DNA from: an uncultured Poribacteria bacterium
Lineage (GTDB): Bacteria > Poribacteria > WGA-4E > WGA-3G
DNA length: 64,000 nucleotides
Reading direction: 5' to 3'
Assembly (NCBI GenBank): GCA_951828385.1
Contig: OX639973.1
Location: 620,001 to 684,000 of the forward strand
How positions within the stretch are numbered: the stretch's first letter is position 1; every line of letters begins with the position of its first letter. Shown here piece by piece: positions 1 through 64,000 of the stretch. Below the pieces are notes generated by a model. The model had not been told where the DNA came from and searched no databases. It saw only the letters and a list, made by a program, of their open reading frames with translations. Made by a program: the position numbers and the translations under genes.

Positions 1-245
1 TCTTTTTTTCGCAGGCCCTGCACAATTTGCGGTTTTCTTAGGACATCGCTTGAATACGATAGGGAAAATTCAATGTTATGAGCGGACTTCACCAAATGCT
101 TATGTTCAAACAGTCCTTATAAAAACTTAGAAATCCAAATTTCAGGCTATTAAACATTACAGTTTATGTGCTGCCATCGGGAATTTGAGCACCTATCTAA
201 ACCAAGATTGTGATGTAATAACAATCTAAGTGAAAGGAATATCCG

Positions 246-383
246 ATGACCAAACGAAGAAGATTCACTGCTGAGTTTAAAGCGACAGTTGTTCTTGAAG
301 CACTCAGCGGTGAAAGTTCACAAACGGAAGAGTGTCGCCGACATAACCTCAGCGAAGATCAACTCTCAAAGTGGAAGCACTAA
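246..383 (+). pseudogene. Truncated IS3-family transposase OrfA (N-terminal helix-turn-helix remnant)
   Basis: A 45-codon reading frame starts with MTKRRRFTAEFK and continues with a residue pattern typical of the OrfA helix-turn-helix of IS3/IS911 transposases, ending SEDQLSKWKH before a stop codon. Full OrfA proteins are about 90-110 residues, so only the DNA-binding half remains. No OrfB (DDE integrase) follows; the next gene is the type III methyltransferase. The fragment therefore looks like the scar of an insertion sequence at the edge of the restriction island. The 245 bases before it hold no gene that I can support. Confidence 0.75.
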
Positions 384-434
384 CTCGTTTTGTCATGACA
401 TAACCCAAAAAGGAATCTTGGAGATAGTGCATAC

Positions 435-2057
435 ATGCCAACACTAAATTGGATCGGCAAAGAAGCCGTCATCAATCACCACGATGAGGTGCCGATACAC
501 ACCCTCACGCACGACTCTGATCGCTCCTTAGGAGCCGAGAACGAACCGCTCGGTACCGGTAATCTCCTCATTGAAGGCGATAACCTCCTCGCCCTCAAAG
601 CACTCTTACCTTACTATGCTGGTAGAGTCAAATGCATCTACATTGATCCGCCTTATAATACAGGCAACGAAAATTGGATTTACAACGATAATGTCAACAA
701 CCCAACCATCCGGAAATGGCTCGGAAAAACGGTCGGCAAACTCTCTGAAGATCTCTCTCGACATGATAAATGGCTCTGTATGATGTACCCCCGCCTCTGC
801 CTCCTTCATCAACTCCTTCGAGAGGACGGTGTAATCTTCATATCAATTGATGATAATGAAGTGCATCATTTACGAATGCTAATGGATGAGATTTTCGGAG
901 AAAATAACTTTTTTGCAATTCTCACAAGAAGAGCAATGCACACCGTGCGTAACTCCAGTAAAGATTTTAATCACAATGCTGACTATACCTTGGTTTATGC
1001 CAAAGAGAAGTCTTGGTTTGGTGAAGACAAAAGTCGGTATATTCGTTACATTACTGATAAATCAGCGAAATATCCTCATGACGACAATGATGGTAGAGGT
1101 AAATATAAACTTGACCCACTCAGTGCGCGAAACTATTACGAACCATACACATTCACTTTTGAAAATGGAGCTGTATGGTCTCCCCCATCAGGACGTTATC
1201 CAAGTTATTCGCAAGATACATTACGTAGCATGGAACGCGACGGTCGCATTGATTTTTCTGGGAACGAACCGCGGGCAAAACGCTATCTCTCTGAGGTACA
1301 AGAAGGACAACCACCAGACGTATTCCTCTCACCAGAAATCGTAGGGTTCAATAAAGAAGGAACAAGTGAACTTCGTAATATATTCGGTGAAGGGGGTGTT
1401 TTTCCCCAACCTAAGCCTGTAAAATTTATTAAGTTTTTGCTGGAATTGCTACGCAGTAAAGATGCCATTATCCTTGACTCCTTCGCTGGCAGTGGGACAA
1501 CGGCACACGCTGTTATGGAACAAAACCGTGAGGATGGCGGTAATCGGCGTTTCATTTTGGTTGAGGTAGAGCCGAAAATAGCCCGTGAAATTACGGCTGT
1601 CCGTCTTGAACGTGTCAGTGAAGGCTACACCTATGAACAGAAGGGTAGACTACAGCGTGTATTTGGGACTGGAGGCACTTTTTCCTATTATCATGTCGGC
1701 GAAACCTTCTCGGAAAAACAGGAAATTCCGTTTAGTGAGATGGCACAGTTACTCTTTTTTAAGGAAACAGGTACCCCAATGGCTGCAGATACCATGGTGT
1801 CTCTCATGGAGGGGGATAGACCATCGTACAATGCTTGTAATGTGGATGAAAGATACAAACGCGCCTTTTTGGGCAGTGCCGATGGTGTCGGGGTCTACCT
1901 ACTTAACAGTGATGATATTCTCACTGAGGAACTCATAGATCGCTTACCACAGCATGATGGCAGCAGGGTTATCCATTGCGGCGGCACCCGACTCACCGAA
2001 GCCACTTTAAAGCAGTTGGGTATTACCTTTCGCCAAATGCCGTATAACCTCGTGTAG
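435..2057 (+). CDS. Type III restriction-modification DNA methyltransferase (Mod)
   Basis: A 540-residue beta-class adenine methyltransferase. The catalytic motif IV DPPYNTG is at residues 71-77 and the SAM-binding motif FAGSGTT at 350-356. This order (IV before I), with a target-recognition region between them and a C-terminal tail, is that of type III Mod subunits and related N6-adenine methyltransferases. It should methylate one strand of a short asymmetric site and supply site recognition to the Res subunit. Res lies at 5636-8023, separated from mod by three unrelated genes, whereas mod and res are usually adjacent. The ribosome-binding site is weak (GGAG about 12 bases before ATG). At 540 residues it is on the short side for Mod. 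Specificity cannot be read from the sequence. Confidence 0.9.
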   Translation: MPTLNWIGKEAVINHHDEVPIHTLTHDSDRSLGAENEPLGTGNLLIEGDNLLALKALLPYYAGRVKCIYIDPPYNTGNENWIYNDNVNNPTIRKWLGKTVGKLSEDLSRHDKWLCMMYPRLCLLHQLLREDGVIFISIDDNEVHHLRMLMDEIFGENNFFAILTRRAMHTVRNSSKDFNHNADYTLVYAKEKSWFGEDKSRYIRYITDKSAKYPHDDNDGRGKYKLDPLSARNYYEPYTFTFENGAVWSPPSGRYPSYSQDTLRSMERDGRIDFSGNEPRAKRYLSEVQEGQPPDVFLSPEIVGFNKEGTSELRNIFGEGGVFPQPKPVKFIKFLLELLRSKDAIILDSFAGSGTTAHAVMEQNREDGGNRRFILVEVEPKIAREITAVRLERVSEGYTYEQKGRLQRVFGTGGTFSYYHVGETFSEKQEIPFSEMAQLLFFKETGTPMAADTMVSLMEGDRPSYNACNVDERYKRAFLGSADGVGVYLLNSDDILTEELIDRLPQHDGSRVIHCGGTRLTEATLKQLGITFRQMPYNLV

Positions 2058-2118
2058 GAGCAGCAGTAGGCGACTTGTAGGAGGAGATTGTATCCCGGAT
2101 ATTTTATCGGTTTGCAGG

Positions 2119-2147
2119 TTGACAAATTAGGTTGGATGTCGTATGCT
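2119..2147 (+). promoter_or_regulatory. Candidate sigma70-type promoter upstream of the DUF3696 ATPase gene
   Basis: TTGACA at 2119-2124 is followed after 17 bases by TATGCT at 2142-2147, a perfect -35 and a four-of-six -10. It lies in the 176-base gap between mod and the ATPase gene. It would let the three inserted genes and res be transcribed independently of mod. Confidence 0.45.
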
Positions 2148-2233
2148 ATTGTCTGAACTAGGATTTACAAGATTATAGGATTTTCAGGATTAGGAAAATT
2201 GAAGGATAAAAGTTTCCGATTAGGAGAAGTCAG

Positions 2234-3898
2234 ATGCTTCACGCACTGGAATTAGAAAATTTCAAAGCATTCGGAGAGCGTACTCGCATCCCCTTTGCAC
2301 CGATAACACTCATTTTCGGTGAAAACAGCGCGGGAAAGAGTTCAATCTTGCATGCGCTTTATCTCCTCAAGCAGACGCTGGAGAGCAGAAATATAGGAGC
2401 ACCGTTATTACCTCATCCTTATAACAGTATCGTTGATCTTGGTAATTTCAAAGAAATGCTTTTCGACCATGATCTAAAACGGACACTTTCGATTTGTGTT
2501 GAAACTACAATGAATCGGAGTTATGAAACATCTCAATTACCATATAGGGAAAACACAATAACTGTTGAATTTCGTTTCAAATTCTCTGCCGTTGATGCAG
2601 AAATCCTTTTAGATGAAATTGGTATTTACAGCAGGCAGTCCTCCGAGTGCATTGCTAAGTTTCAGCCATTAAATACAACCGAAAAACCGGAGGAATTTTG
2701 GGCGAGAATGGGTTTTTCTCCACATGGACTACATGATATACCACTGCCGTCGAAATCGTCTGCGATAGAGTGTGTTTGGTTAACAAAAGAACCAAAGTAC
2801 TGGGAATCAGAATTTGAGTGGTGTAAAGAAAATAAACAAGAAATATACAACCAATTTGAGCACCAAAAGTCACATTTAGAGGAGCAATTACTTCAGAGCG
2901 AAACGGATGAGGAAAATGGCAGTTGTAAGCAAGAAAGTCCTAACAAAGCAAGTCAAGAACTTAACGCGTGGAATCGGAAAGAAATTGATTCTTTAAGTGT
3001 TGCTCTTGAATTTATCACATCGGGTTTTGATTTAGAAACTTACATTTCCAAGAGGTATCAGGAGGAAATGAACACGGTTCTGGGATTGGAAGGACCTCTT
3101 CCAATTCGGAGCATATCTCTCAAGAGTAATTCTTTCATAGAAAAATCGCGCTCAGTGTTGTACGCGAGACCTGATGATATCAAGGTCTTTTACATTGCCG
3201 AACTTGTTATAGAAGCAGGTAAGGCATTAGAACAAACTTTAGGGTATCTTTTCCCAATTAGGCCCTTTCGGAGCCTTCCACAAAGATATTATATACCCAC
3301 AGGAGCGACCCCCTGGCATGTAGGGTATTGGGGGCACTTGCTCCCGGATTTACTCTCCAGCCAGCCTGGACTGGTTAAGCAAACAAACGAATGGCTCAAA
3401 CAACTTGACATTGACTACACGCTTGAAGTGAAATCGGTCGGAGCGGATCCGGGAGATCCTTTTGCGGTGAGACTCATAGACACACGCCGAAAAGAACCTG
3501 TCAATGTAGCACTGCCAGATGTAGGTTTCGGGATTAGTCAACTCCTACCTTTCATTGTTCAGAGTTTGGTTTCAGAGGAACAAATTATCTCTATTGAGCA
3601 GCCCGAAGTGCATGTGCATCCGAGATTACAAGCGGACCTTGGGAACCTTTTAGCGGAAGCCATTAAAGAGCCACGCCAAAATCGATTTATTATCGAAACC
3701 CACAGCGAGCATCTGATCTTACGTTTGCAACGCTTAGTCTATAAAGGGGAGATCAAGCCAGAGGATGTCTCGGTTATCTATGTCAGCCGTGGACCGGAAG
3801 GGGCTAAGGCAGAACGTTTACGTCTTGATGATGAGGGCGACTTTATTGATGAATGGCCCAACGGGTTTTTCTTAGAACGTCTTCGGGAATTGAGATAA
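2234..3898 (+). CDS. AAA family ATPase with C-terminal DUF3696 (defence-type, OLD/RecF-like)
   Basis: A 554-residue protein with an ABC/RecF-like ATPase fold. Walker A is GENSAGKSS at residues 29-37. The Walker B region is ISIEQPEVHVHP, followed by the ETHSEH switch typical of RecF/OLD-like ATPases. The C-terminus (RLDDEGDFIDEWPNGFF) matches the DUF3696 pattern. A long charged middle region probably forms the coiled-coil insertion. Such ATPases commonly sense or gate an effector nuclease encoded next door in defence systems; that role is inference here. A good RBS (TAGGAG) precedes the ATG. The next gene starts 17 bases after the stop, so the two are probably co-translated. No TOPRIM domain is visible, so it is not a complete OLD nuclease. 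Confidence 0.8.
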   Translation: MLHALELENFKAFGERTRIPFAPITLIFGENSAGKSSILHALYLLKQTLESRNIGAPLLPHPYNSIVDLGNFKEMLFDHDLKRTLSICVETTMNRSYETSQLPYRENTITVEFRFKFSAVDAEILLDEIGIYSRQSSECIAKFQPLNTTEKPEEFWARMGFSPHGLHDIPLPSKSSAIECVWLTKEPKYWESEFEWCKENKQEIYNQFEHQKSHLEEQLLQSETDEENGSCKQESPNKASQELNAWNRKEIDSLSVALEFITSGFDLETYISKRYQEEMNTVLGLEGPLPIRSISLKSNSFIEKSRSVLYARPDDIKVFYIAELVIEAGKALEQTLGYLFPIRPFRSLPQRYYIPTGATPWHVGYWGHLLPDLLSSQPGLVKQTNEWLKQLDIDYTLEVKSVGADPGDPFAVRLIDTRRKEPVNVALPDVGFGISQLLPFIVQSLVSEEQIISIEQPEVHVHPRLQADLGNLLAEAIKEPRQNRFIIETHSEHLILRLQRLVYKGEIKPEDVSVIYVSRGPEGAKAERLRLDDEGDFIDEWPNGFFLERLRELR

Positions 3899-3915
3899 CA
3901 GGAGGAATAGCGTAA

Positions 3916-4887
3916 ATGCTGGTGAGTGCAGTCGTTGATCCTTCTGCGTTTGATGTAAAGTATTTTAATGAACTTTACACGATTCAGACAGTAGATTTCC
4001 TAAAGGGTATCCAAAAAAACGGACTACTAATTGTAGATTCGGAAAATAGACTGCGAGATGCTCTTGTTAAACAAGTTGTATCTCTTCCAATCAAGCCGCA
4101 GCAGCGATTGCGATTTTTAATACAAGAACTCCTCCTGAAAAAGAAATCAAAGCGAGTTGTTGGGTGTTTGGTCTCCCTAAATGATCCATCATCAGCAAAT
4201 CTTTTGGATTTAGCCTATCATCTGAAAACAGATACCAAGGCAGATGCTTTAGTTGTTGCGGACGAAAGTCTTGAAACGCTAAAATCTGATCAAAGGTTTA
4301 ATGAAGGCACCGTTCCGTTATCAGAATACCGTGATAGCGATTTTGAGGCAGAACGCCAGCGATATGAGAACCAAATAGGGTCAATAGACATGCTTCCTAA
4401 ATCAGAGGTTGAGGAACTCATCATCCGTTCAATCCGTTTTACGAAATGGCTGCGGTTTTATGACCCATATATTGGAATCGGGAACAGAACCTCTGCTTTC
4501 CGACAGGGAATTGAATACATTTTGTCCCTCTGGCATAAACACGGCTTTTTTGCCTCTCAGCGGGGTATCGGAAGTGTGGACATATTTACCCGCCGTGATT
4601 TAGCTGGAAGGACTACTGTTCGGGATCAACGTCAAAACATTATTCAGAAACTCACAACGCCCTTATCAAAAAATTTACCGTGGCCGATAAACTTTTCGGT
4701 AAAGAAAGATCCCAATCGTATTTTCCATGCAAGGTATTTGGAAACGCAACACGCGATTATCCGTGTCGAAAGTGGACTCGACCTCTTCAATCGAAATGGT
4801 GAATTTCGACGAAACTTCTTTACCCTAAATATGGCTGAAAGTTCTCATCTGAAAGAATGCCGAAATCTACCGAATGTGATCCGTTGA
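3916..4887 (+). CDS. Unrecognised protein paired with the DUF3696 ATPase, possible effector
   Basis: A 323-residue soluble protein with no signal peptide or membrane segment. I do not recognise the family with certainty. The first half (about 1-150) is alpha/beta-like, with conserved-looking acidic positions (VVDPSAFD, VVADESLE). The second half carries FYDPYIGIGN at residues 181-190 and FHARYL at about 270-275. These resemble the phospholipase-D-like fold seen in MIT-associated C-terminal domains, where a histidine and a basic residue contribute to the active site. The gene starts 17 bases after the ATPase stop behind an AGGAGG site, implying a tight functional pair. Its position between mod and res suggests a toxic or nuclease arm of the island, but this is inference. 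Confidence 0.45.
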   Translation: MLVSAVVDPSAFDVKYFNELYTIQTVDFLKGIQKNGLLIVDSENRLRDALVKQVVSLPIKPQQRLRFLIQELLLKKKSKRVVGCLVSLNDPSSANLLDLAYHLKTDTKADALVVADESLETLKSDQRFNEGTVPLSEYRDSDFEAERQRYENQIGSIDMLPKSEVEELIIRSIRFTKWLRFYDPYIGIGNRTSAFRQGIEYILSLWHKHGFFASQRGIGSVDIFTRRDLAGRTTVRDQRQNIIQKLTTPLSKNLPWPINFSVKKDPNRIFHARYLETQHAIIRVESGLDLFNRNGEFRRNFFTLNMAESSHLKECRNLPNVIR

Positions 4888-4958
4888 TGACGCGTCCTAA
4901 CAATGCACTTAGAAATTATACGTAATTTAACATTGCAGCTAAGATAAAGGTGAACTTA

Positions 4959-5633
4959 ATGACACTAAATATTACAGAAATAACCTCCCAACAGTTCCGC
5001 GACTGGGCCGTGTCTATTGTCAACGAAGATATATTCACATCGCGTGAACGACTCACCGTGCTGCTTGTAAAAAATGCTTCTCACGAGGAACTTGAACAAG
5101 AGTTCCGCGAATTCTTCAACGGCTACTACACGCTTGCGCTGGAGCTAGAGGAGTACGAAGAATCTATACTTGGAATTATAAGGCAAAGCGATGCATTTGC
5201 ACATCTGAACCACCGAGTCTCTGCGGTTAAATCCCAGCGGAAAAGTTCGCCTTTGGGACGAGAGGCACGACGGATGGGCATGTCTATACATAACGACCCG
5301 GTGCCAGAGATAAAGGTCGAAGTGTTATCCCCTGATGAATTCCGCACCTTGATGCGGACACTTGCAAATTGCAGCCTTTTTGTATCACGCGAACGTCTCG
5401 TTAAGTTAATGGAAACGGAAGAATCTATTGAAATAGCAGACCGTCTGCGTGCTGAGTTTTACGAGTTTTTCGTCTGCTATTTGGAGCTGGAACTGTTTCT
5501 TGAGAATTATGATTACGACCCAGACGATGGATTGGAATTGCGGCCAGAATTCATTGAGGAATTAGAACGCGAAGACGAATATATCCGGTCTGGTGGTAAA
5601 ATGTATACGCTTGAGGAGGTTGCCAAAGAGTAA
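4959..5633 (+). CDS. Unknown protein with an internal duplication, between mod and res
   Basis: A 224-residue acidic helical protein of no family I recognise. Two copies of a unit of about 60 residues can be aligned, at roughly 8-68 and 123-185. They share a phenylalanine-arginine near the start, the motif SRERL, and a downstream EFREFF / EFYEFF block ending in an acidic helix. A positively charged linker (RKSSPLGREARR) separates them. I chose the ATG at 4959 over the in-frame GTG at 4950 because AAAGG at 4946-4950 sits 8 bases before it. The stop codon is two bases from the ATG of res, so it is translationally linked to the restriction subunit. A role as an adaptor or modulator of Res is plausible but unproven. 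Confidence 0.5.
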   Translation: MTLNITEITSQQFRDWAVSIVNEDIFTSRERLTVLLVKNASHEELEQEFREFFNGYYTLALELEEYEESILGIIRQSDAFAHLNHRVSAVKSQRKSSPLGREARRMGMSIHNDPVPEIKVEVLSPDEFRTLMRTLANCSLFVSRERLVKLMETEESIEIADRLRAEFYEFFVCYLELELFLENYDYDPDDGLELRPEFIEELEREDEYIRSGGKMYTLEEVAKE

Positions 5634-5635
5634 AG

Positions 5636-8023
5636 ATGCATCTCCCTCTCAAAGAATACCAAGAACGTACCCTTGAAACATTAACGGAATACTACCAAAA
5701 ATGCCTGCAATATGAGAATGCAAATACCGCATTCTACGAGCTCACCCAGCGACCTTATGCCGCCGTTGAAGGCTTACCCGGTATGCCCTATGTATGCCTT
5801 AGACTCCCTACGGGTGGTGGTAAAACCTTCGTTGCATGTCACGCTGTCGGTATCACCGCGTCAGAACTCTTGAAGACCGAGAGCCCAATTGTGCTTTGGT
5901 TGACCCCATCAAATGCCATCCGCGATCAAACGCTCAACGCCCTTAAAAATCCGAATCACCCGTATAGAGATGCTTTTGAATCTGCAAGACACAGGATCGA
6001 AGTTCGCACTATCAGTGAGGCACTCTATCTGTCTCCGCATATTCTCAACACAAAGACTACAATTATCGTCTCCACGATGCAAGCGTTCCGAGTTGAGGAT
6101 ACCGATGGACGTAAGGTTTATGAACCTTCAGGCGCGCTGATGGGACATTTTACACATCTTTCAGACGAAACGCTCTCAGAGATTGAGCACGACGAAAGCG
6201 GCAAACCTGTCTATTCCCTCGCAAACCTTTTATGCGTGAAGCGGCCGCTTGTCATCGTTGACGAGGCACACAACGCCCGAACCGAGCTCTCTTTTGAAAC
6301 ACTCGCTCGTTTCAATCCATCCGCAATCATTGAATTCACGGCGACACCTGATATGGAGCAAAACCCTTCCAACGTTCTCTATACCGTCTCTGCCGCTGAA
6401 CTCCAAGCGGAAGATATGATCAAAATGCCGATTCAGTTGGAAACTAAACCGGGTTGGAAACGGCTACTCACCACCGCTATTACCCAGAGGAATACCCTTG
6501 AAGCAGATGCCGTGAAGGAGCAAGAAAAGACAGGTGAATATATCCGTCCGATCATGCTGATTCAGGCACAACCAAGATCTAAAAACCGAGAAACTCTGAC
6601 TGTCGAAGTTGTTGAGAAATGTCTGCTTGAGGAACATAACATTCCCGAAGACCAAGTCGCGCGTGCCACAGGCGAAGACAGAGGACTTGATAATGTTGAC
6701 CTCAACGATCCTGAGTGTCAAATTCGTTATGTCATCACTGTGCAGGCGTTGCGAGAGGGTTGGGATTGTCCATTTGCTTATGTGCTCTGCTCTGTCGCGG
6801 AGATGAGATCCTCCACTGCTGTTGAACAGATATTGGGTAGGGTCATGCGTCTACCGAAAGCACGACGTAAAAATCAGGAATCGTTGAACAGTGCTTACGC
6901 TTTCGTCGCCTCTCAGAATTTCTATGACGCTGCAGCTGCCTTAACCGATGGACTCGTCCAAAACGGGTTTGAGAAACAAGCAGCCGCTGAACTCATCCGC
7001 CCTTCAAATGAGCAACAAGGTGAGTTACCGTCCTTTGAAGGTATGACACAGCCCGGGACTGAACCTGCTCCTGCTGTGCGCGGTGAAGTCTTTAAAGTGC
7101 CGAAACTGATGGTCGAGCGGAACCAGACTTATCTTGACTTTGAGGCATCACGATTTTTGGAAACTGTGTGGCAATTATCCGAATGTGATGCCGAACTCAC
7201 TGAAGAAGAATTTCCATCCGAATTTAACACAGGAGAACGCGGTGAAATAGGGCTTTCTCAAGAGGGAAGAATAGAGATGCGTTTCTTGGGGCAACTCCAT
7301 CAACAGATGTCTTTTCTCGCACCGGATGGCAACTGGGACGCTACACAACTCGCAAACTGGCTTGACAGAACCATTAAACATCTTGATATTTTACAGCGTG
7401 AGTCTCTGCCTTTTCTGCAACGGTTAGTCAAGTATCTTGTTGAGGAGCGTAGCATTCCAATAGAGGTCCTCATCCGCAATAAATATGCTCTCAAGGATGC
7501 CGCTGCGGCGAAAATTGACAGCCATCGCCAAAATGTACACCAAACTGCCTATGAAAACTACCTTCTGCCTGAATGTGCAACGCCCGTTGTCGTTTCACCG
7601 GACCACTGCTTCTCCTTCGAGCCACACAGTTATCCCTATAATACCCATTACACAGGTCATTATCAATTCCAGAAGCACTACTATCAACATGTTGGTGATC
7701 TGAAATCAGATGGTGAGGAATTTGAATGTGCACAGTTTATTGACATGCTCCCCGAAGTCAAATACTGGGTGCGAAATCTTGCACGCAAACCGCTACATTC
7801 CTTCTGGCTCCAGACTTCAACCGACAAGTTTTATCCTGATTTTGTATGTCACTTGACTGATGGACGTTATCTCGTCGTTGAGTACAAGGGTGTGTTCCTC
7901 TGGAAAGATGCGGAGGAAAAGCGCGAGATTGGTGAATTATGGGAAGAGCGGAGTGGAGGAAGTTGCTTGTTCATTATGCCTAAAGGACCTAATCTTGAAG
8001 CCATCCGAGCGAAACTCTCCTAA
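5636..8023 (+). CDS. Type III restriction enzyme Res subunit (DEAD/DEAH helicase-nuclease)
   Basis: A 795-residue superfamily 2 helicase. Walker A is LPTGGGKT at 57-64, the DEAH box is VDEAHNA around 208-214, motif III is FTATPD around 234-239, and motif VI is VEQILGRVMRLP around residue 400. The C-terminus carries a PD-(D/E)xK nuclease: YPDF with the aspartate at 735 and EYK at 749-751. This is the normal layout of type III Res, though somewhat shorter than classical EcoP-type Res. It would translocate or slide on DNA after ATP hydrolysis and cleave when Mod-bound sites are unmethylated. It begins two bases after the preceding gene and is followed by a terminator. Confidence 0.9.
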   Translation: MHLPLKEYQERTLETLTEYYQKCLQYENANTAFYELTQRPYAAVEGLPGMPYVCLRLPTGGGKTFVACHAVGITASELLKTESPIVLWLTPSNAIRDQTLNALKNPNHPYRDAFESARHRIEVRTISEALYLSPHILNTKTTIIVSTMQAFRVEDTDGRKVYEPSGALMGHFTHLSDETLSEIEHDESGKPVYSLANLLCVKRPLVIVDEAHNARTELSFETLARFNPSAIIEFTATPDMEQNPSNVLYTVSAAELQAEDMIKMPIQLETKPGWKRLLTTAITQRNTLEADAVKEQEKTGEYIRPIMLIQAQPRSKNRETLTVEVVEKCLLEEHNIPEDQVARATGEDRGLDNVDLNDPECQIRYVITVQALREGWDCPFAYVLCSVAEMRSSTAVEQILGRVMRLPKARRKNQESLNSAYAFVASQNFYDAAAALTDGLVQNGFEKQAAAELIRPSNEQQGELPSFEGMTQPGTEPAPAVRGEVFKVPKLMVERNQTYLDFEASRFLETVWQLSECDAELTEEEFPSEFNTGERGEIGLSQEGRIEMRFLGQLHQQMSFLAPDGNWDATQLANWLDRTIKHLDILQRESLPFLQRLVKYLVEERSIPIEVLIRNKYALKDAAAAKIDSHRQNVHQTAYENYLLPECATPVVVSPDHCFSFEPHSYPYNTHYTGHYQFQKHYYQHVGDLKSDGEEFECAQFIDMLPEVKYWVRNLARKPLHSFWLQTSTDKFYPDFVCHLTDGRYLVVEYKGVFLWKDAEEKREIGELWEERSGGSCLFIMPKGPNLEAIRAKLS

Positions 8024-8042
8024 AATGCTGATTGAGAGAAAA

Positions 8043-8080
8043 GAGGGCGGAACACATCAGTGTCCTGCCCTTTTTATTTT
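8043..8080 (+). terminator. Rho-independent terminator of the restriction island
   Basis: An imperfect GC-rich hairpin (AGGGCGG...CTGCCCT with ACAC/GTGT continuing the stem and an ATCA loop) is followed directly by TTTTTATTTT, 20 bases after the res stop codon. Confidence 0.75.
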
Positions 8081-8379
8081 AACATCTAACGCAAGTTGCT
8101 ACCTATTTATACACATGGCACTCCTAATGAAGATTAAGAATTTAATCGGGTAATTTTCAGTTTTTTTGTCGGACCCGGTGCGGTTAGGAAACCGCACCTA
8201 CCGGACCTGGAGTAAATTACCCAGTTTATTTTTTAACCTTCATACGGAGTGCGGTCACTTACATACGCTGTTTCTATTCTCACTGCGAAGCAATAACACC
8301 CCTACGGGGTGAAGAGAGTGTCGGAAAAACCGTGTTACAATGCTCGAAATCCGTTAGTAGCAACTTGGGTTAACATCTA
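8079..8379. mobile_element. MITE-like element with terminal inverted repeats and 10-bp flanking direct repeats
   Basis: TAACGCAAGTTGCTAC at 8087-8102 is mirrored by GTAGCAACTTGGGTTA at 8357-8372 with one mismatch. The direct repeat TTAACATCTA occurs at 8079-8088 and again at 8370-8379, overlapping the ends as a target duplication would. There is no coding capacity inside. The right 80 bases (8293-8372) reappear at 15397-15476. The interior holds a separate long palindrome (8118-8252). Together with the terminator this accounts for the 453 bases between res and the sulfatase-like gene. Confidence 0.6.
8118..8252. repeat. 135-base imperfect palindrome with a perfect 9-bp inner hairpin
   Basis: Arms of about 40 bases (8118-8157 and 8213-8252) pair imperfectly. 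They include GGGTAATTT/AAATTACCC and GCACTCC/GGAGTGC blocks. At the centre GGTGCGGTT (8177-8185) and AACCGCACC (8190-8198) form a perfect stem with an AGGA loop. It could form a cruciform or a long RNA hairpin. Confidence 0.55.
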
Positions 8380-8476
8380 CAATTACTTGGACATTGTGTG
8401 GAGGCGAGGATACATCCTCACCAGCATCAGTAAGGGGTTTGTTTACTAACCAACTATCCACATGTTTTCGGATTTC

Positions 8477-9922
8477 TTACTCATCTTCCTCTGGATAGTC
8501 AATCGACCATTTGCCGCGTCCATCGCCAGAAGGCTCTTCTTTCCAAAGATCAAGGAACTTCTCAGGTGCGTTATGCTCCGTGAGATGCGACATAAACATC
8601 TCATGCAACTCCTTGACGAGTTCCATGTTGTCTGGAGCAATGTTGTTCTCGGCTATGGGGTCTGCATGCAAATCGAACAACTCCGGTCTACCGTATTCAC
8701 CGACGGGCGCGTATCCCCAGCGTTCAGTGACAAGGAAAGGTGTTGTCGCTCGGCGAGGCACACTTCCATCGCGGGCACCGATATGGCAACCGGTCACGGC
8801 GTATTCCCTATGCTGTGTATCGCCATTAAGGAGCGCATTCGCGAAGGAACGTCCCTCGAACGGTTCTGGTGGCTCCAAGGTAACGCCAGCCAATTCGCAG
8901 AGCGTCGGCATAATATCCATCGGTTGCGCGATGAGATCCAAGCGTTGCCCTTGCGGAACATCTCCACCAGCAACCAAGAACATCTCGTGGTTAATTTCCG
9001 GGTACGTAGGCCAGTAGCGTTCATCTTTTGGGTCGATGTTGGATTTACCTGTCCGACTGTGTTCGCCGATAGACATCCCGTGGTCGGATAGCACGACGAC
9101 GAGGGTATCGTCCCACAACTCTAAATCTTCCACCTTCTGCAGAATCCGTCCGATGTGTCGGTCAACGAGTTCGGATTCACCGGCGTAGTGTGCCCATAGG
9201 TTGTGCAGCTCCGCATCCGTAAAGAGGGAGGACAGACCGTAGTTCGGATGTAACATCGGCGGACCGGTATAGTCTGGATCGTAGCGTTTGACGAGGTATT
9301 CGGGTGGATCCCACGGTTCGTGCGGATCGAAGAAATCTACCCAGAGGAAGAAGGGACCCGCGTTGTGATTCTCTTCCAACCATCGGATTGTGGTCTCGGA
9401 GGTCCTACCAGAGAACGTCTCCGACTCATACTGGTAGTAGCGGTTCGTCCAACGGTGCGTGTTCGGCAGAGTGTGCCCACGGAACGCTGGATGCGGTCGC
9501 GTCTTCTCATTCGGCATAACGACTTTTATTTCGTCATTGAGATGGAGCAGCGGTTTGTCGCCTTCCTGACCCCGATGCTGGAACGCGGCTTCAAAACAGT
9601 GCTGGAAACGGACGTTGAACAAGTGCGGCGTATCACATATCAGCTGCGTTGCGTATCCCTGCTGGCTCAGAAGTCTCGCGATGGTCGTCCGTCCACTCTG
9701 ATCGATGGGCTGCCACGGATAGTGGGGCCACCCGACTGTTGCCGTCATAATATCTGTACGGTGTGGGACGGTGGGGAAGCTGCTCATATAGAATTTGTCG
9801 ATAGCCGTTGCGCGCTCCGTCTCAAATTTATCGAGCATTGGCGTGCGAATAGGCCGTCTCGCGCGTTCACCTAAGTTATCATACCGAAAAGTATCCGTAA
9901 TAAGCAAAACGATGTTTTTCAT
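8477..9922 (-). CDS. Sulfatase-like hydrolase (alkaline phosphatase superfamily), threonine at the nucleophile position
   Basis: A 481-residue member of the sulfatase/alkaline phosphatase superfamily. It has the N-terminal metal-site motif LLITDTFRYDNLG (aspartate 10) and the late metal motif VVLSDHGMSIGEH. The active-site loop normally reads CxPxR or SxPxR, where the first residue becomes formylglycine. Here it reads TVPHR at residues 51-55, followed by IMTA in place of LLTG. It therefore lacks the cysteine needed for formylglycine, and true sulfatase activity is doubtful. A threonine nucleophile acting on phosphodiesters or phosphonates is an alternative. There is no obvious signal peptide, so it may be cytoplasmic. 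It follows ubiA on the same strand with an AAGGAGAGG ribosome site. Confidence 0.8.
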   Translation of the reverse strand: MKNIVLLITDTFRYDNLGERARRPIRTPMLDKFETERATAIDKFYMSSFPTVPHRTDIMTATVGWPHYPWQPIDQSGRTTIARLLSQQGYATQLICDTPHLFNVRFQHCFEAAFQHRGQEGDKPLLHLNDEIKVVMPNEKTRPHPAFRGHTLPNTHRWTNRYYQYESETFSGRTSETTIRWLEENHNAGPFFLWVDFFDPHEPWDPPEYLVKRYDPDYTGPPMLHPNYGLSSLFTDAELHNLWAHYAGESELVDRHIGRILQKVEDLELWDDTLVVVLSDHGMSIGEHSRTGKSNIDPKDERYWPTYPEINHEMFLVAGGDVPQGQRLDLIAQPMDIMPTLCELAGVTLEPPEPFEGRSFANALLNGDTQHREYAVTGCHIGARDGSVPRRATTPFLVTERWGYAPVGEYGRPELFDLHADPIAENNIAPDNMELVKELHEMFMSHLTEHNAPEKFLDLWKEEPSGDGRGKWSIDYPEEDE

Positions 9923-9967
9923 ATTTGATAATGCCTCTCCTTAATGTGTCTTACACAAAATCGCACC

Positions 9968-10891
9968 TTAAACCTCTTGGCGCGTCGTTTTTAACAGAAA
10001 CAGTGTAATCAATAGCAACGGCAGAATGACCGCTGCGGAAATAACGATAGAGACCTGCGCGCCGATAAGGCACGGAAAAAAGAGAATAGAACCCACCATC
10101 GAACCCTTCAGTGCGAAATAGCCGTTTTCCTCGTTGGGTTCCAAATAGAGTGAGATACGGGTGCTAACGGTCGCAATGACCCCTAAGATCACCCAAACAA
10201 TATAAGACTTCTGAACATCTGGCTCCAGCCAGTATGGTAAAAGTGCGATAGCGAAAGCAAGTACCGTCGCAATCGCAGAGACCCAGAGTGCCGGACGGAT
10301 CCCAATCTGAAGCGGTGTCGTTAGGATGCCGAGCTGTTTGTCGCGTGAAATGTCCTTGAACGTCGTAGTGATATGTGTGCCTAAATCGTAAAGTGTCGTA
10401 GCAGCAAAGGCGTACCACACCAAACGAGGCACAGTACCGCTAACGACTAATGCCCCGAAGACACTCAGTAACCCAATTCCCAAAGGCAGTGTGAGACTCC
10501 CCAAGATGCCTTTCGCTTTGAAAATAGCGTTGTAGAGATGCGAAATAGCGACCAGCCCCATCACCAGAAAACCGGTTGGGCGGTTGAGCAGGAAACCGCC
10601 GATAACACATAATCCGTAGATAAGACTCGCGGGTATGATCGCTTGTCGCGGTGTCAGTCGCTGAGAGGGCAGTGGACGTTCTGGATTTGTCTGCTTGTCC
10701 GTTTCGTGATGGAAATAGTCGTTTTTTATCATTCCGGCGAAGTAGCCAAAAAGCGCGATGAGCAATGCTACCGCAACACGCCACGTGAGCTTTCCCTGAC
10801 TTGCAATGAGCGCGCCCGGAAGCGTCGCGACAATCGGAATCGCAAAGAGCGGATAGCGGACGAGGTCAAGATAGGCTTTGAGGCGGCTCAT
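9968..10891 (-). CDS. UbiA-family prenyltransferase
   Basis: A 307-residue integral membrane protein with about eight or nine hydrophobic segments. Two aspartate-rich motifs mark the UbiA superfamily. The first is NDYFHHETD at residues 57-65, followed by NPERPLPS. The second is FKDISRDKQLG near residue 190. These bind the Mg-diphosphate of a prenyl donor. The acceptor could be a quinone head group, a porphyrin or a lipid; the sequence does not decide this. It lies between a beta-helix lipoprotein gene (14 bases away) and a sulfatase-like gene on the same strand, so all three may form one transcript. It is not next to the UbiX-like gene at 19848, so a quinone operon is not implied. Confidence 0.85.
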   Translation of the reverse strand: MSRLKAYLDLVRYPLFAIPIVATLPGALIASQGKLTWRVAVALLIALFGYFAGMIKNDYFHHETDKQTNPERPLPSQRLTPRQAIIPASLIYGLCVIGGFLLNRPTGFLVMGLVAISHLYNAIFKAKGILGSLTLPLGIGLLSVFGALVVSGTVPRLVWYAFAATTLYDLGTHITTTFKDISRDKQLGILTTPLQIGIRPALWVSAIATVLAFAIALLPYWLEPDVQKSYIVWVILGVIATVSTRISLYLEPNEENGYFALKGSMVGSILFFPCLIGAQVSIVISAAVILPLLLITLFLLKTTRQEV

Positions 10892-10905
10892 ATATCAATG
10901 TCCTA

Positions 10906-11997
10906 TTAGAAATTTTCTCGCGGCACACCAGCCTCTGTCACCGGAGAATTTCTCGGTTCAAAGGATTCCTCTACGCCGTAAAACTGATCGCTCTGTGTCC
11001 CGATGCCAAGTTCTGTTATATTAGGTCCAACCTGTTTATTGCCTTGAATGAAATTGTCCCGGAGTCTACCACCATCATAGACCGCCCAACCGATGTTCAT
11101 CGTGATGTTGTTAGAGACGATTTCTGGGGAAGCAGTAGAATAGCAAGTAATCGCGTTCTGATAATTAGCACGCAGGATATTATACTGGATACGCGGTCGG
11201 GAGTCATCTTCGCATGAAATTCCGTATTCGTTGGCAGCGAATTCGTTGTACTCGACTTCCGGTGAAGCACTGCCCTGTAATTTTGTGCCTATGCCGTTCC
11301 TGTTAAATTCGTTGCGGGTAATCGTCGGATTGGTGCTTTCACAAAGTACGCCTGTATTATTCTCGCTAAAAAGGCAGCTTTCGATTTGGACTGCGTCCGT
11401 TCGCGCGCTGATACCGACAGTCGCGTGTTGAATCCGGCAATATGTTAGACGGCTATTCGGACTTGTGGCTTCAATCTGAATGCCTGCCCAATCCCCCGCT
11501 CTTGGCGGATCTGCTGCTACAGTTTTCGGAATTCTGGTGCCGGTACCCCTCTGTCCCCGCATTGCTGAGGGATTTGTTGCAAATGTAGGAATCGTTGTTT
11601 TTTCTACTGGTGTTTGTTCGATCTTCCGCTGTTTCCCTAAGGAACCGAAGACGATCATACGCTCTGGCGATCCTTCGGCATAGAGTTCGCCGTGCACAAT
11701 AAGTTCGCTCGGTGTATCCGTCGGTTCAAAACCGACAATGGTTCCCGAACGGATGGTCAATGTTATTCCTTCCGGCACCACGACGGTGTTAGTGATATAG
11801 ATGCGTCCGTCCCAGACCTCATTCTCGGTCAGTTCACCGGATTTCTCTACAATTTCAAAACTCGCACCGTCTATATTGAAGTTAAACATGTCGCCTTGGC
11901 ATCCGCAATAAAACCCTGATAGGACACAGATCAGGAAAATTAGAACGGTATAAGGCGTGAATTTCTTATGCTGTTGTTTAATTGTTGTTGTTTTCAT
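10906..11997 (-). CDS. Probable lipoprotein with a right-handed parallel beta-helix
   Basis: A 363-residue exported protein. A basic N-terminus is followed by a hydrophobic stretch and cysteines at FYCGC, consistent with a lipoprotein signal. From about residue 150 there are short repeats of the beta-helix type (asparagine-rich turns such as ENNTGV, NRNGIGT, AANEYGI, RANYQNA), as in NosD/pectate-lyase-like folds. An earlier beta-rich part (60-110) reads like the first coils. Such proteins bind or cleave polysaccharides, but no catalytic residues can be assigned. It is the first gene of the minus-strand trio with ubiA and the sulfatase-like gene. No Shine-Dalgarno sequence is visible before the ATG; a promoter lies so close that the mRNA may be leaderless. 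Confidence 0.7.
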   Translation of the reverse strand: MKTTTIKQQHKKFTPYTVLIFLICVLSGFYCGCQGDMFNFNIDGASFEIVEKSGELTENEVWDGRIYITNTVVVPEGITLTIRSGTIVGFEPTDTPSELIVHGELYAEGSPERMIVFGSLGKQRKIEQTPVEKTTIPTFATNPSAMRGQRGTGTRIPKTVAADPPRAGDWAGIQIEATSPNSRLTYCRIQHATVGISARTDAVQIESCLFSENNTGVLCESTNPTITRNEFNRNGIGTKLQGSASPEVEYNEFAANEYGISCEDDSRPRIQYNILRANYQNAITCYSTASPEIVSNNITMNIGWAVYDGGRLRDNFIQGNKQVGPNITELGIGTQSDQFYGVEESFEPRNSPVTEAGVPRENF

Positions 11998-12003
11998 ACT
12001 ATA

Positions 12004-12032
12004 TTTTTACCATAGGTAAAGATTCCTGTCAA
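12004..12032 (-). promoter_or_regulatory. Candidate promoter for the beta-helix lipoprotein gene, possibly leaderless
   Basis: On the minus strand TTGACA (12032-12027) is followed after 17 bases by TAAAAA (12009-12004). Transcription would begin about 7 bases further on, at or next to the ATG at 11997. This fits the lack of a ribosome-binding site. Confidence 0.4.
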
Positions 12033-12165
12033 GCATCAAAGAAAGCAGAGCCATTCAGTTTTCCGTAATTTCGGTTCTCCAATCGTGGAATCTTTCTTAT
12101 AGAAACGATTTTTGGGTCGTAACGTTTACGAACCACTGATGGTTGACTGCTTCGTGAAAAAAAGT

Positions 12166-12194
12166 TTGACATCAGCAGTTAAATTTGCTATAAT
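12166..12194 (+). promoter_or_regulatory. Consensus sigma70 promoter of the ffh-rpsP operon
   Basis: TTGACA at 12166-12171 and TATAAT at 12189-12194 with exactly 17 bases between them: a full consensus. It gives a leader of about 125 bases before ffh. The rest of the 328-base gap between the divergent genes at 11997 and 12326 holds only this promoter and the opposite-strand one at 12004-12032. Confidence 0.85.
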
Positions 12195-12325
12195 TGTATA
12201 ATTAGGAGTTGGTGTGTCTTTACACATTTCTTCGCGTTTTGATAGAGCAGCAGATCATACATCGGCAATTGCACATTTTAGGCACTAAAGCATAACCGCA
12301 CCTACAGAAAAAGGACACAGAAAGC

Positions 12326-13741
12326 ATGTTTGAGAGTTTAAACGATAGGTTGCAAAGCACTTTCAAAAAACTCAAAGGGCAAGGGAAACTCACGGAGAAC
12401 AATATCTCTGAGACCTTGCGTGAGGTGCGGCGCGCTTTTCTGGAGGCAGATGTTAACTATAAAGTCACACGTGAGTTTATAGAGCGGATTAAGGTGCGCG
12501 CCCTCGGTCAAGAGGTGTTAGGTAGTCTTACGCCTGAGTTACAGATCGCCCGAATTATTGGCGAAGAACTGACCCAATTGATGGGCAACAGTGCAGAAAA
12601 GATTCAAATCGCCTCGAACGGTCCGACAGTAGTGATGCTTGTCGGCTTACAAGGTGCCGGTAAGACGACTGTGGCAGCGAAATTAGCCCTTAGATTCCGA
12701 AAAGACGGACGGAAACCGCTCCTCGTTGCGGCGGATGTATATCGACCCGCCGCTATTAAGCAGTTACAAGTGCTCGGCGAACAGACGGAGACACCAGTGT
12801 TTTCAATGGGAACAGAGGTTTCCCCAGTCGAGATCGCGGCGGCAGCTGTCAAAGAGGCTTTAGCACACGGACATAACTGCGTTATTATTGACACTGCGGG
12901 ACGTTTGCATGTTGATGCTGAATTGATGGGTGAACTTCGGCAGATTAAAGCGCAGGTCAACCCTTCTGAAATTTTGCTCATCGTTGATGCAATGACCGGA
13001 CAAGATGCCGTAAATGTAGCAGAGAACTTCAACAACGACTTGGACATTGATGGTGTTATCCTGACGAAAATGGATGGCGACGCTCGCGGCGGTGCGGCAC
13101 TTTCGATTCGGCATATCACAGAGAAACCGATTAAATTCATCGGTGTCGGTGAGAAGATTGAGGCAGCATCGCTTGAAGAATTTCATCCAGAACGGATGTC
13201 GTCTCGTATCCTCGGACAAGGTGATTTCCAAACGCTGCTTGAAAAGGCGGAGGAAGTCTTCACCGAAGATCAGGCGAAGGAACTTGAGCGTAAACTCGTA
13301 GAAAACAAAGGACTGGATTTTAACGATTTTCTCACACAACTTGAGCAGCTGAAAAATATGGGACCTTTGGATCAATTAATGGATCTAATGCCCTTTAAGA
13401 ACCAGTTGCCTGTCAAGAATCTTACACCAGACGAGAGCCTTTTGCGAACTGCTAAAGCGATGATTCAATCAATGACGCTTGAGGAACGAAAGAACCCTCG
13501 CCTGTTAGATAGAAGTCGAAAACTCCGTATTTCCAAAGGTAGCGGTACGACCGTAAATCAGATAAATATGCTGGTTTCACAGCTCCAGATGATGAACCGT
13601 ATGTTAAACCAGCAAGCGGCAATGGCACTGCCGCAAATGGGAGCATCTTCAAACAAAAAGATGGGGCGGAAGATAGGCGCGATGCCGCGTCCGAAGCGGA
13701 AGGCATCACGAAAGCCCCGGAAGCGCAAACGCCGCAAATAG
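12326..13741 (+). CDS. ffh: Signal recognition particle protein Ffh (SRP54)
   Basis: A 471-residue SRP GTPase. The N-domain helices occupy residues 1-90. The G1 loop GLQGAGKTT is at 107-115, followed by DTAGRL and TKMDGDARGG of the G domain. The C-terminal M domain is methionine-rich (for example MLVSQLQMMNRMLN) and ends in a very basic tail. It binds signal sequences and 4.5S RNA and delivers ribosomes to FtsY at the membrane. It heads an operon with ribosomal protein and tRNA-modification genes, a common bacterial arrangement. The length and all GTPase motifs are normal. Confidence 0.97.
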   Translation: MFESLNDRLQSTFKKLKGQGKLTENNISETLREVRRAFLEADVNYKVTREFIERIKVRALGQEVLGSLTPELQIARIIGEELTQLMGNSAEKIQIASNGPTVVMLVGLQGAGKTTVAAKLALRFRKDGRKPLLVAADVYRPAAIKQLQVLGEQTETPVFSMGTEVSPVEIAAAAVKEALAHGHNCVIIDTAGRLHVDAELMGELRQIKAQVNPSEILLIVDAMTGQDAVNVAENFNNDLDIDGVILTKMDGDARGGAALSIRHITEKPIKFIGVGEKIEAASLEEFHPERMSSRILGQGDFQTLLEKAEEVFTEDQAKELERKLVENKGLDFNDFLTQLEQLKNMGPLDQLMDLMPFKNQLPVKNLTPDESLLRTAKAMIQSMTLEERKNPRLLDRSRKLRISKGSGTTVNQINMLVSQLQMMNRMLNQQAAMALPQMGASSNKKMGRKIGAMPRPKRKASRKPRKRKRRK

Positions 13742-13802
13742 CGATAGGTGAGAACGCCTGTCTATAAGAGAAAGCGGCACAGATACCATTAGGAGGTATT
13801 TT

Positions 13803-14213
13803 TTGGCAGTTAGAATTAGATTACAACGACACGGTAGAAAGAAACGTCCTTTTTATCGGCTCGTCGCGGCTGACGCACGAGCACAGAGAGATGGCGTGTT
13901 TTTAGAACGTCTCGGCCATTACAATCCGTTAACGGATCCGGCAGATGTTTTTATTGATGAAGAGAAAGCTTTGAAATGGTTGAGGCGGGGCGCGCAGCCC
14001 TCGGATACGGCAAAACGTTTACTCTCCAAAAGTGGCATTTTGATGAAATTTGAATACGAAAAATTGGGGAAACCGATGCCAGGAACTGAAACCGCCGATG
14101 AAGCCGCGAAAACGGATGATACCGAACCTACCGAAGCACAAGAAACAGCATCTGAAGCAGAAACCCCGCTGACTGAAGAAACATCCGACGAATCCGCCGA
14201 TGAAGAAGAATAG
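13803..14213 (+). CDS. rpsP: 30S ribosomal protein S16 with long acidic tail
   Basis: The first 80 or so residues ([20 protein letters not shown] onward) are ordinary S16, which binds 16S rRNA in the 30S body. The start is TTG at 13803, chosen because AGGAGG at 13791-13796 lies six bases before it and because S16 homologues begin at this point. The protein is 136 residues, against about 80-90 in most bacteria. The extra C-terminal part, from about residue 95, is almost entirely Glu, Asp, Thr, Ser and Ala. Its role is unknown; long tails on S16 are seen in several phyla. It is second in the ffh operon. Confidence 0.95.
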
Positions 14214-14278
14214 CATCTGCTTAACAGGTGCCGGAAATATAGGCGGTGGGCATATCTACTGAAATCCGAAAGTGAACT

Positions 14279-14542
14279 ATGTTCAAAGATTTGATTGAAT
14301 ACATCGTAAAATCTCTCGTTGATTATCCCGACGAGGTGGTGGTTCGTGAAGTAACTGGCGAAACGGTGGTTATTATTGAACTGACTGTCACGGAGGAAGA
14401 TTTGGGGAAAATCATCGGTAGATACGGACGCACCCTGAAAGCCATTAGGAGTGTCCTTTATACCGCCGGATTGCGAGCGAATAAGAAGGTGATTCTTGAG
14501 TTGATTGATGAACCGAGGCCGGATGGGCAGATTGAAGAATAG
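14279..14542 (+). CDS. khpA: KH-domain RNA-binding protein KhpA
   Basis: An 87-residue protein made of a single type II KH domain. The GxxG RNA-binding loop is in LGKIIGRYGRTLKAIRSVL. KhpA (YlqC) binds structured RNA, usually with KhpB, and is typically encoded between rpsP and rimM-trmD. Here rimM is absent and trmD follows after 51 bases. It is slightly longer than the usual 75-80 residues because of a short charged C-terminus. Confidence 0.92.
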   Translation: MFKDLIEYIVKSLVDYPDEVVVREVTGETVVIIELTVTEEDLGKIIGRYGRTLKAIRSVLYTAGLRANKKVILELIDEPRPDGQIEE

Positions 14543-14593
14543 CAGTCAGGACGGAAATTTTTCAGGTTTTCCTTAAGCCGAAAGCCAATAAAA

Positions 14594-15322
14594 ATGAAAA
14601 TCGATGTGCTCGCCCTATTTCCAGAGATAATTGCACCGGCGTTAGAGACCGGAATCCTCAAACGTGTTCAGGAGGCGGATAAACTCACCGTTAATCTTCA
14701 TAACCTTCGCGATTGGGCAACTGATAAACATAAGTCGGTTGATGACTATCCTTATGGCGGGGGCGCGGGAATGATTCTTAAACCTGAGCCTATTTTCGCG
14801 GCGGTTGCAGCGTTGAACTCGGAAGAAACAGCGCATATTATCTATCTGACCCCTCAAGGTACACCTTTGACGCAAGGGGTCGCGGAATCGCTTTCTTTGG
14901 AAACACATCTCGTGCTTTTATGCGGTCGTTACAAAGGGGTTGACGAACGGGTGCGCGACCGATTGGTAACGACTGAACTTTCTATCGGCGATTATGTCTT
15001 GAGCGGCGGTGAAATTGCAGCCCTTGTTTTGATTGATGCTATTGGGCGTGTACTGCCGGGGGCACTTGGCGATTACGAGTCTGCACACGTTGATTCATTC
15101 AGTCAGGAATTGCTTGACCATCCGCACTACACACGTCCTGCGGAGTTTGGTGGCATGCGTGTTCCTGAGGTGCTCGTGAGTGGGCATCATGAAAATATTG
15201 AAAAGTGGCGGTATGCTGAGGCACTCAAACGCACAGCGAAACACCGCCCAGATTTACTCCAGAAACTGGAACTCAGCGAGGAAGATATCGCAATACTTAA
15301 AACGGCGGGGTTAGCGGAGTAA
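14594..15322 (+). CDS. trmD: tRNA (guanine37-N1)-methyltransferase TrmD
   Basis: A 242-residue SPOUT-class enzyme that methylates G37 next to the anticodon and so prevents frameshifting. Seen are the N-terminal MKIDVLALFPEII, the loop YPYGGGAGMILKPEPIF, the knot residues LCGRYKGVDERV and IGDYVLSGGE, and HYTRPAEF near the end. Length is normal. It is the fourth gene of the ffh operon. A repeat element lies between it and rplS (15374-15481). Confidence 0.97.
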   Translation: MKIDVLALFPEIIAPALETGILKRVQEADKLTVNLHNLRDWATDKHKSVDDYPYGGGAGMILKPEPIFAAVAALNSEETAHIIYLTPQGTPLTQGVAESLSLETHLVLLCGRYKGVDERVRDRLVTTELSIGDYVLSGGEIAALVLIDAIGRVLPGALGDYESAHVDSFSQELLDHPHYTRPAEFGGMRVPEVLVSGHHENIEKWRYAEALKRTAKHRPDLLQKLELSEEDIAILKTAGLAE

Positions 15323-15373
15323 AACAAAATAGTGTATTTTGCGTTTATACGGAATTATAAAATCGATTTTATG

Positions 15374-15481
15374 CGTTAACCCAAGTTTCTATAGACATAA
15401 CACCCCTACAGGGTGAAGAAAGTGTCGGAAAAACCGTGTTACAATGCTTAAAATCCGTTGGTAGCAGCTTGAGTTACGTTA
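15374..15481. mobile_element. Short MITE-like repeat, second copy, inside the trmD-rplS gap
   Basis: TAACCCAAGTTTCTAT at 15377-15392 pairs imperfectly with GTAGCAGCTTGAGTTA at 15461-15476, and CGTTA flanks both sides (15374-15378 and 15477-15481). The 80 bases at 15397-15476 match 8293-8372 with seven differences, all transitions. It ends 19 bases before the rplS start codon, just before the AAAGGAG ribosome site. Confidence 0.6.
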
Positions 15482-15500
15482 GTGAAAAGGAGAAATAAAG

Positions 15501-15845
15501 ATGAACTTGATCGAATCTGTTGAGAATCAATACATGAAAAGCGATATTCCGGAGTTTGGTCCGGGGGATATTGTTAAGGTGAATACACGGATCCGCGAAG
15601 GACAGAAGGAACGGATTCAGGCGTACGAAGGAACCGTTATTCGGCGCGCACACGGTGGACTCCGGGCTACTTTTACTGTCCGGCGCGTTGCATTTGGTGC
15701 CGGCAGCGAAAGGACGTTCCCTCTGCATTCACCTAATATTGAAAGCATTCAGGTGGTACGATACGGCGCAGTCCGGCGAGCGAAGTTGTATTACTTACGT
15801 GAGCGTACCGGCAGAGCCGCCCGCGTCAGAGAACGTAGACAATAA
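15501..15845 (+). CDS. rplS: 50S ribosomal protein L19
   Basis: A 114-residue L19, which sits at the 30S-50S interface. Typical blocks are present: [26 protein letters not shown], and the basic end [18 protein letters not shown]. An AAAGGAG site precedes the ATG. It overlaps nothing and lies 10 bases before rnhB. A repeat element is inserted directly upstream, so transcription from the ffh promoter has to pass through a potential hairpin. Confidence 0.96.
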
Positions 15846-15855
15846 CCTGATACAG

Positions 15856-16449
15856 ATGGACGTTTTTGAACGTGATTGCCAACGAAACGGTTATAGACAG
15901 ATTGCGGGCATTGACGAGGCGGGCCGAGGTGCCTTGGCCGGTCCCGTCATTGCCGCTGCAGTCATTTTGCCGATCAATTGCAGTATCGAGGGTTTGAAGG
16001 ATTCAAAGCAGTTAACACCGAAGCAACGCGACCGTTTGTCCGATGAAATTTACAGTGTCGCTGTGTCTGTCGCGATTGGCTCCGTGGACAACCACCTTGT
16101 TGACGAGTTAAATGTTCTCGAAGCGACCCTATTGGCAATGCGGCAAGCGATAGAAAAACTCACCCTCCAACCTGATTATCTCCTCGTTGACGGCATCAAT
16201 TTTCCTGTAACAGATATCCAAGGTGAAGCAATTAAGAAAGGCGATAGCCGAAGTTATTCCATTGCGGCTGCCTCCATTATCGCCAAGACGACCCGCGATA
16301 GACGCATGATTGCGCTGGATCGCACCTATCCTGACTACGGATTCTCCCAACACAAAGGCTATCCGACATCACAGCATCGACAGGCGATTGCTCAGTTCGG
16401 TGCTTCCGATATTCATCGACACACCTTTAAGCTGCTTTCAGATGATTAG
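15856..16449 (+). CDS. rnhB: Ribonuclease HII
   Basis: A 197-residue RNase HII that removes ribonucleotides and RNA primers from DNA hybrids. The signature IDEAGRGALAGPV begins about residue 17 and carries the catalytic Asp and Glu. Further acidic residues appear at LKDSKQLTP and LLVDGIN. I chose the ATG at 15856 because it gives the family length and lies just after the rplS stop; the open frame extends 67 codons upstream only as overlap with rplS. It is part of the conserved rplS-rnhB-yraN order. Confidence 0.94.
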   Translation: MDVFERDCQRNGYRQIAGIDEAGRGALAGPVIAAAVILPINCSIEGLKDSKQLTPKQRDRLSDEIYSVAVSVAIGSVDNHLVDELNVLEATLLAMRQAIEKLTLQPDYLLVDGINFPVTDIQGEAIKKGDSRSYSIAAASIIAKTTRDRRMIALDRTYPDYGFSQHKGYPTSQHRQAIAQFGASDIHRHTFKLLSDD

Positions 16450-16501
16450 AATGAGGGTGCTTGCGTGTTTTAACACACACAGCTTGGAAAGGAAAATGCA
16501 A

Positions 16502-16888
16502 ATGGCGTATTCACGCTTGGACATCGCAAAAACGGGTGAGTCGTTGGCGGTTGCACATCTCAAAGCGCGCGGCTATGATATCCTTGAACGGAATTACCGA
16601 GCCGTTCGCGGTGAGATTGATCTTATCGCACAAGATGGCGATTTTATCGTTTTTGTGGAAGTTAAGACGCGACGCAGCCTCAAATTCGGGTTACCCCAAA
16701 CGGCTGTAACGACGCAAAAACAGCGACAAATTTCCAAAGTCGCTTTAGCATATCTACAAGCCAAGAATCTTTTTGACGCGCCCTGTCGTTTTGATGTGAT
16801 AGCGATTCATTTGTCTCCGCAGCTTACGTTGCTAAAGCTTGAACAGATTGAGAGTGCGTTTGAATTTCAAGCCAAAAACAGATACTGA
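16502..16888 (+). CDS. yraN: YraN/UPF0102 family endonuclease-like protein
   Basis: A 128-residue protein with the restriction-endonuclease-like core of the UPF0102 family. The key residues are in RAVRGEIDLIAQDG and FVEVKTRRS, giving the E-D-ExK pattern. The function is unsettled; members are thought to act on DNA or Holliday-junction-like substrates. I chose the ATG at 16502, which lies 8 bases after AAAGGA (16488-16493), rather than the ATG at 16496. It is the last gene of the ffh operon and converges with the amidohydrolase gene 25 bases away. No clear terminator is seen between them. Confidence 0.9.
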   Translation: MAYSRLDIAKTGESLAVAHLKARGYDILERNYRAVRGEIDLIAQDGDFIVFVEVKTRRSLKFGLPQTAVTTQKQRQISKVALAYLQAKNLFDAPCRFDVIAIHLSPQLTLLKLEQIESAFEFQAKNRY

Positions 16889-16913
16889 AGAGCTTTTCGT
16901 CAGTTCCAATACC

Positions 16914-17807
16914 TTACGAGTCAGGAAAACGTAAAATCCGTTTCGCATTTCCGCCCATAATGTCAGCCAGTTCTGCTTCAGATAAATTGGGTAGCAATTC
17001 TTCTATAACTGTCGTCAGTTTACCGTACCCCGGTTCTTCCAATATCCATGGAAAATCGGTTGCCCACATCAATCGTTTCGCGCCAAAGCCACCCAAAAGA
17101 CCATGGTGCCATCCCGCCAAATCTTTATAGGGAAATTCTTCCTTGCTAAAGGCGTACTGACCGGAGAGATGCACATTAACATTTTCAAAGCGCGCGAGGC
17201 GATAGGTCGTGTGCATAAAAAGGTTGTAACCTGTCACCTGAACCTGGGGTCTCCCGAATGCGTCCCAACTGAATTTGCCTGCGCCTGGGCACACAGCGAG
17301 ATGGTTTAGCACAATCCGTACTTGTGGGAATGCTTCTATCAGGTATGGCAAGAGATGTGCATTGATAGCGTTCGGATAGAGCCACAACACATAATCGCGT
17401 TCAGCAGCACACTCCCAGATCGGATACGCCGCGAACTCGCGGACATCCATTTTTGCGAAAATATCACGCGGTCCTCCGAATGTCGAGAACCGGAATCCGA
17501 TAATCCCAGTGTTATCTGTGAGTTCCGCCATGTGGTCAGCAGGGTTCGGATGCCCCTCTGGGACCAATCCAATTCCTAAAAATCGGTTTGGATATTCTTT
17601 GAGACAGCGCAGCAGGTAACGATGGTTTGCTATGCTCGCGCCTGCCATTTGGACAAGGACTGCCTGATCGATCTGATGTTTTTCCATCTCGTCTAAGAGC
17701 TTTTCGACAGGTTCTTCCCGTTCCGCGGGCCAAATGTCTGATATCTCCCTCGGAAACTCGGCGGAGGCTTTTGTGAATACGTGCAGATGCGCGTCAATTC
17801 GTGGCAT
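16914..17807 (-). CDS. Amidohydrolase-2 family metal-dependent hydrolase
   Basis: A 297-residue TIM-barrel hydrolase that begins MPRIDAHLHVF, with the HxH metal ligands at residues 7 and 9. Later ligands include the histidine in IVLNHLAV and the aspartate in LMWATDFPW. The family cleaves lactones or decarboxylates (for example 2-pyrone-4,6-dicarboxylate lactonase and relatives); the substrate here is unknown. An AAAGGAGC site precedes the ATG. It is the third gene of a minus-strand group with a D-threonine-aldolase-like enzyme and a PhyH dioxygenase, suggesting a small catabolic pathway. Confidence 0.85.
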   Translation of the reverse strand: MPRIDAHLHVFTKASAEFPREISDIWPAEREEPVEKLLDEMEKHQIDQAVLVQMAGASIANHRYLLRCLKEYPNRFLGIGLVPEGHPNPADHMAELTDNTGIIGFRFSTFGGPRDIFAKMDVREFAAYPIWECAAERDYVLWLYPNAINAHLLPYLIEAFPQVRIVLNHLAVCPGAGKFSWDAFGRPQVQVTGYNLFMHTTYRLARFENVNVHLSGQYAFSKEEFPYKDLAGWHHGLLGGFGAKRLMWATDFPWILEEPGYGKLTTVIEELLPNLSEAELADIMGGNAKRILRFPDS

Positions 17808-17826
17808 TATGATACCGCTCCTTTGA

Positions 17827-18543
17827 TTAGCCGTCTAAGCTAAACAATTTACGACGTTCTGGAGTCTGGCAATAGTCTGAAATGGATGCAAACTGTTCGG
17901 GTCCAATGCGACCGGGTGTCCGTTTCTCGTAGATCAGGATAATCGATTTACGCGGTGTATCGGAGTGATTATCCATTGAAACGTGCCATCCGCAGGAATT
18001 GAACATAATCGCTGTGCCTGCTTTACCCGGAAAGGTCTTATGTCCGGTCATGCTCTCTTGCCGCATCGGGCGCGTGTAGGGCCCCGAATCGGGTTTATGA
18101 CTGCCCGGCACAAAGCCGAATTCGCCACTTCCAGGCTCGACATCGTTGACGTAGATTTGTACCTTAATGTGGAGTGGGTTGCTCTGTCCTACATCAGGGT
18201 GCCAGCCGGTATAACTCACGGGCCACGGTGCCACCGTCCGAACCTGTGGTCCCAATAGGATCAGGTCGTGGTCGGTGAACGCCATCAACGCCCCATAATA
18301 ACTTGGATAGTCAATAATATCAATGAAAACCGGGTCTTTTTCAAGTGGATTCGGGATGTCATAGAAGGTTGCGACGGCATCCCCTGCTTCGACTCTATCC
18401 AGCCATTCCGCTTTGCATGCGTCAGCCCAATAGTCGAAAGCGTTTTGAAGTCGCTTGAGATCCTCTCCCTGAATTGCATTTTCAAAGACAAGGTACCCTT
18501 CTGCTTCCCATTGTGCTTTTTGCTCGGGTGTCGGTAGAATCAT
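17827..18543 (-). CDS. Phytanoyl-CoA dioxygenase (PhyH) family protein
   Basis: A 238-residue Fe(II)/2-oxoglutarate oxygenase. The iron-binding HxD is WHPD (His115, Asp117) and the distal histidine is in SCGWHVSM (His187). An arginine in TPRKS could bind 2-oxoglutarate. The motif GSGEFGFVPGSHK between them is typical of PhyH proteins. The natural substrate is unknown; the family is strongly expanded in Poribacteria and sponge symbionts. It lies 19 bases before the amidohydrolase gene and 48 bases after the aldolase-like gene, all on the same strand. Confidence 0.88.
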   Translation of the reverse strand: MILPTPEQKAQWEAEGYLVFENAIQGEDLKRLQNAFDYWADACKAEWLDRVEAGDAVATFYDIPNPLEKDPVFIDIIDYPSYYGALMAFTDHDLILLGPQVRTVAPWPVSYTGWHPDVGQSNPLHIKVQIYVNDVEPGSGEFGFVPGSHKPDSGPYTRPMRQESMTGHKTFPGKAGTAIMFNSCGWHVSMDNHSDTPRKSIILIYEKRTPGRIGPEQFASISDYCQTPERRKLFSLDG

Positions 18544-18591
18544 GATTTACCCTCTTAATTGAAAAAACTATTGTTATACACTTGCGCTGAA

Positions 18592-19635
18592 CTAAAAAAC
18601 TTTGCCTCTACCGGCGATTTGCCAGACGGCTTCAACTTGATCGCCGCGTAGACCTACGAGTTTGTCGTGAAGATTGCTCGTCATGCCTTGATGTAGCGGG
18701 ATAACCGAGAGCTGCTCACCCACCTTAAATCGGTGTGAACATTCACTGACATCGACATGCCCGTGTTCAACGGACATACCATAAATTTTCGCGTCGGGAT
18801 GTTCAATGATATGCCCATAAGGCGTTGGTGGATAACTGGTAAAAGTCTTCATCCCACCGTCAATGATAATCCGATCAGGCGTTGGTGTGCTGACAACGGT
18901 TACGATCACGCGTAAGACGCACCGCTCAGGTGTTAGCATATCTGAATTACCGATGCGGGTCATGCCTTCGTAGACGTAAGATCCGCTACGGGTTTCTGTA
19001 CAGCCGATTTCCTTCGATGCTGCTTCAGAACCCGTGCCACCACCACTGATGATGTTTATAGGAATGCCATCGCTTGAGAGCAAGTCAAGCGTTTCTTCGA
19101 TAAATGGCTTCGCTCTCATGTTGCTTGGATACGTCATGATACCTTGGAAATCAATGCCTTGCATTTCCATAATCTGTTGCGCGAGGCGTTGGGCTGCTTG
19201 CGGCGATTGCACACCACAGCGTCCACTTCCGGTATCAAGTTCCACGATAACAGGCACAACACAACTGTCAGCAATTGCTTGTTGAGAGATACCGGTTGCG
19301 GTCTCCTCTGAATCGAGTGCGACGGTAATTCGCGCGCGTTGGACGAGTGCAGTTAACCGTTTCAGTTTCGGTTTCCCGACGATGTTATATGGGATAAGGA
19401 TGTTGTCAACGCCTGCATCCACCATCACCTCGGCTTCACCCAATTTCTGACAGGTGATACCTTGGGAACCGGCGGCGATTTGCAGTTTAGCGATTTCTGG
19501 CACCTTATGCGTTTTGGTGTGAACACGTAGCGGAATGCCGAGTTGTTGACAGTGCTGTGCCATTCCATCTATGTTCTGTTCAAGTACGTCCAAATCCGCG
19601 ACAAGCGTTGGGGTATCTAAGACAGCGATGTTCAT
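18592..19635 (-). CDS. D-threonine aldolase-like PLP enzyme (alanine racemase fold, DSD1 family)
   Basis: A 347-residue fold-type III PLP enzyme. The PLP lysine lies in VHTKTHK (residues 38-44), and the metal site is probably EHGHVDVS near the C-terminus. The family includes D-threonine aldolase and D-serine dehydratase; which amino acid is used here is unclear. I prefer the ATG at 19635 because GAGGA lies five bases before it; an in-frame ATG seven codons upstream lacks such a site. It is the first gene of a three-gene set with PhyH and amidohydrolase genes. Confidence 0.85.
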   Translation of the reverse strand: MNIAVLDTPTLVADLDVLEQNIDGMAQHCQQLGIPLRVHTKTHKVPEIAKLQIAAGSQGITCQKLGEAEVMVDAGVDNILIPYNIVGKPKLKRLTALVQRARITVALDSEETATGISQQAIADSCVVPVIVELDTGSGRCGVQSPQAAQRLAQQIMEMQGIDFQGIMTYPSNMRAKPFIEETLDLLSSDGIPINIISGGGTGSEAASKEIGCTETRSGSYVYEGMTRIGNSDMLTPERCVLRVIVTVVSTPTPDRIIIDGGMKTFTSYPPTPYGHIIEHPDAKIYGMSVEHGHVDVSECSHRFKVGEQLSVIPLHQGMTSNLHDKLVGLRGDQVEAVWQIAGRGKVF

Positions 19636-19847
19636 TATGTTCCTCGTGATGGACATTTATGAGCAGCAATTTATGTCAAATAGGTCTCTGCGCTTAATTT
19701 ACCCGTTGTGCACTTTTCTGTCAAGTAGTTCGTACCACAGCAGTTTATCCTTGATATTTTCTCCAACATGGATACAATAGATACACTTTACAGGCGCGAC
19801 ACAGTCTGAGATATAGGTATAACTTTCTCTGAGGAGTATCTAAATAA

Positions 19848-20438
19848 TTGAAACGATTAATTGTAGGGATAACAGGCGCGAGCGCAGGGGTCTATGGGGT
19901 ACGCCTGCTTGAAGTTCTCACGCAGCATGAGGATATAGAGGTACATTTGACGATTTCTGCATCGGGTGCGCGTGCGCTGTCGGAAGAACTTCAGATCGAG
20001 ATAGACCTCAATAATTTTGAACTGAAGTCGCTTATTGGCATCTCCTCGCCGCGAGTTGTTTACCACCATGAATCAGACATTGCTGCACCGATTGCCAGCG
20101 GCTCTTTTCGCACTGAGGGGATGATTGTGGTGCCGTGTAGCATGGGAAGTCTCGCTTCTATTGCCGGAGGTATCTCACGGAACCTTATCCAACGCGCCGC
20201 GGATGTGTGTATCAAGGAGCGGCGTAAACTTGTACTTGTGCCGCGCGAGACTCCGTTAAGTTCGATTCATTTAGAAAATATGCTTAAGTTGTCGCGTATG
20301 GGGGTCTGCGTGTTACCTGCGATGCCGGGGTTCTACCACTTTCCAAAGAATGTTGATGATCTGCTCAACTTTGTTGTGACCAAAATTCTTGATCAGTTTG
20401 GGATAGATACAAAACTGATTCAGCGGTGGAAAGAATAG
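19848..20438 (+). CDS. ubiX: UbiX/Pad1-type flavin prenyltransferase
   Basis: A 196-residue flavoprotein with the diagnostic start KRLIVGITGASAGVYGVRLL and the later blocks VVPCSMGSLASIAGG and LVPRETPLSSIHLENM. UbiX attaches a dimethylallyl group to FMN to make the cofactor of UbiD-type decarboxylases. No ubiD lies in this window. The start is TTG, with GAGGAG 11 bases upstream. It stands alone and converges with the large LRR gene downstream, with a perfect hairpin in between. Confidence 0.92.
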   Translation: MKRLIVGITGASAGVYGVRLLEVLTQHEDIEVHLTISASGARALSEELQIEIDLNNFELKSLIGISSPRVVYHHESDIAAPIASGSFRTEGMIVVPCSMGSLASIAGGISRNLIQRAADVCIKERRKLVLVPRETPLSSIHLENMLKLSRMGVCVLPAMPGFYHFPKNVDDLLNFVVTKILDQFGIDTKLIQRWKE

Positions 20439-20536
20439 GCACCCATCTTAAAGTCCGTCTGATAAGGGGATTTAGGGGGTATAGTGAATCCTAAAAATAA
20501 ATAGACATCTTTGTAGCATAACCTGTTAGGTTGTGC

Positions 20537-20569
20537 CAGTCTGAATGCCTGTCATAGGCATTCAGACTG
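20537..20569. repeat. Perfect 14-bp inverted repeat between convergent genes
   Basis: CAGTCTGAATGCCT (20537-20550) and AGGCATTCAGACTG (20556-20569) form a perfect stem with a GTCAT loop. It has no T-run on either strand, so it is more like an extragenic palindrome than a classic terminator. It may still end transcription of ubiX and of the convergent LRR gene. Confidence 0.6.
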
Positions 20570-20660
20570 TTTGAGTGTGCCCAATTAATTATAGATTTTA
20601 CTATAAGATACGGAAATAACCACAACGAACCGCGAGGAACTATAAAAAAATCATTTGATA

Positions 20661-23600
20661 CTATTTGAGGATAACCATCTTTCGCAGAAATGACAAATTG
20701 TCTGCCCGCAATTGATAAAAATAGACACCGCTTGCGACAGGTTCACCAACAGTGTTTTTGCCATCCCAATGTGCGGCACGCCTTCTACCTATGTAATATC
20801 CCGCAGCCTGATGCCCTAAATTTAACATCCGAACCAACTGCCCATTCGCAGCATAGATAGCGATTTTCACGTCCGCGGGTTGTTCCAATTGATAAGGTAT
20901 CCATGTCTCTGGATTGAACGGATTTGGATAGTTGTGGAATAAAGCTGTCCCTTCTGGGATAAGTGTTGGTGCAGCAGGTTGTCCTTCGACAACAATGAAC
21001 ATTTCAATAGGCGGAGAAACAATTGGCTTACCGGTACTCGAACCAGCTCGGAAGTTACGGAGCGTCACGCGCGTCCCTCCGCTTGCGAGTGCGGTGAACT
21101 GGATCGAAAGGAGGGTACCTTGATCGCTGACCCCGCCTCGTGAGGTCCTCACGGTTCTTAAACCGGTAATCCTGCCTCGCGTATTCTGAATCGTGCCTTC
21201 TTGGAAGCGGGTACTTCCGCCCACCTGTTTAAGAAAATCCCCTTCGCTGACCTTGTTTGCTTTCAGCACAGTGGGATCAAAGGTAATATCGGTTTGCCAA
21301 CCGGCTAAATCGGTGATGTCCGCTGTCTTGAGGTGGACGGTAAACGTTGTGTCGACCTCAATCCGCGTAGTATCTGTGGAAATCGAGAATCCAGAGTCAG
21401 GTGCTAACACCGTATATTCGGCATCAGGGGTAAACCCAAAAAAGCCTCTCCACGCCCAATTCGCATTGCGAATAGCAACCAACAGAACGTTTTTCCCTTG
21501 TTTCAACCTGACAGGGAAAAATTCCTCGTAACTGTGATACTCACTACGATCATTCTCACGAACCAACGCTCCGTTAAGCCAAACCTTATAACCCGCGGCG
21601 CCACCCGCGAGCATTGTCGTCCGCTGTTCCCTGTTCACATTCAAAACAATAGAGCCATACACTACCTGGTCTGTTCTCGCGTCATCTGTTTCAGCACCGA
21701 TGGCATCCAGCATTTTATTAATATTGTTCCCATGTTCGGTATCAATTTTATGGGAGGTCCACACGCGACTGCCGACGGGTGCTCCCGCCGTTACGCCATC
21801 GGTCGCAACTTTCAACGTTGTCACTTTTCCGCCGCTTGCTCGGGCAAGCAAATCCCTACTCTCATAAAAACCTTCCCCTGGCACCATCACCCACAACCAC
21901 GGACCTGTTAGTTTCGGACCCTCTATGGGGAACCCTGGGTTGTCAACCGAGACGATAGAGGTTTTCTCAGATAATTTTTCTAACGGTGAAAAATCCGATA
22001 TCGCGTTGTTGTAGAGATTAAGGTGTTCCAAGCGAGTTAACCCCGCCAGGGACGACACATCTGAGATGCTGTTGTTTCTAAGATTCAAAAATTTCAAATC
22101 TGTTAACTTTGCAAGGGGCGATACGTCCGATATAAGGTTAGACTCAAGGTGCAAATCGGTCAAACCTGTTAACCCCGCCAAGGGCGATACATCTGCTATC
22201 GAGTTATCGTTGAGCACTAACGATGTCACTTGCGCTAACCCCGCTAAGCCAGAAATATCCGAGATACCGGAGCCAAAAATTTCCAATCGCCTCAGTGCTT
22301 TTAATCCTTGCAGAGACGGAAGGGTTTTTATCGACCTATCATCGCCAAATGTTATCCGTTGGAGTCTGGGCAACTTTGCTAATGGAGAGAAATCTGAAAT
22401 GGCAGTGCGTGTAGCAGTGAGGTCTCTCAAAGGAAATATGCCAGCAAGCGGCGAAACGTCGGAGACAGGATTGCCATCAAGCCCTATCCGGTTCAGCGAC
22501 ACTAACGCTTTCAGTGGTGATAAATCGGTAATGGTGTTCTCCTCAAGCCCCAGCTGGCGCACATTAATCAAACGCGCCAGTGGTGAGACATCAGTTATCC
22601 TATTCCCGGCCAAATGGATGTCATGCAGGCTTATCAAGTCCGCCAATGGTGATAAATCCGATATTGCATTGTGCCGCAACACTATCCGTTCCAACTTCGT
22701 CGCATACGCAAGTCCTGTCAAATCGGTGATGCTGGCTCCATCGGCTTCAAGCTGCGTTAAGTTCGCGAGATCCGCCTTCGCAATTAATTCATCCGGTGCC
22801 TTACCGAGTGCTTCGGCAATCACTGCATGCAGATTCACGTCGGGAATCAGCTCAGAAAACGGTGTTAGGGGCGATATGGAAACTGGTATCTCGGGGACGA
22901 CACAATCATCACCATATAAGCAAGCAACAACTGCCTCAAAGCTCGAGGTCCATGCGTCACGCTGCACATTTCCATCATCAATGAGCAGACTCGCCAACCC
23001 TAAGTTCTGTAAACTTGGGTTCTCCTCTATCTTGGCACGCAGCACCTCTGTTTCTAAACCTAAAGCCGCCGCAGCGTGAGCCGCATCCAACGGATCATAT
23101 TGAAACCTTTCAGAGAGAAACTGAACGGGCTCTGCGCCGTCAACGCCAAACGCATTACCCGTCGCTTCAAGTGCTTCCTTGAAATATTGCGTATCACTAT
23201 CCAAGTGCTCGTCCATCACGGCTTGGGGGACATACAAACGCAACACCTGCTCCTTGTTAAAAGGAGGATCTACCTTGTTCTCAGCATCCGCACGCACCTC
23301 ATCTTCAAACCGCTGCATCCCCTTTGCATGGCAACCGATACACGATAGCCCCGTTCGCACAGTAGGATCTCTCGCCGCCGGGTTGGAAACGATCTCTATT
23401 GGTGCCGCGTCTATCCGGTTCCCGTCGGCATCCGTGATATAGTATGCTTGTAAACCGTTGGGGAGATTGAAAACGATCTCACCGCCATCATGTCTAAAGG
23501 AAAGTGGATTGATAAAGACATTCTGTATTTCCGCGCTTCCCGCGAAGTCGTAACTTTTCCAATATGCCCCGTACGGAGACGTGTGACGTTCCACAACGCG

Positions 23601-24530
23601 ATTATGCTGCGACACATCTGAATCGTTGAACCCCGCACGCCATACCTTCCGCCCCGGGTAACGCTGGAGGTTCTGGGCAACGTTTATCCCCAACTTCCGC
23701 TCAAGTTCACGATCGGTTGTTGGCAGATCCAGAATGTCGTGATACAGCGGCGGCAGCGAGGCTGTCGCAAGAAACCAATCCACGTGGACAAACGGCACTT
23801 CACACGCCATCTCTTCGCGGAGGTGCGTTAGTTTCGCGTGGAGCCCGGCTTTCAGCTCGGCATCATATTCGATGCCATAAGGATAAATATTCTCAAGCTG
23901 TGTCCAGACATCGAGTCGATCCCAGTCATAATCGCCTAAGTCGATGTAGAAGATTGTCTCCTGTTCATCAATAGGTTGTGGATTGGTAATATCTCTCACC
24001 CAAGAGAGACTATTCACCAGTTTCGAGAGTGCGGCCCAATAATCACCAAGTGTCTTCGGACTTTCACCAGCGTTATAGAGGTGCGTTATTGTAAAATAGC
24101 GGGCGAAGGGACGATCGAAGGAATCCAGTGTTTCCAGATGCCGCTGGATAGCCGTGAGCATCGTATCGGTCGTAATGAAGTTGACCTCGTGCTGGCTCTC
24201 CCAACTCGGTGCCCCTGCTTGAATCCAGTCGTGGATGGTCCGAATCGTGGCTTCGGAAAGAGGGTCTGCGTTAAAGGGCATCCGTTTTGCTGGATCGTCT
24301 TCAAGAAGCCGTGTATAGAGTTCGGATTCATCAGGTTTTTCTCGGACGACCACCCCGGAATCAATTAAGTTTTCTGCCGATTCAATCAGAGGTTCGTGGC
24401 AAATGAGACAGTTTTGTTTCAAGATAGCGTCCGCGTCTTGCGCCAGGGTTTGTTGTGCATCAGCCGTTGAAAATCCAAGTGCAATGAATGTTAAGAAAGC
24501 GAAGTAACAGTATTTGATAAGTTTCATCAT
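20661..24530 (-). CDS. Large secreted cytochrome-LRR-cohesin protein with C-terminal sorting-type domain
   Basis: About 1289 residues. A signal peptide ends near ADAQQ. A c-type haem motif CLICH lies at residues 41-45 and a second, CIGCH, at 397-401, so it is probably a haem-bearing exported protein with a region resembling planctomycete cytochromes. LRRs of the form ISDVSPLAGLTGLTDLHLE run from about 580 to 845. A beta-sandwich module with KVWLNGALV follows (870-1043). A cohesin-like domain (AGWQTDITFDPTVLKANKV) lies at about 1065-1175, and the C-terminus has YPNPFNPETWIPYQL and ends with a FlgD-like fold. The start at 24530 follows AGGAAG; a longer open frame exists. It is adjacent to a dockerin-bearing LRR protein, and probably acts at the cell surface. 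Confidence 0.8.
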   Translation of the reverse strand: MMKLIKYCYFAFLTFIALGFSTADAQQTLAQDADAILKQNCLICHEPLIESAENLIDSGVVVREKPDESELYTRLLEDDPAKRMPFNADPLSEATIRTIHDWIQAGAPSWESQHEVNFITTDTMLTAIQRHLETLDSFDRPFARYFTITHLYNAGESPKTLGDYWAALSKLVNSLSWVRDITNPQPIDEQETIFYIDLGDYDWDRLDVWTQLENIYPYGIEYDAELKAGLHAKLTHLREEMACEVPFVHVDWFLATASLPPLYHDILDLPTTDRELERKLGINVAQNLQRYPGRKVWRAGFNDSDVSQHNRVVERHTSPYGAYWKSYDFAGSAEIQNVFINPLSFRHDGGEIVFNLPNGLQAYYITDADGNRIDAAPIEIVSNPAARDPTVRTGLSCIGCHAKGMQRFEDEVRADAENKVDPPFNKEQVLRLYVPQAVMDEHLDSDTQYFKEALEATGNAFGVDGAEPVQFLSERFQYDPLDAAHAAAALGLETEVLRAKIEENPSLQNLGLASLLIDDGNVQRDAWTSSFEAVVACLYGDDCVVPEIPVSISPLTPFSELIPDVNLHAVIAEALGKAPDELIAKADLANLTQLEADGASITDLTGLAYATKLERIVLRHNAISDLSPLADLISLHDIHLAGNRITDVSPLARLINVRQLGLEENTITDLSPLKALVSLNRIGLDGNPVSDVSPLAGIFPLRDLTATRTAISDFSPLAKLPRLQRITFGDDRSIKTLPSLQGLKALRRLEIFGSGISDISGLAGLAQVTSLVLNDNSIADVSPLAGLTGLTDLHLESNLISDVSPLAKLTDLKFLNLRNNSISDVSSLAGLTRLEHLNLYNNAISDFSPLEKLSEKTSIVSVDNPGFPIEGPKLTGPWLWVMVPGEGFYESRDLLARASGGKVTTLKVATDGVTAGAPVGSRVWTSHKIDTEHGNNINKMLDAIGAETDDARTDQVVYGSIVLNVNREQRTTMLAGGAAGYKVWLNGALVRENDRSEYHSYEEFFPVRLKQGKNVLLVAIRNANWAWRGFFGFTPDAEYTVLAPDSGFSISTDTTRIEVDTTFTVHLKTADITDLAGWQTDITFDPTVLKANKVSEGDFLKQVGGSTRFQEGTIQNTRGRITGLRTVRTSRGGVSDQGTLLSIQFTALASGGTRVTLRNFRAGSSTGKPIVSPPIEMFIVVEGQPAAPTLIPEGTALFHNYPNPFNPETWIPYQLEQPADVKIAIYAANGQLVRMLNLGHQAAGYYIGRRRAAHWDGKNTVGEPVASGVYFYQLRADNLSFLRKMVILK

Positions 24531-24618
24531 TAATCTTCCTATAGTGAACGCCAGTTTGATAATAAATGACATGCGTTCAATAATAGGTCCTTTCTCCTAA
24601 GGTCCACCTTGCGACCCC

Positions 24619-24677
24619 TGTAGCACAAACTTTCCAGTTTGTGTGCTATTGGCGCAAACTGGAAAGTTTGCGCTACA
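24619..24677. repeat. Long inverted repeat (23-bp arms) between the two LRR genes
   Basis: TGTAGCACAAACTTTCCAGTTTG (24619-24641, 23 bases) is mirrored by the arm at 24655-24677 with a single mismatch and a 13-base loop. The shared core AAACTTTCCAGTTT is characteristic. A shorter relative (GTAGCGCAAAC...GTTTGC) lies at 57535-57555. It could act as a transcription or mRNA-stability element between co-directional genes. Confidence 0.6.
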
Positions 24678-24729
24678 ATATGCTTTTATCAAACTCACGT
24701 TATAGTGAAATCAATACGCAAAGAGATTC

Positions 24730-27012
24730 CTATTTCCTGATGAGCATTTTTCGGGTAGCCTTAAAATCGCCTGCGGTGAGGGTATAGAAATAGACACCAC
24801 TGGCAACGGGTTCACCGACTTCATTGTGTCCATCCCAATACGCTGCTTGACTACGGATTTGGTAAGTACCAGCCTGTTGATGTCCTAAATCCAACGTCCG
24901 CACCAATACCCCATTCATCGCATAGATACACAGTCTAACTTCAGCAGCTTCAGCAAGTTGATACGGTATCCACGTCTCTGGGTTAAACGGATTCGGATAG
25001 TTCGGCAATAACGCTGTGCTTTCGGGAACTAACACCGCTAAGAGCTGCTGGAGGTTGGCTATTCCTTGCTGAAATGCAAGCGAGCCGTCATCTTCAACTT
25101 CTGCTTGCGCGATCCATGCCCGTATCATCTCTGGATCTATTCTCATATTGCCAATAGCGAGCGTAGCAGGCGCAGCAGCGATGCCACTAAGGTTACCAAG
25201 ATGACTCGCCACAAGAACGAGGTCCCGAATATCGCGTTTCCCATCGCCGTTTACGTCTGTTCGTGCGCTGATGGCATTCTCGTTCCCGAAATCCTGTCCG
25301 ACCAAAATGAGGTCAAAAAAATCTGTGATCCCATCTTCATTTACATCATGAGCGGGTACTTCGATCTCGATTTTTTTATCGGGGTGGTTCACTGTATAGT
25401 CCGCGTCTTCGGCAAACCCAAAGAAACCGCTAAATCCGCCATCGTGGTTGCGATTGTCAATAGCGACCAACAACACATTATCGCCCTGATTCAACGTGAC
25501 AGGGAATGCGTCCTGATAATCATCTGCATATCGGATGACAGGATTGTAGTGAACCAACTCGCCGTTGAGCCAAACCTTGACCCCGTCATTGCTGCCGACG
25601 AGCATCGTGGTGTCCTGTTGACGCGGTGCATTCAACGCGACACAACCGTAGACGACATGCTTATATCCCGCCGCTCTTATGTCCCAACCAAGGTCGGCTG
25701 CCATTTCGTCGATATTGTTGGTACTGGTAGGTGAGAGCGTGTGAGCCGTCCACTCGCTCCACTTCCTATCGCCAACCGCCTTACCCTCTTTTGCCCCAAA
25801 AGTGGAAACTTTCACCTCCGTTGTGGCACCGCCGCTCGCTTTTGAGAGTAGGTCTGTGTCGCCAACACTCGTCCCTGGCACAACGGCCCATAGCCAAGGT
25901 CCCTCTATTTTCGGACCCGGTGGGGGCATCGGCGAATTAACAACATCCGAGTACAAGATAGATGTCGTCGCAGAAAATCTTTCTAAAGTCGACACATCTG
26001 TTATTGTATTGCCACCAAGGCTCAACCATGTCAAACGCTGCAGAGAAGAGAGCGCGGACACATCCGTTATCCTATTGTCCGCAAGGTCAATCCATGTTAG
26101 GTTATTCACTGTTCCGAGTGGAGAAACATCTGAAATGTTATTGTCGCGGAGGTCTATCCACGTCAACCCTTTTAATCCCGCAAGCGGGGATAGATCAGAT
26201 ACCGCGTTGTGTTTAAGATTCAGGCGTGTCAACTTCTTTAAATTCGCCAACGCCGAGATGTCTGATATAGCGTTCCCTGCAAGATAGAGGACTCGCAAAG
26301 TTGTTATCCTCCCCAAAGCAGAGATATCCGACAACTCGCCACCACAAATATCTATCCTCCATAGTTTCGGTAATTCTGCCAAAGCCCCAAGATTAAATAT
26401 AGGGGTCCCCCAAGATTTAAAATCCTTTAAGTTGATTAATCCGGAGAGCGGCGTGAGATCCGCAAAAGGATTCTCACTCACACCAACCCATTCAAGCTTT
26501 ATTAAACTGGCAAGCGGTGATAAGTCGGTTACATGGTTCTCACTAACAGATATCCCCCGTAAGTTCGTCAATCCTTTGACCGGCGATATGTCAACTATCT
26601 GGTTAGCACTAATATCTAACCAGCGCAAGCTAATTAATCCTGAGAGCGATGATATGTCAGATATGTTGTTATGTCGGATATTCACGTCGCGCAGTTTGAT
26701 CAATCCTGCAAGCGGCGATAGGTCGGATATCGAATTGCCATTAATCCAAAGGAACTCAAGGTGTGTGGCAGCTTCGAGTCCCTTCAAATTCTGAATATCT
26801 CTGTTTTCTATCCGAAGTTCCCTGAGTGCTCGCATATCTTCCACAGTAATCTGGGCAGTCGGCACCTTGTCGAGTGCCTTATTAATCGCGTTGCGAAGGT
26901 TCACATCGGGAATACTAACAATTTGTGCCACTGTCGTCAGTGGAATCAAGAAAAGCACAGCATAAAGGGTAAGTGTGCTAATGAAAATGTGTCGCTTTTT
27001 AGCGATTTGCAT
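24730..27012 (-). CDS. Secreted LRR protein with dockerin-like domain and C-terminal sorting-type domain
   Basis: A 760-residue protein with a signal peptide (residues 1-29). LRRs of the type ISDLSPLAGLIKLRDVNIR occupy about 35-365. A beta-sandwich module like that of the neighbouring gene (GVKVWLNGELV) spans about 375-545. A dockerin type I-like pair of calcium loops (DVNEDGITDFFDL and DVNGDGKRDIRDL) lies at about 553-605. The last 90 residues carry YPNPFNPETWIPYQL and a FlgD/Por-like fold ending ATRKMLIRK. An AAAGGAG site precedes the ATG. It may bind the cohesin-like domain of the adjacent protein, and likely works outside the cell. Confidence 0.82.
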   Translation of the reverse strand: MQIAKKRHIFISTLTLYAVLFLIPLTTVAQIVSIPDVNLRNAINKALDKVPTAQITVEDMRALRELRIENRDIQNLKGLEAATHLEFLWINGNSISDLSPLAGLIKLRDVNIRHNNISDISSLSGLISLRWLDISANQIVDISPVKGLTNLRGISVSENHVTDLSPLASLIKLEWVGVSENPFADLTPLSGLINLKDFKSWGTPIFNLGALAELPKLWRIDICGGELSDISALGRITTLRVLYLAGNAISDISALANLKKLTRLNLKHNAVSDLSPLAGLKGLTWIDLRDNNISDVSPLGTVNNLTWIDLADNRITDVSALSSLQRLTWLSLGGNTITDVSTLERFSATTSILYSDVVNSPMPPPGPKIEGPWLWAVVPGTSVGDTDLLSKASGGATTEVKVSTFGAKEGKAVGDRKWSEWTAHTLSPTSTNNIDEMAADLGWDIRAAGYKHVVYGCVALNAPRQQDTTMLVGSNDGVKVWLNGELVHYNPVIRYADDYQDAFPVTLNQGDNVLLVAIDNRNHDGGFSGFFGFAEDADYTVNHPDKKIEIEVPAHDVNEDGITDFFDLILVGQDFGNENAISARTDVNGDGKRDIRDLVLVASHLGNLSGIAAAPATLAIGNMRIDPEMIRAWIAQAEVEDDGSLAFQQGIANLQQLLAVLVPESTALLPNYPNPFNPETWIPYQLAEAAEVRLCIYAMNGVLVRTLDLGHQQAGTYQIRSQAAYWDGHNEVGEPVASGVYFYTLTAGDFKATRKMLIRK

Positions 27013-27038
27013 TCCGTTTTATCTCCTTTGTGAGGTGT

Positions 27039-27944
27039 CTATCGTCTTTTTAAGAAAATCTCGCCATCTAAATCCGGGACGGTGTGCAATCGTGCCGTGA
27101 CACCGCCCCCGACTCGCTTTGTGACCTCCGGTAACACTATATCCTGTGCTTGTCCACTCCGATTATATACTGCCCAGCCGTTGGTGAACTGGCGGATAAA
27201 TAGCCCTTTTCGGTTTTTGTGTGGCTGTGCCTTCTCACCAATAGGTTTACCCAGCGGTGCATCCCAGAAGTCGTACCAATAGATATCGTTATGATGGGTG
27301 TGCTTTATACCTCGTTCATGTTCTACTTTGTGCCTTATCTCAAAGGTACGCCAATCATGTTTATGGATAAAGTATTTAATGCCTGTGGTGTACAGTATAT
27401 AGCCGTCGGAATGTGTAAGTCCCATCGTCGTAAACACACGCATCCAACGACGGTTTGTTGCACTATCAAGAACTTCGGTTTCAACACCTCGACCTTTGAG
27501 ACAATTGACCTGTGGCGAACGGAGGTTTTTCTCTGCCCAAGATAACGTGCTTTCAATGTCCATCAATCCCTCGTAACTGTAACCCCCCGCGTGATCACGG
27601 TCTGTTTGGATAAAGAGCCCGTTAATGTAAGGTGCTGCCTGTATCGGTTTACTACGACCTGAATTGACGATTATTAGGAAATCATCTCCAACCTCGGTGC
27701 GGATACGTTCCAGAATCACCGATCGCGCCTGCTGCTCTGCTATCAACGTCCGATATCCGTTAAGAACTGGCATGTCCTCGTTCCACCAGTCGATATAAAT
27801 ACCGTCGTAAAGTCCACACTTTTTAACAGCAAGTGCTTGTTGAACGATTATGTCCTGTGCATCACGATGTGTAAAATCGATTAAGAAACTTCTATCTGCA
27901 TCCCCCCCGCTGAGACTCTGTTTTCGGCTGCGTCTCTTATCCAA
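27039..27944 (-). pseudogene. Glycoside-hydrolase-like domain, continuation of the sigma-LRR gene in another frame
   Basis: From about residue 16 this frame reads DADRSFLIDFTHRD, then GIYIDWWNED and ESTLSWAEKNLRSPQVNCL. These blocks belong to a putative TIM-barrel glycoside hydrolase family common in Poribacteria. The family's N-terminal part lies in the other frame, at the end of the upstream sigma-LRR gene (motif YHDLSWSPEFGLRFQ onward). The two frames overlap at a run of seven G. The frame's own possible start (TTG at 27944) has no ribosome site and gives a foreign leader, so I read this as the second half of one interrupted gene rather than a separate one. Whether it is dead, a sequencing artefact or phase-variable is open. 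Confidence 0.6.
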
Positions 27945-29740
27945 GGAAAATCAGCATTGTATGTGGCTTTATAAAAAGGCGACTCAGGATCCGCACTCCT
28001 CATCCGAATCTCAAGAATGAAAATCTTATCGGGGTTTATCTTGATTAATGCATCACGCCGTTTTCCAGTTTCCACCAAGCTTCCAGCTAGCTGAAATCCG
28101 TGCGCAGTTCTTTGGAAACGTAAGCCAAATTCGGGACTCCAAGATAGATCGTGATATGCTAATCGGGCTTCATACGATAATGCAGGTCGGTTTGATAGGC
28201 ACCCCCATGCATTGAAAATAGAAGGAGAACTCCGGTTTTGGAGTCGTGCTTGGATGGGAAGGCCCGGCGATTCGTAACTTTCATCATATTGAAAATTGAC
28301 AAGGGAAAGGGCACCAAGTGGGCTGTAATCCGCAATCAGATTTCTGTGAATCCGTAATTCTTCCAGCAGTTTTAGGTTTTCAAGTGGACGGACATCTGCA
28401 ATGAAATTATCAGCCAGCCACAAATCTGTGAGCCTTGTTAAATTTGTGAGCGGTGTAATGTCTTCAATTTGGTTGGCGTGAAGGCGAAGACTCTCCAAGC
28501 GCGTCAAATTTGCCAGCGGACGAATATCTGAAATCTGACAGACTGCCATATTCAGCATTCGCAGTTGGACGAGATCTGCTAACGGTGAAAGATTTGAGAT
28601 AGGATTACCTTCAAGCAGCGCGCTTGTCAAGTTCGTTGCATATTCCAACCCTCTGAGACTTGTGATCCGACGTTCTTCGGCACTCAATGCTGTCAATCCT
28701 TTCATGTCCGATCGCGTCAGTGGATCATCATCCGGAATCCGAAGTGCTTCGCGAACTACGGCACGCAAGTTTGGATCTGGCATCCATGTCGCAACGTCCT
28801 CTGGAGATGCCAGCGCATTGGATGTTGAGACCTGCTCAGATACCTGTGAACCGGTGCTGTCCTTTTTATCCGTCGTGCCAACTTGCCCAGCTTGATTTCG
28901 CACAGCAGGTTTTGCGTCAAGTTCCAAAACAGGAGGTACGTCAATAATTTCGATCGTGGGTTGAGATTCTGCCTCGAAACTATAAGGGGGTTGAAAACGC
29001 GTGAGGTATTGATTGCTGCCCCCAAGCAATAAAGCGATGAAAACTGCTGCCGCGCCCAAAGCTGCCCAGGGTAGCAGCGGGCTTTGCGCTGGATCGGGTG
29101 TCGGTTTCAGGTCAGCAACTTCCCGCATAATGTTCTGACTTATATTCGCCGATAGATGTACGCCTTTGAGTACTTCTTGAACCAAAAGTTCTTCATTGTT
29201 TTTCAAACGTTCTCGTGCCCGGTGGAGACGACTATCAATTGTCCCTACAGAAACCCCCAGGAACTTACCAATTTCCTTTGCTGTCATTTCACCGAGATAG
29301 TGAAGCGTGACAACTGTGCGTTCGCTCTCTGGGAGCCTTTTCAAAATTTTTTCGACGATTTCGTAACGACGTTCTCTGGATGCTGTCTCTTGTTTTTCTG
29401 ATATATAACGCGCATACGTGGATTCTTCTATTTCTTTCACAGACACCCCCTGCAGAGATTGTGGCACAAATTTTGGCTTTCGCTGCCAATCAATGCAGAG
29501 TCGAGTGGCAATAACATAGAGCCATCCCGCAAATTGGTCAGGGTTCGAGAGTGTAGAGAGATTTTTGTATGCTTGTAAGAAGGTATCTTGGGTAATCTCT
29601 TCAGCATAATGAAAATCGCCGATCTTCCGCCACGCGAGTGCGTGAACGCCCTTTTGGTACTTTTGGACTAACGTATTGAATGCCGAGTCATCGCCCGATA
29701 AAATACGTTGAATCAATTGCGCATCGTTTTCTATTTCCAT
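27881..29740 (-). CDS. ECF sigma factor fused to transmembrane segment and LRRs, reading into a split glycoside-hydrolase-like domain
   Basis: A 619-residue frame. Residues 1-90 are sigma region 2 (AEEITQDTFLQAYKNL, FAGWLYVIATRLCIDW), and 125-180 are region 4 (LPESERTVVTLHYLGEM, VGTIDSRLHRARERLK). A single membrane helix lies at about 223-241. Beyond it is a low-complexity linker, then LRRs (355-475) like those of the neighbouring secreted proteins. From about 525 it enters a glycoside-hydrolase-like domain and stops prematurely after MQIEVS. The sigma half would be cytoplasmic and the LRR half outside, so it may be a membrane-tethered sigma factor that senses an external ligand. It is probably linked to the two LRR genes downstream. 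The ending is shaped by a frameshift at 27902-27908. Confidence 0.75.
   Translation of the reverse strand: MEIENDAQLIQRILSGDDSAFNTLVQKYQKGVHALAWRKIGDFHYAEEITQDTFLQAYKNLSTLSNPDQFAGWLYVIATRLCIDWQRKPKFVPQSLQGVSVKEIEESTYARYISEKQETASRERRYEIVEKILKRLPESERTVVTLHYLGEMTAKEIGKFLGVSVGTIDSRLHRARERLKNNEELLVQEVLKGVHLSANISQNIMREVADLKPTPDPAQSPLLPWAALGAAAVFIALLLGGSNQYLTRFQPPYSFEAESQPTIEIIDVPPVLELDAKPAVRNQAGQVGTTDKKDSTGSQVSEQVSTSNALASPEDVATWMPDPNLRAVVREALRIPDDDPLTRSDMKGLTALSAEERRITSLRGLEYATNLTSALLEGNPISNLSPLADLVQLRMLNMAVCQISDIRPLANLTRLESLRLHANQIEDITPLTNLTRLTDLWLADNFIADVRPLENLKLLEELRIHRNLIADYSPLGALSLVNFQYDESYESPGLPIQARLQNRSSPSIFNAWGCLSNRPALSYEARLAYHDLSWSPEFGLRFQRTAHGFQLAGSLVETGKRRDALIKINPDKIFILEIRMRSADPESPFYKATYNADFPWIRDAAENRVSAGGMQIEVS
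27902..27908 (-). other. Seven-G homopolymer at the frame break (possible slippage site)
   Basis: The coding strand reads AGCGGGGGGGATGCAGAT. One more G would join the sigma-LRR frame to the glycoside-hydrolase frame without any other change. Runs of seven or more G are typical sites of slipped-strand mutation. Confidence 0.6.
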
Positions 29741-29764
29741 ACAAGCATCCTTTTTATTTCAATG

Positions 29765-29921
29765 TAGGACTTACGCAAGGCGCAATAATGCACTTCGCAT
29801 TTGGGCGTGTACGCTGCAGAATTGCGCCACTACGAACCTGACGCTTTTGAGAAACACGCATATTTCCAAGGTCCGTCTGTTTGTAGTGATGCGATTTAGC
29901 GTATCTCTGCATAAGTCCTGA
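29765..29921. mobile_element. MITE-like element with 12-bp terminal inverted repeats
   Basis: AGGACTTACGCA at 29766-29777 is mirrored by TGCATAAGTCCT at 29908-29919 with one mismatch. CAATG occurs just outside both ends (29760-29764 and 29922-29926). There is no coding capacity. It contains the 48-base structured repeat at 29780-29827. The rest of the 464-base gap (29741-30204) holds short palindromes such as GAATCGCGATTC at 30132-30143 and no gene that I can support. Confidence 0.5.
29780..29827. repeat. 48-base repeat with three-way-junction potential, copy 1
   Basis: An outer stem GCGCAAT/ATTGCGC encloses two inner hairpins, AATGC-acttc-GCATT and GCGT-gt-ACGC. A second copy at 60278-60325 differs at two positions and keeps the outer stem and first hairpin intact. 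Confidence 0.65.
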
Positions 29922-30204
29922 CAATGAACAGATGGGTTCATGTCTGCATTCGCCAAAAGGCTTAATCAAATGCAGTGTCTCTTAAAATTACGCGACGCGA
30001 TACGGTTCGTACCCTATCATTATTAGTGACGAAATTTTAGGGTAGAAAACTTGCATAATTTGAAAAAAACAAAAAACTGGATTTTTTAGGAGGCATTTGG
30101 TAGGGGATAGGGACCAGATTTTGGAAACCTGGAATCGCGATTCAGAGATCGCTCCTACCGAGAGAGGACAGGTAGCTAAGTTTCCTCCTACCGGAAACAA
30201 ATAT

Positions 30205-31515
30205 CTATTCTTGTTTCAGCCGATTGTAACGTATCTGCCATAACCACCACAAGACTGCCGGGATAAGTGGTAACCCTGTCATGCCCCACAGAATCGTACG
30301 GGTCTCGAACTGATCTAATAATGCACCAATAATTGCCGTGCCGATCCCCCCCATGAGTGTAAAAAGCGCGAACTCGGTCCCGAAGATGCGTCCTCGAATC
30401 TCGTTTGGGGCGCGTTGTAGGAGGAGTTGCGTTGAAAACACCCACGCAATTCCGCCACCGATGCTTCGGATGAACCCACCGATAAGCACTTCAACCAAAC
30501 CGAAAAGAGGGGCAACAATCGCCAACCCAAGTACGCCAATCAGATAACCGAGGCTAATGCTGATCCGAAGGGGTTTGTCCCGGTCACCGGTCCAGCGGCG
30601 CGCCAGAATCGGTCCGATGCCGCTGCCAATCCCATTCACACAATACATCAATCCCAAACTGATTGCACCCCCGACCCCGATGACGAAGTAATCCTTAGCA
30701 ATTTCTATTTGCACAACTTGAAAACCGGAGGAAAGTAGCAGGGCGATAGCCGCTTTATGCATCGCGATAAAGAAAATGTCCGGGTGCTGACGCATATAGC
30801 GGAATGCTGTTAATCTCACGCGTGCCTGATGATCAGTTGCTGTAGAGGGTGCATCCGGCAATTTGACACCAAACAGAAAACCCGCTGAAAGGATGAAAGT
30901 GAATCCGTCAATGACGAAAGCGGTCTGGCTACCGAAGAGGCCTGTCGTCAAACCACCGATAGCGGCACCAACCGCCAGCATTACCGACCATGAGGCGGCG
31001 CCAAGGGCGTTAGCCGTCCCGAGTTCGCGCGGCGTGGTAATATCTGGCAGAATCGCACTCCGAGCAGGACTGAAAAAACCACTGACCGCAAACAGAAGGG
31101 CCGTCAGTGTATAGAGCAACCAGATATCGCTTGCGTCACGGACAAAAAGAAATCCGAAAACAATGAAAACGCGTACAATATCGGTAATAATTAAAAGGTG
31201 TTTGCGATTGTAGCGGTCTGCACATATCCCAGCAAGTGGCGTAACAACAAAAGGGGCTAACATCCGAATCGTAAACAGAACCCCTATGGCAAGTCCAGAC
31301 TCGGTCAACTCTGTGATTAATATTGCAGAAGCGATAAGGTTAAACCAATCTCCGAGAAGACTCACAATCTGTCCGCACCAGAGCCAACGGAAGTTAGCAT
31401 TCTGCCGAATCAATTCAATATAGCCGATCGGTTTTTGTGGAGAGTCGCTCAATCTTTCAGTTTCACGCTGGCGATCTATCGTAGACTTTATTGGTGTGCG
31501 TTCCTGTTTAGACAA
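30205..31515 (-). CDS. Major facilitator superfamily exporter (EntS/MFS_3-like)
   Basis: A 436-residue membrane protein with 12 likely membrane helices. Early residues FRWLWCGQIVSLLGDWFNLIA and the loop GICADRYNRKHLLI (the MFS motif A between helices 2 and 3) match the MFS_3 group, which includes the enterobactin exporter EntS. The substrate is unknown. Translation starts at a TTG (31515) immediately after the stop codon of the Gfo/Idh gene, so it is almost certainly translated by coupling. The C-terminus is a short basic cytoplasmic tail. Confidence 0.85.
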   Translation of the reverse strand: MSKQERTPIKSTIDRQRETERLSDSPQKPIGYIELIRQNANFRWLWCGQIVSLLGDWFNLIASAILITELTESGLAIGVLFTIRMLAPFVVTPLAGICADRYNRKHLLIITDIVRVFIVFGFLFVRDASDIWLLYTLTALLFAVSGFFSPARSAILPDITTPRELGTANALGAASWSVMLAVGAAIGGLTTGLFGSQTAFVIDGFTFILSAGFLFGVKLPDAPSTATDHQARVRLTAFRYMRQHPDIFFIAMHKAAIALLLSSGFQVVQIEIAKDYFVIGVGGAISLGLMYCVNGIGSGIGPILARRWTGDRDKPLRISISLGYLIGVLGLAIVAPLFGLVEVLIGGFIRSIGGGIAWVFSTQLLLQRAPNEIRGRIFGTEFALFTLMGGIGTAIIGALLDQFETRTILWGMTGLPLIPAVLWWLWQIRYNRLKQE

Positions 31516-32703
31516 TTAAAGGCTCCAGCGTTCATTAATCGGTTTCTGGTAGACTTCAATGTTTCCTGCCACTACCTCCTCATAGTCTACTGCTTGTCCA
31601 CATGCATTGGACTCGTAAATCGCTTCACAGATAGATTTTGCGCGAAGTCCTACTTCGGCATCGAGTTCGGGCGGACGGTTGTGTGCTATTGCATCTACAA
31701 AATCGTAGCATTCCAGTACCACGCCATCGGTGAAATTGTGGGGGAAAAGTCTCGATTTTTCTTCATCTGACAGGCTTGCCATGTAATCAGCGATAAGATT
31801 TTCCATGCTATGGCGGGTCCCATCTTTCAGGATGACTTCCGCGCCATCAAAGGGACCGTGGAAGATGTCGCCGCTGTCGAGTAGACAACCTTCGCTGCCG
31901 TAGTAGACGACGTGATGCAAATCGTGTCCAATCGCTGCCCATGTACACGTCCAAAGTCCGATGACTCTACTTTTGAAGTTGATGGTCGCTATCCATGTGT
32001 CCTCTTGTTCGTTTTTGACGATTTCTCCTGCTTTGGTGACGCGTAAATCTTCAAACTGGCAGACGCGTGCATAGACAGTACTCGGGTCACCAAAGAGATA
32101 GCGTATGGTATCGCAGTAGTGCGCGCCAGAATCCATGACCATGCCACCGCCACCGAGTGTCAGGTCAAGTCGCCAATGCCAATCGCTTTGTGGGTTGGGA
32201 GCGCGATAACTGGCGTGCTGTGCGGAAAATGTCCGCAAATCACCGAGCATCTGTTTCTCATTCATCAACCATTCTGCCGTGCGCCGACTCGGCATCCGTC
32301 GGATATTCTCAGCGGTTGCAGCGATTTTATTATTCGCTTTCGCGGCGTTAATAATCGCATGGCTCGCTTTGACGGTAACGCCCATCGGTTTTTCGACCAT
32401 GACGTTGACACCGTTATTGAGACATTTTATCGCATTGATGTGGTGATGCGCATGAGACGTACAGATGTCAGCACCGTCCAGGTCCGCGGTTGCGAGCATA
32501 GCATCGGTGTCATCAAATACTGCTGGTTTTTTACCTGTTACCTCTTTAACTCGCTCCGCGAATTGATCCGCCCGATCTTTGACTTCATCGCACATCGCGA
32601 CAAGTTCCACTTTTCCAGGAGCTGTTTGATGTATGGTAAGATAGGCGTTGAGATGCCCATTCGCCATCCCACCACATCCGATAATTGCAATCTGAACCGC
32701 CAT
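31516..32703 (-). CDS. Gfo/Idh/MocA family oxidoreductase
   Basis: A 395-residue NAD(P)-dependent sugar or inositol dehydrogenase-like protein. The Rossmann motif is IAIIGCGGMANGHL near the N-terminus, and the EKP motif (VMVEKPMGVT) follows. The C-terminal alpha/beta domain includes GGGGMVMDSGAHYCD. The ATG at 32703 has AAGGGGAA upstream and gives the normal family length. The substrate is not deducible. Its stop codon touches the start codon of the MFS gene, so the enzyme and the exporter are translated together. Confidence 0.88.
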   Translation of the reverse strand: MAVQIAIIGCGGMANGHLNAYLTIHQTAPGKVELVAMCDEVKDRADQFAERVKEVTGKKPAVFDDTDAMLATADLDGADICTSHAHHHINAIKCLNNGVNVMVEKPMGVTVKASHAIINAAKANNKIAATAENIRRMPSRRTAEWLMNEKQMLGDLRTFSAQHASYRAPNPQSDWHWRLDLTLGGGGMVMDSGAHYCDTIRYLFGDPSTVYARVCQFEDLRVTKAGEIVKNEQEDTWIATINFKSRVIGLWTCTWAAIGHDLHHVVYYGSEGCLLDSGDIFHGPFDGAEVILKDGTRHSMENLIADYMASLSDEEKSRLFPHNFTDGVVLECYDFVDAIAHNRPPELDAEVGLRAKSICEAIYESNACGQAVDYEEVVAGNIEVYQKPINERWSL

Positions 32704-32871
32704 GATTTTCCCCTTTTTAGTCAGTGTGTCAGTCTGTTGCGTTACAATATCACAGATACGTTTTTTTGGCAAATTAAGGCACTTTCTTAGGAACTCAGTT
32801 GTAGGCGATTTACCTGATCTGCTATGCACCGCTAAAGGTCGGAAAGTGCATCGCAGTATTTCTGATTTAAC

Positions 32872-32898
32872 TTGACAAAACGGTTGCTGCTGTATAAT
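32872..32898 (+). promoter_or_regulatory. Promoter of corA
   Basis: TTGACA at 32872-32877 is followed by TATAAT at 32893-32898 (15-base spacing) or TAATAT at 32895-32900 (17-base spacing). Transcription would start at about 32905, leaving a leader of about 70 bases if translation starts at 32976. Confidence 0.6.
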
Positions 32899-32975
32899 AT
32901 ATATACCCGTTGTTTACTCGGGCTATTTTGTTTCTTGGATTACATTGTCAACATAACTTATTCGATGGTGTTGAG

Positions 32976-34052
32976 TTGAAAATTCCATTATTGAACCCAT
33001 TTAAAAGATATACGCAAAAAGTCGGACAGCCCCCCGAGACCCTTGTTTATCTTGGTGAAGAGCGAACGGACCCTGTTCGGATTACTATCATTGATTACGA
33101 TGAAATACACTTTCAAGAAGCGGAAGTTCAAACAATTGAGGCGTGCGTACCTTTCATAGATACTGAGAGTGTAACTTGGATTCAAATTGAAGGAATTCAT
33201 GAGATACCTATCATTGAAGAGATTGGGAAGTACTTTGGTGTCGATCCGCTTTTACTTGAGGATATGATGAGTCCAACCCAACTTCCTAAGATAGAGGTCT
33301 CGGAAGACTATGTCTTTATCATTCTCAAAAGTCTCGAATATAACGCTGCATCCGAAAGGATCTCCAGAGAGCAAATTAGTCTTATCATCGGTCCCAATTT
33401 TGTTTTGTCCCTCCAAGAAAACCGTAGCGAAATCTTCACATCTATCCGAAATAGACTCCGAAATGCCCAAGGCAGGATTCGGCGGATGCAATCCGGTTAC
33501 CTTGCTTATGCCTTGATAGATATTATTGTTGACCACTATTTCATTGTCCTTGATGAAATCAATGAACGGATACAAGTCTTGGAAGAAGAGATCATGAAGG
33601 ACCCGTCACCAGAAACGCTCGCGAAAGTCAATGTTTTAAGAGAGGAACAGCAGCTGCTACGTAGACCGATTTTCCCGTTACGGGATGTTCTCATTGAGAT
33701 TTTGGCTGATGAAATCCCATTACTTGGCGAAAATACACGCCGATACTTCCGCGATGTTTACGATCATCTCACTCAGATAATTCAGATGTTAGAGATGATC
33801 CGATCGGCTGTTTCAGGACTGTTTCATGTCTATACCTCGGCAGTGAGTCATAGGATGAATGAAATCATGAAGGTATTGACTATCGTCGCTACCTTCTTTA
33901 TTCCGCTAACTTTCATCGCCGGTATTTATGGAATGAATTTTAAGTTCATGCCAGAATTAGAATCGCAGTGGGGATACCCAGTTATTCTGTTAGTCATGTT
34001 AGGCGTTAGTATTGGCATGCTTATCTTTTTTAAATGCAAAAAATGGCTTTGA
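32976..34052 (+). CDS. corA: CorA-family magnesium/divalent cation transporter
   Basis: About 358 residues from the TTG at 32976. The N-terminal cytoplasmic domain is followed by a long helix and two C-terminal membrane helices. The signature GMN is in IYGMNFKFMPE, at the end of the first membrane helix. The pentameric channel admits Mg, Co or Ni. Start choice: the open frame reaches back to 32910, but that is only about five bases after the predicted transcription start. TTG 32976 is preceded by a weak GGTG and opens with a typical sequence. It heads a stretch of ion-handling genes up to 45 kb. Confidence 0.88.
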   Translation: MKIPLLNPFKRYTQKVGQPPETLVYLGEERTDPVRITIIDYDEIHFQEAEVQTIEACVPFIDTESVTWIQIEGIHEIPIIEEIGKYFGVDPLLLEDMMSPTQLPKIEVSEDYVFIILKSLEYNAASERISREQISLIIGPNFVLSLQENRSEIFTSIRNRLRNAQGRIRRMQSGYLAYALIDIIVDHYFIVLDEINERIQVLEEEIMKDPSPETLAKVNVLREEQQLLRRPIFPLRDVLIEILADEIPLLGENTRRYFRDVYDHLTQIIQMLEMIRSAVSGLFHVYTSAVSHRMNEIMKVLTIVATFFIPLTFIAGIYGMNFKFMPELESQWGYPVILLVMLGVSIGMLIFFKCKKWL

Positions 34053-34122
34053 ATTTTTAGATAGGGTGCTACAGCAGTGTTGCGTTAGTATCTTTTTGTT
34101 GGTTGTTAAAAAGGAGAATGTT

Positions 34123-34836
34123 ATGAAAATTTTAAATCCTATTCCTTACACTGCTCGGTTAGCGGTATTTCTTCTGTTAACCTGTCAATTGTTAATATTG
34201 GGTGGTTGTGACGCGTATGAAATCTGGACAAACGATCCACCTGAAATCAATACGTTCACTGTGCCAAAAGAGGTGCGCTACGGGGAAAGTGTTGAACTTA
34301 AAGTCGGCGTTTCCGACCCTGAGAATGATGACTTAACTTACACATGGGAGGTATCAGCCGGAACATTAACTTCCGAAGACGGCGCAGCGGTTCAGTGGAC
34401 AGCTCCGGAACTCCGAGATTCAGAAATCGCGCCCGACGAGACGGTTAGGATTCATGTAGCTGTCAGGGATCAGGGTGAGGAGACTGTTTCTAAGTCTGCC
34501 GCAATTATCGTGTTTTCAAAATCATATAGGGTCGCTGAAGCACTCAGTGGTGTGTATGAACTTGTCCGAACCCAATTAGCCGGTGAAACGACTGAAGCCT
34601 TCGGATCCATGCGGCTAACAACTGCAACATTTACCCGGGAATACCAAGCGAGCGGTGCGTTTTTTTTCGGTTCGTATAAATTGATTGAGCCGTTTGATGA
34701 GAGAAAAGGAACGATCTACTGGTCCTCTGATGGAACTACTGAACCGATTGTGAGTAATTATACATGGGACGGTGAATTATTAGTCCTTTTTTGGCCAGCT
34801 ACTGCTACCGGACATATCTATCAGAAACTCAATTAG
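34123..34836 (+). CDS. Lipoprotein with PKD/Ig-like domain
   Basis: A 237-residue lipoprotein with a hydrophobic signal ending in the lipobox LILGGC. After a short linker, residues about 40-130 form an Ig/PKD-like beta-sandwich (GVSDPENDDLTYTWEV). The C-terminal half is beta-rich (a likely lipocalin-like or barrel portion: EAFGSMRLTTATF, FFFGSYKLIEP). A strong AAAGGAG site precedes the ATG at 34123. I do not recognise the family beyond the PKD-like domain. It stands between corA and two small envelope proteins. Confidence 0.7.
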   Translation: MKILNPIPYTARLAVFLLLTCQLLILGGCDAYEIWTNDPPEINTFTVPKEVRYGESVELKVGVSDPENDDLTYTWEVSAGTLTSEDGAAVQWTAPELRDSEIAPDETVRIHVAVRDQGEETVSKSAAIIVFSKSYRVAEALSGVYELVRTQLAGETTEAFGSMRLTTATFTREYQASGAFFFGSYKLIEPFDERKGTIYWSSDGTTEPIVSNYTWDGELLVLFWPATATGHIYQKLN

Positions 34837-34907
34837 CACGCAATCGTTTTCGCGCGCCGAGATTAATAAAGCCTCTTGATAACAAACATCTAAAGGAGAA
34901 AAAGAGA

Positions 34908-35417
34908 GTGAAAATAAATTTTCATTTCATCTTATTCAGAATTTTAATAATTACTTTCATCTTCGGAACGTATTCGTTGGGGCTTTGCGCAGAAAATGAG
35001 CGGATCACTGTAGAAGTCGATGGACGTCCGAAACAGTACGACGTTATCGAAACAAAACGGTACGAGATTGTTGAGGTCGAGGATCCAGCCGTTACACCGG
35101 ATGCGCTACAGTCTGTTGCTGCGCAAGCCGTAAAAGATGCTGAAAAAGACGCAGGCGCACATCTCAATAGAACTTTGTGGTTCAGTACTGGCTGTTTTTT
35201 TCCCTTAATCGGTCCTATTTTTTCACAGCGTTACCAACCTTTTATGCCGACTGCACGCGTACTCGGTAAGTCCCCGCAATATGTTGCTTTCTACTATGAT
35301 GCCTATAAGGTCAAGACGAAAAAACTTCAGTTTAGTTGGGCATTGAGTGGCTGTCTCGTTGGCGCGCCTATAGGTGCATATTTATTCTCGCTTCTGTATA
35401 GGGGAACCAGGGATTAA
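34908..35417 (+). CDS. Small exported or membrane protein of unknown function
   Basis: A 169-residue protein. A signal peptide covers residues 1-24 (ending LGLCAEN). Then comes an acidic, charged region (VEVDGRPKQYDVIETKRYE) and two hydrophobic segments near residues 90-105 and 145-160, with a tyrosine-rich stretch between them. The GTG start at 34908 follows AAAGGAG by nine bases. I do not recognise a family. The arrangement suggests a periplasmic domain anchored by a helical hairpin. It is close to the preceding lipoprotein gene and could share its transcript. Confidence 0.6.
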   Translation: MKINFHFILFRILIITFIFGTYSLGLCAENERITVEVDGRPKQYDVIETKRYEIVEVEDPAVTPDALQSVAAQAVKDAEKDAGAHLNRTLWFSTGCFFPLIGPIFSQRYQPFMPTARVLGKSPQYVAFYYDAYKVKTKKLQFSWALSGCLVGAPIGAYLFSLLYRGTRD

Positions 35418-35509
35418 TCGGCATGGACGAGGGAGCAAACGCTAAAAAATAAGCAAAATTAGATGTCTAAAGCTCCTTTCACCGGAATTTTGCCAAATTG
35501 AGGAGGAAA

Positions 35510-36262
35510 ATGGAAAGTCTGATAAAGGTGCGGTTAACCTATTTCAGCGATATTCAATTGAGACGATCATTGCTGTTTCTTGTCGGGGTCATAGGTTTAA
35601 TGCTGCCTGCAATACCCGCGTATGCGCAGTTTGCTGATTTACCGCGCGATACCAAAACTGTGGATGTTGGTGTGAATGGTGACGGTGCTTCACAGACATT
35701 CAGCTTCACAACTGTCATACCGATCCGTCAGATTAATGGGTGGACAGGAGTCTTCGGTTCACGCGCTTCCGGTGAAGAAAACGTGTTTTCTGAAATCGTC
35801 AAAGCACATGCGCAGGGCGGTTTCCGAATTCGGACGTTTGGCATTGAGGTGTTTACAGATTTGGAACGTAACATCGCTAAAGGCAGCGCATTGACATCCC
35901 AAATTGGCAGTTACATCCGCCCAGCAATTTATGAGGGCGATGAACTCCGCATCTCCGGGGGGATTGGGGCGTTCATTGAAAATATCCAACCGCTCCAAGA
36001 TATTGATTTAAGACAATTTGATCCGACGACGTTTCGATGGTTAGCATTCTCGTCTGTAGGATGGCGAAAACTTAATACCGTGTTAAAATTCACACCCCAA
36101 ATTGGGTTCAAAAATTTTCAGTTTTCAGCAGAACCGGCTATCACGTTTAGCCTATCCACGCGATTAGGCTTGCGTTTAAGTGGTGCTGTGACTTATAATA
36201 GTGAACCACTAACAGAGAATTGGCATTATAAGTATTTATCAATATTGCGATTTACGTTATAG
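35510..36262 (+). CDS. Outer-membrane beta-barrel-like protein (DUF481-like)
   Basis: A 250-residue exported protein with a signal peptide ending AYAQFA. The rest is alternating hydrophobic and polar strands, with aromatic residues at strand ends and a final strand HYKYLSILRFTL ending in a hydrophobic residue. This is the pattern of a small outer-membrane barrel. A C-terminal NSEPLT element before the last strand is also present in the protein at 59310-60116. The ATG at 35510 is preceded by GAGGAGG. Function unknown. Confidence 0.65.
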   Translation: MESLIKVRLTYFSDIQLRRSLLFLVGVIGLMLPAIPAYAQFADLPRDTKTVDVGVNGDGASQTFSFTTVIPIRQINGWTGVFGSRASGEENVFSEIVKAHAQGGFRIRTFGIEVFTDLERNIAKGSALTSQIGSYIRPAIYEGDELRISGGIGAFIENIQPLQDIDLRQFDPTTFRWLAFSSVGWRKLNTVLKFTPQIGFKNFQFSAEPAITFSLSTRLGLRLSGAVTYNSEPLTENWHYKYLSILRFTL

Positions 36263-36345
36263 TGAATAAAACACAACGCAATGCGAATTAAGGTGCTAAC
36301 GCTTTCGTCTATCTATCTTAGTTCTACCAAATGAAAGGAATTGGT

Positions 36346-38625
36346 ATGTCTTCAAACCCTGGTCAACAACCTGGAACTGAACGCGGTGGTAGTGCCCCTG
36401 ATATCCAACAAGGGCACGGCTTCGGCACAGCCCCTGTGTTCCTTGCCTCAATTAGCACCATTCTCGGTGCGATCCTTTTTTTGCGGTTCGGTTACGCAGT
36501 CGCACATGTCGGACTCTGGGGCAGTTTGATGATCGTCATGCTTGGGCATTTGGTGACCATTCCGACAGTCCTGGCGGTATCCGAGATTGCGACGAACCGT
36601 CGAGTGGCGGGGGGTGGCGCGTATTACATTGTCAGCCGTTCCTTCGGTGAAAGCATCGGTGGCACCATAGGCATCGCGCTGTATATCTCCCAAGCCATCT
36701 CAGTCGCTTTTTATATTGTGGCGTTCGCGGAAGCCTTTCAACCCGTCTACGGATTGATTGAAGCCCAGCGCGGGTGGCAGCTGGACCCGCGCTGGGTCAG
36801 TCTCCCTTGTACGATTGTAATTATTACACTTATGCTGACAAAAGGGGCTGACCTTGGTGTGCAAGTTTTGTGGGTTGTCAGTATAATCCTCACAGCATCA
36901 ATCGCCGCATTCCTATTAGGCAAGGGCCCCGCAGAGATGGATTTACGACCTGAGGGACTCAATCTGACAGCAACCATTCAAGGTCCCGATAACTTTGGCA
37001 CAGTTTTCGCAACCTGCTTTCCTGCTTTTACGGGTATGATTGCAGGTTTAGGATTATCGGGGGACCTCAAAAACCCTCAAAGAAGCATACCGCTCGGTAC
37101 AATCGGAGCGACATTCGTTGGTATGGTGATATATGTGCTTGTCTCTGTCAAGTTAGCACAGCGTGCCACGCCTGAAGCCCTCGCCGAAGATTATTTCATC
37201 ATGGCAAAGATTTCGCTATGGAGCCCCTCTATCTATGTCGGCTTAGGGGCAGCCGCGCTCTCTTCAGCCCTTGGTTCGATCATGGTGGCACCGAGAACCC
37301 TGCAGATGCTTGGGCGTGACAACGTCCTGCCTATCCCTAAACTGAACCTTCTCATGGCAAAAGGGGTGAAAGAAACACAGGAGCCGATTTACGCGACATG
37401 TGTCTCCGGTGTCATCGCAATAGTCTTCGTAGCCATCGGCGAATTAGACTTTATCGCCCAGATTTTGACCATGTTTTTCATGGTAACGTATGGTGCACTA
37501 TGTGCAGTATCCTTCTTAGAACATTTCGCAAGTAACCCCTCCTATCGTCCGACATTCCATTCACGTTGGTACGTGTCGCTTGTAGGGACAGTGATGTGTG
37601 GTGTACTGATGATCCAGATAAGTGCACTATATGCCTTGATTTCAATTGTGCTTATGGCGATAGCTTACCTCGGTCTCCGCCGGGGGCACCAAGGACAACG
37701 CGACTTAGCAGCGATCTTCCAAGGGGCGATGTTTCAACTCACCCGATGGCTACAGACAACTTTGCAAAAAAGTCGGGTCATTTCGTCTGAAGGTGGATGG
37801 CGACCTTCCATTGTCGCGGTGACGCGGTTCGGGGAGCGGCGGCTCGGGCATTTCGATCTACTCCGCTGGATCTGCCATAGGCATGGGTTCGGGCATTTCA
37901 TTCGACTCTTCCACGGCGATTACTCGTTTTCCGGTGAAATCGAAGCCCGTATCAAAGTTGATGAATTAATTAAACGGACTGAAGTGAGTAGAGCTGGCGT
38001 TTTTGTCGATTCCCTTATTTCACCGACACTCCAACTCGCGCTGGCACAGATACTGCAGATGCCCGGAATTTCTGGGTTGCCCAACAACTGTATTCTGCTT
38101 GAGTTTGACCGAGAGAACCCTGATGAAATTGACGAGGTTATACAAGGGGCGCAACTCGCTGCGAATTCACTGTTCAACGTCCTAATCCTACGTTCAACGG
38201 GCTATCGTTTCGGCTACAAATCTTCTATCCATATTTGGGTGACTGAGGACAATTTGGGGAACGCGCCGATGATGCTGCTACTGGCATATATCATCGTCGG
38301 CCATCCAGATTGGAAACGCGCAGAAATCCGTCTCTTTGTCTGCTCCGATTCCAGAGACGTGGAACGTGAGGCAGATAAACTCTCAACACTCATGCAGGAA
38401 GGTCGACTGCCGATTTCAATGCAAAATGTCACTTCCGTGTCCTACGACAGCAAGGAGGCTTTAGAGCAAGAAGTCGCCTTGCGCTCTGAGCAGGCGGATT
38501 TGACCATGGTAGGATTAACAGCAGAAAATATAGATTCTGAGGAATTAGCACAAAACCTTCGATCCTACAAAGGAGCGAATGATGTTCTGTTTGTCCATTC
38601 AATAGAACCGATCTCGATTGATTAG
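36346..38625 (+). CDS. SLC12-like cation-chloride cotransporter (APC superfamily)
   Basis: About 759 residues with about 12 membrane helices. The first is characteristic: FGTAPVFLASISTILGAILF, followed by GGGAYYIVSRSFG, a block shared by Na-K-Cl and K-Cl cotransporters and bacterial relatives. A large C-terminal cytoplasmic domain (about residues 465-759) resembles the regulatory domain of eukaryotic SLC12. The start at 36346 lies six bases after AAAGGA; an in-frame ATG at 36331 has no such site. It sits near CorA, MscS and potassium channels, which fits osmotic or ion homeostasis, possibly in a marine host. Transport stoichiometry is unknown. Confidence 0.82.
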   Translation: MSSNPGQQPGTERGGSAPDIQQGHGFGTAPVFLASISTILGAILFLRFGYAVAHVGLWGSLMIVMLGHLVTIPTVLAVSEIATNRRVAGGGAYYIVSRSFGESIGGTIGIALYISQAISVAFYIVAFAEAFQPVYGLIEAQRGWQLDPRWVSLPCTIVIITLMLTKGADLGVQVLWVVSIILTASIAAFLLGKGPAEMDLRPEGLNLTATIQGPDNFGTVFATCFPAFTGMIAGLGLSGDLKNPQRSIPLGTIGATFVGMVIYVLVSVKLAQRATPEALAEDYFIMAKISLWSPSIYVGLGAAALSSALGSIMVAPRTLQMLGRDNVLPIPKLNLLMAKGVKETQEPIYATCVSGVIAIVFVAIGELDFIAQILTMFFMVTYGALCAVSFLEHFASNPSYRPTFHSRWYVSLVGTVMCGVLMIQISALYALISIVLMAIAYLGLRRGHQGQRDLAAIFQGAMFQLTRWLQTTLQKSRVISSEGGWRPSIVAVTRFGERRLGHFDLLRWICHRHGFGHFIRLFHGDYSFSGEIEARIKVDELIKRTEVSRAGVFVDSLISPTLQLALAQILQMPGISGLPNNCILLEFDRENPDEIDEVIQGAQLAANSLFNVLILRSTGYRFGYKSSIHIWVTEDNLGNAPMMLLLAYIIVGHPDWKRAEIRLFVCSDSRDVEREADKLSTLMQEGRLPISMQNVTSVSYDSKEALEQEVALRSEQADLTMVGLTAENIDSEELAQNLRSYKGANDVLFVHSIEPISID

Positions 38626-38737
38626 CAAATTGAATGAGGCATAGTTGATACCGAAGGGCGAACAAAGACCTCCGCCGCAATACCTGCAAGTCAACGTTTT
38701 CGCCAACACATCATAACAGATTAGATAGTATAATAGC

Positions 38738-39934
38738 ATGGATCAATTTACGGATTTTCTTCAAAATTCTATAAACATTTTAGGCGAAGAAATAACAGTC
38801 GAGCAAATCTTTACGTTTATTCTAACACTGATAGTCATGTTAATAGGCGCAGGATATTTGCACCGATGGTTCCGCCGCCTTTTCAATCGCCTCCGGCTAT
38901 CGCAAGATCTTGCGAACCGATTGCTTGCCCTGTTATTTCTTATCGTTATGGTTGTTGGGACCGGTTTAGCATTTAGGTTTGCAAAAATCAGTACCGGTTT
39001 CCTTGGCAAAGTTTTTAATTACCCAATCACAAAACTGTTTCAACCGCCGCAAAAACCTGTTGAAACCGAGACAGGTGAAGAGAAATCGTCCGTTGCCGTT
39101 GACGATGAAAGCCCCTTAACCTTGAAGAGACTTTTTTTTGCATTCGTGATTGTCTTCGGGGCGTTTATCCTGTCTAAGTATGTGCAATGGATGTTACGAC
39201 GGCAAGTACTACAAGCCCTTCAAATCGCAAGACATACCCAATTTATTTTACTCCGTTTTATTCACTTTACTTTTATTATTATCGGGGTACTTATTGGTCT
39301 CAGCGCTGTCGGTGTCAGTTTCACAAGTGTAGCGATAATTTTCGGTGGGTTAAGTATCGGTATCGGTTTCGGTTTACAAAATATCGCTTCCAACCTGATC
39401 TCAGGGTTTATTCTCATTTTTGAACGGCCTATCAAAATAGGGGACCTTGTGGAGATTATGGATGTTGACATATTTGGCAGAGTCAGCAGCATTAATCTCC
39501 GTTCGACAATCATCGTTTCGCTGGATGAGAAGGAAATTATTGTCCCGAATTCTCAACTGATTACAGAAGCGGTCCATAACCTCACACACGATAACAATCT
39601 GTTCCGACTTCGTGTTGCAGTCGGGGTGTCGTACAGTTCGGATGTGGAACTCGTCAAAAAAGTACTCCTTGAAGTTGCTCATACACATCCAGAAATAATT
39701 AAAGAGCCGACTCCTGGTGTGGAAAGTGTTACCGCGCCGTTTGTCCGCTTTACTACCTTCGGCGATTCATCTTTAGACTTTGAGTTATTGGCGTGGATTC
39801 CGGATTCCTTCAAGCGTTTTGATGTTGCCAGTGATCTCCATTTCATGATCTGGCACAAATTTAAAGAATACAACATTACAATCCCGTTTCCACAAAGGGA
39901 TGTCCATTTTTACCCGAAGGAAAGCGACTCATAA
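38738..39934 (+). CDS. MscS-family mechanosensitive channel
   Basis: A 398-residue membrane protein. An N-terminal part has several membrane helices, and the MscS core begins around residue 200. The pore-lining helix contains IIFGGLSIGIGFGLQNIASNL, a glycine/alanine-rich TM3 followed by the beta domain (GDLVEIMDVDIFGRVSSINL) and the C-terminal alpha/beta cage. It releases solutes on hypo-osmotic shock. It is 112 bases after the SLC12-like gene, on the same strand, and converges with phoU. Confidence 0.9.
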   Translation: MDQFTDFLQNSINILGEEITVEQIFTFILTLIVMLIGAGYLHRWFRRLFNRLRLSQDLANRLLALLFLIVMVVGTGLAFRFAKISTGFLGKVFNYPITKLFQPPQKPVETETGEEKSSVAVDDESPLTLKRLFFAFVIVFGAFILSKYVQWMLRRQVLQALQIARHTQFILLRFIHFTFIIIGVLIGLSAVGVSFTSVAIIFGGLSIGIGFGLQNIASNLISGFILIFERPIKIGDLVEIMDVDIFGRVSSINLRSTIIVSLDEKEIIVPNSQLITEAVHNLTHDNNLFRLRVAVGVSYSSDVELVKKVLLEVAHTHPEIIKEPTPGVESVTAPFVRFTTFGDSSLDFELLAWIPDSFKRFDVASDLHFMIWHKFKEYNITIPFPQRDVHFYPKESDS

Positions 39935-39962
39935 CGCAGCATCTGGAGTGGTGTGTGGGTTG

Positions 39963-39983
39963 TTGATATTGGATATATCAACG
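39963..39983. terminator. Hairpin between convergent mscS-like and phoU genes
   Basis: GTTGATAT (39963-39970) and ATATCAAC (39976-39983) form a perfect 8-bp stem with a TGGAT loop, between two stop codons. There is no T-run and the stem is AT-rich, so the call as a terminator is weak. Confidence 0.3.
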
Positions 39984-39984
39984 C

Positions 39985-40635
39985 TTAGTGCGTATCGGAA
40001 TGGCGAATGACATCACCTTTGACGAGGTAATAAACCTCTTCACCGATATTTGCGGCGAGATCACCAACGCGCTCCAGGTGTCGGAAAAGGAGTAAAAGAC
40101 TGATACCGGGTTGGATAAGTTTAGGGTGCTCACTTAAAATCGTTTGAAGTTCATGGAGCATTCTGTCATAGATTTCGTCTACTTCATGATCCCGTTCTCG
40201 AATTTCTAAGGCAAGCTCAGCGTTCCGATTGACAAACGCATCCATCACATCCTTCACCATTGTTTGAATCACTTGTGCCGCGTGCGATAAGTCAATGAAC
40301 GGCTTGACCGGTGGATATTCTAAGAGTTCGATACTCCGTTTGGCGATAGCGACGCTTTTGTCAGCAAGCCTTTCAATGTTGTGGCTGATCTTCATTACCA
40401 TCGTCAGGAAGCGGAGTTCAAATGCTACCGGTTGGTGGAGCGCGATTAACTGGATGCACAAGGATTCGATCTCGTTTTCAAACTGATCAATCGTGTCATC
40501 TGTATCAATGACAACGCGAGCTAACGCTTCATCGCGCGCTAAGACGGATTCAACGGCTTGGCGTAACATCTGTTCGGCAAGCCCAGCCATTTCCAAAAGT
40601 TTGTGCTGAAGGGTTCTAATTTCTGCTTGTAACAT
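39985..40635 (-). CDS. phoU: Phosphate transport regulator PhoU
   Basis: A 216-residue all-helical protein made of two three-helix bundles. The metal-binding ExxxD patterns appear in NIERLADKSV and HLERVGDLAANIGEEV. PhoU represses Pho signalling when phosphate is plentiful by bridging Pst and the PhoR kinase. No phoB or phoR lies in this window. It is the last gene of the minus-strand pst locus, 30 bases after an ATPase gene. Confidence 0.92.
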   Translation of the reverse strand: MLQAEIRTLQHKLLEMAGLAEQMLRQAVESVLARDEALARVVIDTDDTIDQFENEIESLCIQLIALHQPVAFELRFLTMVMKISHNIERLADKSVAIAKRSIELLEYPPVKPFIDLSHAAQVIQTMVKDVMDAFVNRNAELALEIRERDHEVDEIYDRMLHELQTILSEHPKLIQPGISLLLLFRHLERVGDLAANIGEEVYYLVKGDVIRHSDTH

Positions 40636-40665
40636 ATTTTCTGCCGCGGCGACTTGAGGTTTCGG

Positions 40666-41445
40666 TTAACCGAGTCTGCCTGTTACATACTGTTCAGTTC
40701 TATTGTCCTGTGGATTCGTAAAAATTTTTTCCGTTGCTCCAAATTCGATTAACTCACCGCCATAGAGAAACCCGGCAACGTCAGAGACACGTGCGGCTTG
40801 TCTTCTTTTGTTGGTGGCAAAGATGAGCGTGCAGTCGTTTGTAAGGTCGCGCACAAGTGTTTCAATCTTGACGGTTTCTATAGGATCCAGTTCTCCACAC
40901 GGTTCATCAAATATCAAAACTTCAGGGTCAACTGCCAAAGCACGTGCGATACAGAGCAGTTGCTGCTGTCCTCTTGAGAGTTGTTCTGGCGTTTCATCCA
41001 AGATGTTTTCAACTTCACCCCAAAGTCCTGTTTTTCGTAGGTTTTTCTCAACAATCGTATCGAGATGTTCGGATTGGTTTACGCCGGAGATCCGGGCACC
41101 GTAGGCTACATTTTCATAGATGGAGCACCGAAAGAGTATGGGTCTTCGGAACACCATACCGATCTGTTTCCGAAGCGCGGTGGTATCTGTTGAAGCGTCT
41201 AAGTGTACGCCTTTAAAAAGTATTTCGCCAGTAGACTTGAAATTCGGTATAAAGTCATTCAATCGATTGATACATCGGACGAGCGTGCTTTTACCACAGT
41301 TCGCAGGTCCGATGAACGCCGTTACCTGTTTCTGTTGGACCTCGAAAGAGAGGGATCTCAGAATCTGCTCGTCCCCATACCAGATATTTAGATCACGAAT
41401 ACACAAGATAGGTTGCTCTTTCTCACTTAGCATCTTTGGTATCAC
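40666..41445 (-). CDS. PstB-like phosphate ABC ATPase with altered Q- and H-loops (copy C)
   Basis: A 259-residue ABC ATPase. Walker A (GPANCGKST, about 46-54) and Walker B with catalytic glutamate 181 (IFDEPCGELD) are normal. The signature is LSRGQ at 156-160, near canonical. The Q-loop glutamine is replaced by arginine (MVFRRP, position 100), and the H-loop histidine by asparagine (ATNKRRQ, position 212). These are losses expected to disable its own catalytic site while leaving the signature to serve a partner. It lies between phoU and a PstA-like permease gene. Confidence 0.85.
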   Translation of the reverse strand: MIPKMLSEKEQPILCIRDLNIWYGDEQILRSLSFEVQQKQVTAFIGPANCGKSTLVRCINRLNDFIPNFKSTGEILFKGVHLDASTDTTALRKQIGMVFRRPILFRCSIYENVAYGARISGVNQSEHLDTIVEKNLRKTGLWGEVENILDETPEQLSRGQQQLLCIARALAVDPEVLIFDEPCGELDPIETVKIETLVRDLTNDCTLIFATNKRRQAARVSDVAGFLYGGELIEFGATEKIFTNPQDNRTEQYVTGRLG

Positions 41446-41472
41446 GAGATAATTTGGAATACCCGCCTCTGC

Positions 41473-42312
41473 TTATCTGGGCAGGTTAACTGTGTTGCGT
41501 CCGGAAGAACGGTGCGTCTCTATCAGGGTGCTGGAGAGAACGCTTAAAAACAGGGCTCCACTTAAAAATAGCATGAATCTACCAGGCATTTTTCCCGATT
41601 CAGTTGTATAGTGCCATGTGTAAATACCGATGAGTAACGCTGCTGCGGCAAAAGCACGAGACATCGCCCGGCATCCGCCTGCAAGTATACGGGTGAAGGC
41701 GAGTGGCATCACCTGTCGTTTGAGTACTTGCCATTTGCTTGCTCCCAATACGTAAGCCGCTTCACGGATCGGAGTAGCAATCGAATGAAGAGCTCCTTGG
41801 GTTGTCTTGATTGTTACCGGCATTACCATCAATATGAAGGTTAACGCCTCAGCATAAAACAACGTGGTATCGTGCTGAACAGGTATTGCCTCAGCGTTCT
41901 GAGGGACCGGAGAGCCCCCGATCATTTTGAGAGTGCCAGCGTAACTAAAAAAAATACCGATTGCCAGAATTCCGAATAATAGTGAAGGAATACCCGTCAA
42001 AATAGCGACTAAACCTTCAATCAAACGTCGAACCCAATTGGTTTCTGGAAGCCATTCCTGTAAATAGAAAGCACATGCTATGCCAAACAAAATTGCCAAG
42101 AAACTCATCAAGAGAACGAGATAAAGATCGCTGAACAAGTTGGTAGGCATCGCGTTTGGTAGCGGTGCGGCTGACACTGCTTGCATGCTGACCACACGCG
42201 TTTTTATTAGCACATTCCACATCAGAATGAAGGCGACTCCTAATATAACAAAGGTGATGCTCTGCAAAACGATTTTCTGTTTTCGCTCTGCGCGAGTAGT
42301 CATGGAATTCAT
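41473..42312 (-). CDS. Second PstA-like phosphate ABC permease
   Basis: A 279-residue permease with about six membrane helices. The EAA loop that contacts the ATPase is EAAYVLGASKWQVLKRQVMP. It resembles PstA more than PstC, with PSLLFGILAIGIFF and the glycine-rich loops between helices. The complete pstC-pstA pair lies upstream at 46397-48663, so this is an extra half-transporter subunit, flanked on both sides by PstB-like ATPases. It may form an alternative transporter with PstC or a homodimer. Confidence 0.8.
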   Translation of the reverse strand: MNSMTTRAERKQKIVLQSITFVILGVAFILMWNVLIKTRVVSMQAVSAAPLPNAMPTNLFSDLYLVLLMSFLAILFGIACAFYLQEWLPETNWVRRLIEGLVAILTGIPSLLFGILAIGIFFSYAGTLKMIGGSPVPQNAEAIPVQHDTTLFYAEALTFILMVMPVTIKTTQGALHSIATPIREAAYVLGASKWQVLKRQVMPLAFTRILAGGCRAMSRAFAAAALLIGIYTWHYTTESGKMPGRFMLFLSGALFLSVLSSTLIETHRSSGRNTVNLPR

Positions 42313-42408
42313 GATCTGAAAACTTCTTATGAAGAGGCATTATGTCGGTATAGCAAAACAAACGGCATTTTCTAATTTTAATAAAACCGTTGCTCGTGTA
42401 GTGCTTTC

Positions 42409-43194
42409 CTAACCGTACCGCATCTGTACGTAATCAGCGGTTCTTTCGTGCTTTGGGTCCTCAAACAGTGCTTGGGTTTCTCTGTGTTCGATAAGTTCAC
42501 CAAGGAACATGAAAATACACTCTTCGCTGACTCGGCGCGCTTGCGCCATGTTATGTGTCACAATTAAAAATGTATATGTCCCTGCCAGGATTTCCATGAG
42601 TTCTTCAACGGCAAGCGTACCTTTTGCATCTAAGGCGGAGCAGGGTTCATCCATTAAAATAATTTTAGGTTTAAGGGGTAGCAGACGGGCGATACAGAGT
42701 TTTTGTTGCTGCTCCAGCTGGAGCGATGTCGCCCGGGTCTCCAATTTGTCCTTCAGATCCTCCCAAAGAAAAACAGATGTGAGTGCTTCTTCAACAATTT
42801 GATCCGATTCTGTCCGCGTGAGACTCCGCATTGGGGAATGGATACGTAATCCGAACAAGATATTCTCGTAAACGGAAATCGGCAACGGATTCGGTCTCTG
42901 AAACACCATCCCAACGGCTTTTCGGAGTTCCGGCAAGGAGACATCTGGATCATAGATATTTTTCCCTAATATCTCAATCTTCCCCTCTGTCGTAACGTTG
43001 CCGTAGCGTTCATTGACGCGATTAAAACAGCGCAATAGCGTTGTTTTTCCACATCCAGAAGGACCAATAAGGGACGTTATCTGACCGTCTGGTATTTTTA
43101 CGTTGACATCAATGAGTGCCTGAAAATCGCCATACCAAAGGCTGAGATTTTCGGTTTCAATGCTATGATTCATAGGCGTAGTTTGCAAGTTCAT
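42409..43194 (-). CDS. PstB-like phosphate ABC ATPase with a lost signature motif (copy B)
   Basis: A 261-residue ABC ATPase. Walker A (GPSGCGKTT), the Q-loop (MVFQRPNP, Gln99), Walker B with glutamate 183 (LMDEPCSALD) and the H-loop (VTHNMAQ, His214) are all canonical. The signature, normally LSGGQ, reads LQLEQ at 158-162. It therefore retains everything for its own ATP site but cannot complete a partner's site. This is the opposite defect to copies A and C. It starts two bases after the end of copy A. Confidence 0.88.
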   Translation of the reverse strand: MNLQTTPMNHSIETENLSLWYGDFQALIDVNVKIPDGQITSLIGPSGCGKTTLLRCFNRVNERYGNVTTEGKIEILGKNIYDPDVSLPELRKAVGMVFQRPNPLPISVYENILFGLRIHSPMRSLTRTESDQIVEEALTSVFLWEDLKDKLETRATSLQLEQQQKLCIARLLPLKPKIILMDEPCSALDAKGTLAVEELMEILAGTYTFLIVTHNMAQARRVSEECIFMFLGELIEHRETQALFEDPKHERTADYVQMRYG

Positions 43195-43196
43195 TT

Positions 43197-43952
43197 TTAT
43201 CCAAAAGTCCCATTGACATAATCATAAGTAGCTTGATTTGCGGGATTATCGGAAAAAATCACATCCGTTGTGTCAATCTCAATGAGATCGCCATTGAGAA
43301 AAAAGGCAGTCCGATTCGCTAACCGTTTTGCCTGTTGCACCAAATTCGTGACGAGCAAAATCGTCATTTCTGTCTGTAAAGTTTTCAGTACATCTTCAAT
43401 ACGCATCGTTGTGACAGGATCAATCGCGATAGAAAATTCGTCAAGACAGAGTACCTCCGGTTGATGTGAAAGGGCACGCGCGATTGTCAGACGTTGTTGT
43501 TGTCCACCTGACAGTTTGGTACCGAGGGTGTTCAAACGGTCTTTCACTTCGTCCCAGAGTGCTGCTTGCTGTAGACAGCGTTCAACGATTTCATCCAATT
43601 CAGACTTTGTACGAAGCCCGGCTGTCCGTGGCGCGAAAGCGACGTTATCGTATATTGAGAGCGGTAAACCGACCGGCAGAGGTAGCACCATACCAATACG
43701 TCGGCGCAATTCATAGACATCGCCAATTGTGTCAATATCCACGCCATCCAATTTGACAGAACCTTGCACCGTTGCCTCCGGTGTGAATTCCAAGGTTCTG
43801 TTGATGACTTTTAGGAGCGTCGTTTTACCGGATTGCGCTGGCCCGATGATACTGAGAATCTCGTTTGGATGAACATCAAAGGAAATTCCGTTCAGTGCAG
43901 ACTTGTCTCCGTAATGGACCTGTAGGTCGGAAATCTCTATTTTGTTTTCCAC
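43197..43952 (-). CDS. PstB-like phosphate ABC ATPase with altered Q- and H-loops (copy A)
   Basis: A 251-residue ABC ATPase. Walker A (GPAQSGKTT) and the signature LSGGQ (147-151) are canonical, and the Walker B glutamate is present (CLDEFS, Glu172). The Q-loop reads MVLPLP (glutamine lost at position 91), and the H-loop reads VTNLVQQ (histidine to asparagine at 203). It should bind ATP and lend its signature to a partner but not hydrolyse efficiently by itself. It is encoded two bases upstream of copy B on the same strand, favouring co-translation and heterodimer formation. Confidence 0.88.
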   Translation of the reverse strand: MENKIEISDLQVHYGDKSALNGISFDVHPNEILSIIGPAQSGKTTLLKVINRTLEFTPEATVQGSVKLDGVDIDTIGDVYELRRRIGMVLPLPVGLPLSIYDNVAFAPRTAGLRTKSELDEIVERCLQQAALWDEVKDRLNTLGTKLSGGQQQRLTIARALSHQPEVLCLDEFSIAIDPVTTMRIEDVLKTLQTEMTILLVTNLVQQAKRLANRTAFFLNGDLIEIDTTDVIFSDNPANQATYDYVNGTFG

Positions 43953-43967
43953 GTTTGCCTCGTATGT

Positions 43968-44321
43968 TTAACCTCTTCGTTGCCCCATCTGTGTTTTCGT
44001 TAAAATGATACGAATTTTTTTAATCAAAGTTAGTGATCCAGACACAATTGCAACGAAAAATGCTATGCCAATCAGGGAGCCACTAACACCGACGAAGGCA
44101 GTAAGAAGTTTCCCACCCGCTGTAATTGGATAAACATCCCCATAACCGATCGTTGTTAATGTTAGAAGGGTGAACCGCATTGCGTCAAGCAAAAACCCAA
44201 ATGCCTCAGGTTGCGCTTCCTTTTCAAAGAAGTGGATACCACACGCAGCGAGAAACACCAATACCGACAACAGAACGATAAATGCTAAAAGTTTCTTAAT
44301 AATCTCAGCCTTGTTCTTCAT
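43968..44321 (-). CDS. Two-helix potassium channel (pore-only)
   Basis: A 117-residue protein with two membrane helices and the selectivity filter TTIGYGD at 56-62. It is nearly the same in its pore region (AACGIHFFE, EAQPEAFG) as the larger channel just upstream, so it looks like a duplicate that lost the voltage-sensor half. The ATG at 44321 is preferred over GTG at 44333. It overlaps the end of the upstream channel gene by about 17 bases. It may form homotetramers or mix with the larger channel. Confidence 0.75.
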   Translation of the reverse strand: MKNKAEIIKKLLAFIVLLSVLVFLAACGIHFFEKEAQPEAFGFLLDAMRFTLLTLTTIGYGDVYPITAGGKLLTAFVGVSGSLIGIAFFVAIVSGSLTLIKKIRIILTKTQMGQRRG

Positions 44322-45039
44322 TTTCTCTTTCACCCTCTTCTGATTTTTCGCGTTCCACTCGCGCCTCTGTTAAGGCAGAAGCTAACAAGCCGGACGGAAT
44401 TGCTATTAAGCCGACCCCGACAAGCGCGACGAGAGCGGTGAAAAGTCTCCCACCAGGGGTCGTCGGATAGACATCCCCATAACCGATTGTGGTTAATGTC
44501 ACGACAGACCACCACATTGAATCAAGAATAGAGCCGAATGCCTCAGGTTGTGCCTCTCTTTCAAAGAAGTGGATGCCGCACGCAGCGAGGTAGACGAACA
44601 TCAACGATAAGATGACCAGTGCTAAAAGTTCCTGTTGAATTTCACGGAGTGCCGCTCCGAGTCGATCTACGGCTAAGATAAACCGCGTCGCCTTGAATAC
44701 CCTGAAAATTCGCAAGAACCGAAGGATCCGCAATACGCGAAACCCCGGCACGAGGAACAGAGAGGGTAAAATGGCGATCAGGTCAATTAGACCATAGAAA
44801 CTAAAAACGAAATCCAGTTTCTTTGGTTCAATATAGACGCGCAGGGTATATTCTATCGAAAACAGTACCAGAAAAGCCACGTCCAGGACAATGAAATGGG
44901 TTGCATAAGGATCTACCTCCAATTGCTGCCTATCGGATTCAATCACAAAAACAACAGCAGAAGCGAGAATCAGGAATTGGATGAGCCCACTAAATATACC
45001 TCCATTGACAATTGCTCGTAATCTTTCTTTTCTGTCCAT
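44305..45039 (-). CDS. Voltage-gated-type potassium channel (six helices)
   Basis: A 244-residue channel. Helices S1-S4 are followed by the pore. S4 carries regularly spaced arginines (RVLRILRFLRIFRVFK, about 101-116), the pattern of a voltage sensor. The selectivity filter TTIGYGD is at 183-189. The ATG at 45039 follows AAGGAAGG directly. The open frame continues upstream into the end of the TnpB element, but those extra residues come from the hairpin of that element and are not part of the channel. It lies inside the pst locus. Confidence 0.85.
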   Translation of the reverse strand: MDRKERLRAIVNGGIFSGLIQFLILASAVVFVIESDRQQLEVDPYATHFIVLDVAFLVLFSIEYTLRVYIEPKKLDFVFSFYGLIDLIAILPSLFLVPGFRVLRILRFLRIFRVFKATRFILAVDRLGAALREIQQELLALVILSLMFVYLAACGIHFFEREAQPEAFGSILDSMWWSVVTLTTIGYGDVYPTTPGGRLFTALVALVGVGLIAIPSGLLASALTEARVEREKSEEGERENEEQG

Positions 45040-45061
45040 GAACCTTCCTTCCTGTGATAGA

Positions 45062-45250
45062 CCCCCGACTGAAGTCGGGGACTTCCGCAAAAGTTATGCG
45101 AAAGCATTTGTGGATTTCAGAACCCGACTGGTGGATTCAACGGAGCAGCCGACGATCTTGTTGAACAGGACAATCGGTCTTACTTCTCCTAAGCCAAAGG
45201 AAGCTACCCCTTCCTTAAGAATGTTCATAGCAGCGTTCTGGTCGCGGTCC
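45062..45250 (-). ncRNA. Predicted omegaRNA (reRNA) of TnpB with terminal hairpin
   Basis: TnpB proteins use an RNA transcribed from the 3' end of their own gene and the right end of the element. Here the minus strand ends with a perfect stem CCCCGAC-TTCA-GTCGGGG (45063-45080), just beyond the tnpB stop codon. The guide would follow, covering the ribosome site and start of the potassium channel gene. The 5' boundary is a guess. Confidence 0.4.
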
Positions 45251-46317
45251 AGGTGTGTATGACATTGAGGACACGTCCAGTGTCGATCTGCTAACGTTAA
45301 GGTCTTATTTTTATGTCCACAAACACAACAGCACTTTGTGGTGGGGGTCCACTGCCCAATTTTCAAAACGGAACGACTCCGTTTCTTGGATTGGTGTTTG
45401 AGTTTCTTTAAGAACTCACCCAAGGCGAGGTCCGAAACTTGTTTACCAAAGAGGGTTTTCATGCCACGAAGGTTCAGGTCTTCAAAGAACAGAATATCAA
45501 ACTTACGACAGAGGTCTATCGCAAATTTCCAATGATGGTCTGTGCGTTGATTTGTCGTCTTCTTATGGATACGTGCAACTTGCTTTCGGCAACGTTCTTG
45601 ATTATTAGACCCTTTGACCTTGCGTGAATACACTTTTTGTGCTTTCGCTAAATCGTCAGCGTTCTGTTTGTAAAACATAGGAGAAGTATATCGGTGTCCG
45701 TCACTGCCAGTCAGGAAGTTTTTGCCTGCATCTTTGATACCAAAGTCGAACCCTTCAGCCTGACCCGTCTTGGGTTCATATTTGACTTCCAAAAAATCTT
45801 CAGTGAGTGTGATATACACGTCTCCAAGGGCATCTCGTGTAACATGAACTTGTGTGATTTCACCTTGTATTTTTCTATGCAAGGCGAAACGATACCAACG
45901 GCTGTTGAGGCGAATACGATACGTTGGGTGATTTCTTTCGTTTTTCTGTTTATCTAATACTTTTTCTATAGGCACTTGTGTGCCATCAAAGGTCATACCT
46001 TTGTGTTTCTTACAGGACTTGAACTTCGGGTGACCTCTACCGAGGGTCTTCATTTCTCCAAAGGATTCTGCTAACCGTTTCAGAACATTCTGCAAGGACC
46101 ACGCGTAGGGGATATTCCAATGCTTATACTTCTCAAGTTTCTTGAGTTTCGTCAAATGAGCAGACATCTTGGTATACGAAAGTCCCTTACCATACCTGCG
46201 TTTATATCGCATACACAACCCAAGGAAATGGTTACGCACAATACCACAAATATCAAAATCAGTGTGGAGGCACTTCAGCGATTTATCGTGAAAAAGTTTA
46301 TGTTTTGTGTTTCGCAT
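45094..46317 (-). CDS. tnpB: RNA-guided DNA endonuclease TnpB (IS605 OrfB)
   Basis: A 407-residue TnpB. The RuvC catalytic residues are all present: Asp191 in FDFGIKD, Glu279 in FFEDLNL and Asp359 in LDRDQNAA. The zinc finger has CxxC pairs in CCCVCG and CPQC (about 330-352). The N-terminal wedge and REC regions and a basic bridge are of normal length. TnpB cuts DNA next to a target-adjacent motif using the omegaRNA and helps retain the element. It is intact, so the element may be recent or still under selection. No TnpA is seen. Confidence 0.9.
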   Translation of the reverse strand: MRNTKHKLFHDKSLKCLHTDFDICGIVRNHFLGLCMRYKRRYGKGLSYTKMSAHLTKLKKLEKYKHWNIPYAWSLQNVLKRLAESFGEMKTLGRGHPKFKSCKKHKGMTFDGTQVPIEKVLDKQKNERNHPTYRIRLNSRWYRFALHRKIQGEITQVHVTRDALGDVYITLTEDFLEVKYEPKTGQAEGFDFGIKDAGKNFLTGSDGHRYTSPMFYKQNADDLAKAQKVYSRKVKGSNNQERCRKQVARIHKKTTNQRTDHHWKFAIDLCRKFDILFFEDLNLRGMKTLFGKQVSDLALGEFLKKLKHQSKKRSRSVLKIGQWTPTTKCCCVCGHKNKTLTLADRHWTCPQCHTHLDRDQNAAMNILKEGVASFGLGEVRPIVLFNKIVGCSVESTSRVLKSTNAFA

Positions 46318-46396
46318 GGTATATTCAGTGTCGCCCTACCACTTGGCGGTAGATAAATCCAACTCTATAAGGAGTCGTGATCAAAGACCTTTGTAC

Positions 46397-47314
46397 CTAC
46401 CACTTCTTCCGAGTTCGGACATAAATCCTTAGCACAATCGATACTGCATTGACGAGTAACACACTGCCTACGAGTACCACCGCAGTTCCATAAGGGATGC
46501 CTTCCGTAACATCCGGAACCTGTGTTGAAATCGTGAAGAGATGGAGTGATAGTGCCATACACTGTTCTGTTATATTATAGGCAAAAAGGTTTCCTTCTGC
46601 AATAGCTTTATAAAAGACGGCTCCCGTAAACATAATTGGTGCTGTTTCACCTGCTGCGCGCGACACCTGTAGAATCACACCCGTCAAAATACCGCTGATT
46701 GAGTTCGGGATGACAATACGCCGTATGGTTTGCCATCGCGTAGCTCCGAGATTCCAACACGCTTCCCGGAAGGACATCGGTACCGCCTTCAAAGCCTCCG
46801 TGGTGCTGGCAATGATAACAGGGAGCGTCATGATCGCCAACGTGAGCGACGCTGCTAAAATTGATTCGCCGAGTCCCGCGAAGAGTACAAATGCGCCGAC
46901 ACCGAACAAGGCGTGGACAATGCTTGGCACACCTGCGAGGTTCACAACAGCCAAGTTTGTGATACGCGTAAACCAACTCTCACGGGCATACTCGTTGAGA
47001 TAGACGGCTGCGAACACGCCAATAGGGGCCGCTACTAATAGAGAGACGACGACTAAATAGATTGTTCCGAGGAAAGGTGCCCAAAGCCCGCCAGCACGCA
47101 TGTTATCCTTCGGGTTCGTAAATAGGAACTCAAGCGAGAGAACGGGGAGCGCCTTGTAGAGGAGGTAACCAACAATGAGCAGCAGCGGAATAATCATCAG
47201 GCTCGTCATCACGAGGAAGAAAATCCGCATCACATTTTCGATCCACCGCTTCTGTTTACCGATCTCTGTTTCTGTAAACATCGCTTCTGGTGATACCTGC
47301 ATATCGGTGTTCAT
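46397..47314 (-). CDS. pstA: Phosphate ABC transporter permease PstA
   Basis: A 305-residue permease with six membrane helices. The ATPase-contact loop is EACWNLGATRWQTIRRIVIP, and NLAGVPSIVHALFG is a typical PstA block. The substrate is phosphate, delivered by PstS. It follows pstC and precedes the TnpB element, so the ATPase genes it needs are about 3 kb further down the same strand. Confidence 0.93.
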   Translation of the reverse strand: MNTDMQVSPEAMFTETEIGKQKRWIENVMRIFFLVMTSLMIIPLLLIVGYLLYKALPVLSLEFLFTNPKDNMRAGGLWAPFLGTIYLVVVSLLVAAPIGVFAAVYLNEYARESWFTRITNLAVVNLAGVPSIVHALFGVGAFVLFAGLGESILAASLTLAIMTLPVIIASTTEALKAVPMSFREACWNLGATRWQTIRRIVIPNSISGILTGVILQVSRAAGETAPIMFTGAVFYKAIAEGNLFAYNITEQCMALSLHLFTISTQVPDVTEGIPYGTAVVLVGSVLLVNAVSIVLRIYVRTRKKW

Positions 47315-47400
47315 ATTTTTCCGTCCGATCCTTGAAGCTCTATAACAGCGAGTTTTAGCGTGTGAGCCATGCCCAAAAATTGCTGGCTAAAATAATAGTA

Positions 47401-48663
47401 TTACTCTTGGCGGATGCCTTTGATGACTAAATCAGCGATGAGGTTGACTAAAAACGTAATGGTAAAGAGCAGAACACCGATGATAAAAAGTACCTGATAA
47501 TGTTCACCACCTCTTGCCACTTCGCCGAGTTCCGCGGCGATCGTCGCCGTGAGCGTGCGAATCCACGAGAGGGGTCCCGATGGAATGTTAACGGAGTGTC
47601 CTGTCGCCATGAGGACTGCCATCGTCTCACCAATGGAGCGTGCGGCACCGAGCAGCACAGCTGCCAAGAGTCCATTTTTTGCCGCGGGTAACAGCACGCG
47701 GTAGATGACCTGCCACCGCGTAGCACCAAGGGCTTCCGCCGCTTCACGATAGGAGTCGGGAACGGCTTTGAGCGCGTCCTCTGCTATAGAGACGATAATA
47801 GGCACACTCATCAAGGCTAACATGATGCTGCCGTTCAACATCGTTAAACCGATCGGGACATTGAACACTGCAATAATCAGTTGATTCATCAGGGTCAATC
47901 CGATAAACCCCCACACAACAGAAGGGATCGCGGCGAGCAATTCGATGATAATTTTAAATGTTTCTCTGAGTTTTGGGCTGCAGAACTCCGATACAAAGAT
48001 CGCTGCCCCGAGTCCAAAAGGAACAGCAATACACATCGCTAAGGCAGTTACACTAAAAGTGCCCAGAATCAAAGCGAAGGTACCGTATCTTTTGTTACTT
48101 AACGAAGTTGGGTACCATTCAGGACTTGTCAGGAATTGTCCCAAGTCTAATCCGTTGAAAAGAAAGCCTGCTCCCTCTCGAAACACAAAGAAGAAGATAC
48201 CGAAGACAAAAACAATAGAACTAATCCCACATAAGCGAATTAACAATTCAATTACGGTTTCAGATGATGTTTCCGAGTCAGCTCCGAAGCGGTTTTCGCC
48301 CTTTGTGCCTTTAAGAATGCCTAATTCAACTAACGCCCAAGTTCCACCAGCAATAATTGGTATAAAATAAATCAGTGTCCACCAACCTGACAATGTCCAT
48401 ACTGACAACCCCCCAATTCCAGCAATAATTGGAATAAGATAAACCAGTGTCCACCATGCAGATTTATTCCGATCGTGCCAGCGTTTTGCTGTTACTGCCA
48501 GCTGCATCCAAGCTGAGACTAATGTTATAAAGAGCAGATATGATGATGCTGTATAAGCGGCATAAGTGATAGTAGAAATGGCGATGATTAAAAAATGCAT
48601 CATCCACCATGCTGTTCTGTTAATTCGTCCTTTGAACGAGAAACAGATATTTATAAAATTCAT
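47401..48663 (-). CDS. pstC: PstC permease fused to an N-terminal DUF805 domain
   Basis: A 420-residue protein. The C-terminal 280 residues are a normal PstC (for example EAAEALGATRWQVIYRVLLP). The first 130 residues match DUF805: FKGRINRTAWW near the start, WHDRNKSAWW in the middle, and GENRFGADS at the end. Within it WWTLVYLIPIIAG and WWTLIYFIPIIAG are a tandem partial duplication. DUF805 proteins are small membrane proteins of unknown role. I know no such fusion as the usual form of PstC. The ribosome site is weak. It follows pstS closely. Confidence 0.88.
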   Translation of the reverse strand: MNFINICFSFKGRINRTAWWMMHFLIIAISTITYAAYTASSYLLFITLVSAWMQLAVTAKRWHDRNKSAWWTLVYLIPIIAGIGGLSVWTLSGWWTLIYFIPIIAGGTWALVELGILKGTKGENRFGADSETSSETVIELLIRLCGISSIVFVFGIFFFVFREGAGFLFNGLDLGQFLTSPEWYPTSLSNKRYGTFALILGTFSVTALAMCIAVPFGLGAAIFVSEFCSPKLRETFKIIIELLAAIPSVVWGFIGLTLMNQLIIAVFNVPIGLTMLNGSIMLALMSVPIIVSIAEDALKAVPDSYREAAEALGATRWQVIYRVLLPAAKNGLLAAVLLGAARSIGETMAVLMATGHSVNIPSGPLSWIRTLTATIAAELGEVARGGEHYQVLFIIGVLLFTITFLVNLIADLVIKGIRQE

Positions 48664-48681
48664 TTTAGCCAGAATGTTCCT

Positions 48682-49605
48682 TTAGTTGTTTTCCAGAGGT
48701 ACGAAACCGAGTTCCTCTACAATCTTCTGACCTTCTGCCGACAGAATCCAATCAAGATACGCCTTCACTTCCCCTGTAGGTTCACCGAGGGAATACATAT
48801 ATAATGGACGCGCGATCGGATAGGTTTTGGCAAGGACATTTTCAAGACTTGGGGCATAATAAGGGGCATCATCTGCTGTAGCAACTTCCAACATTTTCAC
48901 ATGCGAAGTTGCATATCCCATACCACTATAGCCGATAGCACACGGCGTTCGTCCGATAACTTCTACCACATCTTTAGAGCCGTGCAAATCCAAAGATCCG
49001 AGTTCAAAGTCACGCGTTTTACCAAGCAGTGCTTCCCGAAAATAGAAATAGGTGCCGGAATTAGATTGCCGACTGATACGGATAATCTCGTCGCTTGGAC
49101 AGTTGGCGTGCATGATACCGAGGTCACTCCATTTCGTTATTTTACCATCTTCACCATATATTTCCGCGAGTTGGGGAATCGTAATTTTATCGAGAGGCGT
49201 GTCGTGGTGGACATAGACCGCGAGCGCATCGTACCCGACAATAAATTCTTGTGGCACTTTACCGGTATTTTGCGTCGCTTGCTCTAACTCTTTGGGTTTG
49301 ATTTGACGACTGCAGTTCGCAATATCTACGGTGCCATTAATAAGTGCAGCGACCCCTGTACCAGAACCACCGCCTGATACCTCTACTGATGCTGTGCTGG
49401 TGACATCGACATATCTCTCTGCCCATGCCTGTGCCAAATTCACCATCGTATCTGAGCCTTTATTCTTGATGATGACTTGTGCTGCTTCTTTAACAACAGT
49501 AGCACTCTCACTATCTTTCGGTGAACGACCGATGATAACGAAGCCGCATGCTACAGCCACCAAAATGCCTATAATCGTGTAACCCGCCCGACCATATTTT
49601 TCCAT
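48682..49605 (-). CDS. pstS: Phosphate-binding protein PstS
   Basis: A 307-residue periplasmic binding protein, probably a lipoprotein (ILVAVAC near residue 19) or anchored by its N-terminal helix. The typical blocks are IIKNKGSDTMVNL and VSGGGSGTGVAALINGTVDIANCSR, which form the phosphate pocket. It is the first gene of the minus-strand locus and is followed by pstC 18 bases later. It would capture phosphate and deliver it to PstC/PstA. Confidence 0.93.
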   Translation of the reverse strand: MEKYGRAGYTIIGILVAVACGFVIIGRSPKDSESATVVKEAAQVIIKNKGSDTMVNLAQAWAERYVDVTSTASVEVSGGGSGTGVAALINGTVDIANCSRQIKPKELEQATQNTGKVPQEFIVGYDALAVYVHHDTPLDKITIPQLAEIYGEDGKITKWSDLGIMHANCPSDEIIRISRQSNSGTYFYFREALLGKTRDFELGSLDLHGSKDVVEVIGRTPCAIGYSGMGYATSHVKMLEVATADDAPYYAPSLENVLAKTYPIARPLYMYSLGEPTGEVKAYLDWILSAEGQKIVEELGFVPLENN

Positions 49606-49637
49606 CTATCTCCCTCGCTTGCTTGATTTTACTGTAA

Positions 49638-49643
49638 ATTATA
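49638..49643 (-). promoter_or_regulatory. -10 element for pstS, with weak -35
   Basis: On the minus strand TATAAT lies at 49643-49638, about 33 bases upstream of the pstS start, but there is no good -35 (TTATTT at 17-base spacing). A weak -35 is usual for activator-dependent promoters, so Pho-type control is possible. I could not identify a convincing Pho box. Confidence 0.35.
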
Positions 49644-49715
49644 ACACCCAATTGTTACGAAAATAAGACAAAATGCGGATTTTTTGTAATTTGGTGTTAC
49701 AGACAAAAAAAGGAG

Positions 49716-50045
49716 TTAAACAATAAGTGATTTGAAAAACGAGGTCGGGAAACCTCGCCTGTGGGGAATGGAGAAGCCTATATCTTTCGCTTCCCAATAG
49801 GCGAAGGGCAAGCCGTATGCGTCGAGTATCACACCATCAACAACGATACGGTTTCCTGCTGCGGCGTGCATCGCATACTGGGGGACGAGTGTGGCATTTA
49901 CCTGTTTTGCACAGGTGTGCAGGAGAGTCTCAAAGGGTGAACTGACCGCACCTTCGTGTCGGACTGCGTGTTGTTCGTATTGCTGCAGTGTACCGTAGTA
50001 GTCTCGGATCGCTTTGTGGCTCGGTTTCAGGTTCAGTTTTGGCAT
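49716..50045 (-). pseudogene. Remnant of a type ISP restriction-modification enzyme (N-terminal nuclease region)
   Basis: A 109-residue frame that begins like the N-terminus of single-chain type ISP restriction enzymes (LlaGI-like): KAIRDYYGTLQQYEQHAV, then SSPFETLLHTCAKQV, then VDGVILDAYGLPFAYWEAKD, in which the D-ExK pattern is the Mrr-like nuclease core. It then diverges and stops. Complete enzymes exceed 1000 residues and also contain helicase and methyltransferase domains, none of which follow. This is a decayed fragment of a second restriction system. Confidence 0.7.
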
Positions 50046-50081
50046 AGGGCATGATAATCAGGTTTCAGGAAATATTTTCAA

Positions 50082-50384
50082 TTACTGATTGAGTTCCTCA
50101 ATATCTACTTCAGTCTTAAGCCATGATTCCCATCCGTAACTCTTAGCATATCTTGAAATAGCTTCTTTCCCCACCTTAATCTGCCCTTCCATGAATTCTC
50201 TATTCACATTGGCATAATACCTGACGACTATTTGGATAGTTTCCCCATCTTTTAAGCCCCTATAATACAACATGAATCTATTGGATGAGAGATTGTCATC
50301 TTGGAAAAGCGTATTTAACATGACTGCAAGCCATTCCAGACGAGTTGGTGTGTATATATGCAATCCTTGTGGTTTTTCTGACAT
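50082..50384 (-). CDS. Small protein of unknown function
   Basis: A 100-residue soluble protein with no signal peptide and no family I recognise. It is mixed alpha/beta, with a strand-rich centre (NRFMLYYRGLKDGETIQIVVRY; quoted in parts: FMLYYRG, IQIVVRYY) and an amphipathic C-terminus ending DIEELNQ. It lies 36 bases downstream of no obvious partner and 20 bases after the coiled-coil gene on the same strand, so these two may be co-transcribed. Confidence 0.45.
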   Translation of the reverse strand: MSEKPQGLHIYTPTRLEWLAVMLNTLFQDDNLSSNRFMLYYRGLKDGETIQIVVRYYANVNREFMEGQIKVGKEAISRYAKSYGWESWLKTEVDIEELNQ

Positions 50385-50404
50385 GGTGAATCTCCCTTTG
50401 CCGA

Positions 50405-50671
50405 CTATACAAATTTAACGATTATAGCAACAACGATGCCCGTAACACCTATGGCTATAGTCACAGACCACTGCAAGCGTGTTTCCAACCGAGTTATTCT
50501 GTCATGGAGGTCCTGCTTGACCCCCTGAATATCACCCCTCAGGTCGCTTTTTACTTCCTGAATCCGAGCACCGAGGCGTGATTCAACTTTATCGACTTCT
50601 TCCATTCTTGCTTGAAGCCGAATAGCCTCTTCCTTAAGTTCAAATACATCTGGACTATTTTGATCTGCCAT
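50405..50671 (-). CDS. Coiled-coil protein with C-terminal membrane anchor
   Basis: An 88-residue protein. Residues about 10-65 form a coiled coil (heptad pattern in EEAIRLQARMEEVDKVESRL), and the last 20 residues are a membrane helix (TIAIGVTGIVVAIIVKFV). It resembles the DUF1640/Cc-TM type of small proteins. The protein at 57724-58344 has a similar coil before a membrane helix. Function unknown. It is probably transcribed with the small gene that follows it. Confidence 0.55.
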   Translation of the reverse strand: MADQNSPDVFELKEEAIRLQARMEEVDKVESRLGARIQEVKSDLRGDIQGVKQDLHDRITRLETRLQWSVTIAIGVTGIVVAIIVKFV

Positions 50672-50983
50672 GAAACCTTCCTCTCAATATTCAACCAAGA
50701 TTAAGTTGCAATCATTCTTCGGATCCAAGCGGGTAGCAGAAACGAAGTGCGAATCCGATCCGTAGATGTGCCACCCAAAACTGATTATAAGAGTATATCA
50801 GAAAAATAAACGAATTACAAATCTTCTTTCCTATCCAAAATTCGACAGTTAAATTTCTCTGTACACCCATTACAGATTAATTGATTTTAAAGTTCAATCA
50901 TGATAAAATTGAATCGATTAATAGAACTACGAAATACAAACACCCGGTATCCGTTAGTATAAACGACAGAGAGGAGAAATATT
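50672..50983. other. Intergenic region with a short inverted repeat
   Basis: This 312-base gap separates divergent genes. The only structure I can point to is TTCAAT (50893-50898) and ATTGAA (50908-50913) around CATGATAAA, about 70 bases before the carboxypeptidase gene. It could be an operator or a weak promoter. I see no gene. Confidence 0.3.
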
Positions 50984-52555
50984 GTGGAAACCAAGTTTCA
51001 AGAACTCAAAACCCGTCTGCTTGAGGTGAATGATATATCGTCCGCTGCCGGATTGCTCTATTGGGATCAGTCCACTTACATGCCACCGGGGGGAGCTGCG
51101 GCGCGGGCACGCCAAACTGCGACACTCGGACGATTGGCGCACGAGAAATTTACGGACCCAGCTATCGGAAAATTGCTTGATGCGCTTGAACCTTATGAAA
51201 AAAGCCTCGCTTATGACTCTGATGAAGCAAGTCTTCTCCGGGTTGCACGGCGAAAATACGAACGCGCTATCAAAATACCGGCAGCATTCACAGCGGAAGT
51301 GGCGAATCACACTTCTGAATCCTACCAAGTGTGGACTGAGGCACGTCCGGCAAATGACTTTGAGCGGGTACGTCCGTATCTCGAAAAAACACTGGAATAT
51401 AGCAGACAGGCAGCCAACTTTTTTCCGGGTTATGATCACATCGCGGATCCCCATATTGAGTCCAGCGATTACGGGATGAAAGCAGCGGATGTGAGTCGTG
51501 TCTTTGCTGAATTGCGCCAAGAACTCGTTCCGATGGTTTCTGCTATCACCTCACAAGCACCTGCTGACGATGCGTGTTTACACCAACACTTCCCTGAAGA
51601 GAAACAACTCGCATTTGGCTTGGAAGTCGCCCAACAATTCGGCTACGACATGAATCGAGGACGGCAGGATAAGACGCACCATCCGTTTATGACGAAGTTC
51701 TCACTCGGTGATGTGAGAATTACAACTCGGACGAAAGAGAATTTTCTCGGTGATGCGTTGTTCAGCACGTTGCACGAAACTGGACACGCGCTTTATGAGC
51801 AAGGCATCCGTATGGATTATGAAGGCACACCCCTCGCTCGGGGTACATCGTCCGGTGTCCACGAAAGTCAGTCGCGGCTCTGGGAAAATTTAGTCGGACG
51901 CAGCCGAGGATTTTGGCATCATTACTATCCGAAACTTCAAAGTATCTTTCCTGAACAACTCGGTGCTGTGCCAAAGGATACATTCAACCGAGCAATCAAT
52001 AAAGTAGAACGTTCTCTCATTCGCACAAACGCCGACGAGGTGACATACAACCTGCACGTCATGTTGCGTTTCGATCTGGAGTTGGCTATGCTGGAAGGGA
52101 CTCTGGAAATTCGAGACCTACCGGATGTATGGCGTGAACGGTTTGAAGCAGATTTCGGTATCGTGCCACCGGATGATAAAGACGGTGTTTTACAAGATGT
52201 CCACTGGTATTTTGGGTTGATTGGCGGTTCATTTCAAGGATATACGCTCGGCAACATTTTAGGTGCGCAATTTTACGCATCTGCTTTCAAGGCGCATCCT
52301 GAAATTCCGACTGAAATTAAGAGGCAAGGCAAGTTTAGTACGCTGCACAACTGGTTGAAAGAGAATCTTTACCAACACGGGTCGAAATATACGGCACCAG
52401 AAATCATTGCACGCGCAACCGGAAGTCCGCTTTCTATTAAACCCTATATGGCGTATCTGCGCTCAAAATATGGTGAGTTATACGATTTGGACGGTTGTGG
52501 GCCAGAGCAGTGGGTGGAGATGATGGAAACGTGGCCCGATGGGGACGCTTCATAA
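50984..52555 (+). CDS. M32-family carboxypeptidase (Taq-type)
   Basis: A 523-residue zinc carboxypeptidase. The metal motif HETGH is at 264-268, with the third ligand glutamate about 26 residues later in GVHESQSRLWENLVGR. The long alpha-helical N-terminus with WDQSTYMPPGG is characteristic of the family. It releases C-terminal amino acids and has broad specificity. A GTG start follows GAGAGGAG. There is no signal peptide, so it is cytoplasmic. Confidence 0.93.
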   Translation: METKFQELKTRLLEVNDISSAAGLLYWDQSTYMPPGGAAARARQTATLGRLAHEKFTDPAIGKLLDALEPYEKSLAYDSDEASLLRVARRKYERAIKIPAAFTAEVANHTSESYQVWTEARPANDFERVRPYLEKTLEYSRQAANFFPGYDHIADPHIESSDYGMKAADVSRVFAELRQELVPMVSAITSQAPADDACLHQHFPEEKQLAFGLEVAQQFGYDMNRGRQDKTHHPFMTKFSLGDVRITTRTKENFLGDALFSTLHETGHALYEQGIRMDYEGTPLARGTSSGVHESQSRLWENLVGRSRGFWHHYYPKLQSIFPEQLGAVPKDTFNRAINKVERSLIRTNADEVTYNLHVMLRFDLELAMLEGTLEIRDLPDVWRERFEADFGIVPPDDKDGVLQDVHWYFGLIGGSFQGYTLGNILGAQFYASAFKAHPEIPTEIKRQGKFSTLHNWLKENLYQHGSKYTAPEIIARATGSPLSIKPYMAYLRSKYGELYDLDGCGPEQWVEMMETWPDGDAS

Positions 52556-52584
52556 ACCTGATCACGTCTGAATGGAGAACAATT

Positions 52585-53106
52585 ATGGGAAACGGACGGT
52601 TACTCCTTCTTTTACCCCTCTGTGCGCTTTTGCAAGCATGTGGAGGGCTTAAGCTGATTGATGTTCCCAAAAGTTCTGCTGCATTGCAACTGACAACAGT
52701 ACAACAGCAGAAAGTTCAACCGAAACTGAAACTCATCCGTGATATTGTTGAGGATTACGATTTTGAGAAGAAACAGTTAGAGTCGGATTATCAGGTGTTT
52801 CGGGCAGGCATCACGCAACGACAGTCTGGTCGATATGAAGACAGATTCACGGACACACGGACGAGACGGGATCTATATGAATTTCGGGATGAGGCACGAA
52901 AATTTCTAAGACAGCGCAACATCTACCTCAACGAAATTAAAGATCTAATAGAGGAAGTCGCAGCAGAACTGACCCACGATCAACGTGTTAAATTGGCTGA
53001 ACTGAAACTCCCGAAACTGGAAGTGCCGCTGATGCTCCAGCGCGATCCTTACAGCGAACTCCGCTATATCCCGAATCATCCACTCGGTGGGGTAGATGTG
53101 TTTTAA
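52585..53106 (+). CDS. Small helical lipoprotein (Spy/CpxP-like)
   Basis: A 173-residue lipoprotein with a lipobox LLQAC at about 15-19. The mature part is almost entirely helical and charged, with patterns such as TTVQQQKVQPKLKLIRDI and LTHDQRVKLAELKLP. Periplasmic Spy/CpxP-like or zinc-resistance-associated proteins have this look (helical hairpin with an LTxxQ motif), but this assignment is tentative. The ATG at 52585 follows TGGAGAA. It is 29 bases after the M32 gene. Confidence 0.6.
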   Translation: MGNGRLLLLLPLCALLQACGGLKLIDVPKSSAALQLTTVQQQKVQPKLKLIRDIVEDYDFEKKQLESDYQVFRAGITQRQSGRYEDRFTDTRTRRDLYEFRDEARKFLRQRNIYLNEIKDLIEEVAAELTHDQRVKLAELKLPKLEVPLMLQRDPYSELRYIPNHPLGGVDVF

Positions 53107-53148
53107 TTTGTTAGGCGGTATTCTACCTTCACAAAAAAAGGAACGACA

Positions 53149-55191
53149 ATGAAGACAATAATACGTCTGATTCTAACAGCATTTTTAGTGATATTTGCTT
53201 TCACGTCAAATACTTATGCTGAAGATTATACAAAGTTGAGTTTACCCGAAGGTGCAAGAGCACGTATTGGCAAGGGAGCTATAAAGGAAATCGCCTATTC
53301 CCCCGATGGCACACGTCTGGCGGCGATAAGCGATGCTGGTATTTGGATTTACGAGACACAAACCGGTATAGAACTTAATCTTCTTGTAGACCACACCGGT
53401 TCTAACATTAGGCTGCCCCCTCGAAGCACACGGTTTACGTTTAGTCCTGATGGGAAACTAATCGCTTCTACAGATGGTAAGCGTAAAGACAAGACAATTC
53501 GGCTGTGGGATACTACCACAGGCAAAATTATACGAAAACTCACAGGGCATACACATTATGTCCATAGCATAGCCTTTAGTCCTGATGGTCAGACGATTGC
53601 TTCCGGCAGTTTAGACACAACCATTCGTTTATGGGATGTTGCTACAGGCAAAACGATTCAACAGTTTAAAATGCCCGACAATTCCAGAGCCAACGGTGTA
53701 GCGTTTAACCCTGACGGCCAGGCTATTGCTGTTGGAAACCACGGCAATACGCTTCATTTATGGGATGTTGCCACAGGCAAAACGATTCAACAGTTTGAAA
53801 TGCCCGACAATCCCAGAGTCAAGAGTGTAGTGTTTAGCCCTGATGGTCAGACGATTGCTGCTGGAGGCTACTACAATACCGTTCATTTATGGAACGTTGC
53901 CACAGGCGCACACATACGAACGCTTAAGGGCGATGGACGGGAGACAATAGGAGATATATCGTTTAGTCCAGATGGAACACTGATCGCCTCCAGTAGCTTC
54001 CTCATCATTCATTTATGGGATGTTCGCACCGGCACAATTTTTCAAGAGCTTAAACACAGTGGCACTACGGTATCGTTTAGTCCGGATGGCAAGACATTTG
54101 CCAGTATAAGTGGAAACGGTATTCGAATATCGGATGTTCGCACCGGCAGAACTCTCAGAACGTTTGAAGGACATACGAGTTCTTTTGGCAGCATAACGTT
54201 TAGTCCGGATGGAACGTTGCTCGCTTCCGGAAGTGGTAGCAACTTTCGTTTATCGGATGTTCGCAGCGGCAAAACTCTCAAGACACTTAAGGGACATGCT
54301 GGATATGACGTATCGTTCAGTCCGGATGGGCAGCTACTCACCTCTGCGGGCGGGGAAGACACTACCATTCGGCTGTGGGATGTCGCCACCGGTGCGATGC
54401 TACAAACGCTTAACGGACATACGAATCCTGTCTATTGGGTCTCATTCAGTTCTGATGGTAAAACGCTCGCCTCTATTGGTGTGAGCGGGACTCCCGAGAA
54501 CATAAATAGGACGCTTCGGCTATGGGATGTTGCCACAGGGACAGAAATAACAACTCTCAACAAGCATTCAGAGGCCGTAGGTATTGTATCGTTTAGTCCT
54601 GATGGGAAATTACTTGCTACTAAACGTCAGGACAATAATATGCATCTATGGGATATTCACACCGGTACTATAATCCAAACGTTTGTTGGGCATACGAGTC
54701 CTATCCATAGGGTTTCGTTCAGCCCTGATGGAAAAACACTCGCATCTAGAGATCGGGACAAGACTATTCAGCTGTGGGATGTCGCCACCGGCACGCCCCT
54801 CCGCACGCTTGAGGGGGGGAGGCAGCCCATCCATGGGGTCTTCCTGTTCAGTCCGGATGGGCAGATACTTGCTTCTGCGGGCGGTAAGGACAAAATTATT
54901 TGGCTATGGGATGTTGCCACAGGCACAATTCTACGACGCTTTAGGCATAGGGAGATTGCCACAAGTGTATCGTTTAGCCCTGATAGCAAAACAATCGCCA
55001 GTGCAAGTTGGGACAGTACCATTCGTATATGCGACGTTGCCACAGGCAAAATTTTACGAACGCTTCGAGGGCATACGCGTGGGGTCTATGCCGTATCGTT
55101 TAGTCCTGATGGCAAAACAATCGCCAGCACAGGTGCAGAAGACGGTATTATGTTTTTATGGGATGCCACGCCTTCACGGGAAAAGGAGTAA
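53149..55191 (+). CDS. Exported WD40-repeat protein with about 15 blades
   Basis: A 680-residue protein with a signal peptide (1-24, ending NTYAEDY) and about 15 WD40-type repeats of roughly 42 residues, each with an FSPDG turn and an IRLWDVATG strand. Fifteen blades are more than one propeller needs; two seven-bladed propellers are likely. Such proteins are scaffolds that bind other proteins. It has no enzyme domain. The repeats are very alike at DNA level too, so recombination within the gene is plausible. It is followed 17 bases later by a beta-helix protein. Confidence 0.88.
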   Translation: MKTIIRLILTAFLVIFAFTSNTYAEDYTKLSLPEGARARIGKGAIKEIAYSPDGTRLAAISDAGIWIYETQTGIELNLLVDHTGSNIRLPPRSTRFTFSPDGKLIASTDGKRKDKTIRLWDTTTGKIIRKLTGHTHYVHSIAFSPDGQTIASGSLDTTIRLWDVATGKTIQQFKMPDNSRANGVAFNPDGQAIAVGNHGNTLHLWDVATGKTIQQFEMPDNPRVKSVVFSPDGQTIAAGGYYNTVHLWNVATGAHIRTLKGDGRETIGDISFSPDGTLIASSSFLIIHLWDVRTGTIFQELKHSGTTVSFSPDGKTFASISGNGIRISDVRTGRTLRTFEGHTSSFGSITFSPDGTLLASGSGSNFRLSDVRSGKTLKTLKGHAGYDVSFSPDGQLLTSAGGEDTTIRLWDVATGAMLQTLNGHTNPVYWVSFSSDGKTLASIGVSGTPENINRTLRLWDVATGTEITTLNKHSEAVGIVSFSPDGKLLATKRQDNNMHLWDIHTGTIIQTFVGHTSPIHRVSFSPDGKTLASRDRDKTIQLWDVATGTPLRTLEGGRQPIHGVFLFSPDGQILASAGGKDKIIWLWDVATGTILRRFRHREIATSVSFSPDSKTIASASWDSTIRICDVATGKILRTLRGHTRGVYAVSFSPDGKTIASTGAEDGIMFLWDATPSREKE

Positions 55192-55208
55192 CAACTGGAT
55201 TCTTTTCA

Positions 55209-56486
55209 ATGGATTATTATGTCAGTCCACTCGGTGACGATTCAAATAGCGGTTTGTCCGAAAAACAGCCTTGGCGAAGCATCGAACAGGTGAACGCTAC
55301 GGAGCTGTTCCCAGGCGACTCGGTCTGGTTTAAAGCGGATCAAACCTTCGTCGGAAACCTCCACTTGGTGAAGGTTAAACAGAGTCAGACAAACAAAGCA
55401 CGTGTTGTAGCAATTGGGTCGTATGGACCGGGTAGAGCGACGATTGACGCAGGGTCTGGCACCGGTTTCACAGCAAAAAACAGAGGGGGTGTGCACCTCG
55501 TAAACCTCAATTTCGTCGGTGCTGGCGCATCAAAAAATACCGGTTCCGGTATCTCGTTCATGAATACCTTACCCGGAGACACCAAGTTATCAGATATTGG
55601 GATTCATCGGGTAGATGTCAGCGGATTCAGGTACGCCGGGGTCAATTTCACAGCACAACCGATTGATATGAGTTGGAGCGGGTTTCGTGATGTCAAAATT
55701 ACAAACACCACGAGCCACGACAACGGCGACGCGGGTATCAGCTGTATCGGTGCTTGGAATCCAGATCAAAAGGGTTACGCGCACGCTGATTTTTATATCG
55801 GCAATTGTAGTACCTATAGGAACGCGGGGATCCCCGGCAAGGGCAGCCATTCCGGGAGCGGTATTGTTCTCGCGCAGGTAGATGGCGCGATTATTGAGTA
55901 TTGTCGCGCTTATGAAAATGGCAGTCTAAACGATTACGAAGGCGGTGGTCCCGTCGGAATATGGGCTTGGGATGCCAACCGTGTTGTGATTCAGTTCAAC
56001 GAATCTCATCATAACCGAACGGGCAGCAGTAAAGATGGCGCGGGCTTTGATCTGGATGGTGGTGTGACGAATTCAGTCGTTCAGTATAACTATTCCCACG
56101 ACAACGATGGTGCTGGGTACCTACTGGCACAGTTTGAGGGCGCGCGCCCGTTTTACGGTAACGTTCTCCGCTATAACCTGAGTGTAAACGACGGCAGACG
56201 GAATCGTTATGGAGGCATCCATCTCTGGTCTACGGGTGCGAACGGTGGTATCGCGGACACAACTTTTTATGCGAATCGCATCTACACGGCACAATCCGCC
56301 CATGGAAATCCGGCTGCGGTTGACTGTTCGAGCAAAGCGATTCGTAACATCCGTTTCTACAATAACTGTTTCCAAACGGATGGAAAGGCGATATTAGTCC
56401 GTGGTGAGACGAATCGAAACGCAGTATTTGAAGGTAACAGTTTTGGAACAAATTATGGGTTTTCAAGAGTTCCAGTCCGGATATGA
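55209..56486 (+). CDS. Parallel beta-helix protein (pectate-lyase-like)
   Basis: A 425-residue protein beginning MDYYVSPLGDDSNSGLS, a start typical of polysaccharide-active right-handed beta-helix proteins. Repeated coils follow (for example GFRDVKITNTTSHDNGDAG, RVVIQFNESHHN, NSVVQYNYSHDND). Catalytic residues cannot be assigned, so lyase activity is only possible. No signal peptide is visible at this start, which is odd for such a protein; the frame does extend 17 codons upstream without a good ribosome site. It is convergent with the nucleoside hydrolase, with two bases between stops. Confidence 0.75.
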   Translation: MDYYVSPLGDDSNSGLSEKQPWRSIEQVNATELFPGDSVWFKADQTFVGNLHLVKVKQSQTNKARVVAIGSYGPGRATIDAGSGTGFTAKNRGGVHLVNLNFVGAGASKNTGSGISFMNTLPGDTKLSDIGIHRVDVSGFRYAGVNFTAQPIDMSWSGFRDVKITNTTSHDNGDAGISCIGAWNPDQKGYAHADFYIGNCSTYRNAGIPGKGSHSGSGIVLAQVDGAIIEYCRAYENGSLNDYEGGGPVGIWAWDANRVVIQFNESHHNRTGSSKDGAGFDLDGGVTNSVVQYNYSHDNDGAGYLLAQFEGARPFYGNVLRYNLSVNDGRRNRYGGIHLWSTGANGGIADTTFYANRIYTAQSAHGNPAAVDCSSKAIRNIRFYNNCFQTDGKAILVRGETNRNAVFEGNSFGTNYGFSRVPVRI

Positions 56487-56488
56487 TT

Positions 56489-57451
56489 TCACTGAAGTCG
56501 TTCAAAAAAATCGTCCAAAAACGCTTCAGCGGTTACCTTAACACAGACTTGCGCGTTTGGATTGAAAGGTTGGCGTTCTCGTCGTAGATCGGCAACCGTC
56601 ATGCCGTTCGTCAAAGTGCCCTCGGTCTCAACCTGTACGTAGGCATCAACACTCTTAAAATAGTCTGGATATGTGAGCATACCAATCGGCAATGCATCGT
56701 GGATATGAAGTCCCCAGAACCCGACGTGTTGACGATAAAATTCCATACAAGCTTGCGTGGAATCCTTGAGGAACCGCGAAATCGGACTGTCTCGTTTATC
56801 GACTTCGGCGTGCAACCGTTCACCTGTTAAGATAACTTGGTGTGTTGCGTCAAGCGGCGCGATGTGGACAGGCACACCGAACTGGAAAACTTCGTCCGCT
56901 GCATGCGGATCGACGAAGATATTAAACTCTGCCGTTGTTGTGACATTGCCGTATTCTTCAAACACACCACCCATGACAACAATCTTCCGAAGCCGTCGCA
57001 TTTTAGGCGCATCTTTACGGATCGCCTTCGCGATGTTCGTCAAGGGACCCAGCGTCACAATAACCAGTTCATCTGGATAACGGGCTGCCATCTCAAGAAT
57101 AAGATCAACCCCTGCCATTGATGAGACCTCAGTGTTGGCAGGAGGATACAGCAGACTGCCGTTAGCAGTGCGCAATTGGCTGGTATTCCCTAAGCCGTCT
57201 TCACCGTGGACGTGTGCTGCAGTTACGAGAGGTTTAACGAGCGGTTGTGCTTCGCCTTGCGCAATAACGGGAAACTGGTCAAGGTCAAGCACGCCAAGAA
57301 TTGTGAGTAGGTTTTGTGTGGCTTGCACGACAGGTGTATTCCCGCAAACGGTCGTTATTGCTTCTACGTGTAATTCAGGTGAGCGCAGTGCCAGAAGGAT
57401 GGCAAAAGCGTCGTCTACCCCTGGATCAGTGTCTATAAGGATTCGTTGCAT
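56489..57451 (-). CDS. Inosine-uridine-type nucleoside hydrolase
   Basis: A 320-residue enzyme. The calcium-binding motif DTDPGVDDAFA lies at residues 7-17. Other blocks include TTVCGNTPV, LIVTLGPLTNIA (seen as VIVTLGPLTNIAKAI) and MGGVFEEYGN. It hydrolyses the N-glycosidic bond of ribonucleosides for salvage. The ATG at 57451 has AAAGGC upstream; longer open frame upstream is not supported. It is a single gene on the minus strand. Confidence 0.92.
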   Translation of the reverse strand: MQRILIDTDPGVDDAFAILLALRSPELHVEAITTVCGNTPVVQATQNLLTILGVLDLDQFPVIAQGEAQPLVKPLVTAAHVHGEDGLGNTSQLRTANGSLLYPPANTEVSSMAGVDLILEMAARYPDELVIVTLGPLTNIAKAIRKDAPKMRRLRKIVVMGGVFEEYGNVTTTAEFNIFVDPHAADEVFQFGVPVHIAPLDATHQVILTGERLHAEVDKRDSPISRFLKDSTQACMEFYRQHVGFWGLHIHDALPIGMLTYPDYFKSVDAYVQVETEGTLTNGMTVADLRRERQPFNPNAQVCVKVTAEAFLDDFFERLQ

Positions 57452-57534
57452 TTTTTGCCTTTCTATCTTGTGTTTTATTGATTTTACCATCACAAAACGA
57501 TTTTGTCCAATTATAGAATACTTTTTCCGATTTG

Positions 57535-57555
57535 TAGCGCAAACTGTTCGTTTGC
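57535..57555. repeat. Short palindromic repeat (relative of 24619-24677)
   Basis: GTAGCGCAAAC followed by TGTTC and GTTTGC forms a hairpin, and shares the GTAGCRCAAAC core of the long inverted repeat between the LRR genes. Confidence 0.4.
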
Positions 57556-57723
57556 AGCACACACAAGCACAAACGCAATAAGGTTTAGCTAAATAGCCCT
57601 GGACCGCCTCTAACTTTTCCTTTTTTTTTCTTGAATGGTATGGTAAAATAAATTAACCTTTTAACCAAAATACGGTATATACGCTATCTTTATCTTGTAA
57701 AACTGAAGTCAAGGGGATTCATC

Positions 57724-58344
57724 ATGCTAAATGGGCGGGCGATATGTCTTGGGGTTCTCTGTGTCTTTTTTATTCCCTCTGTGGTGTTCGCGCAATCACA
57801 GTCGGCAACTGAGACAATTATTGAGAAGATATATCAATCAGAGGGGAAGGTCCGTGAACATGTAGCTACGGAAGTCGCAGACATTAAGAAAGAAATTTCG
57901 GCAGTTGATACAAAAGTTGAAACCCTTAGTACCAAGGTTGGAACTCTCAGTACAGATGTAGCAGTAAATAAGACGAATATAGCGAACATGCAAGACGATA
58001 TACGCGATTTAAAAGGGGCGGTGGATAGGATTTGGTACGGCATATTAGGAGTTTTGGGAACTCTGATACTTTCTATCGCGGGTTATTTTTTCAAATCATG
58101 GCGGGAAAGTCAAGGTAAAGCGGACAATGTGGACGTGGTAGATCGCTTAACTGAACAAATCACCAATCTAACCTCAGCACAGGTAGAAATCTCAGCCCAA
58201 ATCACCAGACTCATTTCAGCACAAGCAGAAATTTCAGCAACGAAAGACGTTCCCGGAGACCCGAAAGCACCGAGCGAGGAGGGGTTAGACGAGTTAACAG
58301 GCAACATCCGGTCTCAACAGCGTGATATAGGGGAAAGAGTCTGA
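57724..58344 (+). CDS. Coiled-coil membrane protein
   Basis: A 206-residue protein. A signal peptide or N-terminal helix (residues 1-23) precedes a long coiled coil with regular repeats (ETLSTKVGTLSTDVAVNK), a membrane helix at about 104-124 (GILGVLGTLILSIAGYF) and a second coil at 135-170. I do not recognise a family; it is similar in layout to the small gene at 50405-50671. Its last base overlaps the first base of the TPR gene start codon (ATGA-type coupling), so both proteins are made together. Confidence 0.55.
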   Translation: MLNGRAICLGVLCVFFIPSVVFAQSQSATETIIEKIYQSEGKVREHVATEVADIKKEISAVDTKVETLSTKVGTLSTDVAVNKTNIANMQDDIRDLKGAVDRIWYGILGVLGTLILSIAGYFFKSWRESQGKADNVDVVDRLTEQITNLTSAQVEISAQITRLISAQAEISATKDVPGDPKAPSEEGLDELTGNIRSQQRDIGERV

Positions 58345-59060
58345 TGGAAAACACTAAAAACTCAATTGAGGAACCTACATCCGCAGAAGCCTACGTCAAT
58401 AGAGGTGATGAGTTCTACGATCAAGGCGATTATCAGGCTGCTATTTCCGATTATGATGCGGCGATCTATCTTAATCCTGAATATGCGATAGCCTACTACA
58501 ACCGAGGAAACGCCAAAGACGAACTGGGAGACCTTGAATGTGCTATTTCCGATTATGATGAGGCGATCCGTCTTGACCCTGAAGATGCGATAGCCTATAA
58601 CAACAGAGGAAACGCCAAAAGCCGAATAGGAAAGTATTTTGAAGCCATTTCTGATTTTGACCAAGTGATCCGTCTTGACCCTGAAGATGCGATAGCCTAC
58701 TACAACCGAGGAAACGCCAAAAGCCGATTGGGACACCCCGAGGCTGCTATCCCTGATTATGACGAGGCGATCCGTCTTGACCCTGAAGATGCGGGAACCT
58801 ACAACAACAGAGGCATTGCCAAAAGCCGAATAGGAAAGCATTTTGAAGCCATTTCCGATTATAATGAGGCGATCCGTCTAAACCCTGAAGACGCAACAGT
58901 CTATAACAATCGAGGGAACGCCAAAAGCCGACTGGGACACCCTGGGGCTGCTATTGCTGATTATGATGAGGCGATCCGTCTAAACCCTGAATATACGAGG
59001 GCCCGTGCCAACCGAGAAAACGCGCAAAAAGAACTTAGGAAACGTGAGAAAGAAACTTAG
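58344..59060 (+). CDS. TPR-repeat protein
   Basis: A 238-residue soluble protein with six consecutive 34-residue tetratricopeptide repeats and a partial seventh (AIAYYNRGNAKSRLG, then DYDEAIRLDPED in each). The DNA repeats are also close to identical at 102-base spacing, which suggests recent tandem duplication. TPRs bind other proteins; the natural partner could be the coiled-coil protein whose gene it overlaps. It ends in a basic tail with no membrane segment. Confidence 0.88.
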   Translation: MENTKNSIEEPTSAEAYVNRGDEFYDQGDYQAAISDYDAAIYLNPEYAIAYYNRGNAKDELGDLECAISDYDEAIRLDPEDAIAYNNRGNAKSRIGKYFEAISDFDQVIRLDPEDAIAYYNRGNAKSRLGHPEAAIPDYDEAIRLDPEDAGTYNNRGIAKSRIGKHFEAISDYNEAIRLNPEDATVYNNRGNAKSRLGHPGAAIADYDEAIRLNPEYTRARANRENAQKELRKREKET

Positions 59061-59309
59061 GTACCCCTTTCCACTCTTCCATTTCCATCCTGAAAATTCC
59101 CGAATCCGACAAACCCCCGTTCAGACAACCAGCAGATTCATCTTCAGTGAGCAAAAAATTGCCTGCAGCACTTACTATGTAGGCTATCATGAAAAATACG
59201 TAAGTCCAAAAAAATAAATTTGCACTTCTAATCGCTAAAATCATCGAAAACACAGTTGTGGCTTAGATTTAGAAGCACTTCATAAAATTCACAGCATTCT
59301 CGATTTGCT

Positions 59310-60116
59310 ATGAAAACCATGAAATTTTACACCATTTTTTGGCATCCCAATTTATCGAATATCTGTTTTGCCTTACTTCTTTTTTGTTGTTCCCCGATCG
59401 CAGCACAAGTGAATATCTTTACAGGCGAGACGATGCAGCAGATGCGCTTGGAGCCGGGTTGGTATAACAGCATTAACTTGGATGTGACCTATCGTACCGG
59501 TAATACAGATCTGCTTACCTCACGTACCCGATTTCGCTCGGATTATCTGTCAAAGACGTATCACGGCTTTATTTTTGGGAGTCTCCAGCAAGGTCGGAAA
59601 AGCGGTGCTTTTTTTATCAATAAGGGCATGGCACATGCGCGAATTATCCGAAATCTGGCGCAGCATGTCCTTTTTGAATCTTTCGTTCAAAAACAATTCA
59701 ACGACTCTATTCTCTTAAACGATCGGAATTTGGTAGGTGGCGGGATTCGGTTCGACTTGCATCCGTCAAGTTCTAAATTTAATATCTATCTCGGTATAGG
59801 TGCGATGTGGGAACATGAGCGCATTAATGACAAAGATGCTGGTGAGATGACAACCCGTATCATTCGAGCAACGAACTATGTCAATTGGACTGGACACCTC
59901 GATGAACGGATTACAACGAGCGCAACTGGGTATTATCAGGTTCATACACGGCGTTTTGAGGACTATCGCATTCTTTTTCAGGGGAGCCTTACATTTCAGC
60001 TCACAACGAAGTTAGCGTTTCCGCTCCGAGTGAATTTCCGATACGATAGTGAACCCCCAACCGGTATTCGTAAACATGATGTGGAAATTTTTAATGGATT
60101 GCGGTATACTTTTTAA
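59310..60116 (+). CDS. DUF481-like outer-membrane beta-barrel protein
   Basis: A 268-residue exported protein. A signal peptide ends near AAQVN. The mature part begins LEPGWYNSINLDVTYRTGNT, the DUF481 (YdiY) pattern, followed by about ten amphipathic strands and a terminal strand ending RYTF. The function is unknown; relatives are induced by salt stress in some bacteria. No strong ribosome site precedes the ATG. The tail pattern RYDSEPPT is shared with the protein at 35510-36262. Confidence 0.72.
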   Translation: MKTMKFYTIFWHPNLSNICFALLLFCCSPIAAQVNIFTGETMQQMRLEPGWYNSINLDVTYRTGNTDLLTSRTRFRSDYLSKTYHGFIFGSLQQGRKSGAFFINKGMAHARIIRNLAQHVLFESFVQKQFNDSILLNDRNLVGGGIRFDLHPSSSKFNIYLGIGAMWEHERINDKDAGEMTTRIIRATNYVNWTGHLDERITTSATGYYQVHTRRFEDYRILFQGSLTFQLTTKLAFPLRVNFRYDSEPPTGIRKHDVEIFNGLRYTF

Positions 60117-60151
60117 TGGTTATTGGTTATTGGTTATCGGTTATCAGTTAA
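60117..60151. repeat. Heptamer tandem repeat
   Basis: TGGTTAT is repeated three times, followed by CGGTTAT and CAGTTAA (60117-60151). Short tandem repeats like this are prone to slippage. It follows directly after the stop codon of the DUF481-like gene. Confidence 0.6.
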
Positions 60152-60277
60152 GAGGCTCTTATGGCAGTTGCGAATTCTGCCCATTCCACAAATATTTCGG
60201 GTCTGATAATACCAAATCTAAAAAATAAAGTCGCATTATAGAGATTTTGGAACGCTATGAGGCATCCAAATATAAGA

Positions 60278-60325
60278 GCGCAATAATGCACTTCGCATTT
60301 GGGCGAGTACGCCGCAGAATTGCGC
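60278..60325. repeat. 48-base repeat with three-way-junction potential, copy 2
   Basis: It matches 29780-29827 at 46 of 48 positions. The outer stem GCGCAAT/ATTGCGC and the first inner hairpin AATGC-acttc-GCATT are identical. The second inner stem is shortened from four to three pairs (GCG/CGC). A TTTTTT run follows 13 bases after its end. Confidence 0.65.
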
Positions 60326-60405
60326 AACTACGAGCCAGTTTTTTGTTAATGACAGGCGTTTATTTAGAAATCGTATAACTTATAGCTACAAAAAAGGAGG
60401 ATCTT

Positions 60406-61374
60406 ATGCAGAAGGTGAAAACCTGCGCTTGGCAGGTGAAAATAATCGTCTACATCGGTGTGTGTCTTATCGCACTGTCGGGTATTGCATGGGCAGATGG
60501 GCATCTCCAAGTCAAGGAGAAGGAGCAGAAGCTTGTTTTAAAGGGTAAAATCTCCGAAGCACTTGGTGAATATGATGCACATTTGAAAGGAGCCGTTGAA
60601 TACCTCGTTTGTGGACACAACGGCAAGGAATATGAGAGTATTGTTGTCGTCGATGCAACAGCGAAGGAAATTTACGAGGCACTTGAAAAGCTCGGTGTTG
60701 CGGTAGGTACGCCGCCCGGCTACGATGAAGAAAAGGATGAACCGACACCCCCAAAGGGAACCGAGTTTCTTTTTTATGTTGAATGGAAAGATGGCGATAC
60801 AGCGAAAAAAGTCCGTGCTGAAGACTTAATTTTCAACGTGAAAACCCAAAAGCCGATGTCCCGTGTCGCTTGGATCTATTCCGGTTCACGGGTAGTGGCA
60901 GACTTGGATAGCGATGATGAAGATGCGATGATACCACAGGCGTTTATGAGCAACGATATTGTCGCCTTGAAGCGGTTCGATGCAAGTGCGCTCTTCCAGA
61001 ATCCGCTTCCCGAATCGGAAGAGGAGAACATCTATAAAAAGAACGATGCCTTGATGCCAAAACTTGGGACACCTGTGATGCTCACGATTGAAGTCAACCG
61101 GAAAATACAATTGTTTGTGCTAATTAGTGGAAAAGTACAAGGCGTAGGATTCCGCAATTTCACACAGATGAATGCTAAGCAGCTTGGCATTAATGGATAT
61201 GCTAAGAATCTACCAAACGGTAAGGTCGAAGTCGTCGCAGAGGGTGATAAAGCACAGTTAGACGCGTTGGTCGCTTTATTAAAGAAGGGGCCGCGCTTCG
61301 CGAGAGTTGATTCACTTGACGTTGACGAGCGTCCTTTCACTGGAGAATATAAGACTTTCAGCATTCGGTATTAA
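60406..61374 (+). CDS. Secreted YdjY-like protein fused to an acylphosphatase domain
   Basis: A 322-residue exported protein. Signal peptide 1-31 (ending AWADG). Residues about 34-225 resemble the YdjY family (CGHNGKEYESIVVVDATA, RAEDLIFNV, WIYSGSRVV). From about 236 to the end is a complete acylphosphatase domain: GKVQGVGFRNF with the catalytic arginine at about 250, and YAKNLPNGKVEV with the catalytic asparagine at about 268. Acylphosphatases normally are small cytoplasmic proteins of about 90 residues; here the domain is exported. An AAAGGAGG site precedes the ATG. The next gene starts 3 bases after the stop. Confidence 0.82.
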   Translation: MQKVKTCAWQVKIIVYIGVCLIALSGIAWADGHLQVKEKEQKLVLKGKISEALGEYDAHLKGAVEYLVCGHNGKEYESIVVVDATAKEIYEALEKLGVAVGTPPGYDEEKDEPTPPKGTEFLFYVEWKDGDTAKKVRAEDLIFNVKTQKPMSRVAWIYSGSRVVADLDSDDEDAMIPQAFMSNDIVALKRFDASALFQNPLPESEEENIYKKNDALMPKLGTPVMLTIEVNRKIQLFVLISGKVQGVGFRNFTQMNAKQLGINGYAKNLPNGKVEVVAEGDKAQLDALVALLKKGPRFARVDSLDVDERPFTGEYKTFSIRY

Positions 61375-61377
61375 ACC

Positions 61378-61998
61378 ATGTGTAGCACGCCACTCGCCAG
61401 TGCACATCAAAAAAGCATATCGGGGATACTCCTCGCAGCGGGACTCTCCACTCGGATGGGAGCACCGAAGCAGCTGCTTCCTTTTGGGGATAACACTATC
61501 GTTGAGACTGTAGTGGATAATATGCTCGGTGCCAAGTTTGATGAAGTGATCGTCGTCGTGGGGCACCACGCATTAGAGGTTCAAGCACAATTAGGGACAC
61601 GTCCGATCAATACCGTTTTTAACCCTGATTATCGCGAGGGTATGTTAACCTCCGCACAAACAGGCATCCGGGCACTTGAATCAAGCGATGCATTTGCACT
61701 TATGCTTGTGGACCAACCTTTTATCACATCCGCACTGATTGATCAGGTTATTGATGCTTATGTCCATACAGAAAAGGGAATAGCCCTACCGAGTTATAAT
61801 TATAAACGCGGGCATCCTGTCATCTTTGATCAGAAATATGCACGCGATATTCTGGCACTAACGCCAGAGAGCGACGGCGTGCGAACCCTCTTTAAAGCGT
61901 ATGGCGATGATATTCACTATGTTACCGTAGATACAGCCAACGTGCTGCGGGATATTGATTACCGCGAAGATTATGAGCGCGCCCGAAAGGAGAAATAA
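61378..61998 (+). CDS. MobA/MocA-like nucleotidyltransferase
   Basis: A 206-residue NTP transferase. The signature LLAAGLSTRMGAPKQLL (about 18-34) is the nucleotide-binding loop of MobA, MocA and related enzymes that add CMP or GMP to molybdopterin. LMLVDQPFIT carries the metal-binding aspartate. It is 2 bases before a Uma2-family gene and near a MoxR-type ATPase gene, an association also seen around xanthine or CO dehydrogenase maturation. No molybdenum enzyme lies in this window, so the role is open. Confidence 0.82.
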   Translation: MCSTPLASAHQKSISGILLAAGLSTRMGAPKQLLPFGDNTIVETVVDNMLGAKFDEVIVVVGHHALEVQAQLGTRPINTVFNPDYREGMLTSAQTGIRALESSDAFALMLVDQPFITSALIDQVIDAYVHTEKGIALPSYNYKRGHPVIFDQKYARDILALTPESDGVRTLFKAYGDDIHYVTVDTANVLRDIDYREDYERARKEK

Positions 61999-62000
61999 AT

Positions 62001-62672
62001 ATGAAAGAGCCTCGCAAAGACGCACCAGAAATTCCCGAATCAATACCGACCACCGTGACGTTGGAAGAATTTCTTGAAAACGATGTCCCAGGCTATGAAT
62101 ACATTGACGGCAAATTAGTCCTAAAGACACCCCCAGAAAGGCACCTGCCGATTCCCACGACGATGACAGCGGAAGAATTCCTTGAGAACGATGTCCCAGG
62201 CTATGAATACGCGAAAGGAGAATTAATACCGATGTCCCCAGCAACGAGAAGACACGGTAAGATCAGTGCAAAGGTTATATGGCATCTGTCCTCACATGTC
62301 TACGAAAATGGGCTGGGGGAATTGTATACCGCAGAAACGATATTTCAGGTTGGCGACCGCATGATGAAGCCGGATGTAGCGTTCGTTTCAACCGCCCACC
62401 TGGATGTCGACGAAGATAAAACGTTCCCGATCCCGCCCGATCTGGCGATTGAAGTGATCTCTCCCACAGATGTTCACTACCGTATTGTCCGCAAGGTGTT
62501 CGACTATCTGGAGGCAGGAACCCGCCTCGTCTGGGTACTTGACCCTGTTGCCAAATCGGTGACCGTGTATCGTTCTGACAACGACATTGAAATACTTACG
62601 CATGAAGCCACGTTGACTGGTGAAGATGTCGTGCCAGGGTTTACCTGTCCCGTGGGACAACTGTTTGAATAA
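62001..62672 (+). CDS. Uma2-family restriction-endonuclease-like protein with duplicated N-terminus
   Basis: A 223-residue protein of the Uma2 (DUF820) family. The core PD-(D/E)xK residues are in KPDVAFVST and LAIEVISPTD. The N-terminus contains two copies of one segment, with EEFLENDVPGYEY in each, spaced 36 residues apart; the DNA repeats are also alike. Normal members have one. The family is abundant in Cyanobacteria and Poribacteria and its function is unclear. It begins 2 bases after the nucleotidyltransferase. Confidence 0.82.
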   Translation: MKEPRKDAPEIPESIPTTVTLEEFLENDVPGYEYIDGKLVLKTPPERHLPIPTTMTAEEFLENDVPGYEYAKGELIPMSPATRRHGKISAKVIWHLSSHVYENGLGELYTAETIFQVGDRMMKPDVAFVSTAHLDVDEDKTFPIPPDLAIEVISPTDVHYRIVRKVFDYLEAGTRLVWVLDPVAKSVTVYRSDNDIEILTHEATLTGEDVVPGFTCPVGQLFE

Positions 62673-62739
62673 CGTAAGTGCGGTATAACACATCCAAAAT
62701 TTATCAATATCAAACGGAGTCTATCTTACATTTTACACA

Positions 62740-63627
62740 ATGTTTACATCCATCGAAAATGTTCAAAACGCTTGTGAGAAACATGCGTATATCGCGGATA
62801 AGGGTTTAGCGACAACGCTCTATCTCGCGCATCACCTCAAAAAGCCCATCTTTCTTGAAGGCGAACCGGGTGTCGGCAAAACAGAAGTTGCTAAAGTGCT
62901 TGCGGATTCTACAGGTGCGAAGCTCATTCGATTGCAGTGCTATGAAGGATTAGACGCAAACAGCGCATTGTACGAATGGAACTACACACGGCAAATTTTG
63001 CAACTCCGTATCGACGAGGCGCGCGGTCGCGACAAAGAACATATCGGCACCGACCTCTTTAGCGAGACATTTCTCCTAAAACGCCCTCTCCTGGAGGCTA
63101 TCCAGAGCGATGGCGATGTACCACCTGTCTTGCTCATTGACGAGGTTGACAGGAGCGATAGCGAATTCGAGGCGTTCCTGCTCGAAATCCTATCCGATTT
63201 TCAGATTACTATCCCCGAAATCGGCACGATTCAAGCGAAACATATTCCTTACGTCGTGCTGACTTCAAACCGAACGCGGGACGTTCATGAAGCACTTAAA
63301 CGGCGTTGTCTCTATCAGTGGATTGACTACCCTACTATTGAAAAGGAATTGGCGATTGTTCAGACGAAGCTGCCGCAGATTGATGAACACCTCGCGCAGC
63401 AATTATGCCGGATCATGCAACTCTGGCGGCAGGGAGATTACTATAAAAAACCGGGAGTTGCTGAAACACTGGATTGGGCATTGGCACTCATCGCACTCGG
63501 CAAAGCGCAATTGGATGCAGATGTCGTTGCAGAGACCCTTGGGTGTGTTTTCAAATATCAGGATGATATCCAACGGGCGCGCGCCGTAGAACTCTCTGAG
63601 TTGGGATTACAGGATGAACCAGCGTAG
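62740..63627 (+). CDS. MoxR-family AAA ATPase
   Basis: A 295-residue AAA+ protein. Walker A is GEPGVGKT at 41-48, Walker B is LLIDEVDR, and a sensor motif appears at VVLTSNRTRDVHEALKRRC. Its N-terminus and the block RLQCYEGLDANSALYEWNY resemble the CoxD-type subgroup, which helps mature CO dehydrogenase and related enzymes. A nucleotidyltransferase gene lies 0.7 kb upstream. Its stop overlaps the start of an ABC permease gene by about 14 bases. Confidence 0.88.
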   Translation: MFTSIENVQNACEKHAYIADKGLATTLYLAHHLKKPIFLEGEPGVGKTEVAKVLADSTGAKLIRLQCYEGLDANSALYEWNYTRQILQLRIDEARGRDKEHIGTDLFSETFLLKRPLLEAIQSDGDVPPVLLIDEVDRSDSEFEAFLLEILSDFQITIPEIGTIQAKHIPYVVLTSNRTRDVHEALKRRCLYQWIDYPTIEKELAIVQTKLPQIDEHLAQQLCRIMQLWRQGDYYKKPGVAETLDWALALIALGKAQLDADVVAETLGCVFKYQDDIQRARAVELSELGLQDEPA

Positions 63628-64000
63628 GAAAGGCCAACGTGTTGAAACGAAAATCTTTAGAGGTACGGGTTACCTCCTTTTAGTGGCTGCAGCCTTCTGC
63701 ACGATGGTACCCTTGCTGTGGCTGCTAACATCTTCTTTTAAAACCGCAAATGAGATTTTCGCAGTTCCGATTCAGTGGTTTCCGAGCTTCCCCCCGCGCG
63801 TCGCATCATCGCCTTATGTTGTTGAAGATGCGTATCCCAAGATTGAGAAACCGATGGTGGTAGATGAAACAGTGTGGGAAGGACTACAGACTGAACTTAC
63901 GCAGGCAATCTGGACAAAAGCAGAAACGCACATCGCAGCAAATACACAACTTTCCAATTACGTTCCATCCGAGCAATTACAGATGGAAATCATAGAGGGT
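63614..64000 (+). CDS. Carbohydrate-type ABC transporter permease, N-terminal part (cut by window end)
   Basis: The frame begins MNQRRKGQRVETKIFRG and continues with a first membrane helix (LLLVAAAFCTMVPLLWLLTS) and SSFKTANEIFAVPIQWFPS, the typical start of MalG-type permeases. About 129 codons are visible and the frame stays open at the end. Only the first membrane helix and part of the loop before the second can be seen; the EAA loop would lie beyond the window. It overlaps the end of the MoxR gene by 14 bases. Confidence 0.75.
   Translation, partial: MNQRRKGQRVETKIFRGTGYLLLVAAAFCTMVPLLWLLTSSFKTANEIFAVPIQWFPSFPPRVASSPYVVEDAYPKIEKPMVVDETVWEGLQTELTQAIWTKAETHIAANTQLSNYVPSEQLQMEIIEG

What the first reader, a model, noticed from the sequence alone, without database searches (positions are those of the whole stretch)
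48274..48663. PstC fused to a DUF805 domain
The first 130 residues match DUF805, with a tandem partial duplication inside. A membrane domain added to the phosphate permease may regulate it or recruit a partner.
Basis: partly seen in the sequence, partly recalled or inferred. Interest (0 to 1): 0.55.

Follow-up and report, generated by a model that had tools for sequence, protein, structure and literature searches.

The report
DUF805 domain fused to phosphate permease
In a family of uncultured bacteria related to sponge-associated Poribacteria, the phosphate-uptake membrane protein PstC often carries an extra membrane domain at its start; the fusion is real, is shared by many species, and this extra piece has been passed between species as a unit, but what it does is still unknown.

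Summary
The fusion is real. ORF 47401-48663 (-, 420 aa) is DUF805 (PF05656, 64 bits, cut-off 25.7) joined in frame to a full PstC (TIGR02138, 268 bits, cut-off 196), between pstS and pstA. It is not an assembly error: 21 of 58 genomes of the family have it (6 of 38 in the window's genus, 15 of 18 in a sister genus, 0 of 2 in a third), all with the same junction. Named relatives are Candidatus Poribacteria. All 21 fused DUF805 domains form one clade, but the PstC bodies do not (AU p 2e-62); within the genus bare and fused alleles interleave. G029 and G005 share a ~470-bp tract (pstS end-DUF805-PstC start) at about 98% identity between flanks near 85%. So the domain moves as a cassette by homologous recombination. 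The internal duplication is an extra hydrophobic segment: 18 of 21 fusions have two after the R-W-H-D motif, against 1 of 23 standalone DUF805s. It may restore an even segment number so that PstC keeps its orientation, but three fusions lack it. dN/dS (0.16-0.29; PstC 0.02-0.04) says the domain is maintained but less constrained. Function (docking, regulation or assembly) is inferred, not shown. New variant of a known kind.

The parts
47401..48663 (-). DUF805-PstC fusion gene, 420 aa plus stop
48277..48645 (-). DUF805 domain, about residues 7-129 (with the extra hydrophobic segment)
   Evidence: Pfam PF05656, two stretches; extent set by alignment to standalone DUF805
48347..48384 (-). second copy (in reading direction) of the 38-nt repeat
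48419..48456 (-). first copy (in reading direction) of the 38-nt repeat
48565..48615 (-). hydrophobic segment 1, residues 17-33
   Evidence: GES scan; helix 16-37 in the AlphaFold model
48487..48537 (-). hydrophobic segment 2, residues 43-59
   Evidence: GES scan; helix 41-64
48409..48459 (-). hydrophobic segment 3, residues 69-85
   Evidence: GES scan; helix 70-88
48352..48402 (-). hydrophobic segment 4, residues 88-104; one of the two copies (segments 3 and 4) of the duplicated segment
   Evidence: GES scan; helix 93-116; 22 of 23 standalone DUF805 have one segment here
48247..48279 (-). junction D-(S/A)-E-T-S-S-E-x-(V/I)-I, the same in all 21 fusions
47419..48258 (-). PstC body, residues 136-415
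   Evidence: TIGR02138 above cut-off
48682..49605 (-). pstS, 18 nt upstream
   Evidence: TIGR02136 above cut-off, gap
46397..47314 (-). pstA
   Evidence: TIGR00974 above cut-off

Best explanation
The gene encodes the cell's only PstC, a complete phosphate permease, with a resident-type DUF805 membrane domain joined in front of its first transmembrane helix. Shown: one open frame, a conserved junction, an intact PstC body, intact DUF805 motifs, a single clade of fused domains, and later exchange of the domain as a cassette by homologous recombination using pstS and pstC as flanks. Inferred: the domain sits beside PstC in the membrane as a small helical bundle whose conserved residues (G-R-I-N-R, R-x-(H/Q)-D, K-G-x-x-G-x-N-x-x-G-x-D) face the cytoplasm. 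It acts as an accessory module, most likely docking or stabilising a partner or tuning the Pst complex in cis, and is not part of the transport path. The fusion replaces the short positively charged N-terminus (M-N-I-L-R-K-K-S...) of bare PstC.
For: Domain scores. 21 of 58 family genomes fused, and one PstC match at E<=1e-60 in each of the 57 genomes that have any. Same junction in 21 of 21. Fused DUF805 domains one clade, 89/84, in 90% of 200 bootstrap trees. PstC bodies of the fused rows not one clade: 9 changes, at least 6 forced by starred branches; AU p 2e-62 for all 21, 6e-61 for the six of the genus, 3.4e-4 for the three single forms, 2.6e-37 for the three duplicated forms. The rpoB tree (29 rows from 30 genomes) interleaves fused and bare genomes in the same way. 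Third-position differences G029/G005: 3/113 in DUF805 against 82/285 in PstC, Fisher p 2e-10; five sister-genus pairs and G025/G019 show no significant contrast (p 0.06-1). Tract limits from windows and alignment. dN/dS of the domain 0.25, 0.29, 0.16 in three groups, PstC 0.03, 0.04, 0.02. Motif residues invariant in 15 of 15 aligned fusions of 21.
Against: The domain is absent from 30 of the 36 genus genomes whose PstC N-terminus could be read, and from 3 of 18 in the sister genus, so it is dispensable. Its dN/dS is about 7-8 times that of PstC, as expected also for a tolerated passenger. The H of R-x-H-D is Q in several fusions. No partner, expression or phenotype is known. The AlphaFold models are poor (mean pLDDT 47.5 and 47.4; most of the DUF805 part 50-73), so packing against PstC is not shown.
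Confidence: 0.6

Rival explanations
1. A tolerated passenger: DUF805 was appended once, does no harm, and spreads or is lost by chance when the pst operon recombines.
For: Patchy presence in the genus, higher dN/dS than PstC, swapping explained by flanking homology alone.
Against: dN/dS well below 1 over 105 pairs in the sister genus (median 0.16); motif residues invariant; kept in 15 of 18 sister-genus genomes. But selection against misfolded membrane protein could also keep dN/dS low.
Confidence: 0.25
2. The domain serves mainly PstC biogenesis: a longer, correctly oriented N-terminal membrane anchor that helps insertion or stability of PstC.
For: It stands directly before PstC helix 1, with an added hydrophobic segment in 18 of 21 fusions.
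Against: Bare PstC with a short charged N-terminus is the commoner state in the genus; three fusions have an odd count of segments.
Confidence: 0.12
3. Several independent fusions of DUF805 to PstC.
For: Fused rows do not form one clade in the PstC-body tree; three distinct subgroups of fused DUF805.
Against: Same junction residues in 21 of 21, one DUF805 clade at moderate support 89/84, and near-identical domain between distant bodies.
Confidence: 0.1
4. Assembly or annotation artefact.
For: None found.
Against: 20 further genomes, from sample sets with different isolate names; no start codon at the junction conserved across fusions.
Confidence: 0.01

Closest known systems
PstC, phosphate ABC transporter permease (TIGR02138; solved relatives 9k3s, 9k3x)
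   Same: Full-length PstC body, operon neighbours pstS, pstA, phoU
   Different: Carries about 130 extra N-terminal residues; the solved chains match only the PstC part
DUF805 (PF05656; E. coli YhaH/YhaI named from recall)
   Same: Profile match above cut-off, G-R-I-N-R and R-x-H-D motifs
   Different: Fused to a permease; 18 of 21 have a second hydrophobic segment after R-x-(H/Q)-D
DUF3333 and DUF3708, domains noted beside BPD_transp_1 in phosphate-type ABC permeases
   Same: A domain of unknown function attached to the same type of permease (passage of PMC3597751; that they are N-terminal is recalled)
   Different: Different families: no match of this protein to either in Pfam

Membership tests
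PstC (TIGR02138) | Equivalog score above cut-off | tested here: met
   268.4 against 196.45 bits
PstC (TIGR02138) | Operon with pstS, pstA, PstB-type ATPases, phoU | tested here: met
   the three PstB-like proteins score under the PstB cut-off (282-314 against 343 bits)
PstC (TIGR02138) | Transports phosphate | not testable with these tools
   needs an assay
DUF805 (PF05656) | Profile above gathering score | tested here: met
   64.4 against 25.7 bits
DUF805 (PF05656) | Same segment layout as standalone members, one hydrophobic segment after R-x-H-D (my own criterion, not a curated one) | tested here: not met
   two segments here; 22 of 23 standalone have one
DUF3333 / DUF3708 extensions of Pst permeases | Profile match | tested here: not met
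   no match at E<=1

The most novel reading that the evidence does not exclude
The duplicated segment is a topology repair. A standalone DUF805 has three hydrophobic segments; put in front of PstC with its positive loops inside, three would leave the PstC N-terminus on the wrong side. Duplicating the third segment makes four, so PstC keeps its N-in orientation. The repaired domain then became a cassette that species exchange by recombination inside the pst operon. The three single-form fusions (G029, G013, G005) would need another solution, such as a third segment that enters and leaves on the same side.
Probability: 0.3. Interest if true: 0.6.

Novelty: new variant of a known kind. Interest (0 to 1): 0.42.

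Why it matters
It is a natural series of the same permease: bare, with a three-segment domain and with a four-segment domain, in close species. That makes two general questions testable: what a DUF805 domain does (now tied to a known complex), and how membrane proteins solve the orientation problem when a domain with an odd number of segments is fused in front. It also shows a membrane-domain cassette exchanged within a housekeeping gene.

Tried and rejected
Assembly error: rejected. Separate translation of PstC from an internal start: no start codon conserved at the junction; not excluded for rare starts. Fusions elsewhere: plasmid collection, 153 records with a match, none covering 80% of the query; viral contigs, 219 pattern stretches, no relative; 296 genomes of the phylum of G084 (the genome of locus L155, Geodermatophilus), 259 with a match, no listed row starting before profile position 101, list cut off; 84 genomes of the window's phylum, where the DUF805 in long frames outside the family belongs to other proteins in the two that I read, G036 and G042. 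The genome-contig scan used family-specific patterns, so it does not exclude distant fusions. Structure: two AlphaFold jobs with shallow alignments gave poor models, so no fold search was run. Hydrophobicity does not separate the third segment of the single forms from that of standalone domains, so a re-entrant segment there is only a guess. Papers: searches for DUF805 with phosphate (4 papers, listing only), DUF805 (8, listing only), PstC/PstA/N-terminal/PhoU/fusion (15, listing only) and DUF3333/DUF3708 (1) showed no DUF805-PstC fusion in titles or starts of abstracts; searches on Poribacteria and polyphosphate, YhaH/YhaI, PstSCAB cryo-EM and topology parity gave nothing used (listings only). 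PMC9427106 was searched for DUF805, no occurrence in the held main text; two passages of PMC3597751 were read. A first script did not orient minus-strand loci and one used too strict a pattern; both were replaced. Rows dropped: G014 (PstC cut by the contig end) and G082 (no PstC match) from the N-terminus counts; L058, L063 and the fused L046, L050 from the standalone set of the DUF805 tree, L046 and L050 from the count; fetched DUF805 loci that a text pattern did not find (L039, L040, L059, L060, L066) were in neither, and DUF805 matches without a locus were not looked at.

Full report
WHAT IS THERE. The frame 47401-48663 on the minus strand encodes 420 residues. Residues 7-84 and a second stretch match DUF805 (PF05656, 64.4 bits, cut-off 25.7) and 214-418 match BPD_transp_1. 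NCBIfam names 136-415 PstC above its equivalog cut-off (268.4 against 196.45 bits). pstS ends 18 nt upstream and pstA follows. It is the only strong PstC match of the genome: the next is pstA (83 bits), then weaker permeases. The duplication inside DUF805 is two 38-nt copies, 92% identical, 72 nt apart; the full 72-nt units are 63.9% identical.

NOT AN ARTEFACT. A protein search of the 58 genomes of the family found a PstC in 57; 21 are fused: 6 of 38 in the window's genus (G000, G025, G019, G029, G013, G005), 15 of 18 in a sister genus and 0 of 2 in a third (N-termini read). Two genus genomes could not be read at the N-terminus (G014 cut, G082 without match), so the readable fraction is 6 of 36. 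The named collection returned 23 loci; 20 are fusions, all Candidatus Poribacteria by title. The window's own record is not named; that it belongs to this phylum is inferred from these relatives. Bare PstC of the genus starts M-N-I-L-R-K-K-S or close to it and runs into the same S-E-T-x-I-E. All 21 fusions run G-x-D-(S/A)-E-T-S-S-E-x-(V/I)-I.

ONE DOMAIN, MANY BODIES. In a tree of 21 fused and 21 standalone DUF805 domains the fused ones are one clade (89/84; 90% of 200 bootstrap trees), next to a standalone group in G014, G010, G032 and G073. In the tree of 58 PstC bodies (56 of the family, 2 outgroup) the fused label needs 9 changes, at least 6 forced by well-supported branches. Holding the fused rows together is rejected: AU p 2e-62 for all 21, 6e-61 for the 6 of the genus, 3.4e-4 and 2.6e-37 for its single and duplicated forms; the tests were run after the tree had been seen. 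The rpoB tree (29 rows; G065 of the 30 genomes gave no match) puts G029 with bare G010 and G000 beside them, G005 with bare G020, and G013 with bare G032, G027 and G004.

THE CASSETTE. Between G029 and G005 identity is 95-99% from the last part of pstS through DUF805 to the start of PstC, and 76-90% over the rest of pstS and the first 600 nt of the PstC body; a second patch at 96-97% lies near the end of PstC. The alignment shows a tract of about 470 nt with few differences. Outside the domain and its edges G029 is 86-99% identical to bare G010, in most windows above 90%. Third-position differences G029/G005 are 3 of 113 in DUF805 and 82 of 285 in PstC (p 2e-10). The contrast is also seen for G029/G013 (p 0.003), G005/G013 (0.001) and G000/G025 (2e-4), is borderline for G000/G019 (0.054), and is not seen for G025/G019 or five sister-genus pairs (p 0.06-1). 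NG86 dS agrees: 0.04 against 0.59 for G029/G005. So DUF805 plus its edges has moved between species by homologous recombination. Direction, and whether some bare alleles are reversions by the same route, is not settled.

SELECTION. Median dN/dS of the domain is 0.25 (3 pairs), 0.29 (3 pairs) and 0.16 (105 pairs, 33 with saturated dS); PstC gives 0.03, 0.04 and 0.02. Among 15 aligned fusions (of 21) G12-R-I-N-R16, W19, W20, R61, D64, G119, G122, N124, G127 and D129 are invariant. The domain is a maintained protein sequence under weaker constraint than PstC.

TOPOLOGY. A hydrophobicity scan gives three segments in the five standalone DUF805 and the two single-form fusions shown, and four in the four fusions of the duplicated form shown. 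After R-x-(H/Q)-D, 18 of 21 fusions and 1 of 23 standalone domains have two segments (Fisher p 3e-8; the rows are related, so this may reflect one event). The AlphaFold models show four helices (16-37, 41-64, 70-88, 93-116) against three (16-43, 47-78, 85-102) before PstC, at pLDDT about 50-73 there; the PstC part is not usable. Positive charges lie in the N-tail and the R-x-H-D loop, which by the positive-inside rule (recalled) puts both inside. Then four segments keep PstC's N-terminus inside and three would not, unless the third segment of the short form does not span. Hydrophobicity gives no sign of that. The two forms cannot both be plain spans with the same N-end orientation and the same PstC orientation; an experiment must decide.

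HOW IT MOST LIKELY WORKS. PstC works as in other Pst complexes; DUF805 is an accessory membrane module in cis. Because it is dispensable across species but maintained where present, with its motifs kept, I think docking, stabilising or tuning the complex more likely than a passenger (about 2 to 1; judgement). No result here shows a partner.

WHAT IS KNOWN. The paper searches made showed no report of the fusion. Domains of unknown function beside the permease domain are already noted for phosphate-type transporters: DUF3333 and DUF3708 (passage of PMC3597751). So this is a new variant of a known kind. Outside the family no fusion was seen on plasmids (0 of 153 records with a match reach 80% coverage) or in the listed rows for 296 genomes of another phylum; this is not a full survey.

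Noticed in passing
44305-45090: A voltage-gated ion-channel-like gene (Ion_trans, 118 bits) lies inside the pst operon, after pstA; a homologue stands there in 8 of 8 loci of the family that I compared, fused or bare.
   Followed up: partly
39985-43952: Three PstB-like ATPases (all under the PstB cut-off), a divergent PstA-like permease and PhoU follow in the same operon; same order in the 4 compared loci long enough to show it. The middle ATPase (42409-43194) reads L-Q-L-E-Q where the signature L-S-G-G-Q (recalled) is expected. E. faecalis also has adjacent pstB genes (PMC12096839, start of abstract in the listing).
   Followed up: partly
45094-46317 and 43968-44333: A TnpB-family gene sits between pstA and the channel gene in the window, and a shorter second channel-like frame follows the channel; a second channel-like frame was seen in 2 of 8 compared loci.
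   Followed up: no
G000:C1:5321285-5323864 (outside the window; locus L130): The rpoB frame of the window's genus is about 1,757-1,789 codons in most genomes against 1,343-1,402 in the sister genus, with PF00562 split in two pieces: a large lineage-specific insertion.
   Followed up: no
L047, L049, L052, L056: The standalone DUF805 genes nearest to the fused domain lie next to a similar glycosyltransferase-like gene in 4 of 4 loci (Pfam Glycos_transf_2 tested for one).
   Followed up: partly
G000:C1:4035293-4035595 (L001): The genome's other DUF805 match contains two stop codons in the matched stretch and may be a decayed gene.
   Followed up: no
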